From the NCBI GenBank assembly GCA_003153375.1, contig PLYM01000143.1:1-51585 (forward strand): DNA of 51,585 bases, written 5' to 3'. The position numbers and the translations under genes were made by a program. This document shows, piece by piece, positions 1-51,585 of this stretch (its first letter is position 1; the number at the start of each line of letters is the position of its first letter). The notes beneath the pieces are model-generated. The model ran no database searches, was not told where the DNA came from, and was given only the letters and a program-made list of their open reading frames with translations. This DNA comes from Planctomycetaceae bacterium. GTDB lineage: Bacteria; Planctomycetota; Planctomycetia; Pirellulales; PALSA-1355.

Positions 1-157
1 CGATAATTTCAGACAGTAGAACTAGCAATGCCAAGCAATTAACAAAACCGGAGGCTGACGAGATTCGGCCCGGATTTCAAGGGGTGTTGCGGCGTCCGTC
101 GTCTTCTCGCGACCAAGCATGGCTGGTCGCCCCCAACCAGTTTGCGATTTCCATTCG

Positions 158-235
158 CTAACCCGAAGCACCGACGAGGTAAGGCGGAGCGGAGTTGATC
201 GGCGCCCATTCTCCCTCGCTGGCACCTCGGGCTAG
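158..235. repeat. Decayed imperfect inverted repeat
   Basis: Two arms of about 25 bases (158-183 and 211-235) are imperfect reverse complements of each other; roughly three quarters of positions match. Both carry a core of the form CTAnCCCGAnG followed by CGAGG. No convincing gene covers bases 1-349: the open frames on the minus strand have no family resemblance and no ribosome binding site. It may be an old copy of a dispersed intergenic palindrome, which is inference since no second copy is in this window. Confidence 0.35.
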
Positions 236-254
236 TGTGAGAGTCGCCAACCAA

Positions 255-272
255 CACCTAAAAAGTTAGGTG
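255..272. promoter_or_regulatory. BlaI-type operator, distal copy
   Basis: A perfect palindrome with arms CACCTAA and TTAGGTG and a 4-base spacer (AAAG). It lies just upstream of the -35 box of the blaI promoter. BlaI/MecI repressors bind as dimers to such dyads. The same arms recur 54 bases downstream. Confidence 0.7.
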
Positions 273-279
273 ATCACTC

Positions 280-307
280 TTGACGGGGTCTGCGGGGCGC
301 GGATAAT
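280..307 (+). promoter_or_regulatory. Promoter of the blaI-M56 operon
   Basis: TTGACG at 280-285 and GATAAT at 302-307, spaced by 16 bases, resemble a housekeeping sigma-70 promoter. It lies between the two operator palindromes, so repressor dimers at both sites would cover either side of the RNA polymerase footprint. Transcription would begin in or near the proximal operator. Confidence 0.65.
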
Positions 308-308
308 A

Positions 309-326
309 CACCTAATGTTTTAGGTG
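309..326. promoter_or_regulatory. BlaI-type operator, proximal copy
   Basis: The second perfect palindrome with the same arms, CACCTAA and TTAGGTG, here around the spacer TGTT. It begins two bases after the -10 box and should overlap the transcription start. The centre-to-centre distance to the distal copy is 54 bases, close to five helical turns, so two dimers would sit on about the same face of the DNA. Confidence 0.7.
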
Positions 327-349
327 AACTGCCGGCAAGGAGGTGTTCT

Positions 350-739
350 GTGAACGATCGTATTCCGTCGGGCCGAGAGCTCGACATCTTGAAGATTTTG
401 TGGGAGCTGGGAACCGCCAGCGTCCGCGAAGTCCACGAGCGGATGTGTCCGGATGGCGAGCTGGCTTACAACACGGTGCAGACGCTGCTGCGGATCATGG
501 ACGACAAGGGACTGGTGACGCATCGGCTGCGCGGCCGCACCTTCGTCTACACGTCCAAGCACACCCGCGAGCGGGAGATGTCGCGGCTGCTGGATAACGT
601 GTTCGATGGGGCCGTCGATCAGTTCGTGTTGAGCTTGTTGAAATCGCAAAACACGACTGCCGATGAGATGAAGAAACTGGAGCGGATCATCGCCGACGCT
701 CGGCGACGCAAGCAGACCGATCGCGCGAAAGGGACCTGA
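350..739 (+). CDS. blaI: BlaI/MecI/CopY family transcriptional repressor
   Basis: A 129-residue winged-helix repressor of the penicillinase-repressor family, the usual length. The N-terminal two thirds hold the winged helix (ELDILKILWELG, then a recognition helix around AYNTVQTLLRIMDDKG and a wing ending GRTFVYTSK); the C-terminal third is the helical dimerisation arm, where BlaR1-type proteases usually trigger cleavage of BlaI. The start is GTG, chosen because AAGGAGG at 337-343 stands six bases before it. The M56 gene follows after one base, so the two are co-transcribed. The paired palindromes around the promoter imply autorepression. In planctomycetes such pairs need not concern beta-lactams, so the inducing signal is unknown. 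Confidence 0.9.
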   Translation: MNDRIPSGRELDILKILWELGTASVREVHERMCPDGELAYNTVQTLLRIMDDKGLVTHRLRGRTFVYTSKHTREREMSRLLDNVFDGAVDQFVLSLLKSQNTTADEMKKLERIIADARRRKQTDRAKGT

Positions 740-740
740 C

Positions 741-2750
741 ATGCCGAGCTACGCGACCGCCTACGTCTATCTGGTGCAAATGGCCCTGACCAGCACCGTG
801 CTGCTGGCCGTCGCGGCAGCGGCGGTGTTGCTGTTGCGCGAACCGGCGCGGCGCGTCCGGGCCATCGAGCTGGCCTTTGCCGGGCTGGTGGCGGTGCCGC
901 TGTTGATGCTGCTGCCCGGCTATCCGCGCTTGCGCGTGCTGCCCGCGGAGGCGGTCGAACAGGTCGCAATGACGCAGCAGCCTGCGCCGGCTTCGTCTCC
1001 GACCAGGGAAGCCCAGCAGCCCGGAGTTGAGCTCCCTGCCCAGCCGCAGGCTGCCGAGCTTGAGCCCGAGACGTTCTTGCCGTCAGCTTTGCCGATCGAC
1101 AACAGCGACACCAACAGCGGCGCGCTCGACGCGGGCAGCGAGCCCTTCGGCGCCGCGGCCCCGCCGATCCCGGTCATGGCGCCGTCGCCAACGGTTGCGC
1201 CCGCGCCGGCGTCCACCGATTCGGTCACGGTCCCTGCCGTCGTGCCACTCCCGTCGACGAAAGCCGTGCCCACGACGCGCGAGCACTGGCCCGCATTGTT
1301 TGACTATCGCTTCTGGATCGTGCTTGTCTATGGCGTGGGCGTTGCGACGGCGGCTGCGTGGTCTGTCGTGGGCCTGTTCGGTGTGCGACGGCTGCTGCGC
1401 TCGGCGCGGCCGGTCGACGGGGCCTGCCGCTCGCTGTTGCGCGACGTCGCCGGGCCGGCTAGCGATCACGTGAAGCTGCTGGTTTCGGCGCGGGTCAGCC
1501 AGCCGTGCGCGTTCGCCAGCCTGCCGCCAACGATCGTATTGCCCGAAGAGTTGTGTGCGGCCGGCGACGCGCGACGTCTGCGGTGGGCCTTGGCGCACGA
1601 GTGGTCGCACATCGCGCGGAGGGATGTTTGGGCCTGGTCGGCCAGTGGACTGCTGCGTGGGCTCTATTTTTATCAGCCGCTGGCGTGGTGGCTGCGACGG
1701 CAATTGCAGTTGGGTCAGGATTTCGTGGCCGATGCCGCCAGCGCCGGCGGCGAGCCCGAGGATTATGCCGAGTTTCTCGCGTCGTGGTCGTCACCGTTCT
1801 GGATTGCTCGAGGAGCCGCTGGTCTGGGGATCGGCGGCCGCGTTTCGGACTTACACAGGAGAGTCGTCATGCTCGTCGAGAATCGCCGCCCGTTGGAAAC
1901 CGCCACGCCGCGTGCCTGGAGCCTGGCGGCACTCACGATTGCCGGTCTGTTGTTTGCCGGCGTGGCTTGCCTGGGGCCGCAATCCTCTGGCACCGAGCCC
2001 AAACCACAGCCGCCTGCCGAGGCAGCGGCCGCCGACGGCGACGTGTCGAAGCCCGCGGCGGCATTTGATCCCTACACTGCACCCGCTGAAAAACCATCAC
2101 AACCCGAGACGCCCGCGGCGGCAGCCCGGGCCGCGCGCGATCCGAGCAAAGTGGTGAAGGGGGACCAATTGAAAATTGAAGTGATGAGCAATCTGCGTGA
2201 ATCAGGAGATGTGCGGTTATTGGTGCCTCCCACATTCTCGGCCGTGGTCGACAGCGAGGGGTGGGTCTCGCTGGGTGGGCATTATCAGAGAGTACAGGCG
2301 GCGGGCTATGGATTCGGCATGCTCGAGAGGGAGATTGCCGAGTCGTTGCGATTCGGTGTGGATCAGGACATCAAGATCCAGAGTGAAAGCGACGAAAACG
2401 CCAAGTTGCCCACGGGCCCGGTGCAAATCAACGCCCGCGTCATGCTGGTGATGCGTGCGCCCGAGGCGGAAGGCGGCGCCCGCTTCGGTGGCCCAAACCC
2501 CGTGCAAGCGGCTGCCGCCGCGCGACCCAAGGGGCTCGCTCCCGGGGACGTGCTGCAGATCGATTCGCCGCAGGTTAAGCCGAGCGATGGACTGCCGGAT
2601 GTGGCCGTCGTCGAACCCGATGGCGGCCTGCCCATCGGCGCCAGCTTTGGCAGGGTGAACGTGCTGGGAAAATCGCTCAGCGAAGCCGAGCAGTTGATCA
2701 AATCCGTACTTTCACGGGTGTTTGAGGAATGCGACGTGCAGGTAACGTAG
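741..2750 (+). CDS. M56 (BlaR1-type) metallopeptidase fused to polysaccharide-export-like modules
   Basis: A 669-residue membrane protein. Two N-terminal helices (about residues 10-30 and 40-58) are followed by a long Pro/Ala-rich stretch, a third helix near 190-215, the peptidase core with the zinc motif HEWSH at 286-290, and a fourth helix near 390-412. After another Pro/Ala-rich linker come two modules (about 470-575 and 595-669), each opening with a VKGDQLKIEV or APGDVLQIDS type phrase and ending in an amphipathic helix, as in the Wza/Poly_export domain. BlaR1 proteins sense an envelope signal and inactivate BlaI; here the classical penicillin-binding sensor is replaced by export-like domains. 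The ORF ends at TAG (2748-2750), and the same frame continues directly into an ExbD-like module, so this may be a truncated form of a longer protein. Confidence 0.85.
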   Translation: MPSYATAYVYLVQMALTSTVLLAVAAAAVLLLREPARRVRAIELAFAGLVAVPLLMLLPGYPRLRVLPAEAVEQVAMTQQPAPASSPTREAQQPGVELPAQPQAAELEPETFLPSALPIDNSDTNSGALDAGSEPFGAAAPPIPVMAPSPTVAPAPASTDSVTVPAVVPLPSTKAVPTTREHWPALFDYRFWIVLVYGVGVATAAAWSVVGLFGVRRLLRSARPVDGACRSLLRDVAGPASDHVKLLVSARVSQPCAFASLPPTIVLPEELCAAGDARRLRWALAHEWSHIARRDVWAWSASGLLRGLYFYQPLAWWLRRQLQLGQDFVADAASAGGEPEDYAEFLASWSSPFWIARGAAGLGIGGRVSDLHRRVVMLVENRRPLETATPRAWSLAALTIAGLLFAGVACLGPQSSGTEPKPQPPAEAAAADGDVSKPAAAFDPYTAPAEKPSQPETPAAAARAARDPSKVVKGDQLKIEVMSNLRESGDVRLLVPPTFSAVVDSEGWVSLGGHYQRVQAAGYGFGMLEREIAESLRFGVDQDIKIQSESDENAKLPTGPVQINARVMLVMRAPEAEGGARFGGPNPVQAAAAARPKGLAPGDVLQIDSPQVKPSDGLPDVAVVEPDGGLPIGASFGRVNVLGKSLSEAEQLIKSVLSRVFEECDVQVT

Positions 2751-3197
2751 GTGAAGCTAAACAACGCGCCGTTTACCTACATGCCCGGCCCCGCGACCCC
2801 GCCCGCGACGTTTGCTCCGCCTCAAGCCGATACACGGGTTCGCCAGCTCGAGAGTGTGATTGAGGGACTGAAGAAGGAGCTTGAGAGTTTAAAGAAACCA
2901 ATCACGCCCGAGCGCAAGACCACCAGCGGCAACCAAGGGGCCGAGGCGCCGGCGTTGCATCTGTCGCTGCGCCACAAGGAGACCGGCGAGTCCGTACTGT
3001 ACTTGGACGATCAGCCCACGGACGAAGCGTCGCTGACTCGGCTAGTCTCCGCGGCCCACGAGAACAATCCGCACGTTTTCCTGGCGGCCGACAAGGAGAC
3101 ACCTTACACCGAAGTGGTCCGCTTGATTGATCACCTCGGCTCGCTAAGTTTGCACAAGATCTCGCTGAACGTGGGGCCAAGGTCCCAGCGGTACTAG
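2751..3197 (+). CDS. ExbD/TolR-like periplasmic module, probably the severed tail of the M56 protein
   Basis: A 148-residue frame that begins with GTG directly after the TAG of the M56 gene and in the same frame. It has no transmembrane helix or signal peptide. It opens with a Pro-rich stretch, then a short coiled coil (RQLESVIEGLKKELESLKK), then from about residue 68 a domain with the ExbD/TolR periplasmic pattern: a strand, a LYLDDQP turn, a helix, VFLAADKETPY, a VVRLIDHLG helix and a final KISLNV strand. ExbD proteins normally need an N-terminal anchor, so a free cytoplasmic copy makes little sense. The simplest reading is that TAG replaces a sense codon and the intact gene ran 741-3197 (818 codons before the final stop). 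Independent translation from this GTG is possible but the upstream Shine-Dalgarno is weak. Confidence 0.65.
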   Translation: MKLNNAPFTYMPGPATPPATFAPPQADTRVRQLESVIEGLKKELESLKKPITPERKTTSGNQGAEAPALHLSLRHKETGESVLYLDDQPTDEASLTRLVSAAHENNPHVFLAADKETPYTEVVRLIDHLGSLSLHKISLNVGPRSQRY

Positions 3198-3573
3198 GCA
3201 CGGCCGAGGCGGTCGTTCGTCGGTTCCATCGTGACGGATTCCCCAACGTCGATCGTGCTTCAAGTGTCTTTTCCACCATCTGGATGGCTGCCTTGGTTGG
3301 ATCGAGGCTTCGGACAACCTGAACGCTGGGTGGGGGCGAGGACCTCGTCGAGCGGGTGGTGGGGCCGGCAAATGGCGGGCCGTTTCCGGGCATCGATGCC
3401 AGACCGAGTTTCTCTATCAAAAACTATGTTTTTCAGGAGCAGAAAACAGCGTTTTCTCCGCGTTTTGGCCGGTTGGTGGTTCCCTGCCGGGCTGCCGAAA
3501 AAAAATCGAAACTTTCGAAACGGGGTGGGGGTATACCCTCTTGGAAGAGTTTAGCGTTGTCGTAAAAGAGTAG
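3198..3573. other. Gene-free stretch between the ExbD-like ORF and the tandem terminators
   Basis: No ORF here has family resemblance or a ribosome binding site. The second half turns AT-richer than its surroundings, with runs of A and T around 3410-3510, then a G-rich stretch ending in the 10-base palindrome GGGTATACCC at 3529-3538. It may be a long 3' untranslated region or encode a small RNA ending at the terminators that follow; the sequence alone does not decide. Confidence 0.4.
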
Positions 3574-3608
3574 GCCGTGATGGGGTAACCCATCGCGGCT
3601 TTCCTTTT
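3574..3608 (+). terminator. Intrinsic terminator with GUAA tetraloop
   Basis: An 11-base-pair stem (3574-3584 with 3589-3599, one G-U pair) closed by a GTAA loop, which is a GNRA tetraloop in RNA, followed by TTTCCTTTT. First of two tandem terminators on the plus strand. Confidence 0.75.
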
Positions 3609-3610
3609 GC

Positions 3611-3638
3611 GCCTGGGCCTTTTGCCCTGAGGCTTTTT
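3611..3638 (+). terminator. Second tandem intrinsic terminator
   Basis: GCCTGGGC (3611-3618) pairs with GCCC plus AGGC (3624-3627 and 3630-3633) across a two-base TG bulge, followed by TTTTT at 3634-3638. It begins three bases after the first terminator's tail and probably acts as a backup. Confidence 0.6.
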
Positions 3639-3774
3639 GCGCTCCCATTGTCTTCAAGCCGGAGTACCCCCCCCTGTCAGTGGTAGAGGGGACAACGCGC
3701 GTCGCAAGGGGCAAACGTCAGGCCGAGGCCTGCCGATGGCTGCGATGCTCGGCTCGCAATCGGCGTGGCAATGC

Positions 3775-3937
3775 CCCGTTCGGCCAGCAGCCGCGGCGGC
3801 AAAGGGCGCGCAGGCTCGGCGAATTGACTGGGCCGCTCGGGCAGCACTTGCACGTGCTCGAACTGGCCACGATAGAAATCCTGGTGGCGAATCGCCTCGA
3901 GAACGCGGCGACATCCCTGGCCCCGATACTCCGTTAA
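3775..3937 (-). pseudogene. Remnant of a DEAD/DEAH helicase N-terminus (YprA/Hrq1-like)
   Basis: On the minus strand a frame reads EYRGQGCRRVLEAIRHQDFY, then RGQFEHVQVLPERPSQFAEP and ARPLPPRLLAERGI. This resembles the segment just before the first helicase motif in YprA-like DEAD-box helicases, where a VLPARPARFA-type phrase leads to a RGI..LYSHQAEA phrase. Here the similarity stops after the RGI, before any Walker A motif, and the frame runs into a stop at 3677-3679. Upstream the frame meets a stop within about 15 codons and there is no start codon. I read it as a leftover of a deleted gene. Recognition is from pattern memory only. Confidence 0.4.
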
Positions 3938-3944
3938 CGGTGGC

Positions 3945-3969
3945 GCGAGCGGCCGGACAGGCCGCTCGC
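3945..3969. repeat. Perfect inverted repeat, 10-bp arms
   Basis: GCGAGCGGCC at 3945-3954 and GGCCGCTCGC at 3960-3969 enclose GGACA. No T-run follows on either strand, so it does not look like a standard terminator. It lies upstream of the PQQ propeller gene and next to the helicase remnant. Confidence 0.55.
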
Positions 3970-4076
3970 CGGACGAATTACGCGTGCGTTGGGCCCGGGC
4001 CGCGGGTTAGAATCGGCGGACTGCTGCTGGGCGATTGACGTGCCACGATTTGCGACACGAACGGAGGCTGCTGACG

Positions 4077-5321
4077 ATGCGATGGGGGCGAATCATTGCT
4101 GTGGGGTGTCTGGCGGTCGTCGGGCTGGTGCGGCTGGCGGCGGCCGAGGAGTGGCCGGGCTGGCGCGGGCCGCGGGGCGATGGCACCAGTCAGGAAGCGA
4201 ATATCCCCACGCACTGGAGCGGCACGGAGAACGTCGCCTGGAAGGTGCCGGTGCCGGGTACGGGGCATGCCTCGCCGATCGTGTGGCGGGATCGGCTGTT
4301 TTTGGTCTCGTGCCAGGAAGAAGCCAAGGAGCGGATTTTGCTCTGCTTCGATCGGACGAGCGGAAAGCTTCTCTGGCAGCGCGTGGTGTTACAGTCGCCG
4401 CTCGAGGACAAGCACCAGCTCAATAGTTTTGCCTCGAGCACGCCGGCCACCGATGGGCAGCAGGTGTATGTGACGTTTTTGGATCGCACCGAGATGGTGG
4501 TGGCGGCCTATGACTTTGCCGGCAACCCAAAATGGCTGGTGCGGCCGGGCGGGTTTTCGAGCAAGCACGGCTATTGCAGTTGCCCGGTGCTGTTCGAAGA
4601 CAAGTTGATCGTCAACGGCGACCACGACGGCGACGCCTACCTGGTGGCGCTGGACCGCGCTACCGGCAAGACGCTGTGGAAAGTCGATCGCGAGAACAAA
4701 ACCCGCAGCTACTCGACGCCAATCATCCGCACGATCGACGGCCGCACGCAGATGATTCTCTCGGGCAACAAGTGCGTGGCCAGCTACGACCCGCACGACG
4801 GCTCGCGACATTGGATCATCGACGGTCCCACGGAGCAGTTCGTGGCCTCGGTGGTTTTTAACGGCAAGTTGCTGTTCCTGACCGCCGGCTTTCCCGAGTT
4901 GCACATGATGGCCATCCGGCCCGACGGCTCGGGCAACGTGACCGACACGCACATCGCCTGGCGCACGCGCAAAGCGGCCGGCTATGTGCCCTCGCCGATC
5001 GCGGCGGGCGATTATTTCCTGGCGGTTTCCGACGGCGGCGTGGCCAGTTGCTTCGAAGCGTCCACCGGCGAGCGCAGTTGGATGGAACGGCTGGGCACGC
5101 ACTACAGCAGTTCGCTTGTTTCCGCCGGCGGGTTGGTCTACTTCACCTCGGATGAAGGCCACACCACGATCGTGCGGCCGGGCGGAAAGCTCGACATCGT
5201 CGCCGAAAATAACTTGGGCGAGTTTTGCTACGCCTCGCCCGCGATCAGCCACGGCCAGATTTTCTTCCGCGGCGAAAGGCACTTGTATTGCGTGGGCGGG
5301 CGGGAGACGGCGAGCCGGTAG
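4077..5321 (+). CDS. Secreted PQQ-type beta-propeller protein (BamB-like)
   Basis: A 414-residue protein of the PQQ-like propeller class common in planctomycetes. Residues 1-24 form a signal peptide ending near LAAAEE, followed by the typical entry phrase WPGWRGPRGDGTS and repeated blades with phrases such as DRTSGKLLWQ, DRATGKTLWK and EASTGERSW. The fold is usually a non-enzymatic scaffold or binding protein; PQQ dependence cannot be inferred. The frame can be extended upstream to a TTG at 4035, but ATG 4077 is preferred because GGAGG at 4063-4067 sits nine bases before it and the signal peptide starts there. It stands alone. A paralogue of similar length lies at 41254-42507. Confidence 0.85.
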   Translation: MRWGRIIAVGCLAVVGLVRLAAAEEWPGWRGPRGDGTSQEANIPTHWSGTENVAWKVPVPGTGHASPIVWRDRLFLVSCQEEAKERILLCFDRTSGKLLWQRVVLQSPLEDKHQLNSFASSTPATDGQQVYVTFLDRTEMVVAAYDFAGNPKWLVRPGGFSSKHGYCSCPVLFEDKLIVNGDHDGDAYLVALDRATGKTLWKVDRENKTRSYSTPIIRTIDGRTQMILSGNKCVASYDPHDGSRHWIIDGPTEQFVASVVFNGKLLFLTAGFPELHMMAIRPDGSGNVTDTHIAWRTRKAAGYVPSPIAAGDYFLAVSDGGVASCFEASTGERSWMERLGTHYSSSLVSAGGLVYFTSDEGHTTIVRPGGKLDIVAENNLGEFCYASPAISHGQIFFRGERHLYCVGGRETASR

Positions 5322-5363
5322 GGATTAGCGAATAGGAACCGCGGGCTAACGGCTTGCTTCCTC

Positions 5364-5443
5364 GGGTGCCACTGCTGGCTTGTCCAGCAGTGCTGTTTTC
5401 AGGGTTACGAGGAACACTGCTGGACAAGCCAGCAGTGGCACCC
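5364..5443. repeat. Nested palindromic repeat, family B copy 1
   Basis: Two perfectly complementary 29-base arms (5364-5392 and 5415-5443) enclose 22 bases. Each arm contains its own smaller hairpin, CTGCTGG and CCAGCAG around CTTGT, so the element can form one long hairpin or two small ones. It lies in the gap between two convergent genes. A second copy is at 48883-48968 and a lone arm at 36429-36447. Confidence 0.85.
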
Positions 5444-5465
5444 AATCGAAGCACCGGCGTGTTTC

Positions 5466-5831
5466 CTACCGTCTCTGCATCGGCAGACTGCGCGGCGAAT
5501 CGATCAACGTGCGAGAGCGGATCGTGGCTTCGGGAAACAGCGTCGCCAGCCGCAGCAGGTCGTCTTCGCTAAAGCCGCTGGCGGGCACTTCGATCAGTTG
5601 GACGGGTTCGGCGCCCAGCAGTTTCCACACCAGTGGCGGTGAATTGTGCGGGGTGTTGGAAACCGTGCGGCCAAACATCGCGCCCCTTGCGCTCAGCGAA
5701 ATCACCATGCCGTCCCGCTGGTGAACCCGGTGCAGGTTCCAGCCCAGCCAGCACACGAGCGCGAACAGCGTGACCACGGCGAACAGGGTCCGCAGAGAAA
5801 ATGTCCAGCGATGTCGTGGGGACTCGGTCAT
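5466..5831 (-). CDS. Small single-pass membrane protein, planctomycete type
   Basis: A 121-residue protein of unknown function. A short basic start (RHRWTFSLRTLF) leads into one hydrophobic helix, about residues 14-33 (AVVTLFALVCWLGWNL), then a soluble region of about 85 residues with no recognised motif. The phrase FSLRTLF before a single helix is common in small planctomycete proteins. The C-terminal part mentions an alternation (DDLLRLATLFPEATIRSRTL) that could be a leucine-rich-like strand-helix unit, but this is weak. The start is supported by AGGAG a few bases upstream. Function unknown. Confidence 0.75.
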   Translation of the reverse strand: MTESPRHRWTFSLRTLFAVVTLFALVCWLGWNLHRVHQRDGMVISLSARGAMFGRTVSNTPHNSPPLVWKLLGAEPVQLIEVPASGFSEDDLLRLATLFPEATIRSRTLIDSPRSLPMQRR

Positions 5832-6016
5832 TACGCTCCTCGCGACATTTGAGGCTCGTCGGCTCGCGCCGTGATTGTAGCACGCGGTTCGGGGGTGGCG
5901 TGATTTTGCGGCCGACGCTGGCGGCCGGCCCTGGGCTCACACGATTTGCCCTCGGCGGGTACAATGATTCGCTTCGCTAGCTGATTCCTCGTATCGACCT
6001 GGGATGCTTTTTAGCC

Positions 6017-8146
6017 GTGACGACTGAGCCGACGAACGCTGAACCTCGAAAAATCCTGGTCACGGCGGCGCTGCCCTATGCCAATGGCCAGATTCATCTG
6101 GGCCACCTGGTCGAGTACATCCAGACCGACATCTGGGTGCGATTTCAGAAGCTTCGAGGGCATCGCTGCATCTATATCTGTGCCGACGATACGCATGGCA
6201 CGGCGATCATGATTCGGGCGCGGCAGGAAGGGCGCAGCGAGGAGGCGCTGATCGCGGACATGCGCGAGGCGCATTTGCGCGACTTCGATTGCTTTGGCGT
6301 GCAGTTCGACAATTATGGCAGCACGCACAGCGAGGCGAACCGGCGGCTGTGTGGCGAGATTTGGGGTCGGCTGCGGAAGGCGGGGTTGATCGGCGAAAAG
6401 GACGTGACGCAGCTTTACGATCCGGTGGCCGGCACGTTTCTGGCCGATCGATTCGTGAAGGGAACTTGTCCCCGCTGCGGCTCGCCGGGTCAGTATGGCG
6501 ACAACTGCGACAAGTGCTCTTCCGTTTACAACGCCACCGATTTGAAGGATCCGAAGAGCACACTATCGGGAGCCACGCCGGAGTTGCGCGAGGCCAAACA
6601 TTGGTTCGTTGAGGTCGAGCAGTTGCACGACTTTCTGGCCGAGTGGACGCAGCAGGGCGATCACTTGCAAAAGGAAGTCAGCAACTACCTGGCCGGGCAT
6701 TTTTTGGGCGAGCCGCTGCGCGATTGGGACGTCTCGCGGCCGGCGCCTTATTTCGGCTTCGAGATTCCCGACAGCCCGGGCAACTATTGGTACGTCTGGT
6801 TCGATGCTCCGATCGGCTACATCGCCTCGACGGCCGAGTGGTGCGAGCGGCATGGCGAGACGATCGACGGCTGGTGGCGCGGCGATGCGGCCGAGATTCA
6901 TCACTTCATCGGCAAGGACATTCAATACTTTCACACGTTGTTCTGGCCGGCGATGCTCAAGACGGCCGGCTTCAGCTTGCCGACCAAGGTTCACGTACAC
7001 GGCTTTTTGACGGTCGACGGCGAGAAGATGTCGAAGAGAAAAGGCACCTTCGTGATGGCCGCCACGTATTTGAATCACTTGGATCCGGCCTATCTGCGCT
7101 ATTATTACGCCTCGAAGCTGGGCCCGGGGTTGGACGATCTGGATTTGCACCGCGACGAGTTCGTGATGAAGGTGAACTCGGACCTGGTGGGCAAGGTGGT
7201 GAACCTGGCCAGCCGCACGGCCAAGTTTTTGCGAGACACCGGGTTGTCGCCCAGCTATCCCGATGACGGCGGGCTGTTCGCCGCCGCGGCCGCCGAGGGC
7301 GAAGCGATTGCCGCGGCCTACGAGGCCTGCGACTATAACAGGGCCATGCGGCTGATCATGGCCCTGGCCGATCGGGCGAATCAATACGTCGACACCGCCG
7401 CGCCCTGGAAGCTGCGCGACAACATCGACCGCGCCGTCGAGTTGCAATCGCGGTGTACGATCGCCGTGAACTTGTTTCGCCAGTTGGTGATTTACCTATC
7501 GCCCGTGCTGCCGACGTTGCAGCGGCAGACCGAAGACCTGCTGGGCCCGCCGATCGCCCATTGGGATGACGTGGCCACGCCGCTCGTGGGCGTGCCGATC
7601 CATGAGTTTCAACACATGATGAAACGCGTCGAGCCCGCGCAGCTCGAAGCGATGATTGCCGAAAGCCGCCAGGAGCCTGTCATGAACCAACCGCCAGCGA
7701 ATGAACCCGGTCCGCAAACCACTCCCCTGACCGACGGCGTGCCGATCGGCGGCACCACCTCGGGCAGCCCGGGCAGCGACAGCGGCGCGGCGCTCGAGAA
7801 GGAACCGCTGGTCGGCGAGACGATCAGCATCGACGACTTTACGAAGGTTGACCTGCGCGTGGCGCGCGTCGTGGCGGCCGAGGAGGTGCCCAAGGCCAAG
7901 AAGCTGATCAAGCTCACGCTCTCGCTGGGCGGCGAAGTGCAGCGCACGGTGTTCGCGGGCATCAAGAGCGCCTATGAACCGAGCACCCTTGTTGGCCGGC
8001 TGGTGATCTGCGTCGCCAACCTGGCCCCGCGGCAAATGACGTTTGGCATCAGCGAAGGCATGGTCGTGGCCGCCGGCGGCGGCGGGCAAGAGATCTATCT
8101 GCTCAGCCCCGACAGCGGCGCCCAGCCGGGACAGCGCGTGCACTAG
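6017..8146 (+). CDS. metG: Methionine--tRNA ligase
   Basis: Charges tRNA-Met with methionine. At 709 residues it is the long form with a C-terminal tRNA-binding domain. The class I signatures are present: HLGH at 27-30 (HIGH) and KMSKRKG at 337-343. A zinc knuckle with cysteines at 151, 154, 164 and 167 lies in the connective region. After the anticodon-binding domain there is a Gly/Pro/Thr-rich linker (about 555-600), then an EMAP/Trbp111-type domain from about 605 ([13 protein letters not shown], then [11 protein letters not shown] and [23 protein letters not shown]), which also dimerises the enzyme. The start is GTG; no better start is near and the synthetase core begins within 15 residues. 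TACAAT at 5960-5965 could be a -10 box, but no clear -35 is seen. Confidence 0.97.
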
Positions 8147-8201
8147 AGTGGTCGTGCCGTGCCGCGTGGCACCCTCAGACGGACGCGAAACGCCGCTGGC
8201 G

Positions 8202-8240
8202 CAAAACAAAGGGGAGTGAAGGAACCGACCTTCACTCCCC
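8202..8240 (-). terminator. Intrinsic terminator of the PEP-CTERM gene
   Basis: A perfect 12-bp stem (8211-8222 with 8229-8240) with a 6-base loop. On the minus strand it is followed by TTTGTTTTG, so it ends transcription from the PEP-CTERM gene whose stop codon is about 40 bases upstream. It lies between convergent genes and could also slow plus-strand transcription from metG, though the plus-strand tail is poor in T. Confidence 0.8.
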
Positions 8241-8280
8241 GGCTTGTTGTCAGAGGCTCATTGCATCCAGCGCGGCCCGA

Positions 8281-9225
8281 CTAGGCAGCTCGCTTGCGGC
8301 GGCCCAGCTTGACCCAGGCCAAGACCACGGCGCCGATGCCCGCCAGCACGATCGAGCCCGGCTCGGGAGTCGCGGAACCGACCGAAAAATCGGGCAGCGG
8401 TCCCAATCCATTGAACAGGTTGAGGTCCGGAGCGATCGTGTCGATGCTGGCCGGATCGGCATAGGCGGTCAAGGTCGTGGTGACGGTGAACGCATCACCG
8501 GCCGGAATCGCCACGGCGATTCTGTTTAACGCCAGGCCCGAATAGCCCCCGGCCAGGTTGGTCAAAATCGCCGCGCCAGTGCCACCGAGGGCCACCCAAG
8601 AGAACACGCCCGGCGCAATTTCTGCATCGGCCAGGACGAGTTGCGGCAGGGTGACGCCGCCAAAGAAGGGACTGCCCGGATTGGCGCTGGTAATGACCGT
8701 GCGCAGCGATGCAACGGATGCTGAACCGACCGCGGGCAAGACACCACCGATCGACAAGACATTGCCATAGGTTCCAACAAAGCCGACCGGTTCGGTGTAG
8801 TTGGCATTCCAGCTGGCGATTTCATACGAGGCGCTGCCGCCAGCAGGGCCCGAATCGGACAACGTGAAGCCGACGCCGGGACCCGTCGTGGTGACCGTGC
8901 CGGCGCCAAACGCACCGTTCACGTTTCCGCCACCAACCTGAAAAAACGCGCTTGGCAGCAGGCCGGGGCCGTAGCTGGCAATGTTGTTGGCGATGATCGG
9001 GTTGGCCGTCTGGAACGTGCCGCCGGGACTCGAGAGGATGTCGTTGAGCCCGGTGAAGTTGTTGGGGATGTAGATCGGAACGCCGGGAACGGGCGCGCCA
9101 TATCCGGCGACGCCGAACGAAGTGATTCCATTGCCGCCGTTGTAATTCGGCACGGCGTACACTGTGGAGGCGGCCAGGGCGCAAATCGCCACCGCCATGA
9201 AAACCAGTTGAAGATGTCGTTGCAT
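8281..9225 (-). CDS. PEP-CTERM sorting domain protein
   Basis: A 314-residue exported protein. Residues 1-24 are a signal peptide ending near TVYAVP. The body is rich in Gly, Ala, Ser and Thr with predicted beta strands and no catalytic motif. The C-terminus is a PEP-CTERM signal: TPEPGS, a hydrophobic helix (IVLAGIGAVVLAWV), then KLGRRKR. Such tails are recognised by exosortases, which process the protein at the membrane for export or attachment in the envelope or extracellular matrix. It is a single gene with its own terminator. A substrate cannot be assigned; no exosortase gene is in this window. Confidence 0.85.
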   Translation of the reverse strand: MQRHLQLVFMAVAICALAASTVYAVPNYNGGNGITSFGVAGYGAPVPGVPIYIPNNFTGLNDILSSPGGTFQTANPIIANNIASYGPGLLPSAFFQVGGGNVNGAFGAGTVTTTGPGVGFTLSDSGPAGGSASYEIASWNANYTEPVGFVGTYGNVLSIGGVLPAVGSASVASLRTVITSANPGSPFFGGVTLPQLVLADAEIAPGVFSWVALGGTGAAILTNLAGGYSGLALNRIAVAIPAGDAFTVTTTLTAYADPASIDTIAPDLNLFNGLGPLPDFSVGSATPEPGSIVLAGIGAVVLAWVKLGRRKRAA

Positions 9226-9419
9226 GAGCGGCCCTCGCTAATCACCGAAAACACAGTGGAGTGGGTAAAACGCCAATTGCGACATGGTCTACCAACCCAG
9301 CCGTTCTTTACAACTTTTTTCTATATGTTTTTGGGAAAATCTGGCAGTGCGCAGCGACCTGCCCTCTGCCGCTCTGAGGTCGGGTGGCCGTACCCCCTAG
9401 ATAGGTTGGGTGGGGGCGT

Positions 9420-9454
9420 AAAACGCGGGCTTTTCGGCTTCGCCGGCCCGTTTT
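9420..9454 (-). terminator. Probable terminator of the lipoprotein gene
   Basis: CGGGC (9426-9430) pairs with GCCCG (9446-9450), and inside them CGGC (9435-9438) pairs with GCCG (9442-9445) across TTC, leaving a T4 bulge on one side. AAAA and TTTT flank the stem, so it could work on either strand. It lies about 25 bases past the stop of the minus-strand lipoprotein gene. Confidence 0.5.
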
Positions 9455-9476
9455 GCGGCAGCGGAGTACCGCTGGC

Positions 9477-10697
9477 TTAGCGGAACGGCTTCCACTCGGG
9501 GCGGGGCGCCCGGGCAGTGCGCGGGGACGTGCCACGCGTGGGCTGGCGTGAGGCGGGCTCTTCGCGATCATCCGACTCGATGCCCTGGCGATAGCCTTGC
9601 TGTTCGATCGTGGCCCCTTCCGCTTGCGCGCCATCTGACGGTTCGCGCTCGGCAGTCTCGCTTTCTTGCCGGTCGCGGTCGTCGGGCTCGCGCTGGGCGC
9701 CGCGTTGATTCGCGATCGCGGCTCCCTCGTCGACGTTGGCGGTGTCATCCTGATCGGCCGCTTCGATGTCGCGCGGCGCGCTGAGCGCCACGCGCGGCGA
9801 CTTGATGCGCGACTGGGTGGCGGCGCGATCCGGTCGCTCGGCCTTGCCGGCGGTCGAGCGGTCCTTGGTCTTGCGATCGACGCGCGGCAGATCGTTGGCC
9901 GTGCGCACCGTGATCGGGGTTTCGGCCGTGATCTTGCGACCCTCGGCCGTGATGAAGCGCACGTACAGACGCAGGTCGCGATTCTTCGGCGGCTCGGTCG
10001 GCCAGGGCAATTCGAATTGCAGGCCGCGGCCGAACGCCGTGTTGCGGAAATGCGCCGGCACTTCGTCCAACTCAAAATCCCACCGCGCGATGCGACCGGC
10101 CTCGCCCTCGAGCGCCGGATCGAGCACCACGAGCGACACTGCGCCGGGGGCTTTGACCAGCCGGCCCTGCGCGTCGCGCGGTTCGAAGGCGACCATGATC
10201 CCCTCGTCACCCGGTTCGGAGCCGCGATTGAGTCCGCCAGTCAGGCGCTTGTTGATCACTAACTTTGTCGGCGGGCCGCTGCCGATCAAGGCACTTTGCT
10301 TACCCCCAGGCATTTCAGCCGGGGTGGCGCCGGGCAGATCGGCAGGCGGCGTGGAACTGGGCTCGGGCAGCTCGATCGTGGGGGGTTCGAGTTTGGGGGT
10401 CTCGTCGCGACGCGGCCGGCGCTCCGGCTGGCTGTCGCCCGAGGGGGACGTCGAGGCGGGCGAGCGATAGTCGGGACCCGCGCCCCGGTCGCCGCCGGCG
10501 AGCTCCTTCTTCAGCGCCTGGTTTTCGCGAATCGTCGCCTCGCGTGCTCCGCAGCACTCTTCGAGCATCGACTCCAGCTCATAGATCCGGTCCTCTTGCA
10601 AGCGCAGATCGCGCTCGATCAGGACCTGGTTGGGGTCGGTTTTGCAACCCAGGGCGCACAGGCCCAGGAGCAACAGCAGGGCTCGCAACGTTCTCAT
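9477..10697 (-). CDS. Probable lipoprotein with coiled coil and low-complexity tail
   Basis: A 406-residue protein of unknown function. The N-terminus (basic MRTLR, a Leu-rich core, then ALGC at 15-18) is a lipoprotein signal with Cys18 as the likely lipidation site. Residues about 22-70 form a coiled coil (RDLRLQEDRIYELESMLEE), followed by a Pro/Ser-rich linker to about 150. A compact beta-rich domain follows at about 160-285 (GIMVAFEPRDAQGRLV through RLYVRFITAEGRKI). The last 110 residues are charged, Arg/Glu/Ala-rich and probably disordered. The frame extends upstream to 10820, but the ATG at 10697 is preferred for its lipobox signal and the GAGG just before it. It lies downstream of the clpP genes but with a palindromic repeat between, so it is probably a separate unit. 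Confidence 0.75.
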   Translation of the reverse strand: MRTLRALLLLLGLCALGCKTDPNQVLIERDLRLQEDRIYELESMLEECCGAREATIRENQALKKELAGGDRGAGPDYRSPASTSPSGDSQPERRPRRDETPKLEPPTIELPEPSSTPPADLPGATPAEMPGGKQSALIGSGPPTKLVINKRLTGGLNRGSEPGDEGIMVAFEPRDAQGRLVKAPGAVSLVVLDPALEGEAGRIARWDFELDEVPAHFRNTAFGRGLQFELPWPTEPPKNRDLRLYVRFITAEGRKITAETPITVRTANDLPRVDRKTKDRSTAGKAERPDRAATQSRIKSPRVALSAPRDIEAADQDDTANVDEGAAIANQRGAQREPDDRDRQESETAEREPSDGAQAEGATIEQQGYRQGIESDDREEPASRQPTRGTSPRTARAPRPEWKPFR

Positions 10698-10856
10698 GTC
10701 AGCCTCATGCGACAGAAAACCGCTTCCGTTCGTGGCGCGTGCGCGCAACATCCGTTTCGCCTGCGCGGGCGAGCGCGACAACCACGAGACGCGTAAAAAA
10801 ATGCTTACCTTCGTCGGCAACCCGGTGCGGGAAGTGAGGCTGCCTGACGCATCGGG

Positions 10857-10876
10857 GCCGGACCTTCCTGGTCCGG
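10857..10876. repeat. Small perfect hairpin between clpP and the lipoprotein gene
   Basis: GCCGGACC at 10857-10864 and GGTCCGGC at 10870-10877 (8 bp) enclose TTCCT. There is no T-run on either strand. It could stabilise the 3' end of the clpP transcript. Confidence 0.5.
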
Positions 10877-10895
10877 CGTTCCGAATGACTCGTTA

Positions 10896-10964
10896 CTTAG
10901 AGCCTGGGGACAAAACGTTGGGGACCGTCCCCCTCTCCGCGGACGTTTTGTTCCCTGGTTCTTA
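10896..10964. repeat. REP-like imperfect palindrome overlapping the clpP stop
   Basis: The arms GGGGACAAAACGT (10906-10918) and ACGTTTTGTTCCC (10943-10955) pair with one G-U, and weaker pairing extends outward for about ten more bases to a TTA that is the clpP stop codon on the minus strand (10962-10964). A second hairpin, GGGG and CCCC around 10920-10932, lies inside. The layout resembles repetitive extragenic palindromes; no other copy is in this window. Confidence 0.55.
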
Positions 10965-11579
10965 ATGACCGGTTTCGACCCTCGTGATCGGCTTCAACTC
11001 CATGTGTTCGATCACGTGGTCAATCAACTTGTAATCGCGGGCTTCGTCGGCCGACATGAAACGATCGCGATCGGTATCGCGTTCGATCTGGTCGAGCGGA
11101 TGGCCCGTGTGTTTGATCAGGATCTGATTCAGCTTTTGCTTGACTTTGCGAAATTCCTTGGCGTGGATCATGATGTCCTCGGCCGTGCCTTCCATGCCGG
11201 CCAGCGGCTGATGGATCATGATCCGCGAGTTGGGCAGCGCGTTGCGCTTGCCGCGGGCGCCGGCGGTGAGCAGCACGGCGCCCATCGAAGCGGCCTGGCC
11301 GATGCAATACGTGGCCACGTCGCAGGTGACGAACTGCATCGTGTCGTAAATGGCCAGGCCGGCGCTGACGCTGCCGCCGGGCGAATTGACGTAGAGGTGG
11401 ATGTCGGCCTTGGGATCTTCGGATTGCAGGAACAGCATCTGGGCCACGATCGAATTGGCCACTTCGTCGTTGACCTGCGAGCCGAGAAAGATAATGCGGT
11501 CTTTCAGCAGCCGGCTATAGATATCCATGGCCCGCTCTTCGCGGCCACTCTTCTCGATCACAAAAGGTATCAGCGGCAT
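10962..11579 (-). CDS. clpP: ATP-dependent Clp protease proteolytic subunit (copy 1)
   Basis: A serine peptidase that forms the double-heptamer chamber of ClpAP/ClpXP and degrades unfolded proteins fed by the ATPases. Counted from [12 protein letters not shown] it has 205 residues, the standard length, with the full triad: Ser98 (GQAASMGA), His123 (MIHQPL) and Asp172 (RDTDRDRF). The frame continues upstream to a possible ATG at 11603 (8 residues longer), which has a GGAGA only two bases away; MPLIP at 11579 matches the usual mature start better, but neither has a good ribosome binding site. It is the last gene of tig-clpP-clpP, 98 bases after the other clpP. Its stop codon lies at the edge of a REP-like palindrome. 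Confidence 0.93.
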
Positions 11580-11677
11580 AGTTGTCTGCTTTTCAGGTTT
11601 CATTCTCCAGCGACCGCGGGCCACGAGCGCCGGAGGCGCCAACGGCCGGCAGCGAGCCGGGGGAGAATTTGGTCGTG

Positions 11678-12274
11678 CTACTTGTCTTCTTCCTCGCCTT
11701 CGGTGGTCACCGGCGGGCGGGTCAGGATGTCGTCGACCACGCCGTATTGCTTCGACTCGGCGGCCGTCATGTAATAGTCGCGATTCGTATCCTTGGCGAT
11801 CCGTTCCAGGGGCTGGCCGGTGTGCTCGGCGAGAATGACGTTGAGCACTTCGCGGGTTTTCAGGATCTCCTCGGCCTGAATCTCGATATCCGAGACCTGG
11901 CCGCCCACCTGGCCATAGGGCTGGTGGATCATCACCTTGGCATGCGGCAGCGCGTAGCGCTTGCCCTTGGTTCCGCCGGCCAACAGCACGGCCCCGCCAC
12001 TGGCGGCCAGGCCGACGCAGTAGGTGGCCACCGGGCAGGTGCAGATCTGCATCGTGTCGTAGATCGCCAGCGTGGCGCTGACGCTGCCGCCGGGCGAGTT
12101 GATGTAAAAATGGATCGGCTTGCGACGGTTTTCGCTCTGCAGATACAGCAGCTTCATCACCAGCTCGTTGGCGTTGCCGTCGTGGATTTCGCCCTGCAAG
12201 AGAATAATGCGGTTCTCGAGCAGCAGATCGCCCAGCGTCATTTGCCGCTGGCGTTGATAGTCGCGATAGGCCAT
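11678..12274 (-). CDS. clpP: ATP-dependent Clp protease proteolytic subunit (copy 2)
   Basis: A second ClpP, 198 residues, with the triad intact: Ser92 (GLAASGGA), His117 (MIHQPY) and Asp166 (DTNRDYYM). It differs from copy 1 by Gly in place of Met after the catalytic Ser, by lacking an N-terminal propeptide-like extension, and by an acidic tail (TTEGEEEDK). Two neighbouring clpP genes usually mean either mixed heptamers or one ring of each type, as known in mycobacteria and Listeria; which applies here cannot be told. GAGGAA lies about eight bases before the ATG. It stands 203 bases after trigger factor and 98 before copy 1, so the three are probably one operon. Confidence 0.93.
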
Positions 12275-12477
12275 GGTTCCGGTTCCTCAGTCGCCGCGAC
12301 GAAGCAAAAAGCTTTCGCCGGCGGTCGGATGTCTTGATGCGATTGTCTTGGTGCGATCAAACAGCACGCAGGACCGCGCTGGAAAACCGCGCTCGCTAAC
12401 TTGATCGCGGCCGCGATTCCTCCGTGAAGCGGTGGTTCGTCAACGTGGGTCACGTCGACGTGATCTGGTCAACGTGA

Positions 12478-13977
12478 TTAGTCGTGTTCCTTCGACGTGC
12501 GCAACGGTTCGGCCTCGCCCGGATTCTTGGCCTCCGGAATGGTCGATTCCTCTTCTTCGCCCCCAGCCGACTGGTCGAGCGCTTCGGTATCGGCGCCCTC
12601 GGGCTTGTAGGGCACATCCTTGAAATGAGCCTTGGAGAGCACCAGGTCGATGACCTTGCGCTCGACGATCTGGTTGCGGAGCGAATCCATGAGGCCGCCC
12701 TTTTCCAGGCGGGCTCGCACGCGCCGCGCGCTTTCGCCACTCTGCTGGGCCATCAGCGCGATCTCACTCTGATAGTCGTTGGCGTCGGCCTCGAACTTCT
12801 CTTCCTCGGCGATCCGTTCCAGGATGAAGTGTTCCTTCAAGGCCTTGGCCGTCGAGGCCGCGCTGTTTTGCCGCAGTTCATTCTCATAGGCCTGAATCTC
12901 GGCGTCGCTGAATCCGTTGCGCCGCAGTTCCATCACGGCCCGCTCCAACTCGCGGCGGCTTTGACGCCTCAGCAACTCGGGGGGCAACTGCCAGTTGGCC
13001 GATTCGGTCAACGTGGCCGTGATTTGCCGGCGAGCTTCCTGCTGCTGGTGATATTCTAGCTGGCGGTTCAAGTCCTCTTGAATCGCGTCGCGCAGCTCGC
13101 CTTCGCTCTTGAACCCGCCTAGCTCCTCGAGCAACTCGGGCGTGACCTGGGGCAACTCGAGCTTCTTGACTTCCAGCACCTCGAACACGGCCGTGATCTC
13201 GCGGCCGCGGAGGGCTTCGTTCGGCGCGTCGGCGGTCAGCTTGGCGGTGCCCTCGCGGGTTTCGCCGGCCTTGACGCCCTTCATCACCTTGTCGAAGTTC
13301 TCGATCTTGCCGTCGCGGAAGCTCAACACCGGACGAATGCGAATCACTTCTTCCTTGCTCGACGACAACTCGACCGCGCCGTTCTTGAACGACAAGTTGC
13401 AGACGATGTAATCGCCCGAAGCCGCGGCGCCGTCGAACGGCACCAGGCGTCCGTGGCGAGCCAGAATCTGCTCCAGCCGCTTGTCGACGTCTTTCTTGGC
13501 GAACTCGCGCACCGGCCGCTCGATGTTCAGACCCTTCCACTCGGGCAGATCGAACTCGGGGCGGACCTCGATGTCGAACTCGAAGGTCATGGGACCCGCA
13601 TCGGGCACCTCGACCGCGCCGGGATCGAAATCGGGCTCGCTGATCGCCGAAAAGTCTTCACTTTCGGTGACCTGGGTCATGCTGTCCATCAACAGCGAAC
13701 CTTTGACCTGGTCGGTCACTTCCTTGCGAAAGCGGGTTTCGACGAGCTTGCGCGGAGCGCGACCGGCGCGGAAGCCCGGCACCGCGGCCGAATCCATCAA
13801 CTCGCCGAACGCGTCATCGTAGTAGCGCTCGATATCTTCGCGCGGAATCGTCACGGTGACGTGACGCTGGCAAGCCGAGGGTGCGTCGACCTTGATCGAC
13901 AAGTTCAGCTTGGGAGCTTCCGCTTCGGCCGCGTCATCGGCGACCAACTCATCCGTGTTCTTTTCCGAAGGTGACAT
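12478..13977 (-). CDS. tig: Trigger factor, ribosome-associated chaperone
   Basis: A 499-residue prolyl isomerase and chaperone that binds nascent chains at the ribosome exit tunnel. The N-terminal ribosome-binding domain carries the signature GFRAGRAPRKLVE (family form GFRxGKxP) at about 75-87. The FKBP-like domain (about 180-275, GDYIVCNLSFKNG through GREITAVFEVLEVK) has an altered sequence, so isomerase activity is uncertain. The C-terminal helical domain holds phrases such as LPPELLRRQSRRELERA and HFILERIAEEEK, and ends in an acidic tail longer than usual. The frame runs on upstream to 14118, across the tRNA gene, which rules that start out; ATG 13977 is the first sensible start. It heads the classic tig-clpP cluster. 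Confidence 0.92.
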   Translation of the reverse strand: MSPSEKNTDELVADDAAEAEAPKLNLSIKVDAPSACQRHVTVTIPREDIERYYDDAFGELMDSAAVPGFRAGRAPRKLVETRFRKEVTDQVKGSLLMDSMTQVTESEDFSAISEPDFDPGAVEVPDAGPMTFEFDIEVRPEFDLPEWKGLNIERPVREFAKKDVDKRLEQILARHGRLVPFDGAAASGDYIVCNLSFKNGAVELSSSKEEVIRIRPVLSFRDGKIENFDKVMKGVKAGETREGTAKLTADAPNEALRGREITAVFEVLEVKKLELPQVTPELLEELGGFKSEGELRDAIQEDLNRQLEYHQQQEARRQITATLTESANWQLPPELLRRQSRRELERAVMELRRNGFSDAEIQAYENELRQNSAASTAKALKEHFILERIAEEEKFEADANDYQSEIALMAQQSGESARRVRARLEKGGLMDSLRNQIVERKVIDLVLSKAHFKDVPYKPEGADTEALDQSAGGEEEESTIPEAKNPGEAEPLRTSKEHD

Positions 13978-14076
13978 GATTGCTCTAGCCGCGTGGCACT
14001 TGCCGCCGCCTCGCCGGCGGACTGCGGCGCAGCGAAATGAAAAAACCGCCGTTGCCGACGATCGTGGATTGCAATG

Positions 14077-14149
14077 AGCGGGTGATGGGATTCGAACCCA
14101 CGACAACGACGTTGGCAACGTCGTGCTCTACCAACTGAGCTACACCCGC
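14077..14149 (-). tRNA. tRNA-Gly (GCC)
   Basis: The minus strand folds into a complete cloverleaf: acceptor GCGGGTG with CACCCGC, D arm GCTC and GAGC, anticodon stem CGACG and CGTCG around the loop TTGCCAA (anticodon GCC), a 5-base variable loop, and T arm GTGGG and CCCAT around TTCGAAT. The discriminator base is T and the CCA end is not encoded. It lies about 100 bases upstream of tig on the same strand. Confidence 0.97.
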
Positions 14150-14468
14150 AAAGCCAGTCGTGGTATCCGTCACCCGCAACGGACCGATTTGCTCACAGCC
14201 AGCGAGGATTTCCCGGCAAGCCGCGTGTACGGATTATAGGGGGACGTGGCCGACTGACAAGGTCACTTGGCCTCTCGGGAAGCCTATGATAGCGGTCCCC
14301 CGAGCGTCAAGTCCCCGGCCCCTGTTCGCCACGTTTTTTTGCCCCGCCCTGACCAATTTGCCGATTTCTCCGCGCAGATGCTGACGCCGAGGTTTGTGAT
14401 CAGGGCAGGACCGGGGCCGGCAAGGCGGAGGACCGAGGCGCGCGGCGGCAGACGAGCAAAAACCGCTG
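14150..14468. other. Intergenic stretch without a supported gene
   Basis: It holds the upstream region of tRNA-Gly and the downstream region of the rhomboid gene, both on the minus strand. Open frames exist but none has family resemblance. No clear terminator hairpin was found. Confidence 0.5.
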
Positions 14469-15308
14469 CTATTGCCGCCGCCGCTGGTAGCGCTTGCTGG
14501 CTTCTTCGAGCGTGCGGCGTTCTTTGCGGGTCAAGCTGGCCTCGCCTTGCTGGCTGATCTTGGCCAGGATTGCGTCGACCTGGTCGCTCAAATCCGGAGC
14601 GCTTTCGTCCGGGTCGTGTACGCGCAGCTTGGGGCTGAGCCGGAAAGGGTTGCCCGAGAGCCGCCGGGGCACCAACCGACCCAGGTTCAAGCCGGTCTGG
14701 TAGTAAATGAAGCCAAAGGCCACGCCCGAAAGGTGCGCCACGTGGGCCACGTTATCGGTGGGATGGCCGGCGCCAAACAGGTCGAGTCCGACGTACACGA
14801 CGCCCAGTGCCCAGGCGGGTGTCGGCAGGACACCCCAGATCAACAGCTTGCGACGCGGGAAATTGAGCACGAACAAGATCATCATGCCCATCACACCGCC
14901 TGAGGCGCCCAGCAGCACGTCGCGGCCGTCGTGACCAATCGCGGCCACGATCACCCACACCAGACCGGCCACGACAATCGTCGTCAGGTAAACACGCAGC
15001 AGCTCGGCGCGGCCGTAAATGTTCTCGAGATCGGTGCCAAAGACCCACAAACCGAGCATGTTGAAGACGATGTGGGTCAGATCATCCGGATCGTGCAGGA
15101 ATCCATACGTCAGCAATTGATAGAAGTTCCAGGGCTCTTGGAACAGATTCGCGTGCAGGCTGAGCCGTTCGGTAAATTTAAGCCCGAACAGCATCTGGGC
15201 CGCATAGACCGCGACGTTGGCCAGAATCAGATTGAGGACCATCGAGCGCGCATTGAACCAATGGGTGCGCTCGTCGTCGCGATAGTAGCTGCGGTCGGAA
15301 AGGCCCAT
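14469..15308 (-). CDS. Rhomboid family intramembrane serine protease
   Basis: A 279-residue membrane protein with about six helices between residues 20 and 205. The catalytic serine is in GASGGVMG (helix 4) and the catalytic histidine in HVAHLSGVAFG (helix 6), forming the rhomboid dyad; the HIVFNMLGLWVFG phrase of helix 2 is also typical. Rhomboids cleave helices of membrane proteins inside the bilayer. The C-terminal 70 residues are cytoplasmic, charged and end in the SLTRKERRTLEEASKRYQRR motif seen in many planctomycete and verrucomicrobial rhomboids. Substrate unknown. It stands alone, with about 220 bases to the next gene upstream. Confidence 0.93.
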   Translation of the reverse strand: MGLSDRSYYRDDERTHWFNARSMVLNLILANVAVYAAQMLFGLKFTERLSLHANLFQEPWNFYQLLTYGFLHDPDDLTHIVFNMLGLWVFGTDLENIYGRAELLRVYLTTIVVAGLVWVIVAAIGHDGRDVLLGASGGVMGMMILFVLNFPRRKLLIWGVLPTPAWALGVVYVGLDLFGAGHPTDNVAHVAHLSGVAFGFIYYQTGLNLGRLVPRRLSGNPFRLSPKLRVHDPDESAPDLSDQVDAILAKISQQGEASLTRKERRTLEEASKRYQRRRQ

Positions 15309-15527
15309 AGTCTGATTCTACGCTTCGGCAAGGAAGATGTGCGGCTGGCAGCCCTCGGCAACCCGACGTAAGGGCCATCGCGTGTGCGTGGGTTCCCCTC
15401 GCGGGCGCCGCGAGTTCGGGGGCGTGAGGAAAACGCGGGTCTGCTGCTCCCTGCAAAGATATCGCGAGACGGGGATGCGGAGAAGTGCGCCGCCCAGCGG
15501 TTTTAATGAGACCGCGCGACGAAAGCC

Positions 15528-16616
15528 CTAGGGAGCCGGCAATTGGGCCGGCTCAAGACCCCCGGCGCGGCGGTTGATTTCCTCGGCGGCCTGGAACTGG
15601 GAGCGGACCAGTGCCGCGGCCTGCTGTCGGGCGGCCAGATAGGTCGATTTGAGCCGCTCGCGCAGGTCTTGATACTGCTTGGTGAGGGCTTTTTCATAGG
15701 CCGCGATGGCCTTGGCTTCGTAGCGGAACTTGTCCAAATCGGCCGTCAGGTTGCCCTTTTCGGTCGTGCGATAGCCGATTTCGACGTTGGCTTCTTTCGT
15801 GGCGGCCTCGGTGCGGGCCAGGTTGCTCGAAGTCTTGGTGATGGCGTCGGCCAGCAGGGCTCGCTGCACGTAGCTGTCGTGGAAAAAGGTCTCGTAGTCG
15901 TACAGCCGGCGGTCGGGCTTGGCGAATTCGTTGAGACTGGCCGCCGGCAGCAGGGCCGCCCGCGTCGGATCGTCGAGAGCGGCGAATACCGCGGCATCGT
16001 CGATCGGCATCGTCACATACAACGTCCAAGGGCCTTTGGCCGCGGCCAGGCGTTGCGTCTGAGCTTCGGTGAGCGGCAGGTTGGGTGTCAATTGAATTTC
16101 GGGATTGCCCTCGGTGACGGCCGTGACCTTGAACTCGCCGGCATAGCGGCCGCCCTGTTCGAACGGGGTTTGGTCGAAGGCGAACACCACGGAGTTGGCC
16201 TGCAGGCCGTGATCGGGCGATTTGAGCTTCAGTTGCACCGTGCCGTCTTTGACGCCCGCGATTTCCCCATCGGTCAGCACGCCGCCCCGGTCGGTGGCCA
16301 GCTTGGCCAGTTGCTTGCGCATCTGGCGGACGCCGTTGACTTGCTTGCCGTTGGCGTCGGGACCGCCGGTCTCGAGAATTTGCTTGGTTTGTTGCTCGAT
16401 GCCTTGCAGATCCTGCTGTTTCTGTTTGACCAGTTCGCCCCAGGCCTTGTGCGTGGCCAGCGTGCGGGCGCCCAGGTAGAAGAAGGCCACGATGGCCAGG
16501 AACACGAAGGCGACCAGCACGGCCTGATAGATGGGCCAGGTGCGCGCACTGAAATAGGCGATCACGAGCGACGCCAGGATCATCACGCCCAACAGGATTT
16601 CGAGAACCAGCGCCAT
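15528..16616 (-). CDS. Conserved membrane protein with coiled coils, unknown function
   Basis: A 362-residue protein with two N-terminal helices (about 3-22 and 30-50) and a large soluble part. After residue 55 a coiled-coil segment (KQKQQDLQGIEQQTKQILE) leads to a beta-rich region (GTVQLKLKSPDHGL through NPEIQLTPNLPLT), and a second coiled coil fills the last 110 residues (about 255-345). No catalytic motif was seen. The layout, double helix anchor plus long soluble coiled coil, is one I associate with planctomycete conserved proteins of no assigned role. It is monocistronic by spacing. Confidence 0.7.
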   Translation of the reverse strand: MALVLEILLGVMILASLVIAYFSARTWPIYQAVLVAFVFLAIVAFFYLGARTLATHKAWGELVKQKQQDLQGIEQQTKQILETGGPDANGKQVNGVRQMRKQLAKLATDRGGVLTDGEIAGVKDGTVQLKLKSPDHGLQANSVVFAFDQTPFEQGGRYAGEFKVTAVTEGNPEIQLTPNLPLTEAQTQRLAAAKGPWTLYVTMPIDDAAVFAALDDPTRAALLPAASLNEFAKPDRRLYDYETFFHDSYVQRALLADAITKTSSNLARTEAATKEANVEIGYRTTEKGNLTADLDKFRYEAKAIAAYEKALTKQYQDLRERLKSTYLAARQQAAALVRSQFQAAEEINRRAGGLEPAQLPAP

Positions 16617-16985
16617 GCTCAGCCGTTAGAAGGATCCACGAAGAGGCGTCGTGTGGGGCCTGGAAGTCGAGCCGACGCCAGCTCGCAGTTGCCCGGTTCG
16701 CGCTTTTCGCGCGGTCGATGAGGCCACGATCAACGAAAGGATTTAGCCGCCCCAGCCGGGAGCGTCCGCGTAGTTCGATGATAGATAGCAGCCCCCCGGA
16801 GTGTCAAGTTTTTGCGGCTATCCGGCGGCGATACTAACTCATTTCCAGGAAAATACTTAACTGAAGGCGAACGCCACAGCCTCCGGGCTGACTGCCGCCC
16901 GCCGCGCGACTGTTACAACCGGGCCAATCGCATTTCGGAGGTCGGGCGCCGGCACTCAGCGCCCGACATGGCACCACTGGCACGC
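16617..16985. other. Intergenic stretch without a supported gene
   Basis: Between two minus-strand genes. Nothing with family resemblance was found in any frame, and no clear hairpin followed by a T-run. It should hold the promoter of the coiled-coil membrane protein gene, but no confident -35/-10 pair was recognised. Confidence 0.45.
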
Positions 16986-18161
16986 TTAGGTCGCCAATCT
17001 GGCCAAGGCGGCGGTGAGTTGGCCGACCATCTCGCTGGTGTGCGCGTGGCTCAAGCTGATGCGCAACAGCGACTGGCTTTGTGGCACCGAGGGGGGGCGA
17101 ATGGCGGGCACGAGCAAGCCCTGTTCGAGCAATGCGGCGGATAGCGACAACGCGCGCTCGGGCTCGCCGGCGAGCAGCGGGATGATATGGCTGGCACTGC
17201 CCAGCGTTTGCCAGCCTTGCTCATGCAGCGTGGCCCGTAACGCGGCGGCGGCGCGGGCGAGTTGTTCGCGGCGGTGGGGTTCTCGGGCCACGATCTCCAA
17301 GGCGGCTTCGGCGGCCGCACAGACCGGCGGCGCGAGGCCGGTCGAGAAGACGTAGGACCGGGCGCGATTGACCAGCCAATCGACGAGCGACTGCGAACCG
17401 CAGACGAAGCCGCCGGATGAGCCGAGGGCTTTGCTGAGCGTGCCCACTCGAATGGGGACGCGGTGTTCGACTTCGAGCGCTTCGCAAAGCCCGCGTCCGC
17501 GTGGGCCGACGACTCCGGTGGCGTGGGCTTCGTCGACCAACAGCATGCAATCGAACCGCTCGGCCAGCGCGGCCAACTCGACCAGCGGCGCCAGGTCGCC
17601 GTCCATGCTGAAGATGCTCTCGGTGATGATCAGACGGCGACGATAGCCGGCGCCCGCGGTCAGCATCTCGGCCAGGGCCGCGACGTCGAGATGCGGATAG
17701 ATGTGTACCGCCGCACGGGACAGCCGGCAGCCGTCGATCATGCTGGCATGGTTCTTTTGATCTGAGTAGATCGCATCGCCTTCGCCGGCCAGCGCCGCGA
17801 TCGCGCCTGTATTGGCGGCAAAGCCGGAGGAGAACACCAGCGCGGCTTCGGTGCCCTCGAACTCGGCCAGCCGCTGCTCCAGCCGCCGGTGTGCCGTGCC
17901 GTGCCCGGTCAACAGCGGGCTGGCGCCGGCGCCGCAGCCCTCTTCGCGCGCGGCGCGCGTCATGGCTTCGGCCAGTCGCGGATCGGCGGCCAAGCCCAAG
18001 TAATCGTTCGAGCCAAAATTGATCAGCTCGCGGCCGGCTTGTTGCAAGCGAACTTGCTGCGGCCCCTCGTGCGTGCGCAGCTGCCGGTGCAAGTCCTGTT
18101 CGGCCAGCGCTGCCAGCTCGCTGGTCATCCAGGCAATCGGATCGTGAGGCGAGTATTTCAT
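16986..18161 (-). CDS. bioF: 8-amino-7-oxononanoate synthase
   Basis: A PLP enzyme of the alpha-oxoamine synthase family, 391 residues. It joins pimeloyl-ACP (or CoA) with alanine in the first step of biotin ring assembly. Family marks are FGSNDYLGLAADPRL near residue 50, the aspartate of LLVDEAHATGVVG that holds the pyridine nitrogen, and the Schiff-base lysine at 244 in GTLSKALGSSGG. KBL (2-amino-3-ketobutyrate ligase) is the nearest alternative, but the overall phrases fit BioF better. The frame extends to a TTG at 18185 that directly follows the EVE gene stop; the ATG at 18161 is preferred although it has no strong Shine-Dalgarno. It follows the EVE gene by 24 bases, so the two are co-transcribed. 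No other biotin genes are in the window. Confidence 0.88.
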   Translation of the reverse strand: MKYSPHDPIAWMTSELAALAEQDLHRQLRTHEGPQQVRLQQAGRELINFGSNDYLGLAADPRLAEAMTRAAREEGCGAGASPLLTGHGTAHRRLEQRLAEFEGTEAALVFSSGFAANTGAIAALAGEGDAIYSDQKNHASMIDGCRLSRAAVHIYPHLDVAALAEMLTAGAGYRRRLIITESIFSMDGDLAPLVELAALAERFDCMLLVDEAHATGVVGPRGRGLCEALEVEHRVPIRVGTLSKALGSSGGFVCGSQSLVDWLVNRARSYVFSTGLAPPVCAAAEAALEIVAREPHRREQLARAAAALRATLHEQGWQTLGSASHIIPLLAGEPERALSLSAALLEQGLLVPAIRPPSVPQSQSLLRISLSHAHTSEMVGQLTAALARLAT

Positions 18162-18185
18162 AGGAAGTCGAGACCTGGCCGGCAA

Positions 18186-18815
18186 CTAGCGGCGCGCTGC
18201 CGACTTTTTTCGCGTGGCTGTTTGGGGTTTGGCTTTGCTGGCCTTGGACGCGCTCGATTTCGCGGCAGGTGATTTTGTCTTGTTGGCAGCCAGAGCTTTC
18301 TTGGCGACGGGCGTTGGCCTCGCCGCCCCGCTGGCCGAGAGCTCGTGAGCCAGTTGGAGCACGATCTCGAACTCGTGCGGACGGACGGGCTGCACCGAGA
18401 GCCGCGAGCCGGTGCGCAACAGTTCCATGCCCGCCAGTTGCTTGACGCCGCGCAACGTGCCGATCGGCACGGGCTGGGCAAAGATCTCGTCGAGTTGAAT
18501 GTCGACCATTTGCCAGGTCGGATTCTCGGGCGAGGCCTTGGGGTCGAAGTGATCGTCGTTGGGATCCCAGGCCGTGTGATCGGGATAGGCTTCGCGGACG
18601 ATCTTGGCCGTGCCCGCCACGGCCGGCGGATCAGCGCTCGAATGATAGAACAACACCCGATCGCCGACGTGCATCTGGTCGCGCATCATGTTGCGCGCCT
18701 GATAATTTCGCACCCCGCTCCAACACGTCGTCTGCCGCGGCGCCCGAGCCAGATGCTGAATCGAAAAACAATCCGGCTCCGACTTCACCAACCAATAAGA
18801 AGGACTCTGTGCCAT
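18186..18815 (-). CDS. EVE domain protein with Lys/Ala-rich tail
   Basis: A 209-residue protein. Residues 5-155 form an EVE domain, a PUA-like fold (YWLVKSEPDCFSIQ, then WSGVRNYQARNMMRDQMHVGDRVLFYHS and TWQMVDIQLDE). EVE domains bind modified bases in DNA or RNA, and the short stand-alone kind is the bacterial relative of human THYN1. The last 50 residues are an extension of Lys, Ala, Ser and Pro (KKALAANKTKSPAAKSS and similar), like histone H1 or bacterial nucleic-acid-binding tails. This tail would raise affinity for nucleic acid. It is probably co-transcribed with bioF, with no clear functional link. Confidence 0.85.
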   Translation of the reverse strand: MAQSPSYWLVKSEPDCFSIQHLARAPRQTTCWSGVRNYQARNMMRDQMHVGDRVLFYHSSADPPAVAGTAKIVREAYPDHTAWDPNDDHFDPKASPENPTWQMVDIQLDEIFAQPVPIGTLRGVKQLAGMELLRTGSRLSVQPVRPHEFEIVLQLAHELSASGAARPTPVAKKALAANKTKSPAAKSSASKASKAKPQTATRKKSAARR

Positions 18816-18921
18816 GTTCCGCCGCTGCTCCCCCGCACGTTGAGCGATTGGAAAACCGCTATTTTAAAGGAACGTGCCGCGCGTGGGAACGGGCCCCGCC
18901 GAGCCGAAGAAACGAAGATTC

Positions 18922-19030
18922 AGCCACCGAGGGCTCAGAGGACACCGAGAAGGAAAAGAACGTACAAGGTCACGAGAATCGTCGCGATGGCGGGCCCTTT
19001 CTGCATGTTCTCGTCCCCCTCTGTGGCAAA
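18922..19030. repeat. Dispersed palindromic element, family A copy 1 (degenerate)
   Basis: The left arm (18922-18949) reads GCCACCGAGGGCTCAGAGG and on; the right arm (19014-19029) keeps only a short CCCCCTCTGTGGC. The middle has no match with other copies. It lies between divergent genes, in the 434-base gap between the EVE gene and the sigma factor, which has no other recognised feature. Confidence 0.6.
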
Positions 19031-19249
19031 AAATTCCTCGTAGGCCACCAGAGGTCGCCCTGCCCTGCATGCCAGCAGCCGGCGATTTATAATCCGGCAA
19101 TCGCCGGGAAATATCGGCGCTGCGGCGGCGAATTGCAGAAAGCCGAAAATTCTTCGCAAGATGCGGCACCCGTCGGCAACTATTCTTCTTGGGCGGGCCG
19201 GTGCGAGGGATGCGCGGTCCTGAAATGCGGCGGCGGATTGGGTTGCCTG

Positions 19250-19783
19250 ATGCCTGAAATCGATTGGCACGCTGTGCTCGAAACGCACGATCGCTGGCTG
19301 CGCACGGTCGTGCTGGCGCGGGTGGGGCAGGCCAGCGCGGTCGACGAGGTGATGCAGGAGGTGGCGCTCGCGGCCGTGCGGCAGCGGGCGCCGCTGACGG
19401 ATGCCGCGAAGGTGGCGCCGTGGTTGTATCGGCTGGCTGTGTTGCAGTCGCTGTTCTTTCGCCGCAAGCAAGGGCGAGGTCGCAAGCTAGCGAATCGATA
19501 CGCCGAGCAGGTGCGACCGAGCGATCACGATCATCGCACACTCGATCCACTCGAGTGGCTGTTGGCCGACGAGCGGCAGGCACTGGTGCGGCGGGCCGTG
19601 GCGCGATTGAACGCCCGGGATGTCGAGATCCTGTTGTTGAAATACACCGAGAACTGGAGCTACGAACAATTGGCCCAGCACCTGGGCACCAGCGAGAGCG
19701 CCGTCGAGAGCCGCCTGCACCGTGCACGCGGTCGATTGCGACGCGAGCTGGCCGCGTTCGAAGTCGTGGAGGTTGAACGATGA
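19250..19783 (+). CDS. ECF-type RNA polymerase sigma factor
   Basis: A 177-residue sigma-70 family protein with only regions 2 and 4. Region 2 covers about residues 10-80 (AVDEVMQEVALAAVRQ and APWLYRLAVLQSLFFRRK), region 4 about 118-170 (LNARDVEILLLKYTENWSY, then QLAQHLGTSESAVESRLHRARGRLRREL with its helix-turn-helix). Such factors direct polymerase to a small regulon when released from an anti-sigma factor. The frame is open upstream to 18809, across a repeat element, so the ATG at 19250 is chosen; no strong Shine-Dalgarno is visible. Its stop overlaps the start of the next gene (ATGA), which points to translational coupling. Confidence 0.88.
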   Translation: MPEIDWHAVLETHDRWLRTVVLARVGQASAVDEVMQEVALAAVRQRAPLTDAAKVAPWLYRLAVLQSLFFRRKQGRGRKLANRYAEQVRPSDHDHRTLDPLEWLLADERQALVRRAVARLNARDVEILLLKYTENWSYEQLAQHLGTSESAVESRLHRARGRLRRELAAFEVVEVER

Positions 19784-20541
19784 GCATTCTGCAGGAATTC
19801 CGCCGCGATGAAGCGCGGGTGCTGGATCGTCTGGTCGATGGCGAACTGAGCCAGCACGACCGACGCGAACTGCTTTCGGCGCTCGACGACGAGCCGGGCG
19901 CCTGGCGCCGTTGTGCGTTGGCATTTCTGGAAGCGCAGACGTGGCGCTGGCAGATGGCACAAGCCGCCGCCGAGCCGCTGGTGGTGCAGATGTCGCAGCC
20001 CACGAATCGCACACAGGGCGAGCCAGGCGCTCAGCATCGCGCGTCCTGGGGCGCCTGGCTGGCAATCGCCGCGGCGCTGTTCGTGGCGTTTGGCGTGGGA
20101 ACGCGATTTCCGCTGACTTCGCCAGTCGCAGAGCGGCAAGACGCGGGACCTGCAGGATCGTTCGTGACCGATGTGCCTGACAACTCGCCGGAAGTAGCGA
20201 CCCAGGAAGCTGAATCTCCCGAAGCCGCAACGCGGAACGTGGCCCAGGCCGATTCGAGCGATGACGAACTGGTGGAAACCGTCACCTTGGCGCCGGTCGA
20301 TGGCGGTGACGCGGGGCAGGAATTTCAAGTGGCCGTGGTCAAGGACGACGCGACCGACCAGCAATGGGCCGCGGTCGAGCAGTCGGGCGTGGCCAGTCGG
20401 TTGTTGGAACAACTCGAAAAGGCCGGTCTGAAGGTCACGCGGCAGCAGCGGTTCTGGCCGGTGGACCTGGCCGACGGCCGCCGGCTCGTGGTGCCGGTCG
20501 ACGAAGTGGACGTCAGCGATCCGGCCAGCGTGCAGTATTGA
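19780..20541 (+). CDS. Probable anti-sigma factor, single-pass membrane protein
   Basis: A 253-residue protein. The cytoplasmic N-terminus (about 1-85) is helical and begins with a RLVDGELSQHDRRELLSALDD segment, the pattern seen in anti-sigma domains, but it lacks the Cys/His zinc site of ZAS proteins. One membrane helix follows at about 88-105 (AWLAIAAALFVAFGVG), then a disordered acidic linker and an outer C-terminal region of about 70 residues (FQVAVVKDDATDQQW, VDEVDVSD). Its start overlaps the sigma factor stop. The role is inferred from position and layout; no named family was recognised. Confidence 0.7.
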   Translation: MSILQEFRRDEARVLDRLVDGELSQHDRRELLSALDDEPGAWRRCALAFLEAQTWRWQMAQAAAEPLVVQMSQPTNRTQGEPGAQHRASWGAWLAIAAALFVAFGVGTRFPLTSPVAERQDAGPAGSFVTDVPDNSPEVATQEAESPEAATRNVAQADSSDDELVETVTLAPVDGGDAGQEFQVAVVKDDATDQQWAAVEQSGVASRLLEQLEKAGLKVTRQQRFWPVDLADGRRLVVPVDEVDVSDPASVQY

Positions 20542-20604
20542 TCAGCGGGGAAGAGATCTCATCGGGCAGGACCAAGTCGCAAATTATTTGAGGAGGCGTT
20601 CGTT

Positions 20605-21714
20605 ATGGATTCGTATACATGGTTTCGCCGTGTCACCGGGCTCGGCATGCTGGCCGTTGTCTGGCTGTCGATGGTCGTGCGGGCTGACGAGCCGGCCGAG
20701 GCTCCGGCGAAATATTGGCTCAACATGCGGCTGGCGCCCGTCTCGAAGGCCCTCGACGCGCAGTTGGATTTGAAAGGCGCGGGCGCCCTGGTCGACCAGG
20801 TGGGCGCTGGAGGCGCGGCCGATAAGGCCGGCATCAAGGCCAACGACATCCTGCTGGCCGCCGGCGATCGACCGATCAGCAAGGCCAGCGACCTGGAGGG
20901 CACGATTGCCGACGGCAAGGAGTTTTCGCTCAAGCTGCTGCGAGGCGGCAAGGAACAGACGGTGGCGGTCACGCCCGAAAAGCTCGACCCCGACACGCTG
21001 GCCGCCCGCATCGCGAATCTTGACTTGCCCAAGGAGTTCGAGGCCAAGGAGAAGCTGATCCGCGAAAAGCTGAGCGAGATCGAAAACATGGTCCGCGAGA
21101 AGCTGAAGGAATCGGGCATCGACGCGATGCGATTGCAGCTCATGCAGCCGGGCAAGATCTTTCCGCGCGGCGGACCGTTTCCTGGTGGTTTGCCGGAGTT
21201 TCCCGACGACCTGAACATCACCGTGCGCAAACACGGCAAAAGCCCGGCCGAGATCGAAGTGAAGAAAGGCGACCAGACGTGGACCGTGAAGGAGGATGAC
21301 CTGGGCGCGCTGGCCGATGAAGTTCGGCCGCAGGTCGAGGCGTTCTTGCATCGCGGTCCGCGGTTCGTGATGCACAATTGGCGAGGTGCCGATACGGTCC
21401 CCGCCGCCGGCTTTGTCCTGCCCGGGCCCCCGCCCGGCCATCCCGACGGTCCTCCGCGCGGTGCTGTCGAACCCGGCGGGCCGCCGCCAGGTCCCCCGCC
21501 CGGTCAGGTATATCGGCCGGGGCCTGGCCCTCGCTACGAACCTGGTCCGGACGAAGGGCCTCAGGGTCCGCCGGACGGTCCCGATCGTCGCGGCCCCCGC
21601 GGTCGCGGTTCGCTCGAGCGACGTCTCGAAGAAATGGCCGGTCAGTTAAATCGCATGCGCGACCAGATCGAAGACCTGCGCCGCGGCGTGCGCGAAGAGC
21701 GCCGCGACGATTAG
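20605..21714 (+). CDS. Exported PDZ domain protein with Pro/Gly-rich tail
   Basis: A 369-residue protein. A signal peptide occupies about 1-27 (ending VVRADEP). A PDZ domain follows at about 35-125 (LNMRLAPVSKALDAQL, GALVDQVGAGGAADKAGIKANDILLAAGDRPI and KLLRGGKEQTVAVTPE), without a protease domain. Then come a charged helical region (about 130-185), a beta-rich segment, a tail of repeated Pro-Gly-Pro and Gly-Pro-Pro phrases at about 275-335, and a terminal coiled coil (RRLEEMAGQLNRMRDQIEDLRR). AGGAGG at 20590-20595 supports the ATG. It is the third gene after the sigma and anti-sigma genes, 63 bases away, and may act as the envelope sensor or as the regulated target. Confidence 0.8.
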   Translation: MDSYTWFRRVTGLGMLAVVWLSMVVRADEPAEAPAKYWLNMRLAPVSKALDAQLDLKGAGALVDQVGAGGAADKAGIKANDILLAAGDRPISKASDLEGTIADGKEFSLKLLRGGKEQTVAVTPEKLDPDTLAARIANLDLPKEFEAKEKLIREKLSEIENMVREKLKESGIDAMRLQLMQPGKIFPRGGPFPGGLPEFPDDLNITVRKHGKSPAEIEVKKGDQTWTVKEDDLGALADEVRPQVEAFLHRGPRFVMHNWRGADTVPAAGFVLPGPPPGHPDGPPRGAVEPGGPPPGPPPGQVYRPGPGPRYEPGPDEGPQGPPDGPDRRGPRGRGSLERRLEEMAGQLNRMRDQIEDLRRGVREERRDD

Positions 21715-21744
21715 CCGGCGTCTGAAACTCGCATAAACAAACAA

Positions 21745-21775
21745 GGGCCGGGAGTCGACATTGGACTTCCGGCCC
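21745..21775. terminator. Hairpin between convergent genes, probable terminator
   Basis: GGGCCGGGAGTC (21745-21756) pairs with GACTTCCGGCCC (21764-21775), 12 base pairs with one G-T, around a 7-base loop. On the minus strand it is followed by TTGTTTGTTTAT, which favours that strand, but it also lies 30 bases past the PDZ gene and has A-rich sequence before it, so it may be used from both sides. Confidence 0.65.
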
Positions 21776-21818
21776 CGCGTCTAGATCGTGAGCGACGCAA
21801 TTGCGGAAAAGAGTTTTT

Positions 21819-21918
21819 GCCACCGAGCACACAGAGATGATGCAGAGGAGGAAGACAGGGTTGCCACGATCAGTGTCCCAATCCTTTTCTCTCCTCTCCT
21901 CCGTGCTCTCTGTGGCAA
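21819..21918. repeat. Dispersed palindromic element, family A copy 2
   Basis: The left arm GCCACCGAGCACACAGAG (21819-21836) and the right arm CTCCGTGCTCTCTGTGGC (21899-21916) match imperfectly (about 14 of 18). The element is about 100 bases and lies just past the stop of the minus-strand VCBS gene. Confidence 0.7.
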
Positions 21919-21930
21919 ACCTTCCTTCCG

Positions 21931-23082
21931 CTACTTCCGCACCTGCTCGAAGTAGTGCGCGCCCTTCTTGTTCGCCGTCACGATGTCCAACAGGCCGTCG
22001 CCGTTGACGTCGGCGACTTCGAATTGGGTGCCGACGCCGCTGTCGTGGTCCACCTCGTGCGGAATCCACTCGGGCTTGCCGTCCTTGCGCGTCAGCTCGA
22101 ACCAGTAGACCACGGCCGGCTGGTCGGGATTGACGTCGCCCTTGGGTCCGTGGGCCCACCAGCGCTTGCCGGTGACGAAATCGGGCAGTTTGTCGCCGTT
22201 CATGTCGACCATGTTCAGCGAATGGGTTTGTGAGAAAGCGTTCGAGATCTCGTGCGTCTTCCAGCCGTCGGGCGTTTGCTCGTGCCACCACATGCCAGTC
22301 TGGTGGGCACTCGACGACAGCACGTCGTTGTCACCGTCGCCGTCAAAATCATAGACATACATCTGCGAGCAGAGCTGGCCAAACTTCGCGGGATGGAACA
22401 CCCAGGTCGATTGGGACTTGTCGGCCGGAGCTTCCCACCAGCCTTCGATCACCAGGATGTCGGTGCGGCCGTCGCCGTTGATGTCGCCCGCGCCGATGCC
22501 GTGCGAGAAGCGATCGGTGCCAGGGGCGCCTGAGGCCGACACCGGGTGCAGTTTCCACAGGTCCGTGGCCGAGGGCTTGGCATAGCCGACGTACTTGCCT
22601 GGTTCCCAACTGAACAGCAGCTCGCGCTTGCCATCGCCGTCGATGTCGAGAAAGCTGGGGCTCTCGTTGTTGGTCACCGGCGTACACTCGTGGCGCTTCC
22701 AGGGGGTGCCCTCTTTCTCGGGCTGCTCGAACCACCAGGTTTGCTTGCCCGGAAAGTCGACTACGATCAGGTCGGTGCGTCCGTCGCCGTTGACGTCCTC
22801 GGCAAAGTTGCAGAACGACTCGCTGTAGTTGTGCGGATCGAACTCGGCCGGCTTCTCCAGGATCGAAACCATCTTCCAATCCGGCGCGGCGTAGTAAACG
22901 CTGCCGGCGGCGATGTCCATCTTGCCGTCATGATTGAAGTCGCCCACGGCCGCGCCCTCGCTACGGAACTTCGAGTCGAGCTGCGTCCGTTTGAACGTGA
23001 TGTTTTTCGAACCCTCGGCCGCCACGACAGCAAGCGGGCAGGTCGCCACGAAAAGCAAAGCCAGAAGAATGCGGTGAGTCAT
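21931..23082 (-). CDS. Secreted FG-GAP/VCBS repeat protein
   Basis: A 383-residue exported protein. Residues 1-22 are a signal peptide (ending AVVAAEG). The rest is a seven-bladed-propeller-like chain of repeats, each with a calcium-binding loop of the DxNxDGxxD type: DFNHDGKMD, DVNGDGRTD, DIDGDGKRE, DINGDGRTD, DFDGDGDND, DMNGDKLPD and DVNGDGLLD. Each repeat ends in a strand carrying Trp and Glu/His residues (WWFEQ, WWHEQ, YWFEL). These proteins are usually binding or adhesion scaffolds and are abundant in planctomycetes; catalysis is not expected. It stands alone. Confidence 0.88.
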   Translation of the reverse strand: MTHRILLALLFVATCPLAVVAAEGSKNITFKRTQLDSKFRSEGAAVGDFNHDGKMDIAAGSVYYAAPDWKMVSILEKPAEFDPHNYSESFCNFAEDVNGDGRTDLIVVDFPGKQTWWFEQPEKEGTPWKRHECTPVTNNESPSFLDIDGDGKRELLFSWEPGKYVGYAKPSATDLWKLHPVSASGAPGTDRFSHGIGAGDINGDGRTDILVIEGWWEAPADKSQSTWVFHPAKFGQLCSQMYVYDFDGDGDNDVLSSSAHQTGMWWHEQTPDGWKTHEISNAFSQTHSLNMVDMNGDKLPDFVTGKRWWAHGPKGDVNPDQPAVVYWFELTRKDGKPEWIPHEVDHDSGVGTQFEVADVNGDGLLDIVTANKKGAHYFEQVRK

Positions 23083-23190
23083 GACAGGCCTCGGAAAGCG
23101 AATAAATCGGCAGTTGTTAAGAGCCAGGCAACGTGCCCGTCAGCGTAGTATAGGCGAGGACGGAAAGCAAACCGCGGGGAGCGAAGGATT

Positions 23191-23333
23191 TTAGCCACAG
23201 AGGTCTCAGAGGACACGGAGGGGGAAGAGGAGTTGATCGTACAGTCATTGATCATCAAGACTGAATAAGTACGGACTGCCGAACAGGGATTCTTTCTGAT
23301 TCTCTCCGTGTCCTCTGAGACCTCTGTGGCTAA
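23191..23333. repeat. Dispersed palindromic element, family A copy 3 (perfect 30-bp arms)
   Basis: Two perfectly complementary 30-base arms, 23191-23220 and 23304-23333, enclose 83 bases. It lies in the 383-base gap between the divergent VCBS and ilvD genes. Its reverse complement shares an internal core, ATCAATGACTG, and flanking similarity with copy 4, so the copies are related through the middle and not only through their arms. The remainder of the gap shows no gene. Confidence 0.88.
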
Positions 23334-23465
23334 GGCTTGCCTTTCGTTCCGTCCCACCCCCGGCAACGAGTTGTTGGACTCGCGACCGTGGTTTGCAACG
23401 GCCCGGTTTTTGGGCTATATCTGGCAGTTTGCCCTTCACCAGGATTCGCAGAGATTGTCTCCACT

Positions 23466-25143
<1,678 letters not shown>

Positions 25144-25151
<8 letters not shown>

Positions 25152-26298
25152 CGCATCGCCTGCTGATCACGACGAACTGGCGGCGGGCGAAATGACGCCC
25201 GAGCAATTGGCCGAGGCCAAGGAGTATGGCCGGCTGGAGTTGTATGCTGGGCTGGCCGACAAGGCGCTCGATCTTGTCATCTTGGCGCTGGCGGCGTTGG
25301 TGTTCGCGGTGCCGCTGGATGATTGGCTCTCGGGTGGCGTGGGCTCGGCGACAGCACGGCTGCTGCTGATCTTTTTGATCGTCACCGGCGTCCACCTGGT
25401 GATCTCTTTTCCGCTGTCGTTTTATGCCGGGCACGTGCTGGAGCATCGATTTGGGCTAAGCCGGTTGACGTTTGGCGGCTGGTTGGCGCGCTATGCGAAG
25501 CGCACCGGGCTGGCCCTGGCGTTTGGCGTGCTGATGACCGCGGGGCTGTATTGGGTGATCTGGCTCACCGGGCCCTGGTGGTGGCTGGCGGCGGCCGTGG
25601 TGTTCTTCCTGGTCAGCATCGTGCTCGGCCAATTGATGCCGGTGGTGATCCTGCCGCTGTTCTACAAGATCGAAAAAATCGACAACCCCGAGCTGAGCGA
25701 ACGCATGACCCGGTTGTCGGCCGGCACGGGCTTGTCGATCGAAGGGGTCTATCGGATGGGGCTGAGCGCCGAGACTTCGAAAGCCAACGCGATGCTGGCG
25801 GGCCTGGGGCGCACGCGGCGCGTGCTGATGGGCGACACGCTGCTCGATGGGTTCAGCGGCGATGAGATCGAGGTGATCTTTGCCCACGAGATTGGGCATC
25901 ACGTTCACCGTCACATTCGCAAGATGATCGTGACCGGCGTGCTGTTCAGCGTGGCCGGTTTTTGGGTCTGCAATCGCGTGATGCTGGCCTGGGCCGATAG
26001 TCAGTATGGTCCGACCGATCCCCACCAGATGCCGGTGAGCACGCTGCCCTTGCTAATGCTGTCGATGACGCTGTTTGCCATGCTGCTCGAGCCGCTACAG
26101 AACATGATCAGCCGGCACTACGAGCGGCAGTGCGACCGCTATGCCCTGGAGAAAACCGGCTTGCGGGCCGCCTACATTTCGGCCTTTCAGAAGCTGGCTC
26201 GTCTCAACAAGGATGACCCCGCCCCACACCCGCTGGAAGTCTTCCTGTTCCACAGCCACCCGCCGATCGGCGAACGCTTGGCGATGGCGGAGAAGTGA
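25144..26298 (+). CDS. M48 family membrane metalloprotease (Ste24/HtpX-like)
   Basis: A 384-residue membrane zinc protease related to CAAX prenyl protease 1 (Ste24). Helices lie at about 40-58, 72-95, 120-138 and 142-165, then the catalytic domain with HEIGHH at 248-253. Two further helices follow, and the second-zinc-ligand region is [13 protein letters not shown] (third ligand Glu/Asp region). The conserved [11 protein letters not shown] phrase is at the C-terminus. In bacteria such proteases serve membrane protein quality control. The ATG at 25144 overlaps the ilvD end by eight bases; a GTG nine bases earlier is an alternative. The overlap implies shared transcription with ilvD, with no obvious functional link. 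The next gene converges and ends 18 bases away. Confidence 0.88.
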
Positions 26299-26316
26299 AC
26301 GCCATGTCGTGGCTCT

Positions 26317-27327
26317 CTACAGCCGCACGGGCGTGAAGCAGAGCACGGGAATGGCGAGCGAGAGCAGGCCGAAAATTTGGCGCGGCAGGCCGAGCTTGAC
26401 GTTATCGTCGCGCGTAGGCGGGTGGTCGACGCCGAGCATGATGACCAGCACGAGCATGATGATCCAGTTGTAGTGCTCGCCCAGGACGACGAAGAGGATG
26501 GCCACGATCAGAAAGCCGCGGGCCACGAGCCGGGCTTTGGAGCCGAACAGGCCATAGATCACGTGGCCGCCGTCGAGTTGGCTAATCGGCATCATGTTCA
26601 AGCCCGTGATCAACATCCCCACCCAGCCGGCCATCAAGAGCGGATGGTACTTGTTCAGCACTGCGTCAGGCGGAAAGTCGGGGCGCAGAAAGTGCGTGAG
26701 CAGCTTGAAGATCAGCGGGTCTCCCAGTTCAATGTCGGCATTGGCCGGCGCAATCGTGGCGGTCTTGATGCCGAACCAGATGATCGGCAACGACACGATC
26801 AGCCCGGCCCAAGGACCCGAGATGCCAATATCGAACAGTTGCTTGCGATCGGCCCGCGAACCTTCCATGCCGATCACGGCCCCCATCGTGCCGGTGAGCA
26901 CCAGGGGCACGGGGATAAAAAATGGCAAGCTGGCGGGCACGTGATACCGCACGGTTTGCAGGAAGTGCCCCATCTCGTGCGTCAGCAGGATGCCGATCAC
27001 GGCGGCCATGTAGATCAGTCCGCTACGCCAATTGTTCAACAGCATCGGGCCGGCCTGATTGCTCTCGAATAATCGGCCTGGGTTCCAGTCGAGCGCTCCG
27101 ACGATGAATGTCGAGAGACAAGTGGCCGCGAACAGAAAGACCGGCAGAAAGACACGCCGCCGCCGAGGACGGCGAAAGTCGGCCGCCGTCAATTCGCGGA
27201 GCGAGGAAACCGTGGCGACAGACGTGTCGAGATGCACGTCCGCGGACACCTCGACACCCCGCCAATGTCCAACGCGCGCCTGCTCGCCAGGCACTAGCGG
27301 TTCATCGGGGGGCAAGGGGGACTCCAT
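26317..27327 (-). CDS. Site-2 protease family (M50) membrane metalloprotease
   Basis: A 336-residue intramembrane zinc protease. An N-terminal cytoplasmic stretch of about 65 residues is followed by several helices; the zinc motif HEMGH is at 117-121 and the second motif NMMPISQLDGGH lies in a later helix near 240-252. No PDZ domain is present, which places it with the short, stand-alone S2P group of cyanobacteria and plants (EGY1-like). It would cleave membrane-anchored regulators; an anti-sigma factor is a common target class, but no direct link with those in this window can be shown. The frame continues upstream to 27642 across a repeat, so the ATG at 27327 is preferred. Confidence 0.88.
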   Translation of the reverse strand: MESPLPPDEPLVPGEQARVGHWRGVEVSADVHLDTSVATVSSLRELTAADFRRPRRRRVFLPVFLFAATCLSTFIVGALDWNPGRLFESNQAGPMLLNNWRSGLIYMAAVIGILLTHEMGHFLQTVRYHVPASLPFFIPVPLVLTGTMGAVIGMEGSRADRKQLFDIGISGPWAGLIVSLPIIWFGIKTATIAPANADIELGDPLIFKLLTHFLRPDFPPDAVLNKYHPLLMAGWVGMLITGLNMMPISQLDGGHVIYGLFGSKARLVARGFLIVAILFVVLGEHYNWIIMLVLVIMLGVDHPPTRDDNVKLGLPRQIFGLLSLAIPVLCFTPVRL

Positions 27328-27447
27328 GGCGTCAGCATAACAGCCCGCGACCGTGATTCGTAAGGCCACCTCGCGTCGCGGCGTGCCGCCCTGCCCTGGT
27401 GGTCGATTTGAAAGTGGCTGGCGCAGGGGAGTATAGTGAAGCTGGTG

Positions 27448-27557
27448 GACTGACTGCGCAGGATTTTCATGGTGTGTGTGCCACTGGTGTGTCGCCAGTG
27501 TAATGGCCGGACACGGGCAAGATGCCCGTGGCACCCGGCGTTTTAGCGCAGTCAGTC
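27448..27557. repeat. Short element with 12-bp terminal inverted repeats and two internal hairpins
   Basis: GACTGACTGCGC (27448-27459) and GCGCAGTCAGTC (27546-27557) bound a 110-base element. Inside are CACTGG and CCAGTG (27482-27487, 27495-27500) and CACGGGCA and TGCCCGTG (27512-27519, 27523-27530). The second hairpin is followed by GCACCCGGC, a trailer also found after the hairpin at 50035-50058. It lies between divergent genes and must overlap their promoters or leaders. Confidence 0.7.
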
Positions 27558-27609
27558 GACTGGTTTGAGGCGGCGCCGGGCGATTCTCTTTTTCGATGGG
27601 CCGCGGCCG

Positions 27610-28785
27610 ATGGCGACAGACGTCGTACAAGTCGAACAGCAACGTGACGAGCCGCTATCGCTTGTGGTTCCGGAGCGGCGGGGTTGGCTTCGCAGTGGGC
27701 TGGGCGTGATCGGCTCGGCAGCCGACTGGCTGTTCGGCGTCGCTTCGCTGGTCGTGGGGTTGTCGATTCTGGCCACGATTCCCGTGGTGCAACTTCTCAG
27801 CCTGGGCTACCTGCTGGAAGTCAGCGGACGCGTGGCCCGGCAGGGCTCATTGCGGTCCGGCTTCGTGGGCGTGCGCCGCGCTGCCCGCTGGGGGCGAGTG
27901 GCCCTGGGCGTGACGCTGCTCTTGATTCCCCTGTGGATTACCTCCTCGCTGGCTTTTTCGGCGCGGCTGATCGACCCAGCAAGCCGCGCGGCGCGGGGCT
28001 GGCAAATGGCGCTGTGGATCTTGAGCGTGCTGGTGCTGTTGCAAATCGTGGGCGCGTGCTTGCGCGGCGCGAAGCTGCGACATTTCCTCTGGCCGCGGCC
28101 GATCAAGTCCGTGCGCTTGGCCTTGGCGCCCGGCGCTTATGGCCGAGCGCGAGATGCCGCCTGGGAGTTTTGCGTCCGCCCGCGATTTCCTTATTACTTC
28201 TGGCTGGGCCTGCGTGGTTTTTTGGGCGCGCTTGCGTGGCTCGTCGTGCCGGTGAGCCTGTTGGCCGTTGCCTCGCGCTTGCGGCCCGGGCCCGGTACGA
28301 TCGCGGGTCTGCTCGGTGGCGCACTGCTGGCGCTGGTCGTGGTCTATCTGCCGTTTTTCGAAACACGGTTCGCCGAGCAGAACCGGCTGGGGGCGATGTT
28401 CGAGCCGCGCGTGCAGCGGCGGCTGTTTGCCCGGGCGCCGCTGGCGTTCTTCGTGGCGCTGGCGGCGACGCTGGTGCTGGCGGTGCCGCTCTATCTGCTG
28501 AAGATCGAAATCCTGCCGCGCGAGGCGACCTGGCTGCCCAGCTTGCTGTTCGTGGTCTCGATTTTTCCGGCGCGATTGCTGACCGGCTGGGCCGTGGCAC
28601 GGGCGAATCGGCATCCGGCGCCGCGCCACCCGCTGGTGCGCTGGCCGATCCGGCTGGCGCTGGTGCCGCTGCTGCTGACCTACGTGCTGATCGTCTACTT
28701 CACGCAATACTTGTCGTGGTACGGCGTGTGGAGTCTCTATGAGCAGCACGCGTTTCTGGTGCCCGCGCCGTTCTGGGGCTTCTGA
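27610..28785 (+). CDS. Multi-pass membrane protein, possibly DUF4013-like
   Basis: A 391-residue protein with about eight hydrophobic helices. The first pair lies at about 30-70 (GVASLVVGLSILATIPVVQLL, then SLGYLLEVSGRVARQGSL), a glycine/arginine loop follows (RSGFVGVRRAARWGRVALG), and further helices run to the C-terminus. The phrase LSLGYLLEVSGR followed by a GSLRSGF loop recalls the DUF4013 group of bacterial membrane proteins, with low certainty. No transport or catalytic motif was seen. The frame reaches a TTG at 27565; ATG 27610 is preferred. It faces the histidine kinase gene, 21 bases away and convergent. Confidence 0.72.
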   Translation: MATDVVQVEQQRDEPLSLVVPERRGWLRSGLGVIGSAADWLFGVASLVVGLSILATIPVVQLLSLGYLLEVSGRVARQGSLRSGFVGVRRAARWGRVALGVTLLLIPLWITSSLAFSARLIDPASRAARGWQMALWILSVLVLLQIVGACLRGAKLRHFLWPRPIKSVRLALAPGAYGRARDAAWEFCVRPRFPYYFWLGLRGFLGALAWLVVPVSLLAVASRLRPGPGTIAGLLGGALLALVVVYLPFFETRFAEQNRLGAMFEPRVQRRLFARAPLAFFVALAATLVLAVPLYLLKIEILPREATWLPSLLFVVSIFPARLLTGWAVARANRHPAPRHPLVRWPIRLALVPLLLTYVLIVYFTQYLSWYGVWSLYEQHAFLVPAPFWGF

Positions 28786-28806
28786 CGACCCGCGCACTGC
28801 GACCGC

Positions 28807-30576
28807 TCAGGCCTTGGGCAGGTGGATCGTAAAGGTGCTGCCGATGCCGGGCGTGCTATCGACCGTGACGTGGCCGCGGTGCGTCTGCACGATGTGCTTG
28901 ACGATGGCCAGCCCTAGGCCGGTGCCTCCCAGCTTGCGGCTGCGGGCCCGATCGACGCGGTAAAATCGCTCGAAGATGCGGACGACGTGCTCGGCCGCGA
29001 TGCCGCAGCCATGGTCGGTCACCCGGATCGTGATCTCGGTGTCGGAGTCAGCGGCCTCGACCTGCACCTGCCGGCTGGGATCGCTGTACTTGAGCGCGTT
29101 GTCGAGCAAATTCACCACGGCCTGTTCCAGCAGCACCGGATTGATCTTGGCTTGCAGACGTTCGTCGCAAGCGAGCAAGACGTCGATGTTGCGCTCCTGG
29201 GCAATCGTTTGGCAGGTGTTCACGGCCGATTCGAGCACCGGGCGCAGCGGCAGCACTTGCAGCGCGATGTCTTCGCTGTCCTCGCTCTGTTCGATCTTCG
29301 AGAGACTCAACAGGTCCTCGATGATCGCGTGCAATCGGTCAGCCTGCTTGGCGATGATGCGCAGGAAGCGATCGGCGTCTTGGGGATCGTTGACGGCGCC
29401 GTCGAGCAGCGTCTCGACAAAACCCTTGATCGACGTGACCGGCGTTTTCAATTCGTGCGAGACGTTGGCCACGAAGTCGCGGCGAATGTGCTCGAGCCGG
29501 CGAAAATCGGTGACGTCGTTGAGCACGATCACGGCGCCAATTGCCCGGCCCTCGACGTCGTGCAACGCCGAGCCCCGGGCCTGCATCACGCGTTGGCGAT
29601 CGCCGAGCAGCAGGACGTCGGCCTCGACCGGCTCGGCCTCGTCGAGCGCGCGGGTGATGAATCGGCTGAGGTCGGCATTGCGCACCACCTCGCGCAGCCG
29701 CCGGCCCTGCGCTTGAGTCTGGTCGAGACCGAGCAGCCTGGCCGAGGCCATGTTCATGCTGATCACGCGTTCCTGGCTGTCGAGGGCCAGCACCCCCTCG
29801 GCCATGCTGGCCAGCACGGCCTTTTGTTCGTTGTTGTTTTGCACCAGCACGCTGAGCTGGCGTTGCAGCTGATCGGCCATTCGATTGAAGGCCTCGTCCA
29901 GGTCGGCCAGTTCGCGGTCCTCGCCAATGGGCACGCGGGCCGACCATTGGCCATTGCCAAGCCGCGCGATGGCCTGTTGCAGCTGCCCCAGCGGACGCGT
30001 GATGCCGCCGATGACCCAGCGGGCTCCCAGACTCGAGAGCACGAGGAGCACCGCGCCGGCGCCCAGCAGCGAATAGTGCAATTGGGCCAGGGCCTGGTCC
30101 AGCTCGCCCAGGTCGGTCGACAGATAGAAGATGCCGAACAGCTCGTCGTTGCGCAGCACGGGCACGGCCATGTAGAACACGCGCCGATCCAAGCCCGCGT
30201 TGTAGCGAGTCCAATCGCGCGTGCGGCCCTCGAGCGCTTGCTTGATCTCGGGGCGATTGAGCTGACCTTCGAATTCCTCGGGCCGTCCCAGGCTGTCGCA
30301 ATCGACTTTGCCGTCGCCTTGGATCAGCGTCACGCGAATGCCGCTGGTCTGGTCAAAGCGGCGCGTCTCGCGGCAGAAGTCGCCCAGGTCGGTGGAAATT
30401 TCGGGGCCCAGCCGCGAGTCGAAGTAGTCGGCCGTGGCTTGCAACCTGGCGCGCGTCGCTTGCAGATGCGACGACTCCAACTGCGACGACGCCATCCAGC
30501 CAGCCACGACCAGGGCCAGCAGTGCCACCAGCGCATAGGAAGGAATCAGTCGCCAGAGAAGACTTCGCTTGGGCAT
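28807..30576 (-). CDS. PhoR-like sensor histidine kinase
   Basis: A 589-residue membrane kinase. Helix 1 is at about 12-30; an extracytoplasmic domain of about 140 residues (LGDFCRETRRFDQTSGIRVTL through VFYMAVPVLRN) follows; helix 2 is at about 170-190. Then come HAMP (about 192-245), a PAS domain (about 255-355, ASMAEGVLALDSQERVI), the HisKA dimerisation helix with phosphorylated His374 in VSHELKTP, and the HATPase domain with N box NLLDNALKYS, G1 DHGCGIA and G2 GGTGLGLAIVK. The arrangement matches PhoR-type kinases that sense phosphate supply or other envelope states. It follows the response regulator gene by three bases, so they form one operon. No pst or phoU genes are present, so phosphate sensing is only a guess. 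Confidence 0.9.
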   Translation of the reverse strand: MPKRSLLWRLIPSYALVALLALVVAGWMASSQLESSHLQATRARLQATADYFDSRLGPEISTDLGDFCRETRRFDQTSGIRVTLIQGDGKVDCDSLGRPEEFEGQLNRPEIKQALEGRTRDWTRYNAGLDRRVFYMAVPVLRNDELFGIFYLSTDLGELDQALAQLHYSLLGAGAVLLVLSSLGARWVIGGITRPLGQLQQAIARLGNGQWSARVPIGEDRELADLDEAFNRMADQLQRQLSVLVQNNNEQKAVLASMAEGVLALDSQERVISMNMASARLLGLDQTQAQGRRLREVVRNADLSRFITRALDEAEPVEADVLLLGDRQRVMQARGSALHDVEGRAIGAVIVLNDVTDFRRLEHIRRDFVANVSHELKTPVTSIKGFVETLLDGAVNDPQDADRFLRIIAKQADRLHAIIEDLLSLSKIEQSEDSEDIALQVLPLRPVLESAVNTCQTIAQERNIDVLLACDERLQAKINPVLLEQAVVNLLDNALKYSDPSRQVQVEAADSDTEITIRVTDHGCGIAAEHVVRIFERFYRVDRARSRKLGGTGLGLAIVKHIVQTHRGHVTVDSTPGIGSTFTIHLPKA

Positions 30577-30579
30577 TGG

Positions 30580-31266
30580 CTACTCCTTGAATCGGTAGCC
30601 AACCCCTCGCACGGTTTCGATGTAGCTGCCCAGGTCACCCAGCTTTTTACGCAGCCCCGCAACTTGCACATCGACCGATCGTTCCGTGACCGGATAGTCC
30701 TCGCCCTTGACCGCGTCGACAATCTGGCTGCGCGAGAAGGCCCAACCGGGCTTGCGAGCGAGGAACTGCAGCAGTCGAAACTCGGTGAAGGTCAGGTCGA
30801 CCGGCTGGCCCCGCAGCAACACCTCGTGGCGGCCGGGATGGATGACCAACTCGCGAACCTTGATGGCCGAAGGATCGTCCATCGACTGCTTCAGCTTGCG
30901 CCGCAGCACGGCACGAATGCGGGCCACCAGCACGCGCGGGCTGAAGGGCTTGGTGATGTAGTCGTCGGCCCCCAGTTCGAGACCGCTGACCACGTCCGCC
31001 TCTTCGGTCTTGGCGGTCACCATCATGATCGGAATGTGCTGCGTCTGCGGATGGCTCTTGAGAATCTTGCAGACGCCCAGCCCGTCGACGGCCGGCAGCA
31101 TCAGATCCAGCAGGATCAAATCGGGCAACAGCGACTTGGCCTCTTGAATGGCCAGCTCGCCGGTCGATACGCAACGAACCTGATACCCCTCCTTGTGCAG
31201 GTTGTAACGAACCAATTCCAGAAGATCCTCTTCGTCGTCGACGACGAGGATACGTTCAGTCGCCAT
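30580..31266 (-). CDS. PhoB/OmpR family response regulator
   Basis: A 228-residue two-component regulator. The receiver domain (1-120) has the acidic pair Asp10/Asp11, the phosphorylated Asp54 in LILLDLMLPAVDG and the switch lysine in YITKPFSPR. The C-terminal OmpR/PhoB winged helix (about 130-228) holds LTFTEFRLLQFLARKPGWAF, SRSQIVDAVKGEDY and the recognition part VTERSVDVQVAGLRKKLGD, ending GVGYRFKE. The frame extends about 23 codons upstream, but the ATG at 31266 starts the domain and has AAAAGGTGG just before it. It is the first gene of the pair with the PhoR-like kinase. Confidence 0.92.
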   Translation of the reverse strand: MATERILVVDDEEDLLELVRYNLHKEGYQVRCVSTGELAIQEAKSLLPDLILLDLMLPAVDGLGVCKILKSHPQTQHIPIMMVTAKTEEADVVSGLELGADDYITKPFSPRVLVARIRAVLRRKLKQSMDDPSAIKVRELVIHPGRHEVLLRGQPVDLTFTEFRLLQFLARKPGWAFSRSQIVDAVKGEDYPVTERSVDVQVAGLRKKLGDLGSYIETVRGVGYRFKE

Positions 31267-31602
31267 AGCCACCTTTTCCGCAAAGCCTGCTGATCGCTCT
31301 CGAAGCGTCATGGATACCATGGCAGCATTAGTCATCGGTTAGGGTTGTGTTTGGTTCTTGCACGCACGCTGCCCCCTCCTGGTGGCCCGGGAGTGCTAGC
31401 GAGCGCAGCGGGATCAGTTGCCGCGGGCCCGTTTCTGCGAGACCCAAAGCGGCTGGACGATTCATCTTATCGGTTGCAGTCGTGACTTGCTAGCGCAGCT
31501 TGGTCGTCGGGCGGTTGCGTGCTACAAGGGATGGGGCATGCGCTTTCCCGCATGGCCGATTCTTTCAGTCAAACCCTTTCCAAACCCTGCATTTCGATTG
31601 CC
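31267..31602. other. Intergenic region between divergent genes
   Basis: It should hold the promoters of the response regulator (minus strand) and of the SRPBCC protein (plus strand). Short frames exist but none has family resemblance, and no confident promoter or operator dyad was recognised. Confidence 0.45.
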
Positions 31603-32070
31603 ATGACGTATCTGTTCACCTCGTCGATGTTCGTACCACTGCCGCGCGAGCGCGTGTTTGCCTTTTTTGCCGAAGCTGCCAATTTGCCGCGGATCACGCC
31701 GCCGAAGATGGGCTTTCGCGTGCTGACGCCCGGCGAGATCGTGATCGGCGAGGGGACCGTGATCGAGTACCGGGTGCGGGTGTTTGGCCTGCCCCTGCGC
31801 TGGCGCAGTTTGATCCAGGACTGGGATCCGCCGCGCCAATTCGTCGACGTGCAACTGGCGGGGCCTTACAAGAGTTGGGTCCACACGCACCGCTTCGTTG
31901 AACAGAACGGCGGCACGTCGATCGAGGACAGCGTGGAGTACGCGCTGCCGCTGGCGCCTTTGGGCCGGCTGGCTCATCCTCTGATCCGGCGCGAGCTGAA
32001 CCAGATCTTCGAGTTTCGCCGCGCGGCCACCGAATGGCTGCTGATGGGCACGCCCAAAGAGCCCACGTAA
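31603..32070 (+). CDS. SRPBCC (START/Bet v1-like) family protein
   Basis: A 155-residue protein of the SRPBCC fold, a helix-grip barrel with a deep pocket for hydrophobic ligands. The N-terminal strand and helix ([23 protein letters not shown]) and the long C-terminal helix ([21 protein letters not shown]) are typical, as is the middle phrase [21 protein letters not shown]. Its relatives are often annotated as polyketide cyclase-like or cell-division inhibitor-like proteins without tested function. The frame goes further upstream, but ATG 31603 begins the domain. It stands alone, next to a convergent redox gene. Confidence 0.8.
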
Positions 32071-32077
32071 GCGGCGG

Positions 32078-33910
32078 TTACTCGGCGGCTTCGCCTTGCT
32101 CGCGCTGCGCTCGGGGCGGGCGGGTCTTGCCGAGCACTTCCGAAATCTTGACGTCCTTGGGCACAGCGATGTCGAACCAGCCGATCATCATTTCTTCCCA
32201 GGTCTGATCGCCCCAACGCACCGGCTTGCTGGGGTCGGGGTTGGCCGGGTTGTCCTTCGAGTTGTCGAAGTGAGCCGTGCAGTGCATCACGGTGCCGGGG
32301 GGTAGCTTCTTGGGCTCGGCCAGCACGAAGCTGGTTTGCCAGTTGAAGTCATAGCGCGGCACGTTGAGCAACGTTTCCTTGGCGCCGTCGGGATAAATCA
32401 CCTCGTAGTGGAAATCCTTGCCGCGCAGGTGCATGTGTGGGAACATCGAGAGCAGCAGCACTTCCTTCTTATAATTCTGCGTCGACTCGACCTCAAAGGC
32501 CGGATCGTTGGCCGGAATCTTGAAGCCGAAGTTCAAGGCGTTGGCCGTGGCCACGCGATATTGAACGTCCTTGGCATCGACGAACTTCATGCCCACTGAG
32601 CTGCGATCTTTTTGCGGCGTGCCGTTGGGCGTGTAGTGCATCTGGAAGGTGAGCTTCCAGCCGGCCGGAATCAACTTGGCCATGCCCGGAGCCAACACGT
32701 GCGGCCGGGCGCCCGGGGCAAAGCCGGTCAACTGGCCGAATGACTCCTGTCCGCCCGAGCCCTCGCCGGCTGGCGGACGCATGAAGACGATCATGTGGTG
32801 TACCACGGCCCGATTGCCGGGCATGCACTCGGCGATGTTGACCCACTTGTCTTCCGAGAAGCCCGGGTCGACCGTGTAATAGCGATAGGCCACGGTCCCC
32901 TCGGCCGGCACGTCGACCGGCTCTTCGCTCATGTAGAACACGGCGTCGGGTCCGCCCGGCATCATCCAACTGCCGGCATATTGCTGCGGCGCGGGCAGAT
33001 CCTTGGCATCGCCCTCGGGCGCGCCGGCGGCGACCCACTTGGCGATTTGCTCTTTTTCCGCGGCGCTGAGCGACGAGTCGTTGCGGAAGTGGCCAAACTT
33101 GGGATCGGCGTGCCAGGGCGGCATCCGTTGCTCGCGCACCACCTCGTCGATCATCTCGGCCCAGCCGGCCGCTTCGTCGTAGGTTTGCAACGCGAAGGGA
33201 CCGATTTGTCCGGGTCGGTGACACTCGACGCAGTGGTTTTGCAGGATGCGGGCGATTTGCTTCGAGTAGGTGACGTCGCTGTTGGCATCGACTTTGTGTA
33301 CGCGGCCGATCAAGCAGCCGTTGGCGTCAGTCGTGCTCTGGCTGACGGGGTTGCCGGCCAGCACTTCGTCGATCGCCGTGGCCAGGTCGCGTCGCGAGAC
33401 CTTGGGTTTCGCATAACCGCTGCCGGTTTGGAATCCGTATTGATCGTCGACGCGCCCGGCGTAGCGAATCACCCGATCGCGATCGAGCACGAAGACTTGC
33501 GGCACCCGCGTGGCGCCCACCTGGTCAGCCACGACATTGTTGAGATCCTTGAGCAGCGGGAAGGCGATGTTGTGTTCCTTGGCATACTGGGCCATTTCGG
33601 TCACCGAATCCTGGCGATTCGAATCGACGCCCACGAAGGCCACGCCCTTGGACTGATACTCGGTGGCCAATTCGGCCAGCCGCGGACCATAGAGCTTGCT
33701 GAGCGGGCACTCGACCCCCAGAAACGCCACGACCAGCACGGGGGCGTCCTTCGAATCGGAGAGGGTGTGGGCCTTGCCGCGAAAGTCTTGCAGGGAAAAA
33801 TCGTTGACCTTTTTGCCGATGGGCGAGGCGGTCTCGGGAGCGGCCTGAGCCTTGAGGGTGAGCGCGGCGCCTAACGAAATCGCCAGCAGCAACGTACACG
33901 TAGCTTTCAT
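32078..33910 (-). CDS. Redoxin / cytochrome c / copper monooxygenase-like fusion protein
   Basis: A 610-residue exported protein with three functional parts. Residues 1-24 are a signal peptide. A peroxiredoxin/TlpA-like domain follows (about 30-185) with a single active Cys68 in FLGVECPLSK, not a CxxC pair. A haem c motif, CVECH at 227-231, opens a short cytochrome-like region with WHADPKFGHFRND. The C-terminal 260 residues resemble the copper-dependent PHM/DBH monooxygenase core: His371-His372 (VVHHMIVF), a third ligand in LTFQMHYTPNG, a His-x-His in MFPHMHLRGKDF, and a Met in the WEEMMIGWFDI segment. All ligand classes of both copper sites thus appear kept. It probably carries out a periplasmic oxidation fed by electrons through the haem. 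Substrate unknown. The frame extends to 33988, but ATG 33910 starts the signal peptide. Confidence 0.85.
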   Translation of the reverse strand: MKATCTLLLAISLGAALTLKAQAAPETASPIGKKVNDFSLQDFRGKAHTLSDSKDAPVLVVAFLGVECPLSKLYGPRLAELATEYQSKGVAFVGVDSNRQDSVTEMAQYAKEHNIAFPLLKDLNNVVADQVGATRVPQVFVLDRDRVIRYAGRVDDQYGFQTGSGYAKPKVSRRDLATAIDEVLAGNPVSQSTTDANGCLIGRVHKVDANSDVTYSKQIARILQNHCVECHRPGQIGPFALQTYDEAAGWAEMIDEVVREQRMPPWHADPKFGHFRNDSSLSAAEKEQIAKWVAAGAPEGDAKDLPAPQQYAGSWMMPGGPDAVFYMSEEPVDVPAEGTVAYRYYTVDPGFSEDKWVNIAECMPGNRAVVHHMIVFMRPPAGEGSGGQESFGQLTGFAPGARPHVLAPGMAKLIPAGWKLTFQMHYTPNGTPQKDRSSVGMKFVDAKDVQYRVATANALNFGFKIPANDPAFEVESTQNYKKEVLLLSMFPHMHLRGKDFHYEVIYPDGAKETLLNVPRYDFNWQTSFVLAEPKKLPPGTVMHCTAHFDNSKDNPANPDPSKPVRWGDQTWEEMMIGWFDIAVPKDVKISEVLGKTRPPRAQREQGEAAE

Positions 33911-34185
33911 GTCCGTGACTTTCCGACTGAAGGATGAACGGAAGGGGGATCGGGGAAGGGCCGCCGTCGTGCCTGGAAAACTCATCATATCGCCGCCCCA
34001 GCGGCGGGTGCAATACTTTTGTGGCGTTGATCTTACGGTCTGAACACGAACCCAGAGAGCCAGCCAGGGCGACGACTCGCTCCCCTCGCTGTTTTCGGTT
34101 CCTGGGCAGCGAAGAGCCGCTACTTTCTACGTGGAATTGTGGTCGCTCGGGGGCCAAGGTTACATGTCAGGCGGAGCCGATTGGC

Positions 34186-35496
34186 TCAAAAGTCGAGCAC
34201 CATCCGCCGCGGATCGCGCTGTGCAGGTGCACGAACCAGCGTGATGAAGACCGTGACGGCCAGCAGCGGGATGACCGAGGCGGCCAGCACCACCGGCTCG
34301 AACGAGTGCCGGTCGGCGACCTGGCCGATCAAATAGGTCGAGATCAACGTGCCGACGCCGGCGGCGGTACCGCCCAAGCCGCTGGCGCTGGCCACGGCCC
34401 GCGATTGAAAGACGTCGGCCGGCAGCGCCAAAAACATGGTCGAGCAGGCCGCGTAGGCGAAGTTGGCATAGGAAAACAGCGCCAGCAGCAACGGGTAGCT
34501 CGACGTGCCGAGCGCTAGCGCGAGCACCAGCATGCTGGGACCGAACAGCCCGAGGACGAAGCGTCGCGACCGCCCCACGGGCCAGCCGTGTCGGATCAGT
34601 TGGCTCGACAACGCGCCGCCGGCGAAGTTGCCCGCCACCGACGCCAGTTGGGGGCCGATGGCGCCGAGGATGCTCTGCTCGAGGCTGAAACCTTGCGCAT
34701 AGAGATAGAGGGGGAACCACTCGGAGACGAAGAACCAATAGGGATCGAGCAGAAAGCGACCCAGCATCAGGCCCCACATTTGTCGGCGCGAGAGCAACTC
34801 GCGCCAGCCGACGGTTGAAGGTGCGGATTCGCTGTCACTCGATGCGTCCTGTCCGGCTTCGATGTGGCGCAACTCCTCGGGCGCGATGCGCGGATGTTGG
34901 CGTGGCGGTCGGTAGCAGGCCAGCCACACAACGACCCACACGGCGCCCAACGAGCCAGTGAGCACGAACACCGGGCGCCAGTCGCCGAACACTTGGTAGA
35001 TGCCCATCGCCACCAGCGCCACGACGGCACCGCCCAGCGCCGTGCCGCCATCGAACAGCGCCACCGCCCAGGCGCGTTCCTGGGGCGGAAACCATTCGGA
35101 CGAGGCTTTGATCGCGCCGGGCCAATTGGCGGCCTCGCCCGCGCCGAGCAGGAACCGGCACGCACCGAACCCGGCCATCGTTTGCACCGTGGCCGTGGCG
35201 GCGGCGACGAGCGAGTAGAACGTCACGCTCCAAGCCAGCCCGCGCCGCGTGCCCAGCCAGTCGAGCAACCGCCCAGCGACGGCTTGCATGATCGTGTAGC
35301 CGACGCGAAAGCTGATCAGCAACCAGGCGAAGTCCGCATCGGTCCATTCATAGCTTTGTTTGAACACCGGCGCCAAGGCACTGATGGTCTGACGATCGAC
35401 GTAGTTGATCACCATCGACGCGAACAACAGCGCTGCGATCCACCAGCGAAGGTTCGCAATGGGTGGGCGCACGGCGGACGAACTCGACAGTGTCAT
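34186..35496 (-). CDS. MFS transporter, anion:cation symporter (ExuT-like)
   Basis: A 436-residue transporter with 12 predicted helices and the phrases of the ACS family of the major facilitator superfamily: INYVDRQTISALAP in helix 1, GRLLDWLGTRRG in the loop between helices 2 and 3, and FLLGAGEAANWPGAIKASSEWFPPQERA after helix 4. These are typical of hexuronate, galactonate and related sugar-acid transporters. The SDR gene ends 14 bases upstream, so transport and oxidation of the same compound is plausible. The frame reaches up to 35589, inside the SDR gene; ATG 35496 is preferred. The actual sugar acid cannot be named. Confidence 0.88.
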   Translation of the reverse strand: MTLSSSSAVRPPIANLRWWIAALLFASMVINYVDRQTISALAPVFKQSYEWTDADFAWLLISFRVGYTIMQAVAGRLLDWLGTRRGLAWSVTFYSLVAAATATVQTMAGFGACRFLLGAGEAANWPGAIKASSEWFPPQERAWAVALFDGGTALGGAVVALVAMGIYQVFGDWRPVFVLTGSLGAVWVVVWLACYRPPRQHPRIAPEELRHIEAGQDASSDSESAPSTVGWRELLSRRQMWGLMLGRFLLDPYWFFVSEWFPLYLYAQGFSLEQSILGAIGPQLASVAGNFAGGALSSQLIRHGWPVGRSRRFVLGLFGPSMLVLALALGTSSYPLLLALFSYANFAYAACSTMFLALPADVFQSRAVASASGLGGTAAGVGTLISTYLIGQVADRHSFEPVVLAASVIPLLAVTVFITLVRAPAQRDPRRMVLDF

Positions 35497-35509
35497 GGTG
35501 TTTGCGGGG

Positions 35510-36295
35510 TCATGGCATCTGCGGCGGCACGCCCAGCGATTTGCCTCCATCGATTCGCAGCACGGTGCCGGTGACCAGCGCCGCGGCATCGCTGACCAGA
35601 TACAAGATGGCCTCGGCCACTTCCTCAGGCGTGATCATACGCCCCAGCGCGCGGGCCAGCGGGCTGGCCGCGATGTAACGCTGTTCGAGAGCCCGGCGGT
35701 CGGCGCTCTTGGCCAATTCGTTGTCGATGGTGCGGGTGTGCGAAACGGGGCCGGGGCAGACGGCATTGAAGCGAATCTTGTCGGGCGCATGGCACAAGGC
35801 CAGGCCCGCGGCCAGCGCGTTGAGGGCCGCCTTGCTGACGCAATAAACCGGATCGTGTGCGCGGGGTAGCAGTCCGGCGTTGCTCGAGGTGAACACGACC
35901 GCGCCTCCGCCGGCATGGCGCAAGTGGGGGATGGCGTGCTTGCAGGCGAAGAAGCTGCCCTTGAGGTTCGTGTCGAGGCAGGCATCCCACTCCGCTTCGC
36001 TGACGTCGGGCAGTTGCTTCTCCAGATCGATACCGGCGTTGCTGACCAGGATGTGCAAGGCTCCGCCGTCGCGCACGGCCTGCTCGATGAGCGCTTGCAC
36101 CTGGGCTTCGCTGCGCACGTCGCAGGGAAACTGCACGATGCCGCGCGCGGCGAAGGGCTCGCGATTCTCGTCCAGCGGTCGCAGGTCGCCGGCAAAGACG
36201 CGGGCGCCGTGTTCGGCCAGCCGCAGCGCGGTCGCGCGGCCAATGCCGCTCGAGCCCCCCGTCACGACAGCCACGCGGCCTTTGAGATCGACCAA
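35510..36295 (-). CDS. Short-chain dehydrogenase/reductase (SDR family)
   Basis: A 261-residue classical SDR oxidoreductase using NAD(P). It has the dinucleotide motif TGGSSGIGRA near residue 12, NAG (SNAGID), the catalytic Ser (FTSSNAG) and the YCVSK tetrad (YxxxK), then CPGPVSHTRT and a C-terminal DGGKSLG. It resembles 3-oxoacyl-ACP reductase or sugar-alcohol and sugar-acid dehydrogenases; the neighbour transporter favours the second. The frame is open upstream to 36466 but that part runs through a repeat arm, so the TTG at 36295, just before VDLKGRVAVVTGG, is chosen. It is first in a two-gene unit with the MFS transporter. Confidence 0.88.
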   Translation of the reverse strand: MVDLKGRVAVVTGGSSGIGRATALRLAEHGARVFAGDLRPLDENREPFAARGIVQFPCDVRSEAQVQALIEQAVRDGGALHILVSNAGIDLEKQLPDVSEAEWDACLDTNLKGSFFACKHAIPHLRHAGGGAVVFTSSNAGLLPRAHDPVYCVSKAALNALAAGLALCHAPDKIRFNAVCPGPVSHTRTIDNELAKSADRRALEQRYIAASPLARALGRMITPEEVAEAILYLVSDAAALVTGTVLRIDGGKSLGVPPQMP

Positions 36296-36428
36296 AATCT
36301 TGCCCCGGAATCGGCCCAACTTGCCCGCCACGCCGGGTATCACAGTATCCCCTGAAGGGGCGATTGTCGAGAGTTGGGATGGTTCGCGTGACCGAGCGAA
36401 CGGCTGAGAATCTCGCCGTAAAACCTGA

Positions 36429-36447
36429 CTGCTGGACAAGCCAGCAG
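36429..36447. repeat. Lone arm of family B palindrome
   Basis: CTGCTGGACAAGCCAGCAG, the inner hairpin of a family B arm, without a partner nearby. It is followed by GGGCGCCC, which is close to the GTGGCACCC end of intact arms. The gap it lies in (36296-36663) has no recognised gene; it should hold promoters of the divergent SDR and sigma-factor units. Confidence 0.75.
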
Positions 36448-36663
36448 GGGCGCCCGAAGTCCTCATGCGGACTTGCGTGGCCGGCCGAATCCGAGATGGA
36501 ACGAAACCATTGTCGACCGGCGGTTTTTAATCTTACAGGAGAAGGGCCGGGACCGTCGGTGCGAAGATGTGGAGACGATTTCGCGGCCGATCAGGGGGTG
36601 TGATAGACTCAATGGAAGTGTGGACTGAGGAGCTCCTGGTGGGTGACGAGGCAAGGGTGAGTT

Positions 36664-37299
36664 TTGGCGGTTAGCGAATCTTCGGCTGAGCGGTACACGC
36701 TGCAAGATCCTGACGTGCGGCTGATGCTCGACGTGCGCGACGACAACGCCGCGGCTTTCGACGAGTTGATGCTGCGCTATCAGAATCGGCTGGTCACGGT
36801 GCTCGAGCACCTGGTCGGCCGGCGCGATCAGGCCGAGGATCTCGCCCAGGAGGTTTTTCTGCGCGTCTACCGGGCCCGCAAGCGGTATGTGGCCGGCGCT
36901 AAGTTTTCGACCTGGCTGTACACGATCGCCAATCACGTGGCGGCTAACGCCTTGCGTTCGTCGTCGCGGCGGCCCGAGGTGAACCTGACGGCGCGGCCGA
37001 CCGAATCGGGCAGCAGCAACGTGCTCGACAAGATGGCCCTGGCCGCCAGCGGCGCGATGCCCGCGCGGCAGTTGGACAAGGCCGAGCTGCGCGACATCGT
37101 GCGAGCGGCGTTGGCGGGTTTGAGCGAGCGACAGCGAATGGCCGTGCTGCTCAACAAGTTCGAGGAGATGAGCTATGCCGACATCGCCGTGACGATGGAG
37201 ATGTCGCCGCAAGCGATCAAGTCATTGTTGTCGCGAGCGCGCGTCAACTTGAAGGAGATTTTGGAACCCTATTTGCAGGACGGGCACAAACCCAAGTGA
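36664..37299 (+). CDS. ECF-type RNA polymerase sigma factor, second copy
   Basis: A 211-residue ECF sigma factor of RpoE type. Region 2 spans about 25-95 (DDNAAAFDELMLRYQNRL, then DQAEDLAQEVFLRVYRARKRY and FSTWLYTIANHVAANALR), region 4 about 140-195 (LAGLSERQRMAVLLNKFEEMSYADIAVTME, then SPQAIKSLLSRARVNLKEIL). Both polymerase-binding and promoter-recognition parts are complete. The start is TTG; no ATG is near, and an AAGG lies upstream. The anti-sigma gene follows directly. It differs clearly from the sigma factor at 19250, so the two are not recent duplicates. Confidence 0.92.
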   Translation: MAVSESSAERYTLQDPDVRLMLDVRDDNAAAFDELMLRYQNRLVTVLEHLVGRRDQAEDLAQEVFLRVYRARKRYVAGAKFSTWLYTIANHVAANALRSSSRRPEVNLTARPTESGSSNVLDKMALAASGAMPARQLDKAELRDIVRAALAGLSERQRMAVLLNKFEEMSYADIAVTMEMSPQAIKSLLSRARVNLKEILEPYLQDGHKPK

Positions 37300-37358
37300 T
37301 GGGCCCAAGTGATGGGCTCAAGCAAGGGACGGCGGAATTTTTGAGAGTGAGCGGGCGT

Positions 37359-37856
37359 ATGATCGGCAACGAATCGCAAAACCCTGAGCTACATGACGAA
37401 CTGACGGCCTATCTCGACGGCGAGCTGGACGCCGAGGCGGTCCGCCGCGTCGAGGAACGGTTGGCTCGCGATCCGGCCTATCATGCGGAGTTGCAGAAGC
37501 TCGAGCGGGCCTGGGACTTGCTCGATCGGCTGCCGCGTTCGGCGGTGAACGAATCGTTCACCAAGACGACGATCGAGATGGTCGCCTTGGCCGCCTCGGA
37601 CGATGCCGCCGCGGCGCAGCAAGCCCGGCCGCGCCGCGCGAAGCATCTGACCGCCGCGCTCGGTGCCGTGGCGGCGGCGCTGGTGGGCTTTGTCGCTGGG
37701 CATTTCCTCTGGCCCAATCCGAACGCGGCCCTGCTCCGCGATCTGCCGGTGATCGAACATTTCGAGCTCTATTATCAGGCCGACAACATCGACTTTCTGA
37801 AATTGCTCGAGTCCGAGGGCCTGTTCGCCGAGCAGGAGGGTGAGCATGGCGGTTAG
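37359..37856 (+). CDS. Probable anti-sigma factor, single-pass membrane protein
   Basis: A 165-residue protein. The N-terminal cytoplasmic part begins with NPELHDELTAYLDGELDAE, the entry of the zinc-type anti-sigma (RsiW/putative zinc finger) domain, but the His/Cys zinc ligands are not complete. A helix follows at about 95-115 (LGAVAAALVGFVAGHFLW) and a short outer tail (about 45 residues, DLPVIEHFELYYQADNIDFL). This LPVIENLDLY-like tail is common in planctomycete proteins of this layout. ATG 37359 is chosen because family similarity starts there; ATG 37299, overlapping the sigma stop, would add 20 residues. The next gene overlaps its end. Confidence 0.75.
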   Translation: MIGNESQNPELHDELTAYLDGELDAEAVRRVEERLARDPAYHAELQKLERAWDLLDRLPRSAVNESFTKTTIEMVALAASDDAAAAQQARPRRAKHLTAALGAVAAALVGFVAGHFLWPNPNAALLRDLPVIEHFELYYQADNIDFLKLLESEGLFAEQEGEHGG

Positions 37857-38898
37857 AGCGAGGGGCAAATGGACGCCTTGGGTCGCGCTGCTTGGCGCTT
37901 GCTTCGTCTGCGCGCCGGCCGCGGGCGGAGACGATTTGGCAACGCGGCGCGAGCAGGTCGAGCGCATGCCACCGGCCGAGCAACAGGATCTGTTGCGCAA
38001 GCAGGAGCGTTTCGCTGAGTTGCCGTTGGAAGAGCAGGAGCGGTTGCGCACGCTGCAAGCGGCGCTCGATTCCGATTCGCATCACGAAAAGCTCCTGCAG
38101 GTGCTATCCCGCTACCACGAGTGGCTCAAAACGCTGACGCCCACGCAACGGTCCGAGCTGGCTGATTTGCCGCCGCAGGAGCGCGTGCAGCAGATCAAGA
38201 AGATTCAGCGCCAGCGGCAGATGGCCCGCGAGCAGGCACACCTGAACGAGGTGCTGTCGAAAAAGGACCTCACGGCCATCGTCCAATGGGTCGAGGACCT
38301 GGCGTGGCAGCGGCGCGAGCGCTTGCTGAGCGGCATGAGCGAATCGCAGCGCAAGGGGTTCGACGGCACCGACGAGCATCGCCAGCGGCGAATTCTGCTC
38401 TATCGTGCGTTGGCTTCCGAGCGCGTCCGGCGTTCGAAAGGCGGCGCGTCGCTCTTGGGTGTCGAGCCAGCCGATATCGAAAAGCTGGCGGGCGAGCTCT
38501 CGCCACCGGCGCGCCAGGAGCTAACCGAGGCCAGCGGGCTGCCGGCCCAGCGCAAGCTGCTCCACGGCTGGGTGAACGTGGCGGTTCACCGCCTCGATCC
38601 ATCGCACGCCGGGCGGCGGTTGGGACCCTTGGCCGGCGAGGATCTTGCGCGATTCTTGCAGCACGACGTACCCGAGCCTCAGCGCGAACGCCTGCTGAAG
38701 ATGCCCCGCGAGCAGATGCTCGAAGAGCTGCGGACGATGTACTACAGTCGCCCGCGCGGCGAGTTCGGCCCCCCGCTCAGCGATCCCACTCCGTGGCTCG
38801 ATCGCCATCCCGAGCGATTGAAGGGCGAATTCCGCGGCAAAGGCCGCCCGCACGATCCGCAAGCCGAACCGGCCGTCGAAGCCGCCCAGCCAAAGTAG
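37846..38898 (+). CDS. Exported Glu/Arg-rich helical protein (DUF3106-like)
   Basis: A 350-residue protein with a signal peptide (about 1-27, ending APAAGGDD). The mature part is almost wholly helical and rich in Glu, Arg, Gln and Leu, with repeated phrases of the type MPPAEQQDLLRKQERFAELPLEEQERLRTL... broken by short proline turns (ELPL, DLPPQE, LSPPAR), a pattern that recalls DUF3106 and other stress-linked periplasmic proteins. The tail is Pro/Ala-rich. ATG 37846 has GGAGGG just before it and overlaps the anti-sigma gene by 11 bases. It is the third gene of this sigma operon, as the PDZ gene is in the other, and may modulate the anti-sigma factor. Function is inferred from position only. 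Confidence 0.75.
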   Translation: MAVRARGKWTPWVALLGACFVCAPAAGGDDLATRREQVERMPPAEQQDLLRKQERFAELPLEEQERLRTLQAALDSDSHHEKLLQVLSRYHEWLKTLTPTQRSELADLPPQERVQQIKKIQRQRQMAREQAHLNEVLSKKDLTAIVQWVEDLAWQRRERLLSGMSESQRKGFDGTDEHRQRRILLYRALASERVRRSKGGASLLGVEPADIEKLAGELSPPARQELTEASGLPAQRKLLHGWVNVAVHRLDPSHAGRRLGPLAGEDLARFLQHDVPEPQRERLLKMPREQMLEELRTMYYSRPRGEFGPPLSDPTPWLDRHPERLKGEFRGKGRPHDPQAEPAVEAAQPK

Positions 38899-38941
38899 CC
38901 TGTCGCCGAGCGAGAGTGGCCGCTGCGACGAAATCCAAGGT

Positions 38942-39080
38942 AGCCACCGAGGACACAGAGAGCACAGAGGGAGAAGAAAGAGTCAGTAAGGCGAGTTCGC
39001 TTTGGTCAGCGTGTCCTTCGTTAATCAATGACTGAACTTCTCTTTTTATTCTCTCTGTGGCCTCTGTGTCCTCGGTGGCA
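38942..39080. repeat. Dispersed palindromic element, family A copy 4
   Basis: GCCACCGAGGACACAGAG (38943-38960) and its exact complement at 39062-39079 bound the element; pairing continues imperfectly inwards over about ten bases. The interior contains ATCAATGACTG, shared with the reverse complement of copy 3. It lies between convergent genes. Confidence 0.85.
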
Positions 39081-39130
39081 AATTCTTTGTTCCCTTGCTC
39101 GCGCTGCGGGTTAGTGGGTGACTGGGCGAG

Positions 39131-40213
<1,083 letters not shown>

Positions 40214-40472
40214 GGGAGGCCTCCTAGAAAGGGACGGGATGATAGCAATCCAGGTGCCGCCACAAAAACGGCCGCGCCGGTTCTCTTCGCCGTGATTATA
40301 TTCATTGTGCCCCCGCTCGGAAAACCCGCCACGGCTCGTCAAAATCGCGCGCGCGACGGCGCGGATACCGGCGCATGGTGTTGCCAAACCGTGGCTCCAA
40401 GCGGTAAGCTACGCCACCAAATCAGTTCGCTACCATTGATGCCGCAAGTGGGCTTGGCCGGGAGGAAGTCGC

Positions 40473-41222
40473 GTGTTTGTCGCCGCTTCGAGCGAATGTT
40501 TTCCGAACTTGTCGCTGGACGGGGTGCTCGAGCGCCTGGTCGATCTGGAATACACGGCCCTCGAGGTCGCCATCCACGAGCGCGGGGGCCAGTTGCAGCC
40601 CTCGCAGGTGTTGGCCGATGTCGAAAAGGCCGTCGGCCAGTGCCGCGAGACCTACCGGCTGACCATTTCGGGCTATAGCGTCGACATCGACGCCACGGGC
40701 GAGCTGTATTACGAGCAGTTCGCCGCCTGCTGCCGGCTGGCCAAGGCCACGAAGGTCGTGGCGATGACCGTTCCGGCCGCCGAGTTGGGCACGCCCTTCA
40801 ACGCCGAAATTGAACGCCTGCAACGGCTGGTGGCCATCGCCTCGAAAGAAGGCGTTCTGGTCGGCCTGAAAACCGAAACCGGCCGCATCACCCAGGACCC
40901 GGATACGGCTGTGGTGCTGTGCGACAACGTCAAGGGGCTGGGGCTGACGCTCGACCCGAGCCACTATATCTATGGTCCGCACGCCGGCAACAGCTACGAC
41001 CAGTTGATGCGCTATGTGATCAACACCCACCTGCGCGACACGAGCAAAGACAAGTTGCAGGTTCGCGTCGGGCAAGGCCAGGTCGAATACGGCCGGCTGA
41101 TCTCGCAGCTGGGCAAGGCCCACTACAACCGGGCCTTGGTCGTACACATCGCCGAAATGGAAGGCGTCGATCACTCCGCCGAAATGCGCAAGATGCGGCT
41201 GCTGCTGGAAAGCCTGCTCTGA
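40473..41222 (+). CDS. Sugar phosphate isomerase/epimerase family protein (TIM barrel)
   Basis: A 249-residue protein of the xylose isomerase-like TIM-barrel (AP_endonuc_2) group. Marks are the strand FVAASSECFPNLSLDGVLERL, LEYTALEVAIHE, a VGLKTETGRI strand with metal-binding Glu, LTLDPSHYIYGPHAG with Asp and His, and NTHLRDTSKDKLQVRVGQGQVEYG with His and Asp. The metal ligands of the family (Glu, Asp, His, Glu) are thus plausible. In planctomycetes these proteins are numerous and mostly untested; an isomerase or epimerase of a sugar or inositol derivative is likely. The GTG start is supported by GGAGGAAG upstream. The PQQ gene follows after 31 bases, so they may be co-transcribed. Confidence 0.85.
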   Translation: MFVAASSECFPNLSLDGVLERLVDLEYTALEVAIHERGGQLQPSQVLADVEKAVGQCRETYRLTISGYSVDIDATGELYYEQFAACCRLAKATKVVAMTVPAAELGTPFNAEIERLQRLVAIASKEGVLVGLKTETGRITQDPDTAVVLCDNVKGLGLTLDPSHYIYGPHAGNSYDQLMRYVINTHLRDTSKDKLQVRVGQGQVEYGRLISQLGKAHYNRALVVHIAEMEGVDHSAEMRKMRLLLESLL

Positions 41223-41253
41223 ATCCATTTTCCCGCCTTGCGAGCGCACCACG

Positions 41254-42507
41254 ATGCCACGATCTCGGCTGGCGCTGTTGATGCTTCTGGCTGCTGGCGT
41301 GCCTTCCATGGCAGCCGATTGGCCACAATTTCGCGGACCTGGCGGTCAGGGTCATTCGACGGCCAAGAACGTGCCGCTCACCTGGAGCGAGACCGAAAAT
41401 GTCACTTGGAAGGTGCCTCTGCCGGGCCTCGGCTGGTCGTCGCCGGCCGTCAAGGGCGACCAGATCTGGCTGACCGCGGCGGTCGACGACGGCCACTCGT
41501 TGCGGGCCATCGCGGTCAATCGTCAGACGGGCGCGATCGTACACGACGTCGAGATCTTCAAGCTCGAAAACCCTGGCTCGGTTCACGCCAACAACAGCCA
41601 CGCCTCGCCGACGCCCGTCGTCGAAGGCGACCGCGTCTACATTCACTTTGGCGGCCATGGCACGGCCTGCCTGGCGACCGACGGCCGCATCGTCTGGAAG
41701 ACGCAGGAGCTCAAGTACAACCACGTGCATGGCCCCGGTGGGTCGCCGGTGATCTGGAAAGACCTGCTGATCATCAATTGCGATGGCGCCGACGTGCAAT
41801 ATGTCGTGGCCCTCGACAAGCGCACCGGCGAAATCCGCTGGAAGCGCGATCGGCAACACACCAGCGAACCGCGCCGCAGCGGCAAGCTCGAGGTGCCGAT
41901 GGCCTACAGCACGCCGCTGTTGATCGAAGTCGACGGGCAAACGCAACTGATCAGCCTGGGCAGCGACGCGCTGGTGGCTCACAATCCGGACGACGGCGCC
42001 GAACTCTGGTGGTTCTCGTTCATCGGCTATTCGAACGTGCCCCGGCCCGTCTATGGCAAGGGAATGATCTTCTTCGCCTCGGGCTTTGGCACGCCGGTGT
42101 TCTACGCCATGCGCGTGGGCGGCCACGGTGACCTCACCGAGACGAACAAGGCCTGGAGCATGAACAAGGGGGCGCTGGTGCCGATGGATGTCTCCCCCCT
42201 GCTCGTGGGAGATGAGCTGTACACGATCACCGACTCGGGCGTGATCGTGTGCTATGACGCCACGAGCGGCAAGCAGCATTGGCAAAAACGCCTGTCGAGC
42301 AAGTTTTGGGCCTCGCCGGTCTATGCCGATGGGCGGATTTACTGTCTGGACGACTCCGGCACCACGACCGTGCTGGCACCTGGAACCGAGTTCAAGGAGC
42401 TGGCCACCAGCAAACTCGACGGCCACACCCAAGCTTCTCCTGCCTTCGTCGACGGCGTGGTTTTTCTGCGCACCGACACGCATTTGTATCGGATCGAGAA
42501 ACGCTAA
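41254..42507 (+). CDS. Secreted PQQ-type beta-propeller protein, second copy
   Basis: A 417-residue relative of the protein at 4077-5321. The signal peptide ends near PSMAADWP, followed by WPQFRGPGGQGHS and TWSETENVTWKVPLPGLGWSSP, which parallels the WRGP... and WSGTENVAWKVPVPGTG phrases of the first copy. Blades repeat with DKRTGEIRWKRD and DATSGKQHWQKR. It is expected in the periplasm or outside the cell as a scaffold or binding protein. The two copies differ too much to be recent duplicates. It is the second gene after the TIM-barrel protein. Confidence 0.87.
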   Translation: MPRSRLALLMLLAAGVPSMAADWPQFRGPGGQGHSTAKNVPLTWSETENVTWKVPLPGLGWSSPAVKGDQIWLTAAVDDGHSLRAIAVNRQTGAIVHDVEIFKLENPGSVHANNSHASPTPVVEGDRVYIHFGGHGTACLATDGRIVWKTQELKYNHVHGPGGSPVIWKDLLIINCDGADVQYVVALDKRTGEIRWKRDRQHTSEPRRSGKLEVPMAYSTPLLIEVDGQTQLISLGSDALVAHNPDDGAELWWFSFIGYSNVPRPVYGKGMIFFASGFGTPVFYAMRVGGHGDLTETNKAWSMNKGALVPMDVSPLLVGDELYTITDSGVIVCYDATSGKQHWQKRLSSKFWASPVYADGRIYCLDDSGTTTVLAPGTEFKELATSKLDGHTQASPAFVDGVVFLRTDTHLYRIEKR

Positions 42508-42611
42508 CCTCCTGCTAACGAGTTGGTGGGCGACTGATCTTGTCAAAAACGGCTCGTCTTGCGAGAGTGTAGTTAGCCGCACTGAACGCCCTCGAGCGCC
42601 CCACCGAGCGG

Positions 42612-42647
42612 CCGGCTTGCGCCTGTTCGGCGCTGTGAGCAAGCCGG
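42612..42647. repeat. Inverted repeat upstream of the ABC exporter genes
   Basis: CCGGCTTGC (42612-42620) and GCAAGCCGG (42639-42647) are perfectly complementary; GCC and GGC inside them can pair across TGTTC. No T-run follows. It lies about 135 bases before the chosen start of the first ABC gene and might be part of its leader. Confidence 0.55.
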
Positions 42648-42781
42648 TATCCGCGACCCAACCGACGTCGAAGTGAACCTTGGTTCGTTTCGCGACATCC
42701 GTTTCGTGTCAGGCCGCGCCGGCGGACCATGGATGGTCGGCAACGGAACATCGCAGAGAGACTTCTGAAGAGGTTGATCGG

Positions 42782-44686
42782 TTGACAGAGAAATCGTCCG
42801 CAGCGAAATCGTCCGCAGCAACGGCCGCGACCCTGGGCGCGGATCGCGAGGCTTCGAACCTGGTGCTGGTGCGCCGCATGCTGGCGCTGGCCTGGTGCTA
42901 TGGTGGCAGTTGTGCGTGGGTGGTCGTCCAACAATTTTTTCTCGTCGCGCTCAATCTGAGCGGCCTGGGGTTGATCGGCCTGGGCATCGACGTGATTCGC
43001 CATGCCGTGGAGCGCGACGCCGCGCCGGCTCGCTGGCCGCTGGGGCTGTCGCCGCCGACCGATTGGCCGCCGCTGGCGACCATCGGCGCCATCGCGGTCG
43101 GCGTTTTTCTGCTAGCGATCGCGCAATCGAGCTTGCGCTATTGGTCGGCCGTGTCGGCGGGCCGGCTGGTGCAGAAAATCGTCGTGCAATTGCGGTGCGA
43201 CGTTTATGACAAATTGCAGCGATTGAGCTTTCGCTTCTTTGATGCCAATCAAAGCGGCTCGATCATCAATCGCGTGGCCGGCGATGTGCGTGCCGTGAGC
43301 ATGTTCGTCGATATGGTGTTGATCGAAATGCTGGGTGTGCTGCTCTCACTGGCGTTGTACCTGGTCTATATGCTGTCGATCAACGTGCCGCTGACCTTGG
43401 CTTGCCTGGCCACGACGCCGCTGATGTGGTTGGGCGCCGTGATCTTTTCGCGGTGGGTCAAGCCTGCCTATCGGCACAATCGCGAGTTGAGCGACCAGAT
43501 GATTCTGACCCTGTCGGAAAACGTGCAGGGCGTGCAGGTCGTCAAAGGCTTTGGCCGCGAGCCGCAGGAGATCGGCAAGTTTGGCGTTGCCAACGGCCGG
43601 GTGAAGGACCAGAAGCATTTGATCTTTCGCTTGATCAGCGTTTTCCAGCCCGGGATCGGGTTGCTCACGCAGTTGAACCTGGCGGTACTGCTCTTGTACG
43701 GCGGCTACCTGGTGATCGACGGCCAATTGTTGCTGGGCGAAGGCCTGTTCGTGTTCGCCAACCTGTTGCAGCAGTTTGCCAACCAGGTGACGCAAATCAC
43801 GAATATCACCAACAGCATTCAGGCCAGCCTGACCGGGGCCCAGCGCGTGTTCGAAGTGCTCGATGCGCCGTTGGAGATCACCAGCCCCGCCGCGCCGGCC
43901 CGCTGGACTCGTCCGCGCGGAGCGGTGGCGTTCGAGGGCGTTGACTTTTCTTATCGGCCGGGTGATCGGGTGCTCCGCGATGTGAGCTTCGCGGCCGAGC
44001 CGGGTGAGTGCATCGCCATCGCCGGAGCCACGGGCGCGGGCAAGAGCACCCTGCTGAGCCTGATTCCCCGCTTTTACGACCCCCAGGCCGGCGCGGTGCT
44101 CATCGACGGCATCGACATCCGACGGCTGGCGCTCGACGACCTGAGACGCGCCATCGGCCTGGTGTTTCAGGAAAGCTTCCTGTTCAGCAACACGGTGTTC
44201 GCCAATATCGCTTTCGGCCACCCCGAGGCCACGCGTCAGGATGTCGAGCAGGCGGCCCGCATCGCGGCGGCGCATGACTTCATCGAGGCTCTGCCGCAAG
44301 GCTATGACACCGTGATCGGCGAATATGGCTCGAATCTCTCGGGCGGGCAGCGGCAGCGGATTGCCATCGCGCGGGCCATTCTGAGCCGGCCCTCGATCCT
44401 GGTGTTCGACGACGCCACGGCGGCGGTCGATCCGGAAACCGAGCACGAGATTTTGCAGGCGATGGAAAACGCGATGCGGGGGCGCACCACGTTTGTCGTG
44501 GCGCATCGTCTGAGCACGCTGCGGCGGGCCGATCGCGTGATCGTGCTGGAAGGTGGTCGCGTCACACAGATTGGCACGCACGACGAATTGATGCGCCGTG
44601 GCGGCACCTATCATCGGGCCGCTCATTTGCAGATTCTCGATGCCGAGAGCAGCCAGTTGTTGAACGCCGGGAAGCACGTCGCATGA
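42782..44686 (+). CDS. ABC exporter half-transporter with Asp in place of the catalytic Glu
   Basis: A 634-residue type IV ABC exporter half: six-helix membrane domain (about 30-340), then the ATPase. Walker A is GATGAGKST at 415-423, the Q-loop FQES, signature LSGGQ at 519-523, and Walker B ends Asp543-Asp544 (VFDDATAAVD), so the catalytic glutamate is aspartate. The H-loop is AHRLST. This E-to-D change, with a canonical signature, is the mark of the degenerate partner in heterodimers such as BmrCD, TM287/288 or MdlAB. The start is unclear: TTG 42782 with GAAGAGG before it is preferred over TTG 42680. Its stop overlaps the start of the second half (ATGA), implying equal translation. Confidence 0.9.
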   Translation: MTEKSSAAKSSAATAATLGADREASNLVLVRRMLALAWCYGGSCAWVVVQQFFLVALNLSGLGLIGLGIDVIRHAVERDAAPARWPLGLSPPTDWPPLATIGAIAVGVFLLAIAQSSLRYWSAVSAGRLVQKIVVQLRCDVYDKLQRLSFRFFDANQSGSIINRVAGDVRAVSMFVDMVLIEMLGVLLSLALYLVYMLSINVPLTLACLATTPLMWLGAVIFSRWVKPAYRHNRELSDQMILTLSENVQGVQVVKGFGREPQEIGKFGVANGRVKDQKHLIFRLISVFQPGIGLLTQLNLAVLLLYGGYLVIDGQLLLGEGLFVFANLLQQFANQVTQITNITNSIQASLTGAQRVFEVLDAPLEITSPAAPARWTRPRGAVAFEGVDFSYRPGDRVLRDVSFAAEPGECIAIAGATGAGKSTLLSLIPRFYDPQAGAVLIDGIDIRRLALDDLRRAIGLVFQESFLFSNTVFANIAFGHPEATRQDVEQAARIAAAHDFIEALPQGYDTVIGEYGSNLSGGQRQRIAIARAILSRPSILVFDDATAAVDPETEHEILQAMENAMRGRTTFVVAHRLSTLRRADRVIVLEGGRVTQIGTHDELMRRGGTYHRAAHLQILDAESSQLLNAGKHVA

Positions 44687-46500
44687 TTTCGCAAATCAAA
44701 CCCCCACGCGCCGAGTCGACGCTGACGCGCTATACGCGTCGCGAGGAGCAGGAAGCCGATTCGCATCCGCTCGATCTCCGGCTGATCGGCCGGCTTTACG
44801 AATACACGCGCCCTTATGCGTCCCAGCGCAACTGGCTGATCGTGCTAGTGATCCTGCGGTCGATTCAGTTGCCGTGCCTCACCTGGATCATCGCGGCCGT
44901 GATCAAAGGCCCGGTCGATCGTGGCGACATGCACGGCGTGGCCTGGGGCGTGCTGGGATTCCTGGCGCTCGCGCTGTTCACGCAGGGTTGCCTGCACTTT
45001 CGCCAGCGGCTGGCGTTGGAATTGGGCGAATCGGTGGTTCACGACTTGCGCCGAGATTTGTTTGCCCGGCTGCAGCGGATGCCGATGAGCTTTTTTCAGC
45101 GCACCAAGCTGGGCCGCATCATCAGCCGCATGACCACCGACGTCGAATATGTGCGGATGGGCGTGCAGGAGGTGCTGTTCGTCAGCCTGGTGCAGGTTGG
45201 CCAGATGACGGTCGCCGCGGTGTTCATGCTGTGGTACGACCCCGTGCTGTTTCTGTTGGTGCTGGCGCTGGTGCCCGTGCTGTGGCTGCTCAACCGGCAC
45301 TTCAATCGCCAGTTGAGCAAGGCGCATCGCGACGTGCAGGAGTCGTTCAGCCGCGTGACCGCCACGTTGGCCGAAAGCGTCAACGGCATTCGCGTCACCC
45401 AGGCCTTCGTGCGGCAGGACGCCAACGCCGGCATGTTCAGTCAATTGATCAACGATCACTCCGATTTCAACTTCGGGCTGACCAAGATCCAGGGTCGGTT
45501 CCAAGGTCTGCTGGATCTGAACAATCAACTGTTCATCTCGGTGCTGCTGATCCTGGGCGGCTACCAGGTGCTCTCCGGGGGCGGCACGCAGGTGGGCGAT
45601 CTGGTTGGGTTCTTCTTCATGGCCAACTTGTTCTTCGCCCCCATCACGACCCTGGGCGTGCAATACAACCATGCCCTGACGGCCATGGCGGGGGCCGAGC
45701 GGGTCTTTCGCTTGCTCGACAATCCGCTCGAGCAGCAGGATCCGCCGGGCGCGATCGAGCTGTCGCGAGTCGCCGGCCGCGTCGAGTTTCGCGATGTCAG
45801 TTTTGGTTACGACCCGGGGCGGCTGGTGCTGCACGATTTGAATTTCGTCGCCGAGCCGGGCCAGACGATCGCCCTGGTGGGGCACACCGGCGGCGGCAAG
45901 ACGTCGATTCTCAACCTGATTGCCAGCTTCTATCTGCCCACGCGCGGAGAGTTGACGATCGACGGGCACGATATCCGCCGCGTGGCCCGGGTGTCGCTGC
46001 GGCGGCAGATTGGGCTGGTGCTGCAACAGAATTTTCTCTTCAGCGGCACCGTGATGGACAATATTCGCGTGGGTCGGCCCGAGGCCAGCGACGACGAGAT
46101 CTACGAGGCGGCCCATCGGCTCGATTGTCTCGACCTGCTGGCCGAGCTGCCCGACGGACTGCACACCCTGGTGGGCGAACGCGGCGGCAGCTTGTCGCTG
46201 GGGCAACGGCAACTGGTTTGCTTCACGCGGGCCATGCTGGCCGATCCGCCGCTGTTGTTTCTCGACGAAGCCACCAGCAGCGTCGACACACTGACCGAAG
46301 CCCGCATTCAACGGGCCCTGGCCGAGTTGCTCAAGGGTCGCACCAGCTTTGTCGTCGCCCATCGCCTGAGCACGATTCGCCATGCCGACCAGGTGCTGGT
46401 GCTCGACCACGGCCGCATCGTCGAACGGGGCACGCACCGCCAACTGCTGGCGCGGGGCGGCGAGTACGCTAAACTCTATCGGCGGTTTGTGCCCTGCTGA
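44683..46500 (+). CDS. ABC exporter half-transporter with non-canonical signature motif
   Basis: A 605-residue half-transporter, partner of the previous gene. The membrane domain covers about 35-345, with RMPMSFFQRTKLGRIISRMTTDVEY typical of the family. Walker A is GHTGGGKTS at 400-408, Walker B is canonical with Asp528-Glu529 (LFLDEATSSVD), but the signature reads LSLGQ at 504-508 instead of LSGGQ. In the dimer this degenerate signature would face the Walker A/B of the first protein, which itself lacks the catalytic Glu. One ATP site is therefore degenerate and one consensus. Multidrug, lipid or peptide export is possible; the substrate is unknown. Confidence 0.92.
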   Translation: MISQIKPPRAESTLTRYTRREEQEADSHPLDLRLIGRLYEYTRPYASQRNWLIVLVILRSIQLPCLTWIIAAVIKGPVDRGDMHGVAWGVLGFLALALFTQGCLHFRQRLALELGESVVHDLRRDLFARLQRMPMSFFQRTKLGRIISRMTTDVEYVRMGVQEVLFVSLVQVGQMTVAAVFMLWYDPVLFLLVLALVPVLWLLNRHFNRQLSKAHRDVQESFSRVTATLAESVNGIRVTQAFVRQDANAGMFSQLINDHSDFNFGLTKIQGRFQGLLDLNNQLFISVLLILGGYQVLSGGGTQVGDLVGFFFMANLFFAPITTLGVQYNHALTAMAGAERVFRLLDNPLEQQDPPGAIELSRVAGRVEFRDVSFGYDPGRLVLHDLNFVAEPGQTIALVGHTGGGKTSILNLIASFYLPTRGELTIDGHDIRRVARVSLRRQIGLVLQQNFLFSGTVMDNIRVGRPEASDDEIYEAAHRLDCLDLLAELPDGLHTLVGERGGSLSLGQRQLVCFTRAMLADPPLLFLDEATSSVDTLTEARIQRALAELLKGRTSFVVAHRLSTIRHADQVLVLDHGRIVERGTHRQLLARGGEYAKLYRRFVPC

Positions 46501-46522
46501 AGCTCTTGCGGCGAAAGGTGCG

Positions 46523-48046
46523 ATGCGGCAACTGGCTTTGATTGTCGCCCTGTCGTTTGTCTCGCTCGCGCTGGCGCCGGCGGTCACCGCGCGCGGCGAT
46601 ACGCTGGCCAAGGTTCGCGCTCGCGGCGCGCTGGTTTGGGGAGGCGACAGCGAAGGCGGCGGGCCCTATGTCTTTCCCGATCCGGCCGCGCCCCGCCGCA
46701 TGACCGGTTTCGAGACCGAATTGGCCGAGCTGCTGGCCGCCGATCTGGGGGTGCGGTCGCAGTTTTATCAAGGGCTGTGGCAAAATCTGCCCGCGCTTCT
46801 GGAGACCGGCGAAATCGACGTCGTGCTCAACGGCTATGAGCTGACGCCGGCGCGCGCGGGCGACATGGCCCACACGCGCCCCTATTACGTCTATCAGTTG
46901 GTGCTGCTGGCCCGCCGCGATGATCCGCAGTTGCGGACTTGGGACGACCTGCGCCATCGCACCGACGGCAAGAAGCCGAAGATCGGCGTGCTCGGCGGTT
47001 CGGGCGCGCACGCGTATCTGACCGAGCACTATGGCGACGCGGTCGAGGCGATCGCCTATGAGGGCACGACCGACGCCATGCGCGAAGTCGAAACCGGCAA
47101 GCTCGATGCCACGCTCACCGATTTGCCCGCCGCCGTGTTTTATCGCGGACGCTTCGCCTCGCTGGCCGAAATCGGCGAGCCGGTGGGGCATGGCTACTAC
47201 GTGCTCTTTCTCCGTCGTGGCGACGATACACTGCGCGCCGCGCTCGACACGGCGATTGGACATTTACTGGACGATGGCAAGCTCAAGGCGCTCTATGAAA
47301 AGTATGACCTGTGGAACCCGCCGCAGGAGGAGCTGGCCGCGCTGCGCGACAAGAGTGATGGCGAGCTGGGCGTGCAGGCCACGTCGCTGCGCGGTTGGGC
47401 TGTGATTCGCAGTCGTGGGGCGTTGTTGGTCGAAGCGGCCGGTGTGACCATTCTACTGGCGTGCATCTCGATGCCGCTGGCAATGCTGCTGGGTCTGCTG
47501 GTGGCTTTGGCCCGAATGTACGGTCCCGCGCCGCTGCGATGGCTCGTGGTGGCCTATATCGAGATCCTGCGCGGCACGCCGTTGATGTTGCAGTTGTTCG
47601 TGATTTTCTTCCTGCTGCCCGAGATCGGTCTGACACTGCCCGCGTTCGACGCCGCGGTGGCTGGGCTGGCGATCAATTATTCGGCCTACGAAGCCGAGAT
47701 CTATCGAGCCGGCATGCAAGCCGTGCCGCGCGGACAGATGGAAGCTGCGGTGGCCTTGGGCATGTCGCCGGCGCTGGCGCTGCGGCGAATCATCATTCCG
47801 CAGGCCTGGCGGATCGTCGTGCCACCGGTGACCAACGACTTCATCGCCATGTTCAAGGACACGTCGGTCTGTTCGGTGATCACGGTGATGGAGTTGACGA
47901 ATCAATACAAGGTGCAAGCCAACGACACGGGCGCGACGATTGAGCTGGGAGCGCTGACGGCGCTGTTGTATCTGTCGATGAGCATTCCGCTGGCCCGGCT
48001 GGCCACGGTGCTCGAGCGGCGGCTCTCTCGGCCGGCCAAGGGTTGA
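46523..48046 (+). CDS. Amino-acid ABC importer: substrate-binding protein fused to permease
   Basis: A 507-residue protein joining two normally separate subunits. Residues 1-25 are a signal peptide or anchor. A family 3 solute-binding domain follows (about 30-275: VRARGALVWGGDSEGGGPYV, RMTGFETELAELLAADLG, and DLPAAVFYRG). A linker leads to a HisM/GlnP-type permease (about 300-505) with five helices and the EAA loop, EAAVALGMSPALALRRIIIPQA. A similar fusion exists in GlnPQ of lactic acid bacteria. Polar amino acids such as glutamine, glutamate or arginine are likely. It begins 22 bases after the exporter gene, supported by GAAAGGTG; its frame continues upstream inside that gene. The ATPase gene follows after three bases. 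Confidence 0.9.
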   Translation: MRQLALIVALSFVSLALAPAVTARGDTLAKVRARGALVWGGDSEGGGPYVFPDPAAPRRMTGFETELAELLAADLGVRSQFYQGLWQNLPALLETGEIDVVLNGYELTPARAGDMAHTRPYYVYQLVLLARRDDPQLRTWDDLRHRTDGKKPKIGVLGGSGAHAYLTEHYGDAVEAIAYEGTTDAMREVETGKLDATLTDLPAAVFYRGRFASLAEIGEPVGHGYYVLFLRRGDDTLRAALDTAIGHLLDDGKLKALYEKYDLWNPPQEELAALRDKSDGELGVQATSLRGWAVIRSRGALLVEAAGVTILLACISMPLAMLLGLLVALARMYGPAPLRWLVVAYIEILRGTPLMLQLFVIFFLLPEIGLTLPAFDAAVAGLAINYSAYEAEIYRAGMQAVPRGQMEAAVALGMSPALALRRIIIPQAWRIVVPPVTNDFIAMFKDTSVCSVITVMELTNQYKVQANDTGATIELGALTALLYLSMSIPLARLATVLERRLSRPAKG

Positions 48047-48049
48047 ACC

Positions 48050-48820
<771 letters not shown>

Positions 48821-48882
48821 GGCTGCTCGCTCGCTCCGATGGTGCGGGCGTGCAAGAATGGCGGGAACTAGTGTCCGAATTC

Positions 48883-48968
48883 GGGTGCCACTGCTGGCTT
48901 GTCCAGCAGTGCCTTCCTGTCGCCTAACGTCAAGCTGTTCTCACTGCTGGACAAGCCAGCAGTGGCAC
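48883..48968. repeat. Nested palindromic repeat, family B copy 2
   Basis: The left arm (48883-48911) is identical over 29 bases to the left arm of copy 1. The right arm (48942-48968) matches the expected complement over 27 bases and then differs. The 30-base spacer is unlike copy 1. It lies in the leader of the alpha/beta hydrolase gene, about 55 bases before its start. Confidence 0.85.
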
Positions 48969-49021
48969 ACAGAAGAGACTTGAGACCGCATCGACAGACT
49001 GTTTCGTTGAGGGAGAATTGC

Positions 49022-49969
49022 ATGGCTGTTTTGAATCGCGCTCTGCTCGCACTGTTGTTTTTGGCCGGATTGCTGGCGGTACGCGGCGGGGCCGCGGAGC
49101 CGGCGGCAACGCTGCCCGTCATCGAGCGGTTGGACGACGAGGGGGCCCGCGCGGTCGCGCAGGCCTATCAGTATGAGCGGACGATTCCGCTCGAGGCCCG
49201 CGTCGTCGAGAAGGTAAAGAAGGATGGCCCGACGCGGGAGAAGATCGTCTTTCGCGGCGTGCAGGGAATTCTCGTGCCGGGATATTTGCAATTGCCGGCT
49301 GACGGCGCGGGTCCGCACCCCTGCGTGCTATTGCTGCACGGCTGGAGCGGCTCGAAGGAGAACTGGTGGCAGGACGGCGGCTACATCAGCGGCGGCAACG
49401 CGCGGCAGGCGCTGCTGACGGCCGGCTTCGCCGTGCTGGCCCTCGACGCTCAGTGTCACGGCGACCGGATTGCGCAGAATGATTTCGCGCCAGTGAATCA
49501 CTACGTCGATCCCTCGGTCGGCGAGGGGCAGCGAAAGGGTTACTTCTCGCAGGTCGATATTTACGTGCAGACCACGCGCGACTACCGCCGAGCCATCGAC
49601 TATCTGGAGTCGCGGAGTGAAATCGACAAGACGCGGATCGGCGTTCTGGGCTACAGCATGGGCGGCACGCAAGCGTATCTGCTCACCGGCGTCGAGCCGC
49701 GCATCCAAGCCGCCGTGGCCGTCGCCGCGCCCGCCGAAAAGTCGAAATGGTCCCTGATCGCCCCGCAGAATTTCATCGGCGGCATCGGCCCACGGCCCTT
49801 CCTCGAGATCATCGGCCGCACCGACGAGCTGTGCCCGCTGGAGCACGCCCAAGCGCGGTGGGCGCTCCTTCACGAAGGGCCCAAGAATCAAATCCTCTTC
49901 GACGCCGGCCACAAGTTGCCGCCTGGTTGGGTGCCGCAGGCGGTGGAGTGGTTGAAGAAGTACCTCTAA
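49022..49969 (+). CDS. Secreted alpha/beta hydrolase (dienelactone hydrolase-like)
   Basis: A 315-residue protein with a signal peptide (about 1-24, ending GGAAEPA). The hydrolase domain begins near residue 85 and shows the oxyanion phrase LLLHGWSGSKENWW, the nucleophile Ser in VLGYSMGGTQ, the acid in IIGRTDELCP and the histidine in LFDAGHKLPP, so a complete triad. The N-terminal extension is helical. Such planctomycete hydrolases are often linked with ester or xenobiotic breakdown; no substrate can be named. The frame goes upstream into the repeat; ATG 49022 has GGGAG before it. The next gene is convergent. Confidence 0.87.
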   Translation: MAVLNRALLALLFLAGLLAVRGGAAEPAATLPVIERLDDEGARAVAQAYQYERTIPLEARVVEKVKKDGPTREKIVFRGVQGILVPGYLQLPADGAGPHPCVLLLHGWSGSKENWWQDGGYISGGNARQALLTAGFAVLALDAQCHGDRIAQNDFAPVNHYVDPSVGEGQRKGYFSQVDIYVQTTRDYRRAIDYLESRSEIDKTRIGVLGYSMGGTQAYLLTGVEPRIQAAVAVAAPAEKSKWSLIAPQNFIGGIGPRPFLEIIGRTDELCPLEHAQARWALLHEGPKNQILFDAGHKLPPGWVPQAVEWLKKYL

Positions 49970-50034
49970 AATCAGTAGACGAGATTCTGGCGGGGGCCAT
50001 GCTCACGGTTGCGTCGTGCGCAACAATTCTCGGA

Positions 50035-50058
50035 CATGCCCACGCGAGCGTGGGCATG
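50035..50058. repeat. Short perfect hairpin followed by GGCACCCGGC
   Basis: CATGCCCACGC and GCGTGGGCATG (11 bases each) with a GA centre. It is followed by GCACCCGGC, as is the second hairpin of the element at 27512-27530. It lies between the convergent hydrolase and oxidoreductase genes and probably belongs to a dispersed intergenic family; as a hairpin it may stabilise transcript ends. Confidence 0.7.
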
Positions 50059-50070
50059 GCACCCGGCATC

Positions 50071-51387
50071 TTACCCCGTCGGCAATTCGAAGCCGGCGCG
50101 GCGGGGGCGGTCGAGCATCGCGTTGGCGGCTTCGTCGTCGAACTGCTCGCGGGCGGGATCCCATCGCAGCGGACGGCCGATGGCGCGGGTGATGTTGGCC
50201 AGGTGGCAGACGGTGATCGAGCGGTGGCCGATCTCGACGTCGGCAATTGGCATTTGGCGCGAGCGGATGCAGTCGAGCCAGTCTTGCATGTGCCAGCGGG
50301 CCTGCCACAGGGCGAGCGAGTCGCTCCACTTGCGCTCTTCTTCGGCCACGTCGACTTTCTTGTTCAACTCGGCCGCGATCTCGGGCGGGTTGCTGCTGAA
50401 CTTGTTGCGATTGATCTCGAGCTTGCCCTTCTCGCAGACGAAGATCGCTCCGCCCATCGGTCCCTTGCCGGGCTCGATGACGTAATTGACCGGCACGCCG
50501 CTGGCATACTTCATCGCGACCTGGCCGTTGGGCCCGGCCGACAGAGGCTTGAGCTCGGTGGGGCCGGTGCCGTCGGCGCCCAGGGCCCATTGAATCTGGT
50601 CGACGCCGTGCGCGCCCCAGTTGGTCATCTCTCCGCCCGAGAAATCGCGCCACTGCATCCAGCCCATCCAGTCGCCGTTGAACGGCCGCATGGCCGCCTG
50701 GTTGAGCCACACGTTCCAATCGAGCCCTGCCGGCACGGGCTGCTCGGGGGGCAGCTGGGCGGGCGAGTCGCGGGGCCCGGTGTAGTTGATAGCGCGGACT
50801 TCGAGCACTTTGCCCAAGGCACCGCTGCGCACCAATTCGCAGGCCACGCGATTCATGGCCATCGAGCGTTGCTGCGAGCCGACTTGCAGCACGCGGCCGT
50901 GGCGGCGCACGGCCTCGACCAGCGCGCGGCCTTCGCGCACATAGAGCGTGAGCGGCTTTTCGGCATAGACGTCCTTGCCCGCCTGGCAGGCGTGGATGCA
51001 CGGCACGACGCGCTGAAAATCGCCGGTGGCCACGATCACGGCGTCGATATCCTTGCGGTCGAGAATCTTGCGATACTCTTGATACACCGGCCAATCGCCC
51101 TTAGCCTTGGCTTTGAAGGCTTCAGCCCGCGGCACGTTGCAATCGCTGAGCGCCACGATCTGGCCCCCCTCGGGCAATTGCTGCAACAGCAGCGAAGCCC
51201 GCCCGCCCACGCCGATCGCGCCAACCGTGATGCGATCGTTCGCGCCCGGCTTTCCCGGAGCGGCCAGCGCGCTGCGCGGAATGATCAACGGCGCTCCAAA
51301 GGCGCTAGCCGCCACGGTGCCGGCCGTAGCCTTGAGAAACGCTCGACGATGTCCGCGCCGCGGCGAATGCTGATCGTGCTTGTGCAT
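50071..51387 (-). CDS. Tat-exported Gfo/Idh/MocA family oxidoreductase
   Basis: A 438-residue NAD(P)-dependent oxidoreductase. The N-terminus carries a twin-arginine signal (HRRAFLKATAGTVAASAFG), so it is folded with its cofactor in the cytoplasm before export. The Rossmann domain follows (ITVGAIGVGGRASLLLQQL, then VALSDCNVP, DIDAVIVATGDFQRV and the conserved AEKPLTLYVREGRAL with its catalytic EKP). The C-terminal domain (about 175-400) holds WRDFSGGEMTNWGAHGVDQIQWALG with the catalytic His region. Planctomycetes encode many such exported members, thought to act on sugars or glycosides with bound cofactor; the substrate is unknown. It is the last complete gene of the window and stands alone. 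Confidence 0.9.
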   Translation of the reverse strand: MHKHDQHSPRRGHRRAFLKATAGTVAASAFGAPLIIPRSALAAPGKPGANDRITVGAIGVGGRASLLLQQLPEGGQIVALSDCNVPRAEAFKAKAKGDWPVYQEYRKILDRKDIDAVIVATGDFQRVVPCIHACQAGKDVYAEKPLTLYVREGRALVEAVRRHGRVLQVGSQQRSMAMNRVACELVRSGALGKVLEVRAINYTGPRDSPAQLPPEQPVPAGLDWNVWLNQAAMRPFNGDWMGWMQWRDFSGGEMTNWGAHGVDQIQWALGADGTGPTELKPLSAGPNGQVAMKYASGVPVNYVIEPGKGPMGGAIFVCEKGKLEINRNKFSSNPPEIAAELNKKVDVAEEERKWSDSLALWQARWHMQDWLDCIRSRQMPIADVEIGHRSITVCHLANITRAIGRPLRWDPAREQFDDEAANAMLDRPRRAGFELPTG

Positions 51388-51522
51388 GGCTGGGGATCAC
51401 TCCTGTTAGCGGTCGAGCATCCCGCGATCGCCGCGAGACGCGAAGGGTTGGGTTTCGGCCAGTATAGCCAGGCGCTAGGGGCAAAAGTAGCCGGCGGTAG
51501 TGCTGCGGGGAACGAATGGATT

Positions 51523-51585
51523 TTAGCCACCGAGGGCTCAGAGAACACCGAGGGGAGACGGAGAAGCGTCTGTGTTTGATTTCAA
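51523..51585. repeat. Dispersed palindromic element, family A copy 5 (cut by window end)
   Basis: TTAGCCACCGAGG and onward (51523-51553) matches the left arm of copies 1, 3 and 4. The right arm would lie beyond the window. It is upstream of the Gfo/Idh/MocA gene. Confidence 0.7.

Follow-up and report, generated by a model that had tools for sequence, protein, structure and literature searches.

In the genome of a planctomycete, a gene for a BlaR1-like membrane protease ends at a TAG codon, and the next codon opens a further stretch of the same reading frame that encodes an ExbD-like domain. Are these the two parts of a broken gene, one gene whose stop is read through, two separate genes, or pieces joined during assembly? 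The sequence is contig PLYM01000143.1 of the Planctomycetaceae bacterium assembly GCA_003153375.1 (GTDB lineage Bacteria; Planctomycetota; Planctomycetia; Pirellulales; PALSA-1355); positions 1 to 51,585 of the forward strand, i.e., the whole stretch that was analysed, are referred to as the window. We consider it probable that a single ancestral gene, encoding a BlaR1-like receptor with a captured ExbD domain, is now interrupted, either by a nonsense substitution or by a consensus error.

The reading frame on either side of the TAG

The M56 gene (positions 741 to 2750, forward strand) encodes 669 amino acids up to the in-frame TAG at 2748 to 2750. A GTG at 2751 abuts this TAG, and the reading frame continues in the same frame for 148 codons to a second TAG at 3195 to 3197 (open frame 2751 to 3197, forward strand, 148 amino acids); the joined frame has 818 codons. 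Re-reading the frames bore out the earlier note, which had described a TAG followed by an in-frame GTG open reading frame (ORF) of 148 codons with zero bases between. The frame behind the TAG is not a chance open frame: its coding score is positive in only frame 1 of the six frames, its GC3 is 0.77 versus 0.54 in the stretch just downstream, and its modelled product has an ExbD/TolR fold. The composition is coding-like on both sides of the junction. No forward-strand terminator was found between 2750 and 3197; a hairpin search located a terminator-like hairpin with 13 pairs after the ExbD piece (3572 to 3601, forward strand).

Elsewhere in the window, the same inverted repeat (CACTGCTGGCTTGTCCAGC ... 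GCTGGACAAGCCAGCAGTG) is present at 5366-5441 and 48885-48968; it looks like a dispersed palindromic element.

A BlaR1-like receptor downstream of BlaI

Pfam searches matched the product of 741 to 2750 to Peptidase_M56 (1.9e-19) and Poly_export (3.8e-10). Hydropathy and the orthologues described below agree with its assignment to the M56 receptors. The protease motif HEWSH (HExxH) is encoded at 1596 to 1610. The four hydrophobic segments are at residues 14-32, 41-59, 193-211, and 394-412, the last of which precedes two Wza-type domains, since the Poly_export match falls into two stretches. The first domain (2148 to 2450, forward strand, ends approximate) is delimited by Pfam and by local alignments from residue 455-474 on. 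The second (2535 to 2765, forward strand; Pfam residues 599-669) is also recognized in a structural model and by Foldseek, and its last beta-strand extends across the TAG.

The gene for a BlaI-type repressor (Penicillinase_R; 350 to 739, forward strand) is located directly upstream, and the two genes are only 1 bp apart (739/741). The repressor was identified by Pfam (4.9e-25), by its identity to the BlaI proteins of orthologous operons, and by a strong Shine-Dalgarno sequence. Two operator-like 18-bp palindromes, CACCTAAnnnnTTAGGTG, lie 54 bp apart on either side of the blaI promoter (CACCTAAAAAGTTAGGTG at 255 to 272 and CACCTAATGTTTTAGGTG at 309 to 326, both forward strand); the putative promoter between them, TTGACG-N16-GATAAT (280 to 307, forward strand), was assigned from its match to the sigma-70 consensus only. 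The window contains two palindrome matches versus 0.01 expected. Upstream of BlaI in both orthologous operons, the pair ACCTAAnnnnTTAGGT or a version one mismatch off recurs, also with a spacing of 54 bp. In a search allowing at most one mismatch, which is blind to half-sites and to the missing parts of draft genomes, the window genome and the orthologue-bearing genome G002 contained only the pair, and G003 contained the pair plus one one-mismatch site. The pair is a candidate BlaI operator, and its distribution supports the prediction that the BlaI and M56 genes regulate themselves as a unit and that BlaI has few targets elsewhere, or none.

This arrangement resembles BlaR1/MecR1 with BlaI/MecI in the BlaI-type repressor directly upstream, the M56 domain with HExxH, the hydrophobic segments on either side of the protease motif, the large C-terminal part past the last of these, and the palindromes around the promoter. 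However, the outer part of the window receptor consists of Wza-type domains and, past the TAG, ExbD, and no penicillin-binding sensor domain was found; the receptor is therefore BlaR1-like, not BlaR1 itself. The window receptor also differs in being cut by a TAG, and its genome has no further clear target site. In Staphylococcus aureus, BlaR1 has been described as a receptor in which the sensor domain passes its signal to a metalloprotease facing the cytoplasm, and this protease takes part in the derepression of BlaI (PMC9834060). By analogy, sensing of an outside ligand would trigger the protease of the window receptor and lift BlaI repression, and the outer part of the receptor would be periplasmic.

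The outer domains share fold and sequence with the OPX/Wza polysaccharide export domain (PF02563); here, in contrast, the domain is repeated in a membrane protease receptor and is not part of an outer-membrane export channel. Another M56 protein of the window genome (L041:1751-4084, in G000:C85) appears, on inspection by eye, to contain C-terminal Wza-like repeats, so this type of outer domain may recur in the genome.

The TAG position in orthologues and homologous domains

Two genomes from the same family contain orthologues of the M56 receptor (G003:C8, 1133 aa, and G002:C61, 1514 aa). Each is a single ORF whose M56 part is 43-44% identical to that of the window receptor, and the adjacent BlaI proteins are 65% (G003) and 76% (G002) identical to the window BlaI. 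At the TAG position the orthologues read VVVTY and VQVTY, aligned with VQVT-TAG in the window; Tyr is encoded by TAT in one and by TAC in the other. In all 24 distinct homologous Poly_export domains, which belong partly to M56 proteins and partly to export-type proteins, the position is occupied by a sense codon, and a stop comes 14 codons further on at the earliest. In a model of the read-through second Wza-type domain, which matches Wza (Foldseek, 1.6e-5), the last strand comprises residues 83-87, and the TAG corresponds to residue 86. Together with the Tyr in the orthologues, this model places the TAG inside a structural element rather than between domains. Termination just 14-28 codons beyond the TAG position is seen in some related Poly_export proteins, so that a receptor without ExbD could be functional.

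Alternatively, the TAG may be read through at some rate, so that receptors of 669 and of 818 residues are made side by side. The frame stays intact downstream, in-frame stops with purifying selection kept up have been reported in bacteria (PMC7918605), and an unrelated M56 gene from the same family (L075 in G003) also has an in-frame TAG. However, a stop conserved among relatives, as looked for in cases of readthrough, was not found; because both orthologues carry Tyr codons, the stop is not conserved at this position. TAG is also an ordinary stop in the window genome, where it terminates 12 of 31 long ORFs, and it closes the same ORF at 3195. The use of TAG as a stop in these ORFs led us to reject genome-wide recoding, and insertion of pyrrolysine was rejected when a search for PylS gave no match above the cut-off. 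We therefore regard readthrough as distinctly unlikely. Still more doubtful is an elaborated version, in which a working M56-ExbD receptor exists in short and long forms through readthrough, and the BlaI operon answers to a TonB/ExbB energy system or to envelope polysaccharide.

The L075 gene (G003:C8:111214-112191) is the second M56 gene in which we observed an in-frame TAG. Its TAG directly follows the CCDE motif, the frame is open on either side, and two other M56 genes have Leu at this position; L075 could be another broken gene.

Linker and coiled coil behind the TAG

The first ~50 residues encoded behind the TAG form a linker and a coiled coil (to about residue 49). The coiled-coil-like helix (2829 to 2897, forward strand) was predicted in both structural models and has counterparts in related M56/Poly_export proteins: behind their Wza-type domains, the tails of the G003 and G002 orthologues and of L105 and L063 contain, or terminate in, coiled-coil-like stretches that are similar to the linker and coil in the window. 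An alignment with G225:C86 (3.9e-7) runs across the TAG position into the coil. The start of the post-TAG piece resembles the tails of M56 proteins and not the starts of ExbD proteins.

This resemblance bears on the possibility that the locus encodes two proteins by design, with translation stopping at the TAG and restarting at the GTG, so that the products are a shortened receptor and a soluble ExbD domain not attached to it. The TAG and GTG abut, a tight spacing also seen between the BlaI and M56 genes, the ExbD piece is undecayed, and the GTG has a weak AGGU motif in front of it (-3.9 kcal/mol, close to the value for metG at 6017). However, the Shine-Dalgarno strength at the GTG is inside the random range, the first 50 residues are an M56-type linker and coil, and an ExbD piece lacking a signal or transmembrane segment would remain in the cytoplasm, away from the place where ExbD works. 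A restart by design thus appears unlikely.

The ExbD domain

The ExbD domain (2907 to 3173, forward strand) begins at about residue 53 of the post-TAG piece and was identified by Pfam (8.2e-8), by 51% identity to an ExbD from a genome of the same genus (G001), and by Foldseek. The AlphaFold2 model of the piece has a mean pLDDT of 62.8, with higher values over the domain; searched against the PDB, it matched the periplasmic domains of ExbD and TolR at 1.2e-4 to 5.2e-4 (8vgc at 1.2e-4). A search with the sequence only matched ExbD chains weakly (E 0.14-0.55). The maximum 19-residue hydropathy of the piece is 0.62, versus 2.88 for the G001 ExbD. These results uphold the earlier note's description of an ExbD/TolR-like periplasmic domain, and hydropathy revealed no hydrophobic segment, in keeping with its claim that the piece has no signal or membrane anchor.

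The G001 ExbD, the closest relative, adjoins ExbB and has a transmembrane segment. All 12 ExbD relatives compared (eleven and G968) have a membrane anchor, and the relatives checked are separate, anchored genes. In an ExbD tree, the window copy was placed without support; its nearest neighbor by path is G001. The window genome contains three other ExbD genes and two ExbB-like genes, the latter 27-28% identical to the G001 ExbB; a close relative of that ExbB was not found in the genome (best match 28%), and there is no ExbB/TolQ partner beside the ExbD piece. Thus, the window domain shares the fold and sequence of the ExbD/TolR (PF02472) periplasmic domain, with planctomycete ExbD proteins as its best relatives, but it has a linker and coiled coil instead of the transmembrane segment, is without an ExbB partner, and is placed behind an M56 tail.

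The window ExbD retains 20 of 26 consensus positions, which is within the range of the twelve anchored ExbDs (18-24 of 26-28). Between it and the G001 ExbD, 36, 29, and 48 differences fall on the first, second, and third codon positions of 87 codons; this third-position excess probably mostly reflects the time before the TAG arose. At the sequence level the ExbD piece shows no decay, which implies that the stop is recent, is tolerated, or is absent in the cell.

Searches for other M56-ExbD fusions

The ExbD domain is absent from the orthologous M56 proteins in G003 and G002. Searches of 346 genomes of the order, 392 of the phylum, and 397 of the class, which are overlapping sets searched with a single-sequence query that could miss remote fusions, returned no second M56-ExbD fusion. 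A 744-residue frame in G870:C392 that seemed to span the linker to ExbD was rejected as antisense to two other ORFs. When genome contigs were searched with the joined protein, no relatives came up. With the orthologue alignment, five M56 loci were recovered, two of them the known orthologues; the remaining three, read by eye, have no ExbD-like tail. In literature titles and abstracts we found nothing specific on M56/BlaR1 or ExbD architectures in planctomycetes.

Since the fusion was seen in no other genome, a single assembly is the basis for the joined protein. The assembler may have joined the ExbD half to the M56 gene, or that half may come from another organism: the draft of the window genome comprises 291 contigs and has 4.18% contamination, the junction between M56 and ExbD is 2.8 kb from the contig end, and the genome has no ExbB partner of the G001 type. 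On the other hand, the join is in frame, an M56-type coiled coil precedes ExbD, the composition on either side of the junction is coding-like, and the ExbD half is single-copy, no second copy being found in the window genome. A misassembly is in our judgement quite improbable. The absence of ExbD from the M56 orthologues, the separate, anchored genes of the ExbD relatives, and the lack of a second fusion suggest that a BlaR1-like receptor captured the ExbD domain, possibly from a lost or foreign ExbBD operon.

Discussion

Three options had been put forward in the earlier note: a gene broken by the TAG, readthrough, and a restart at the GTG. The first, widened to include a base error, fits best, because the TAG position is a sense codon in the orthologues and in every homologous domain examined, and because the post-TAG piece starts like an M56 tail and unlike an ExbD; the other two are weaker, and nothing specific speaks for either of them. 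The note had also held that homologues in which the ExbD-like part is always a separate gene would count against a single gene. The ExbD relatives checked are indeed separate and anchored, and ExbD is missing from the M56 orthologues, but the window piece is anchorless and begins with an M56-type linker and coil, so that it is better accounted for by a fusion specific to this lineage than by a separate gene.

According to the reading that we favor, a split ancestral fusion, the locus would be a BlaI/BlaR1-like two-gene operon, apparently autoregulated. The receptor would have comprised membrane segments, a zinc protease domain, two Wza-type outer domains, a linker with coiled coil, and an ExbD periplasmic domain, present in this genome only, that was apparently acquired from an ExbB-ExbD system without the anchor belonging to it. 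Presumably the reading frame once ran uninterrupted across the TAG, and one nonsense substitution, either real and probably recent or an error in the draft consensus, would end the protein at residue 669, where the second Wza-type domain has its last strand. An M56 receptor with Wza-type and ExbD outer domains is a new combination in a kind of receptor already known, and one that is possibly broken.

Planctomycete M56 receptors differ greatly in their outer domains, with Wza-type repeats here and other repeat-rich tails in relatives. An ExbD domain in this place, with neither anchor nor ExbB partner, would mean that receptors can draw on components of energy transducers for their own domains. 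With a TAG that is genuine in the cell, the locus would be a receptor observed while it loses or tunes a domain; with a base error, the genome would encode a complete receptor of novel architecture.
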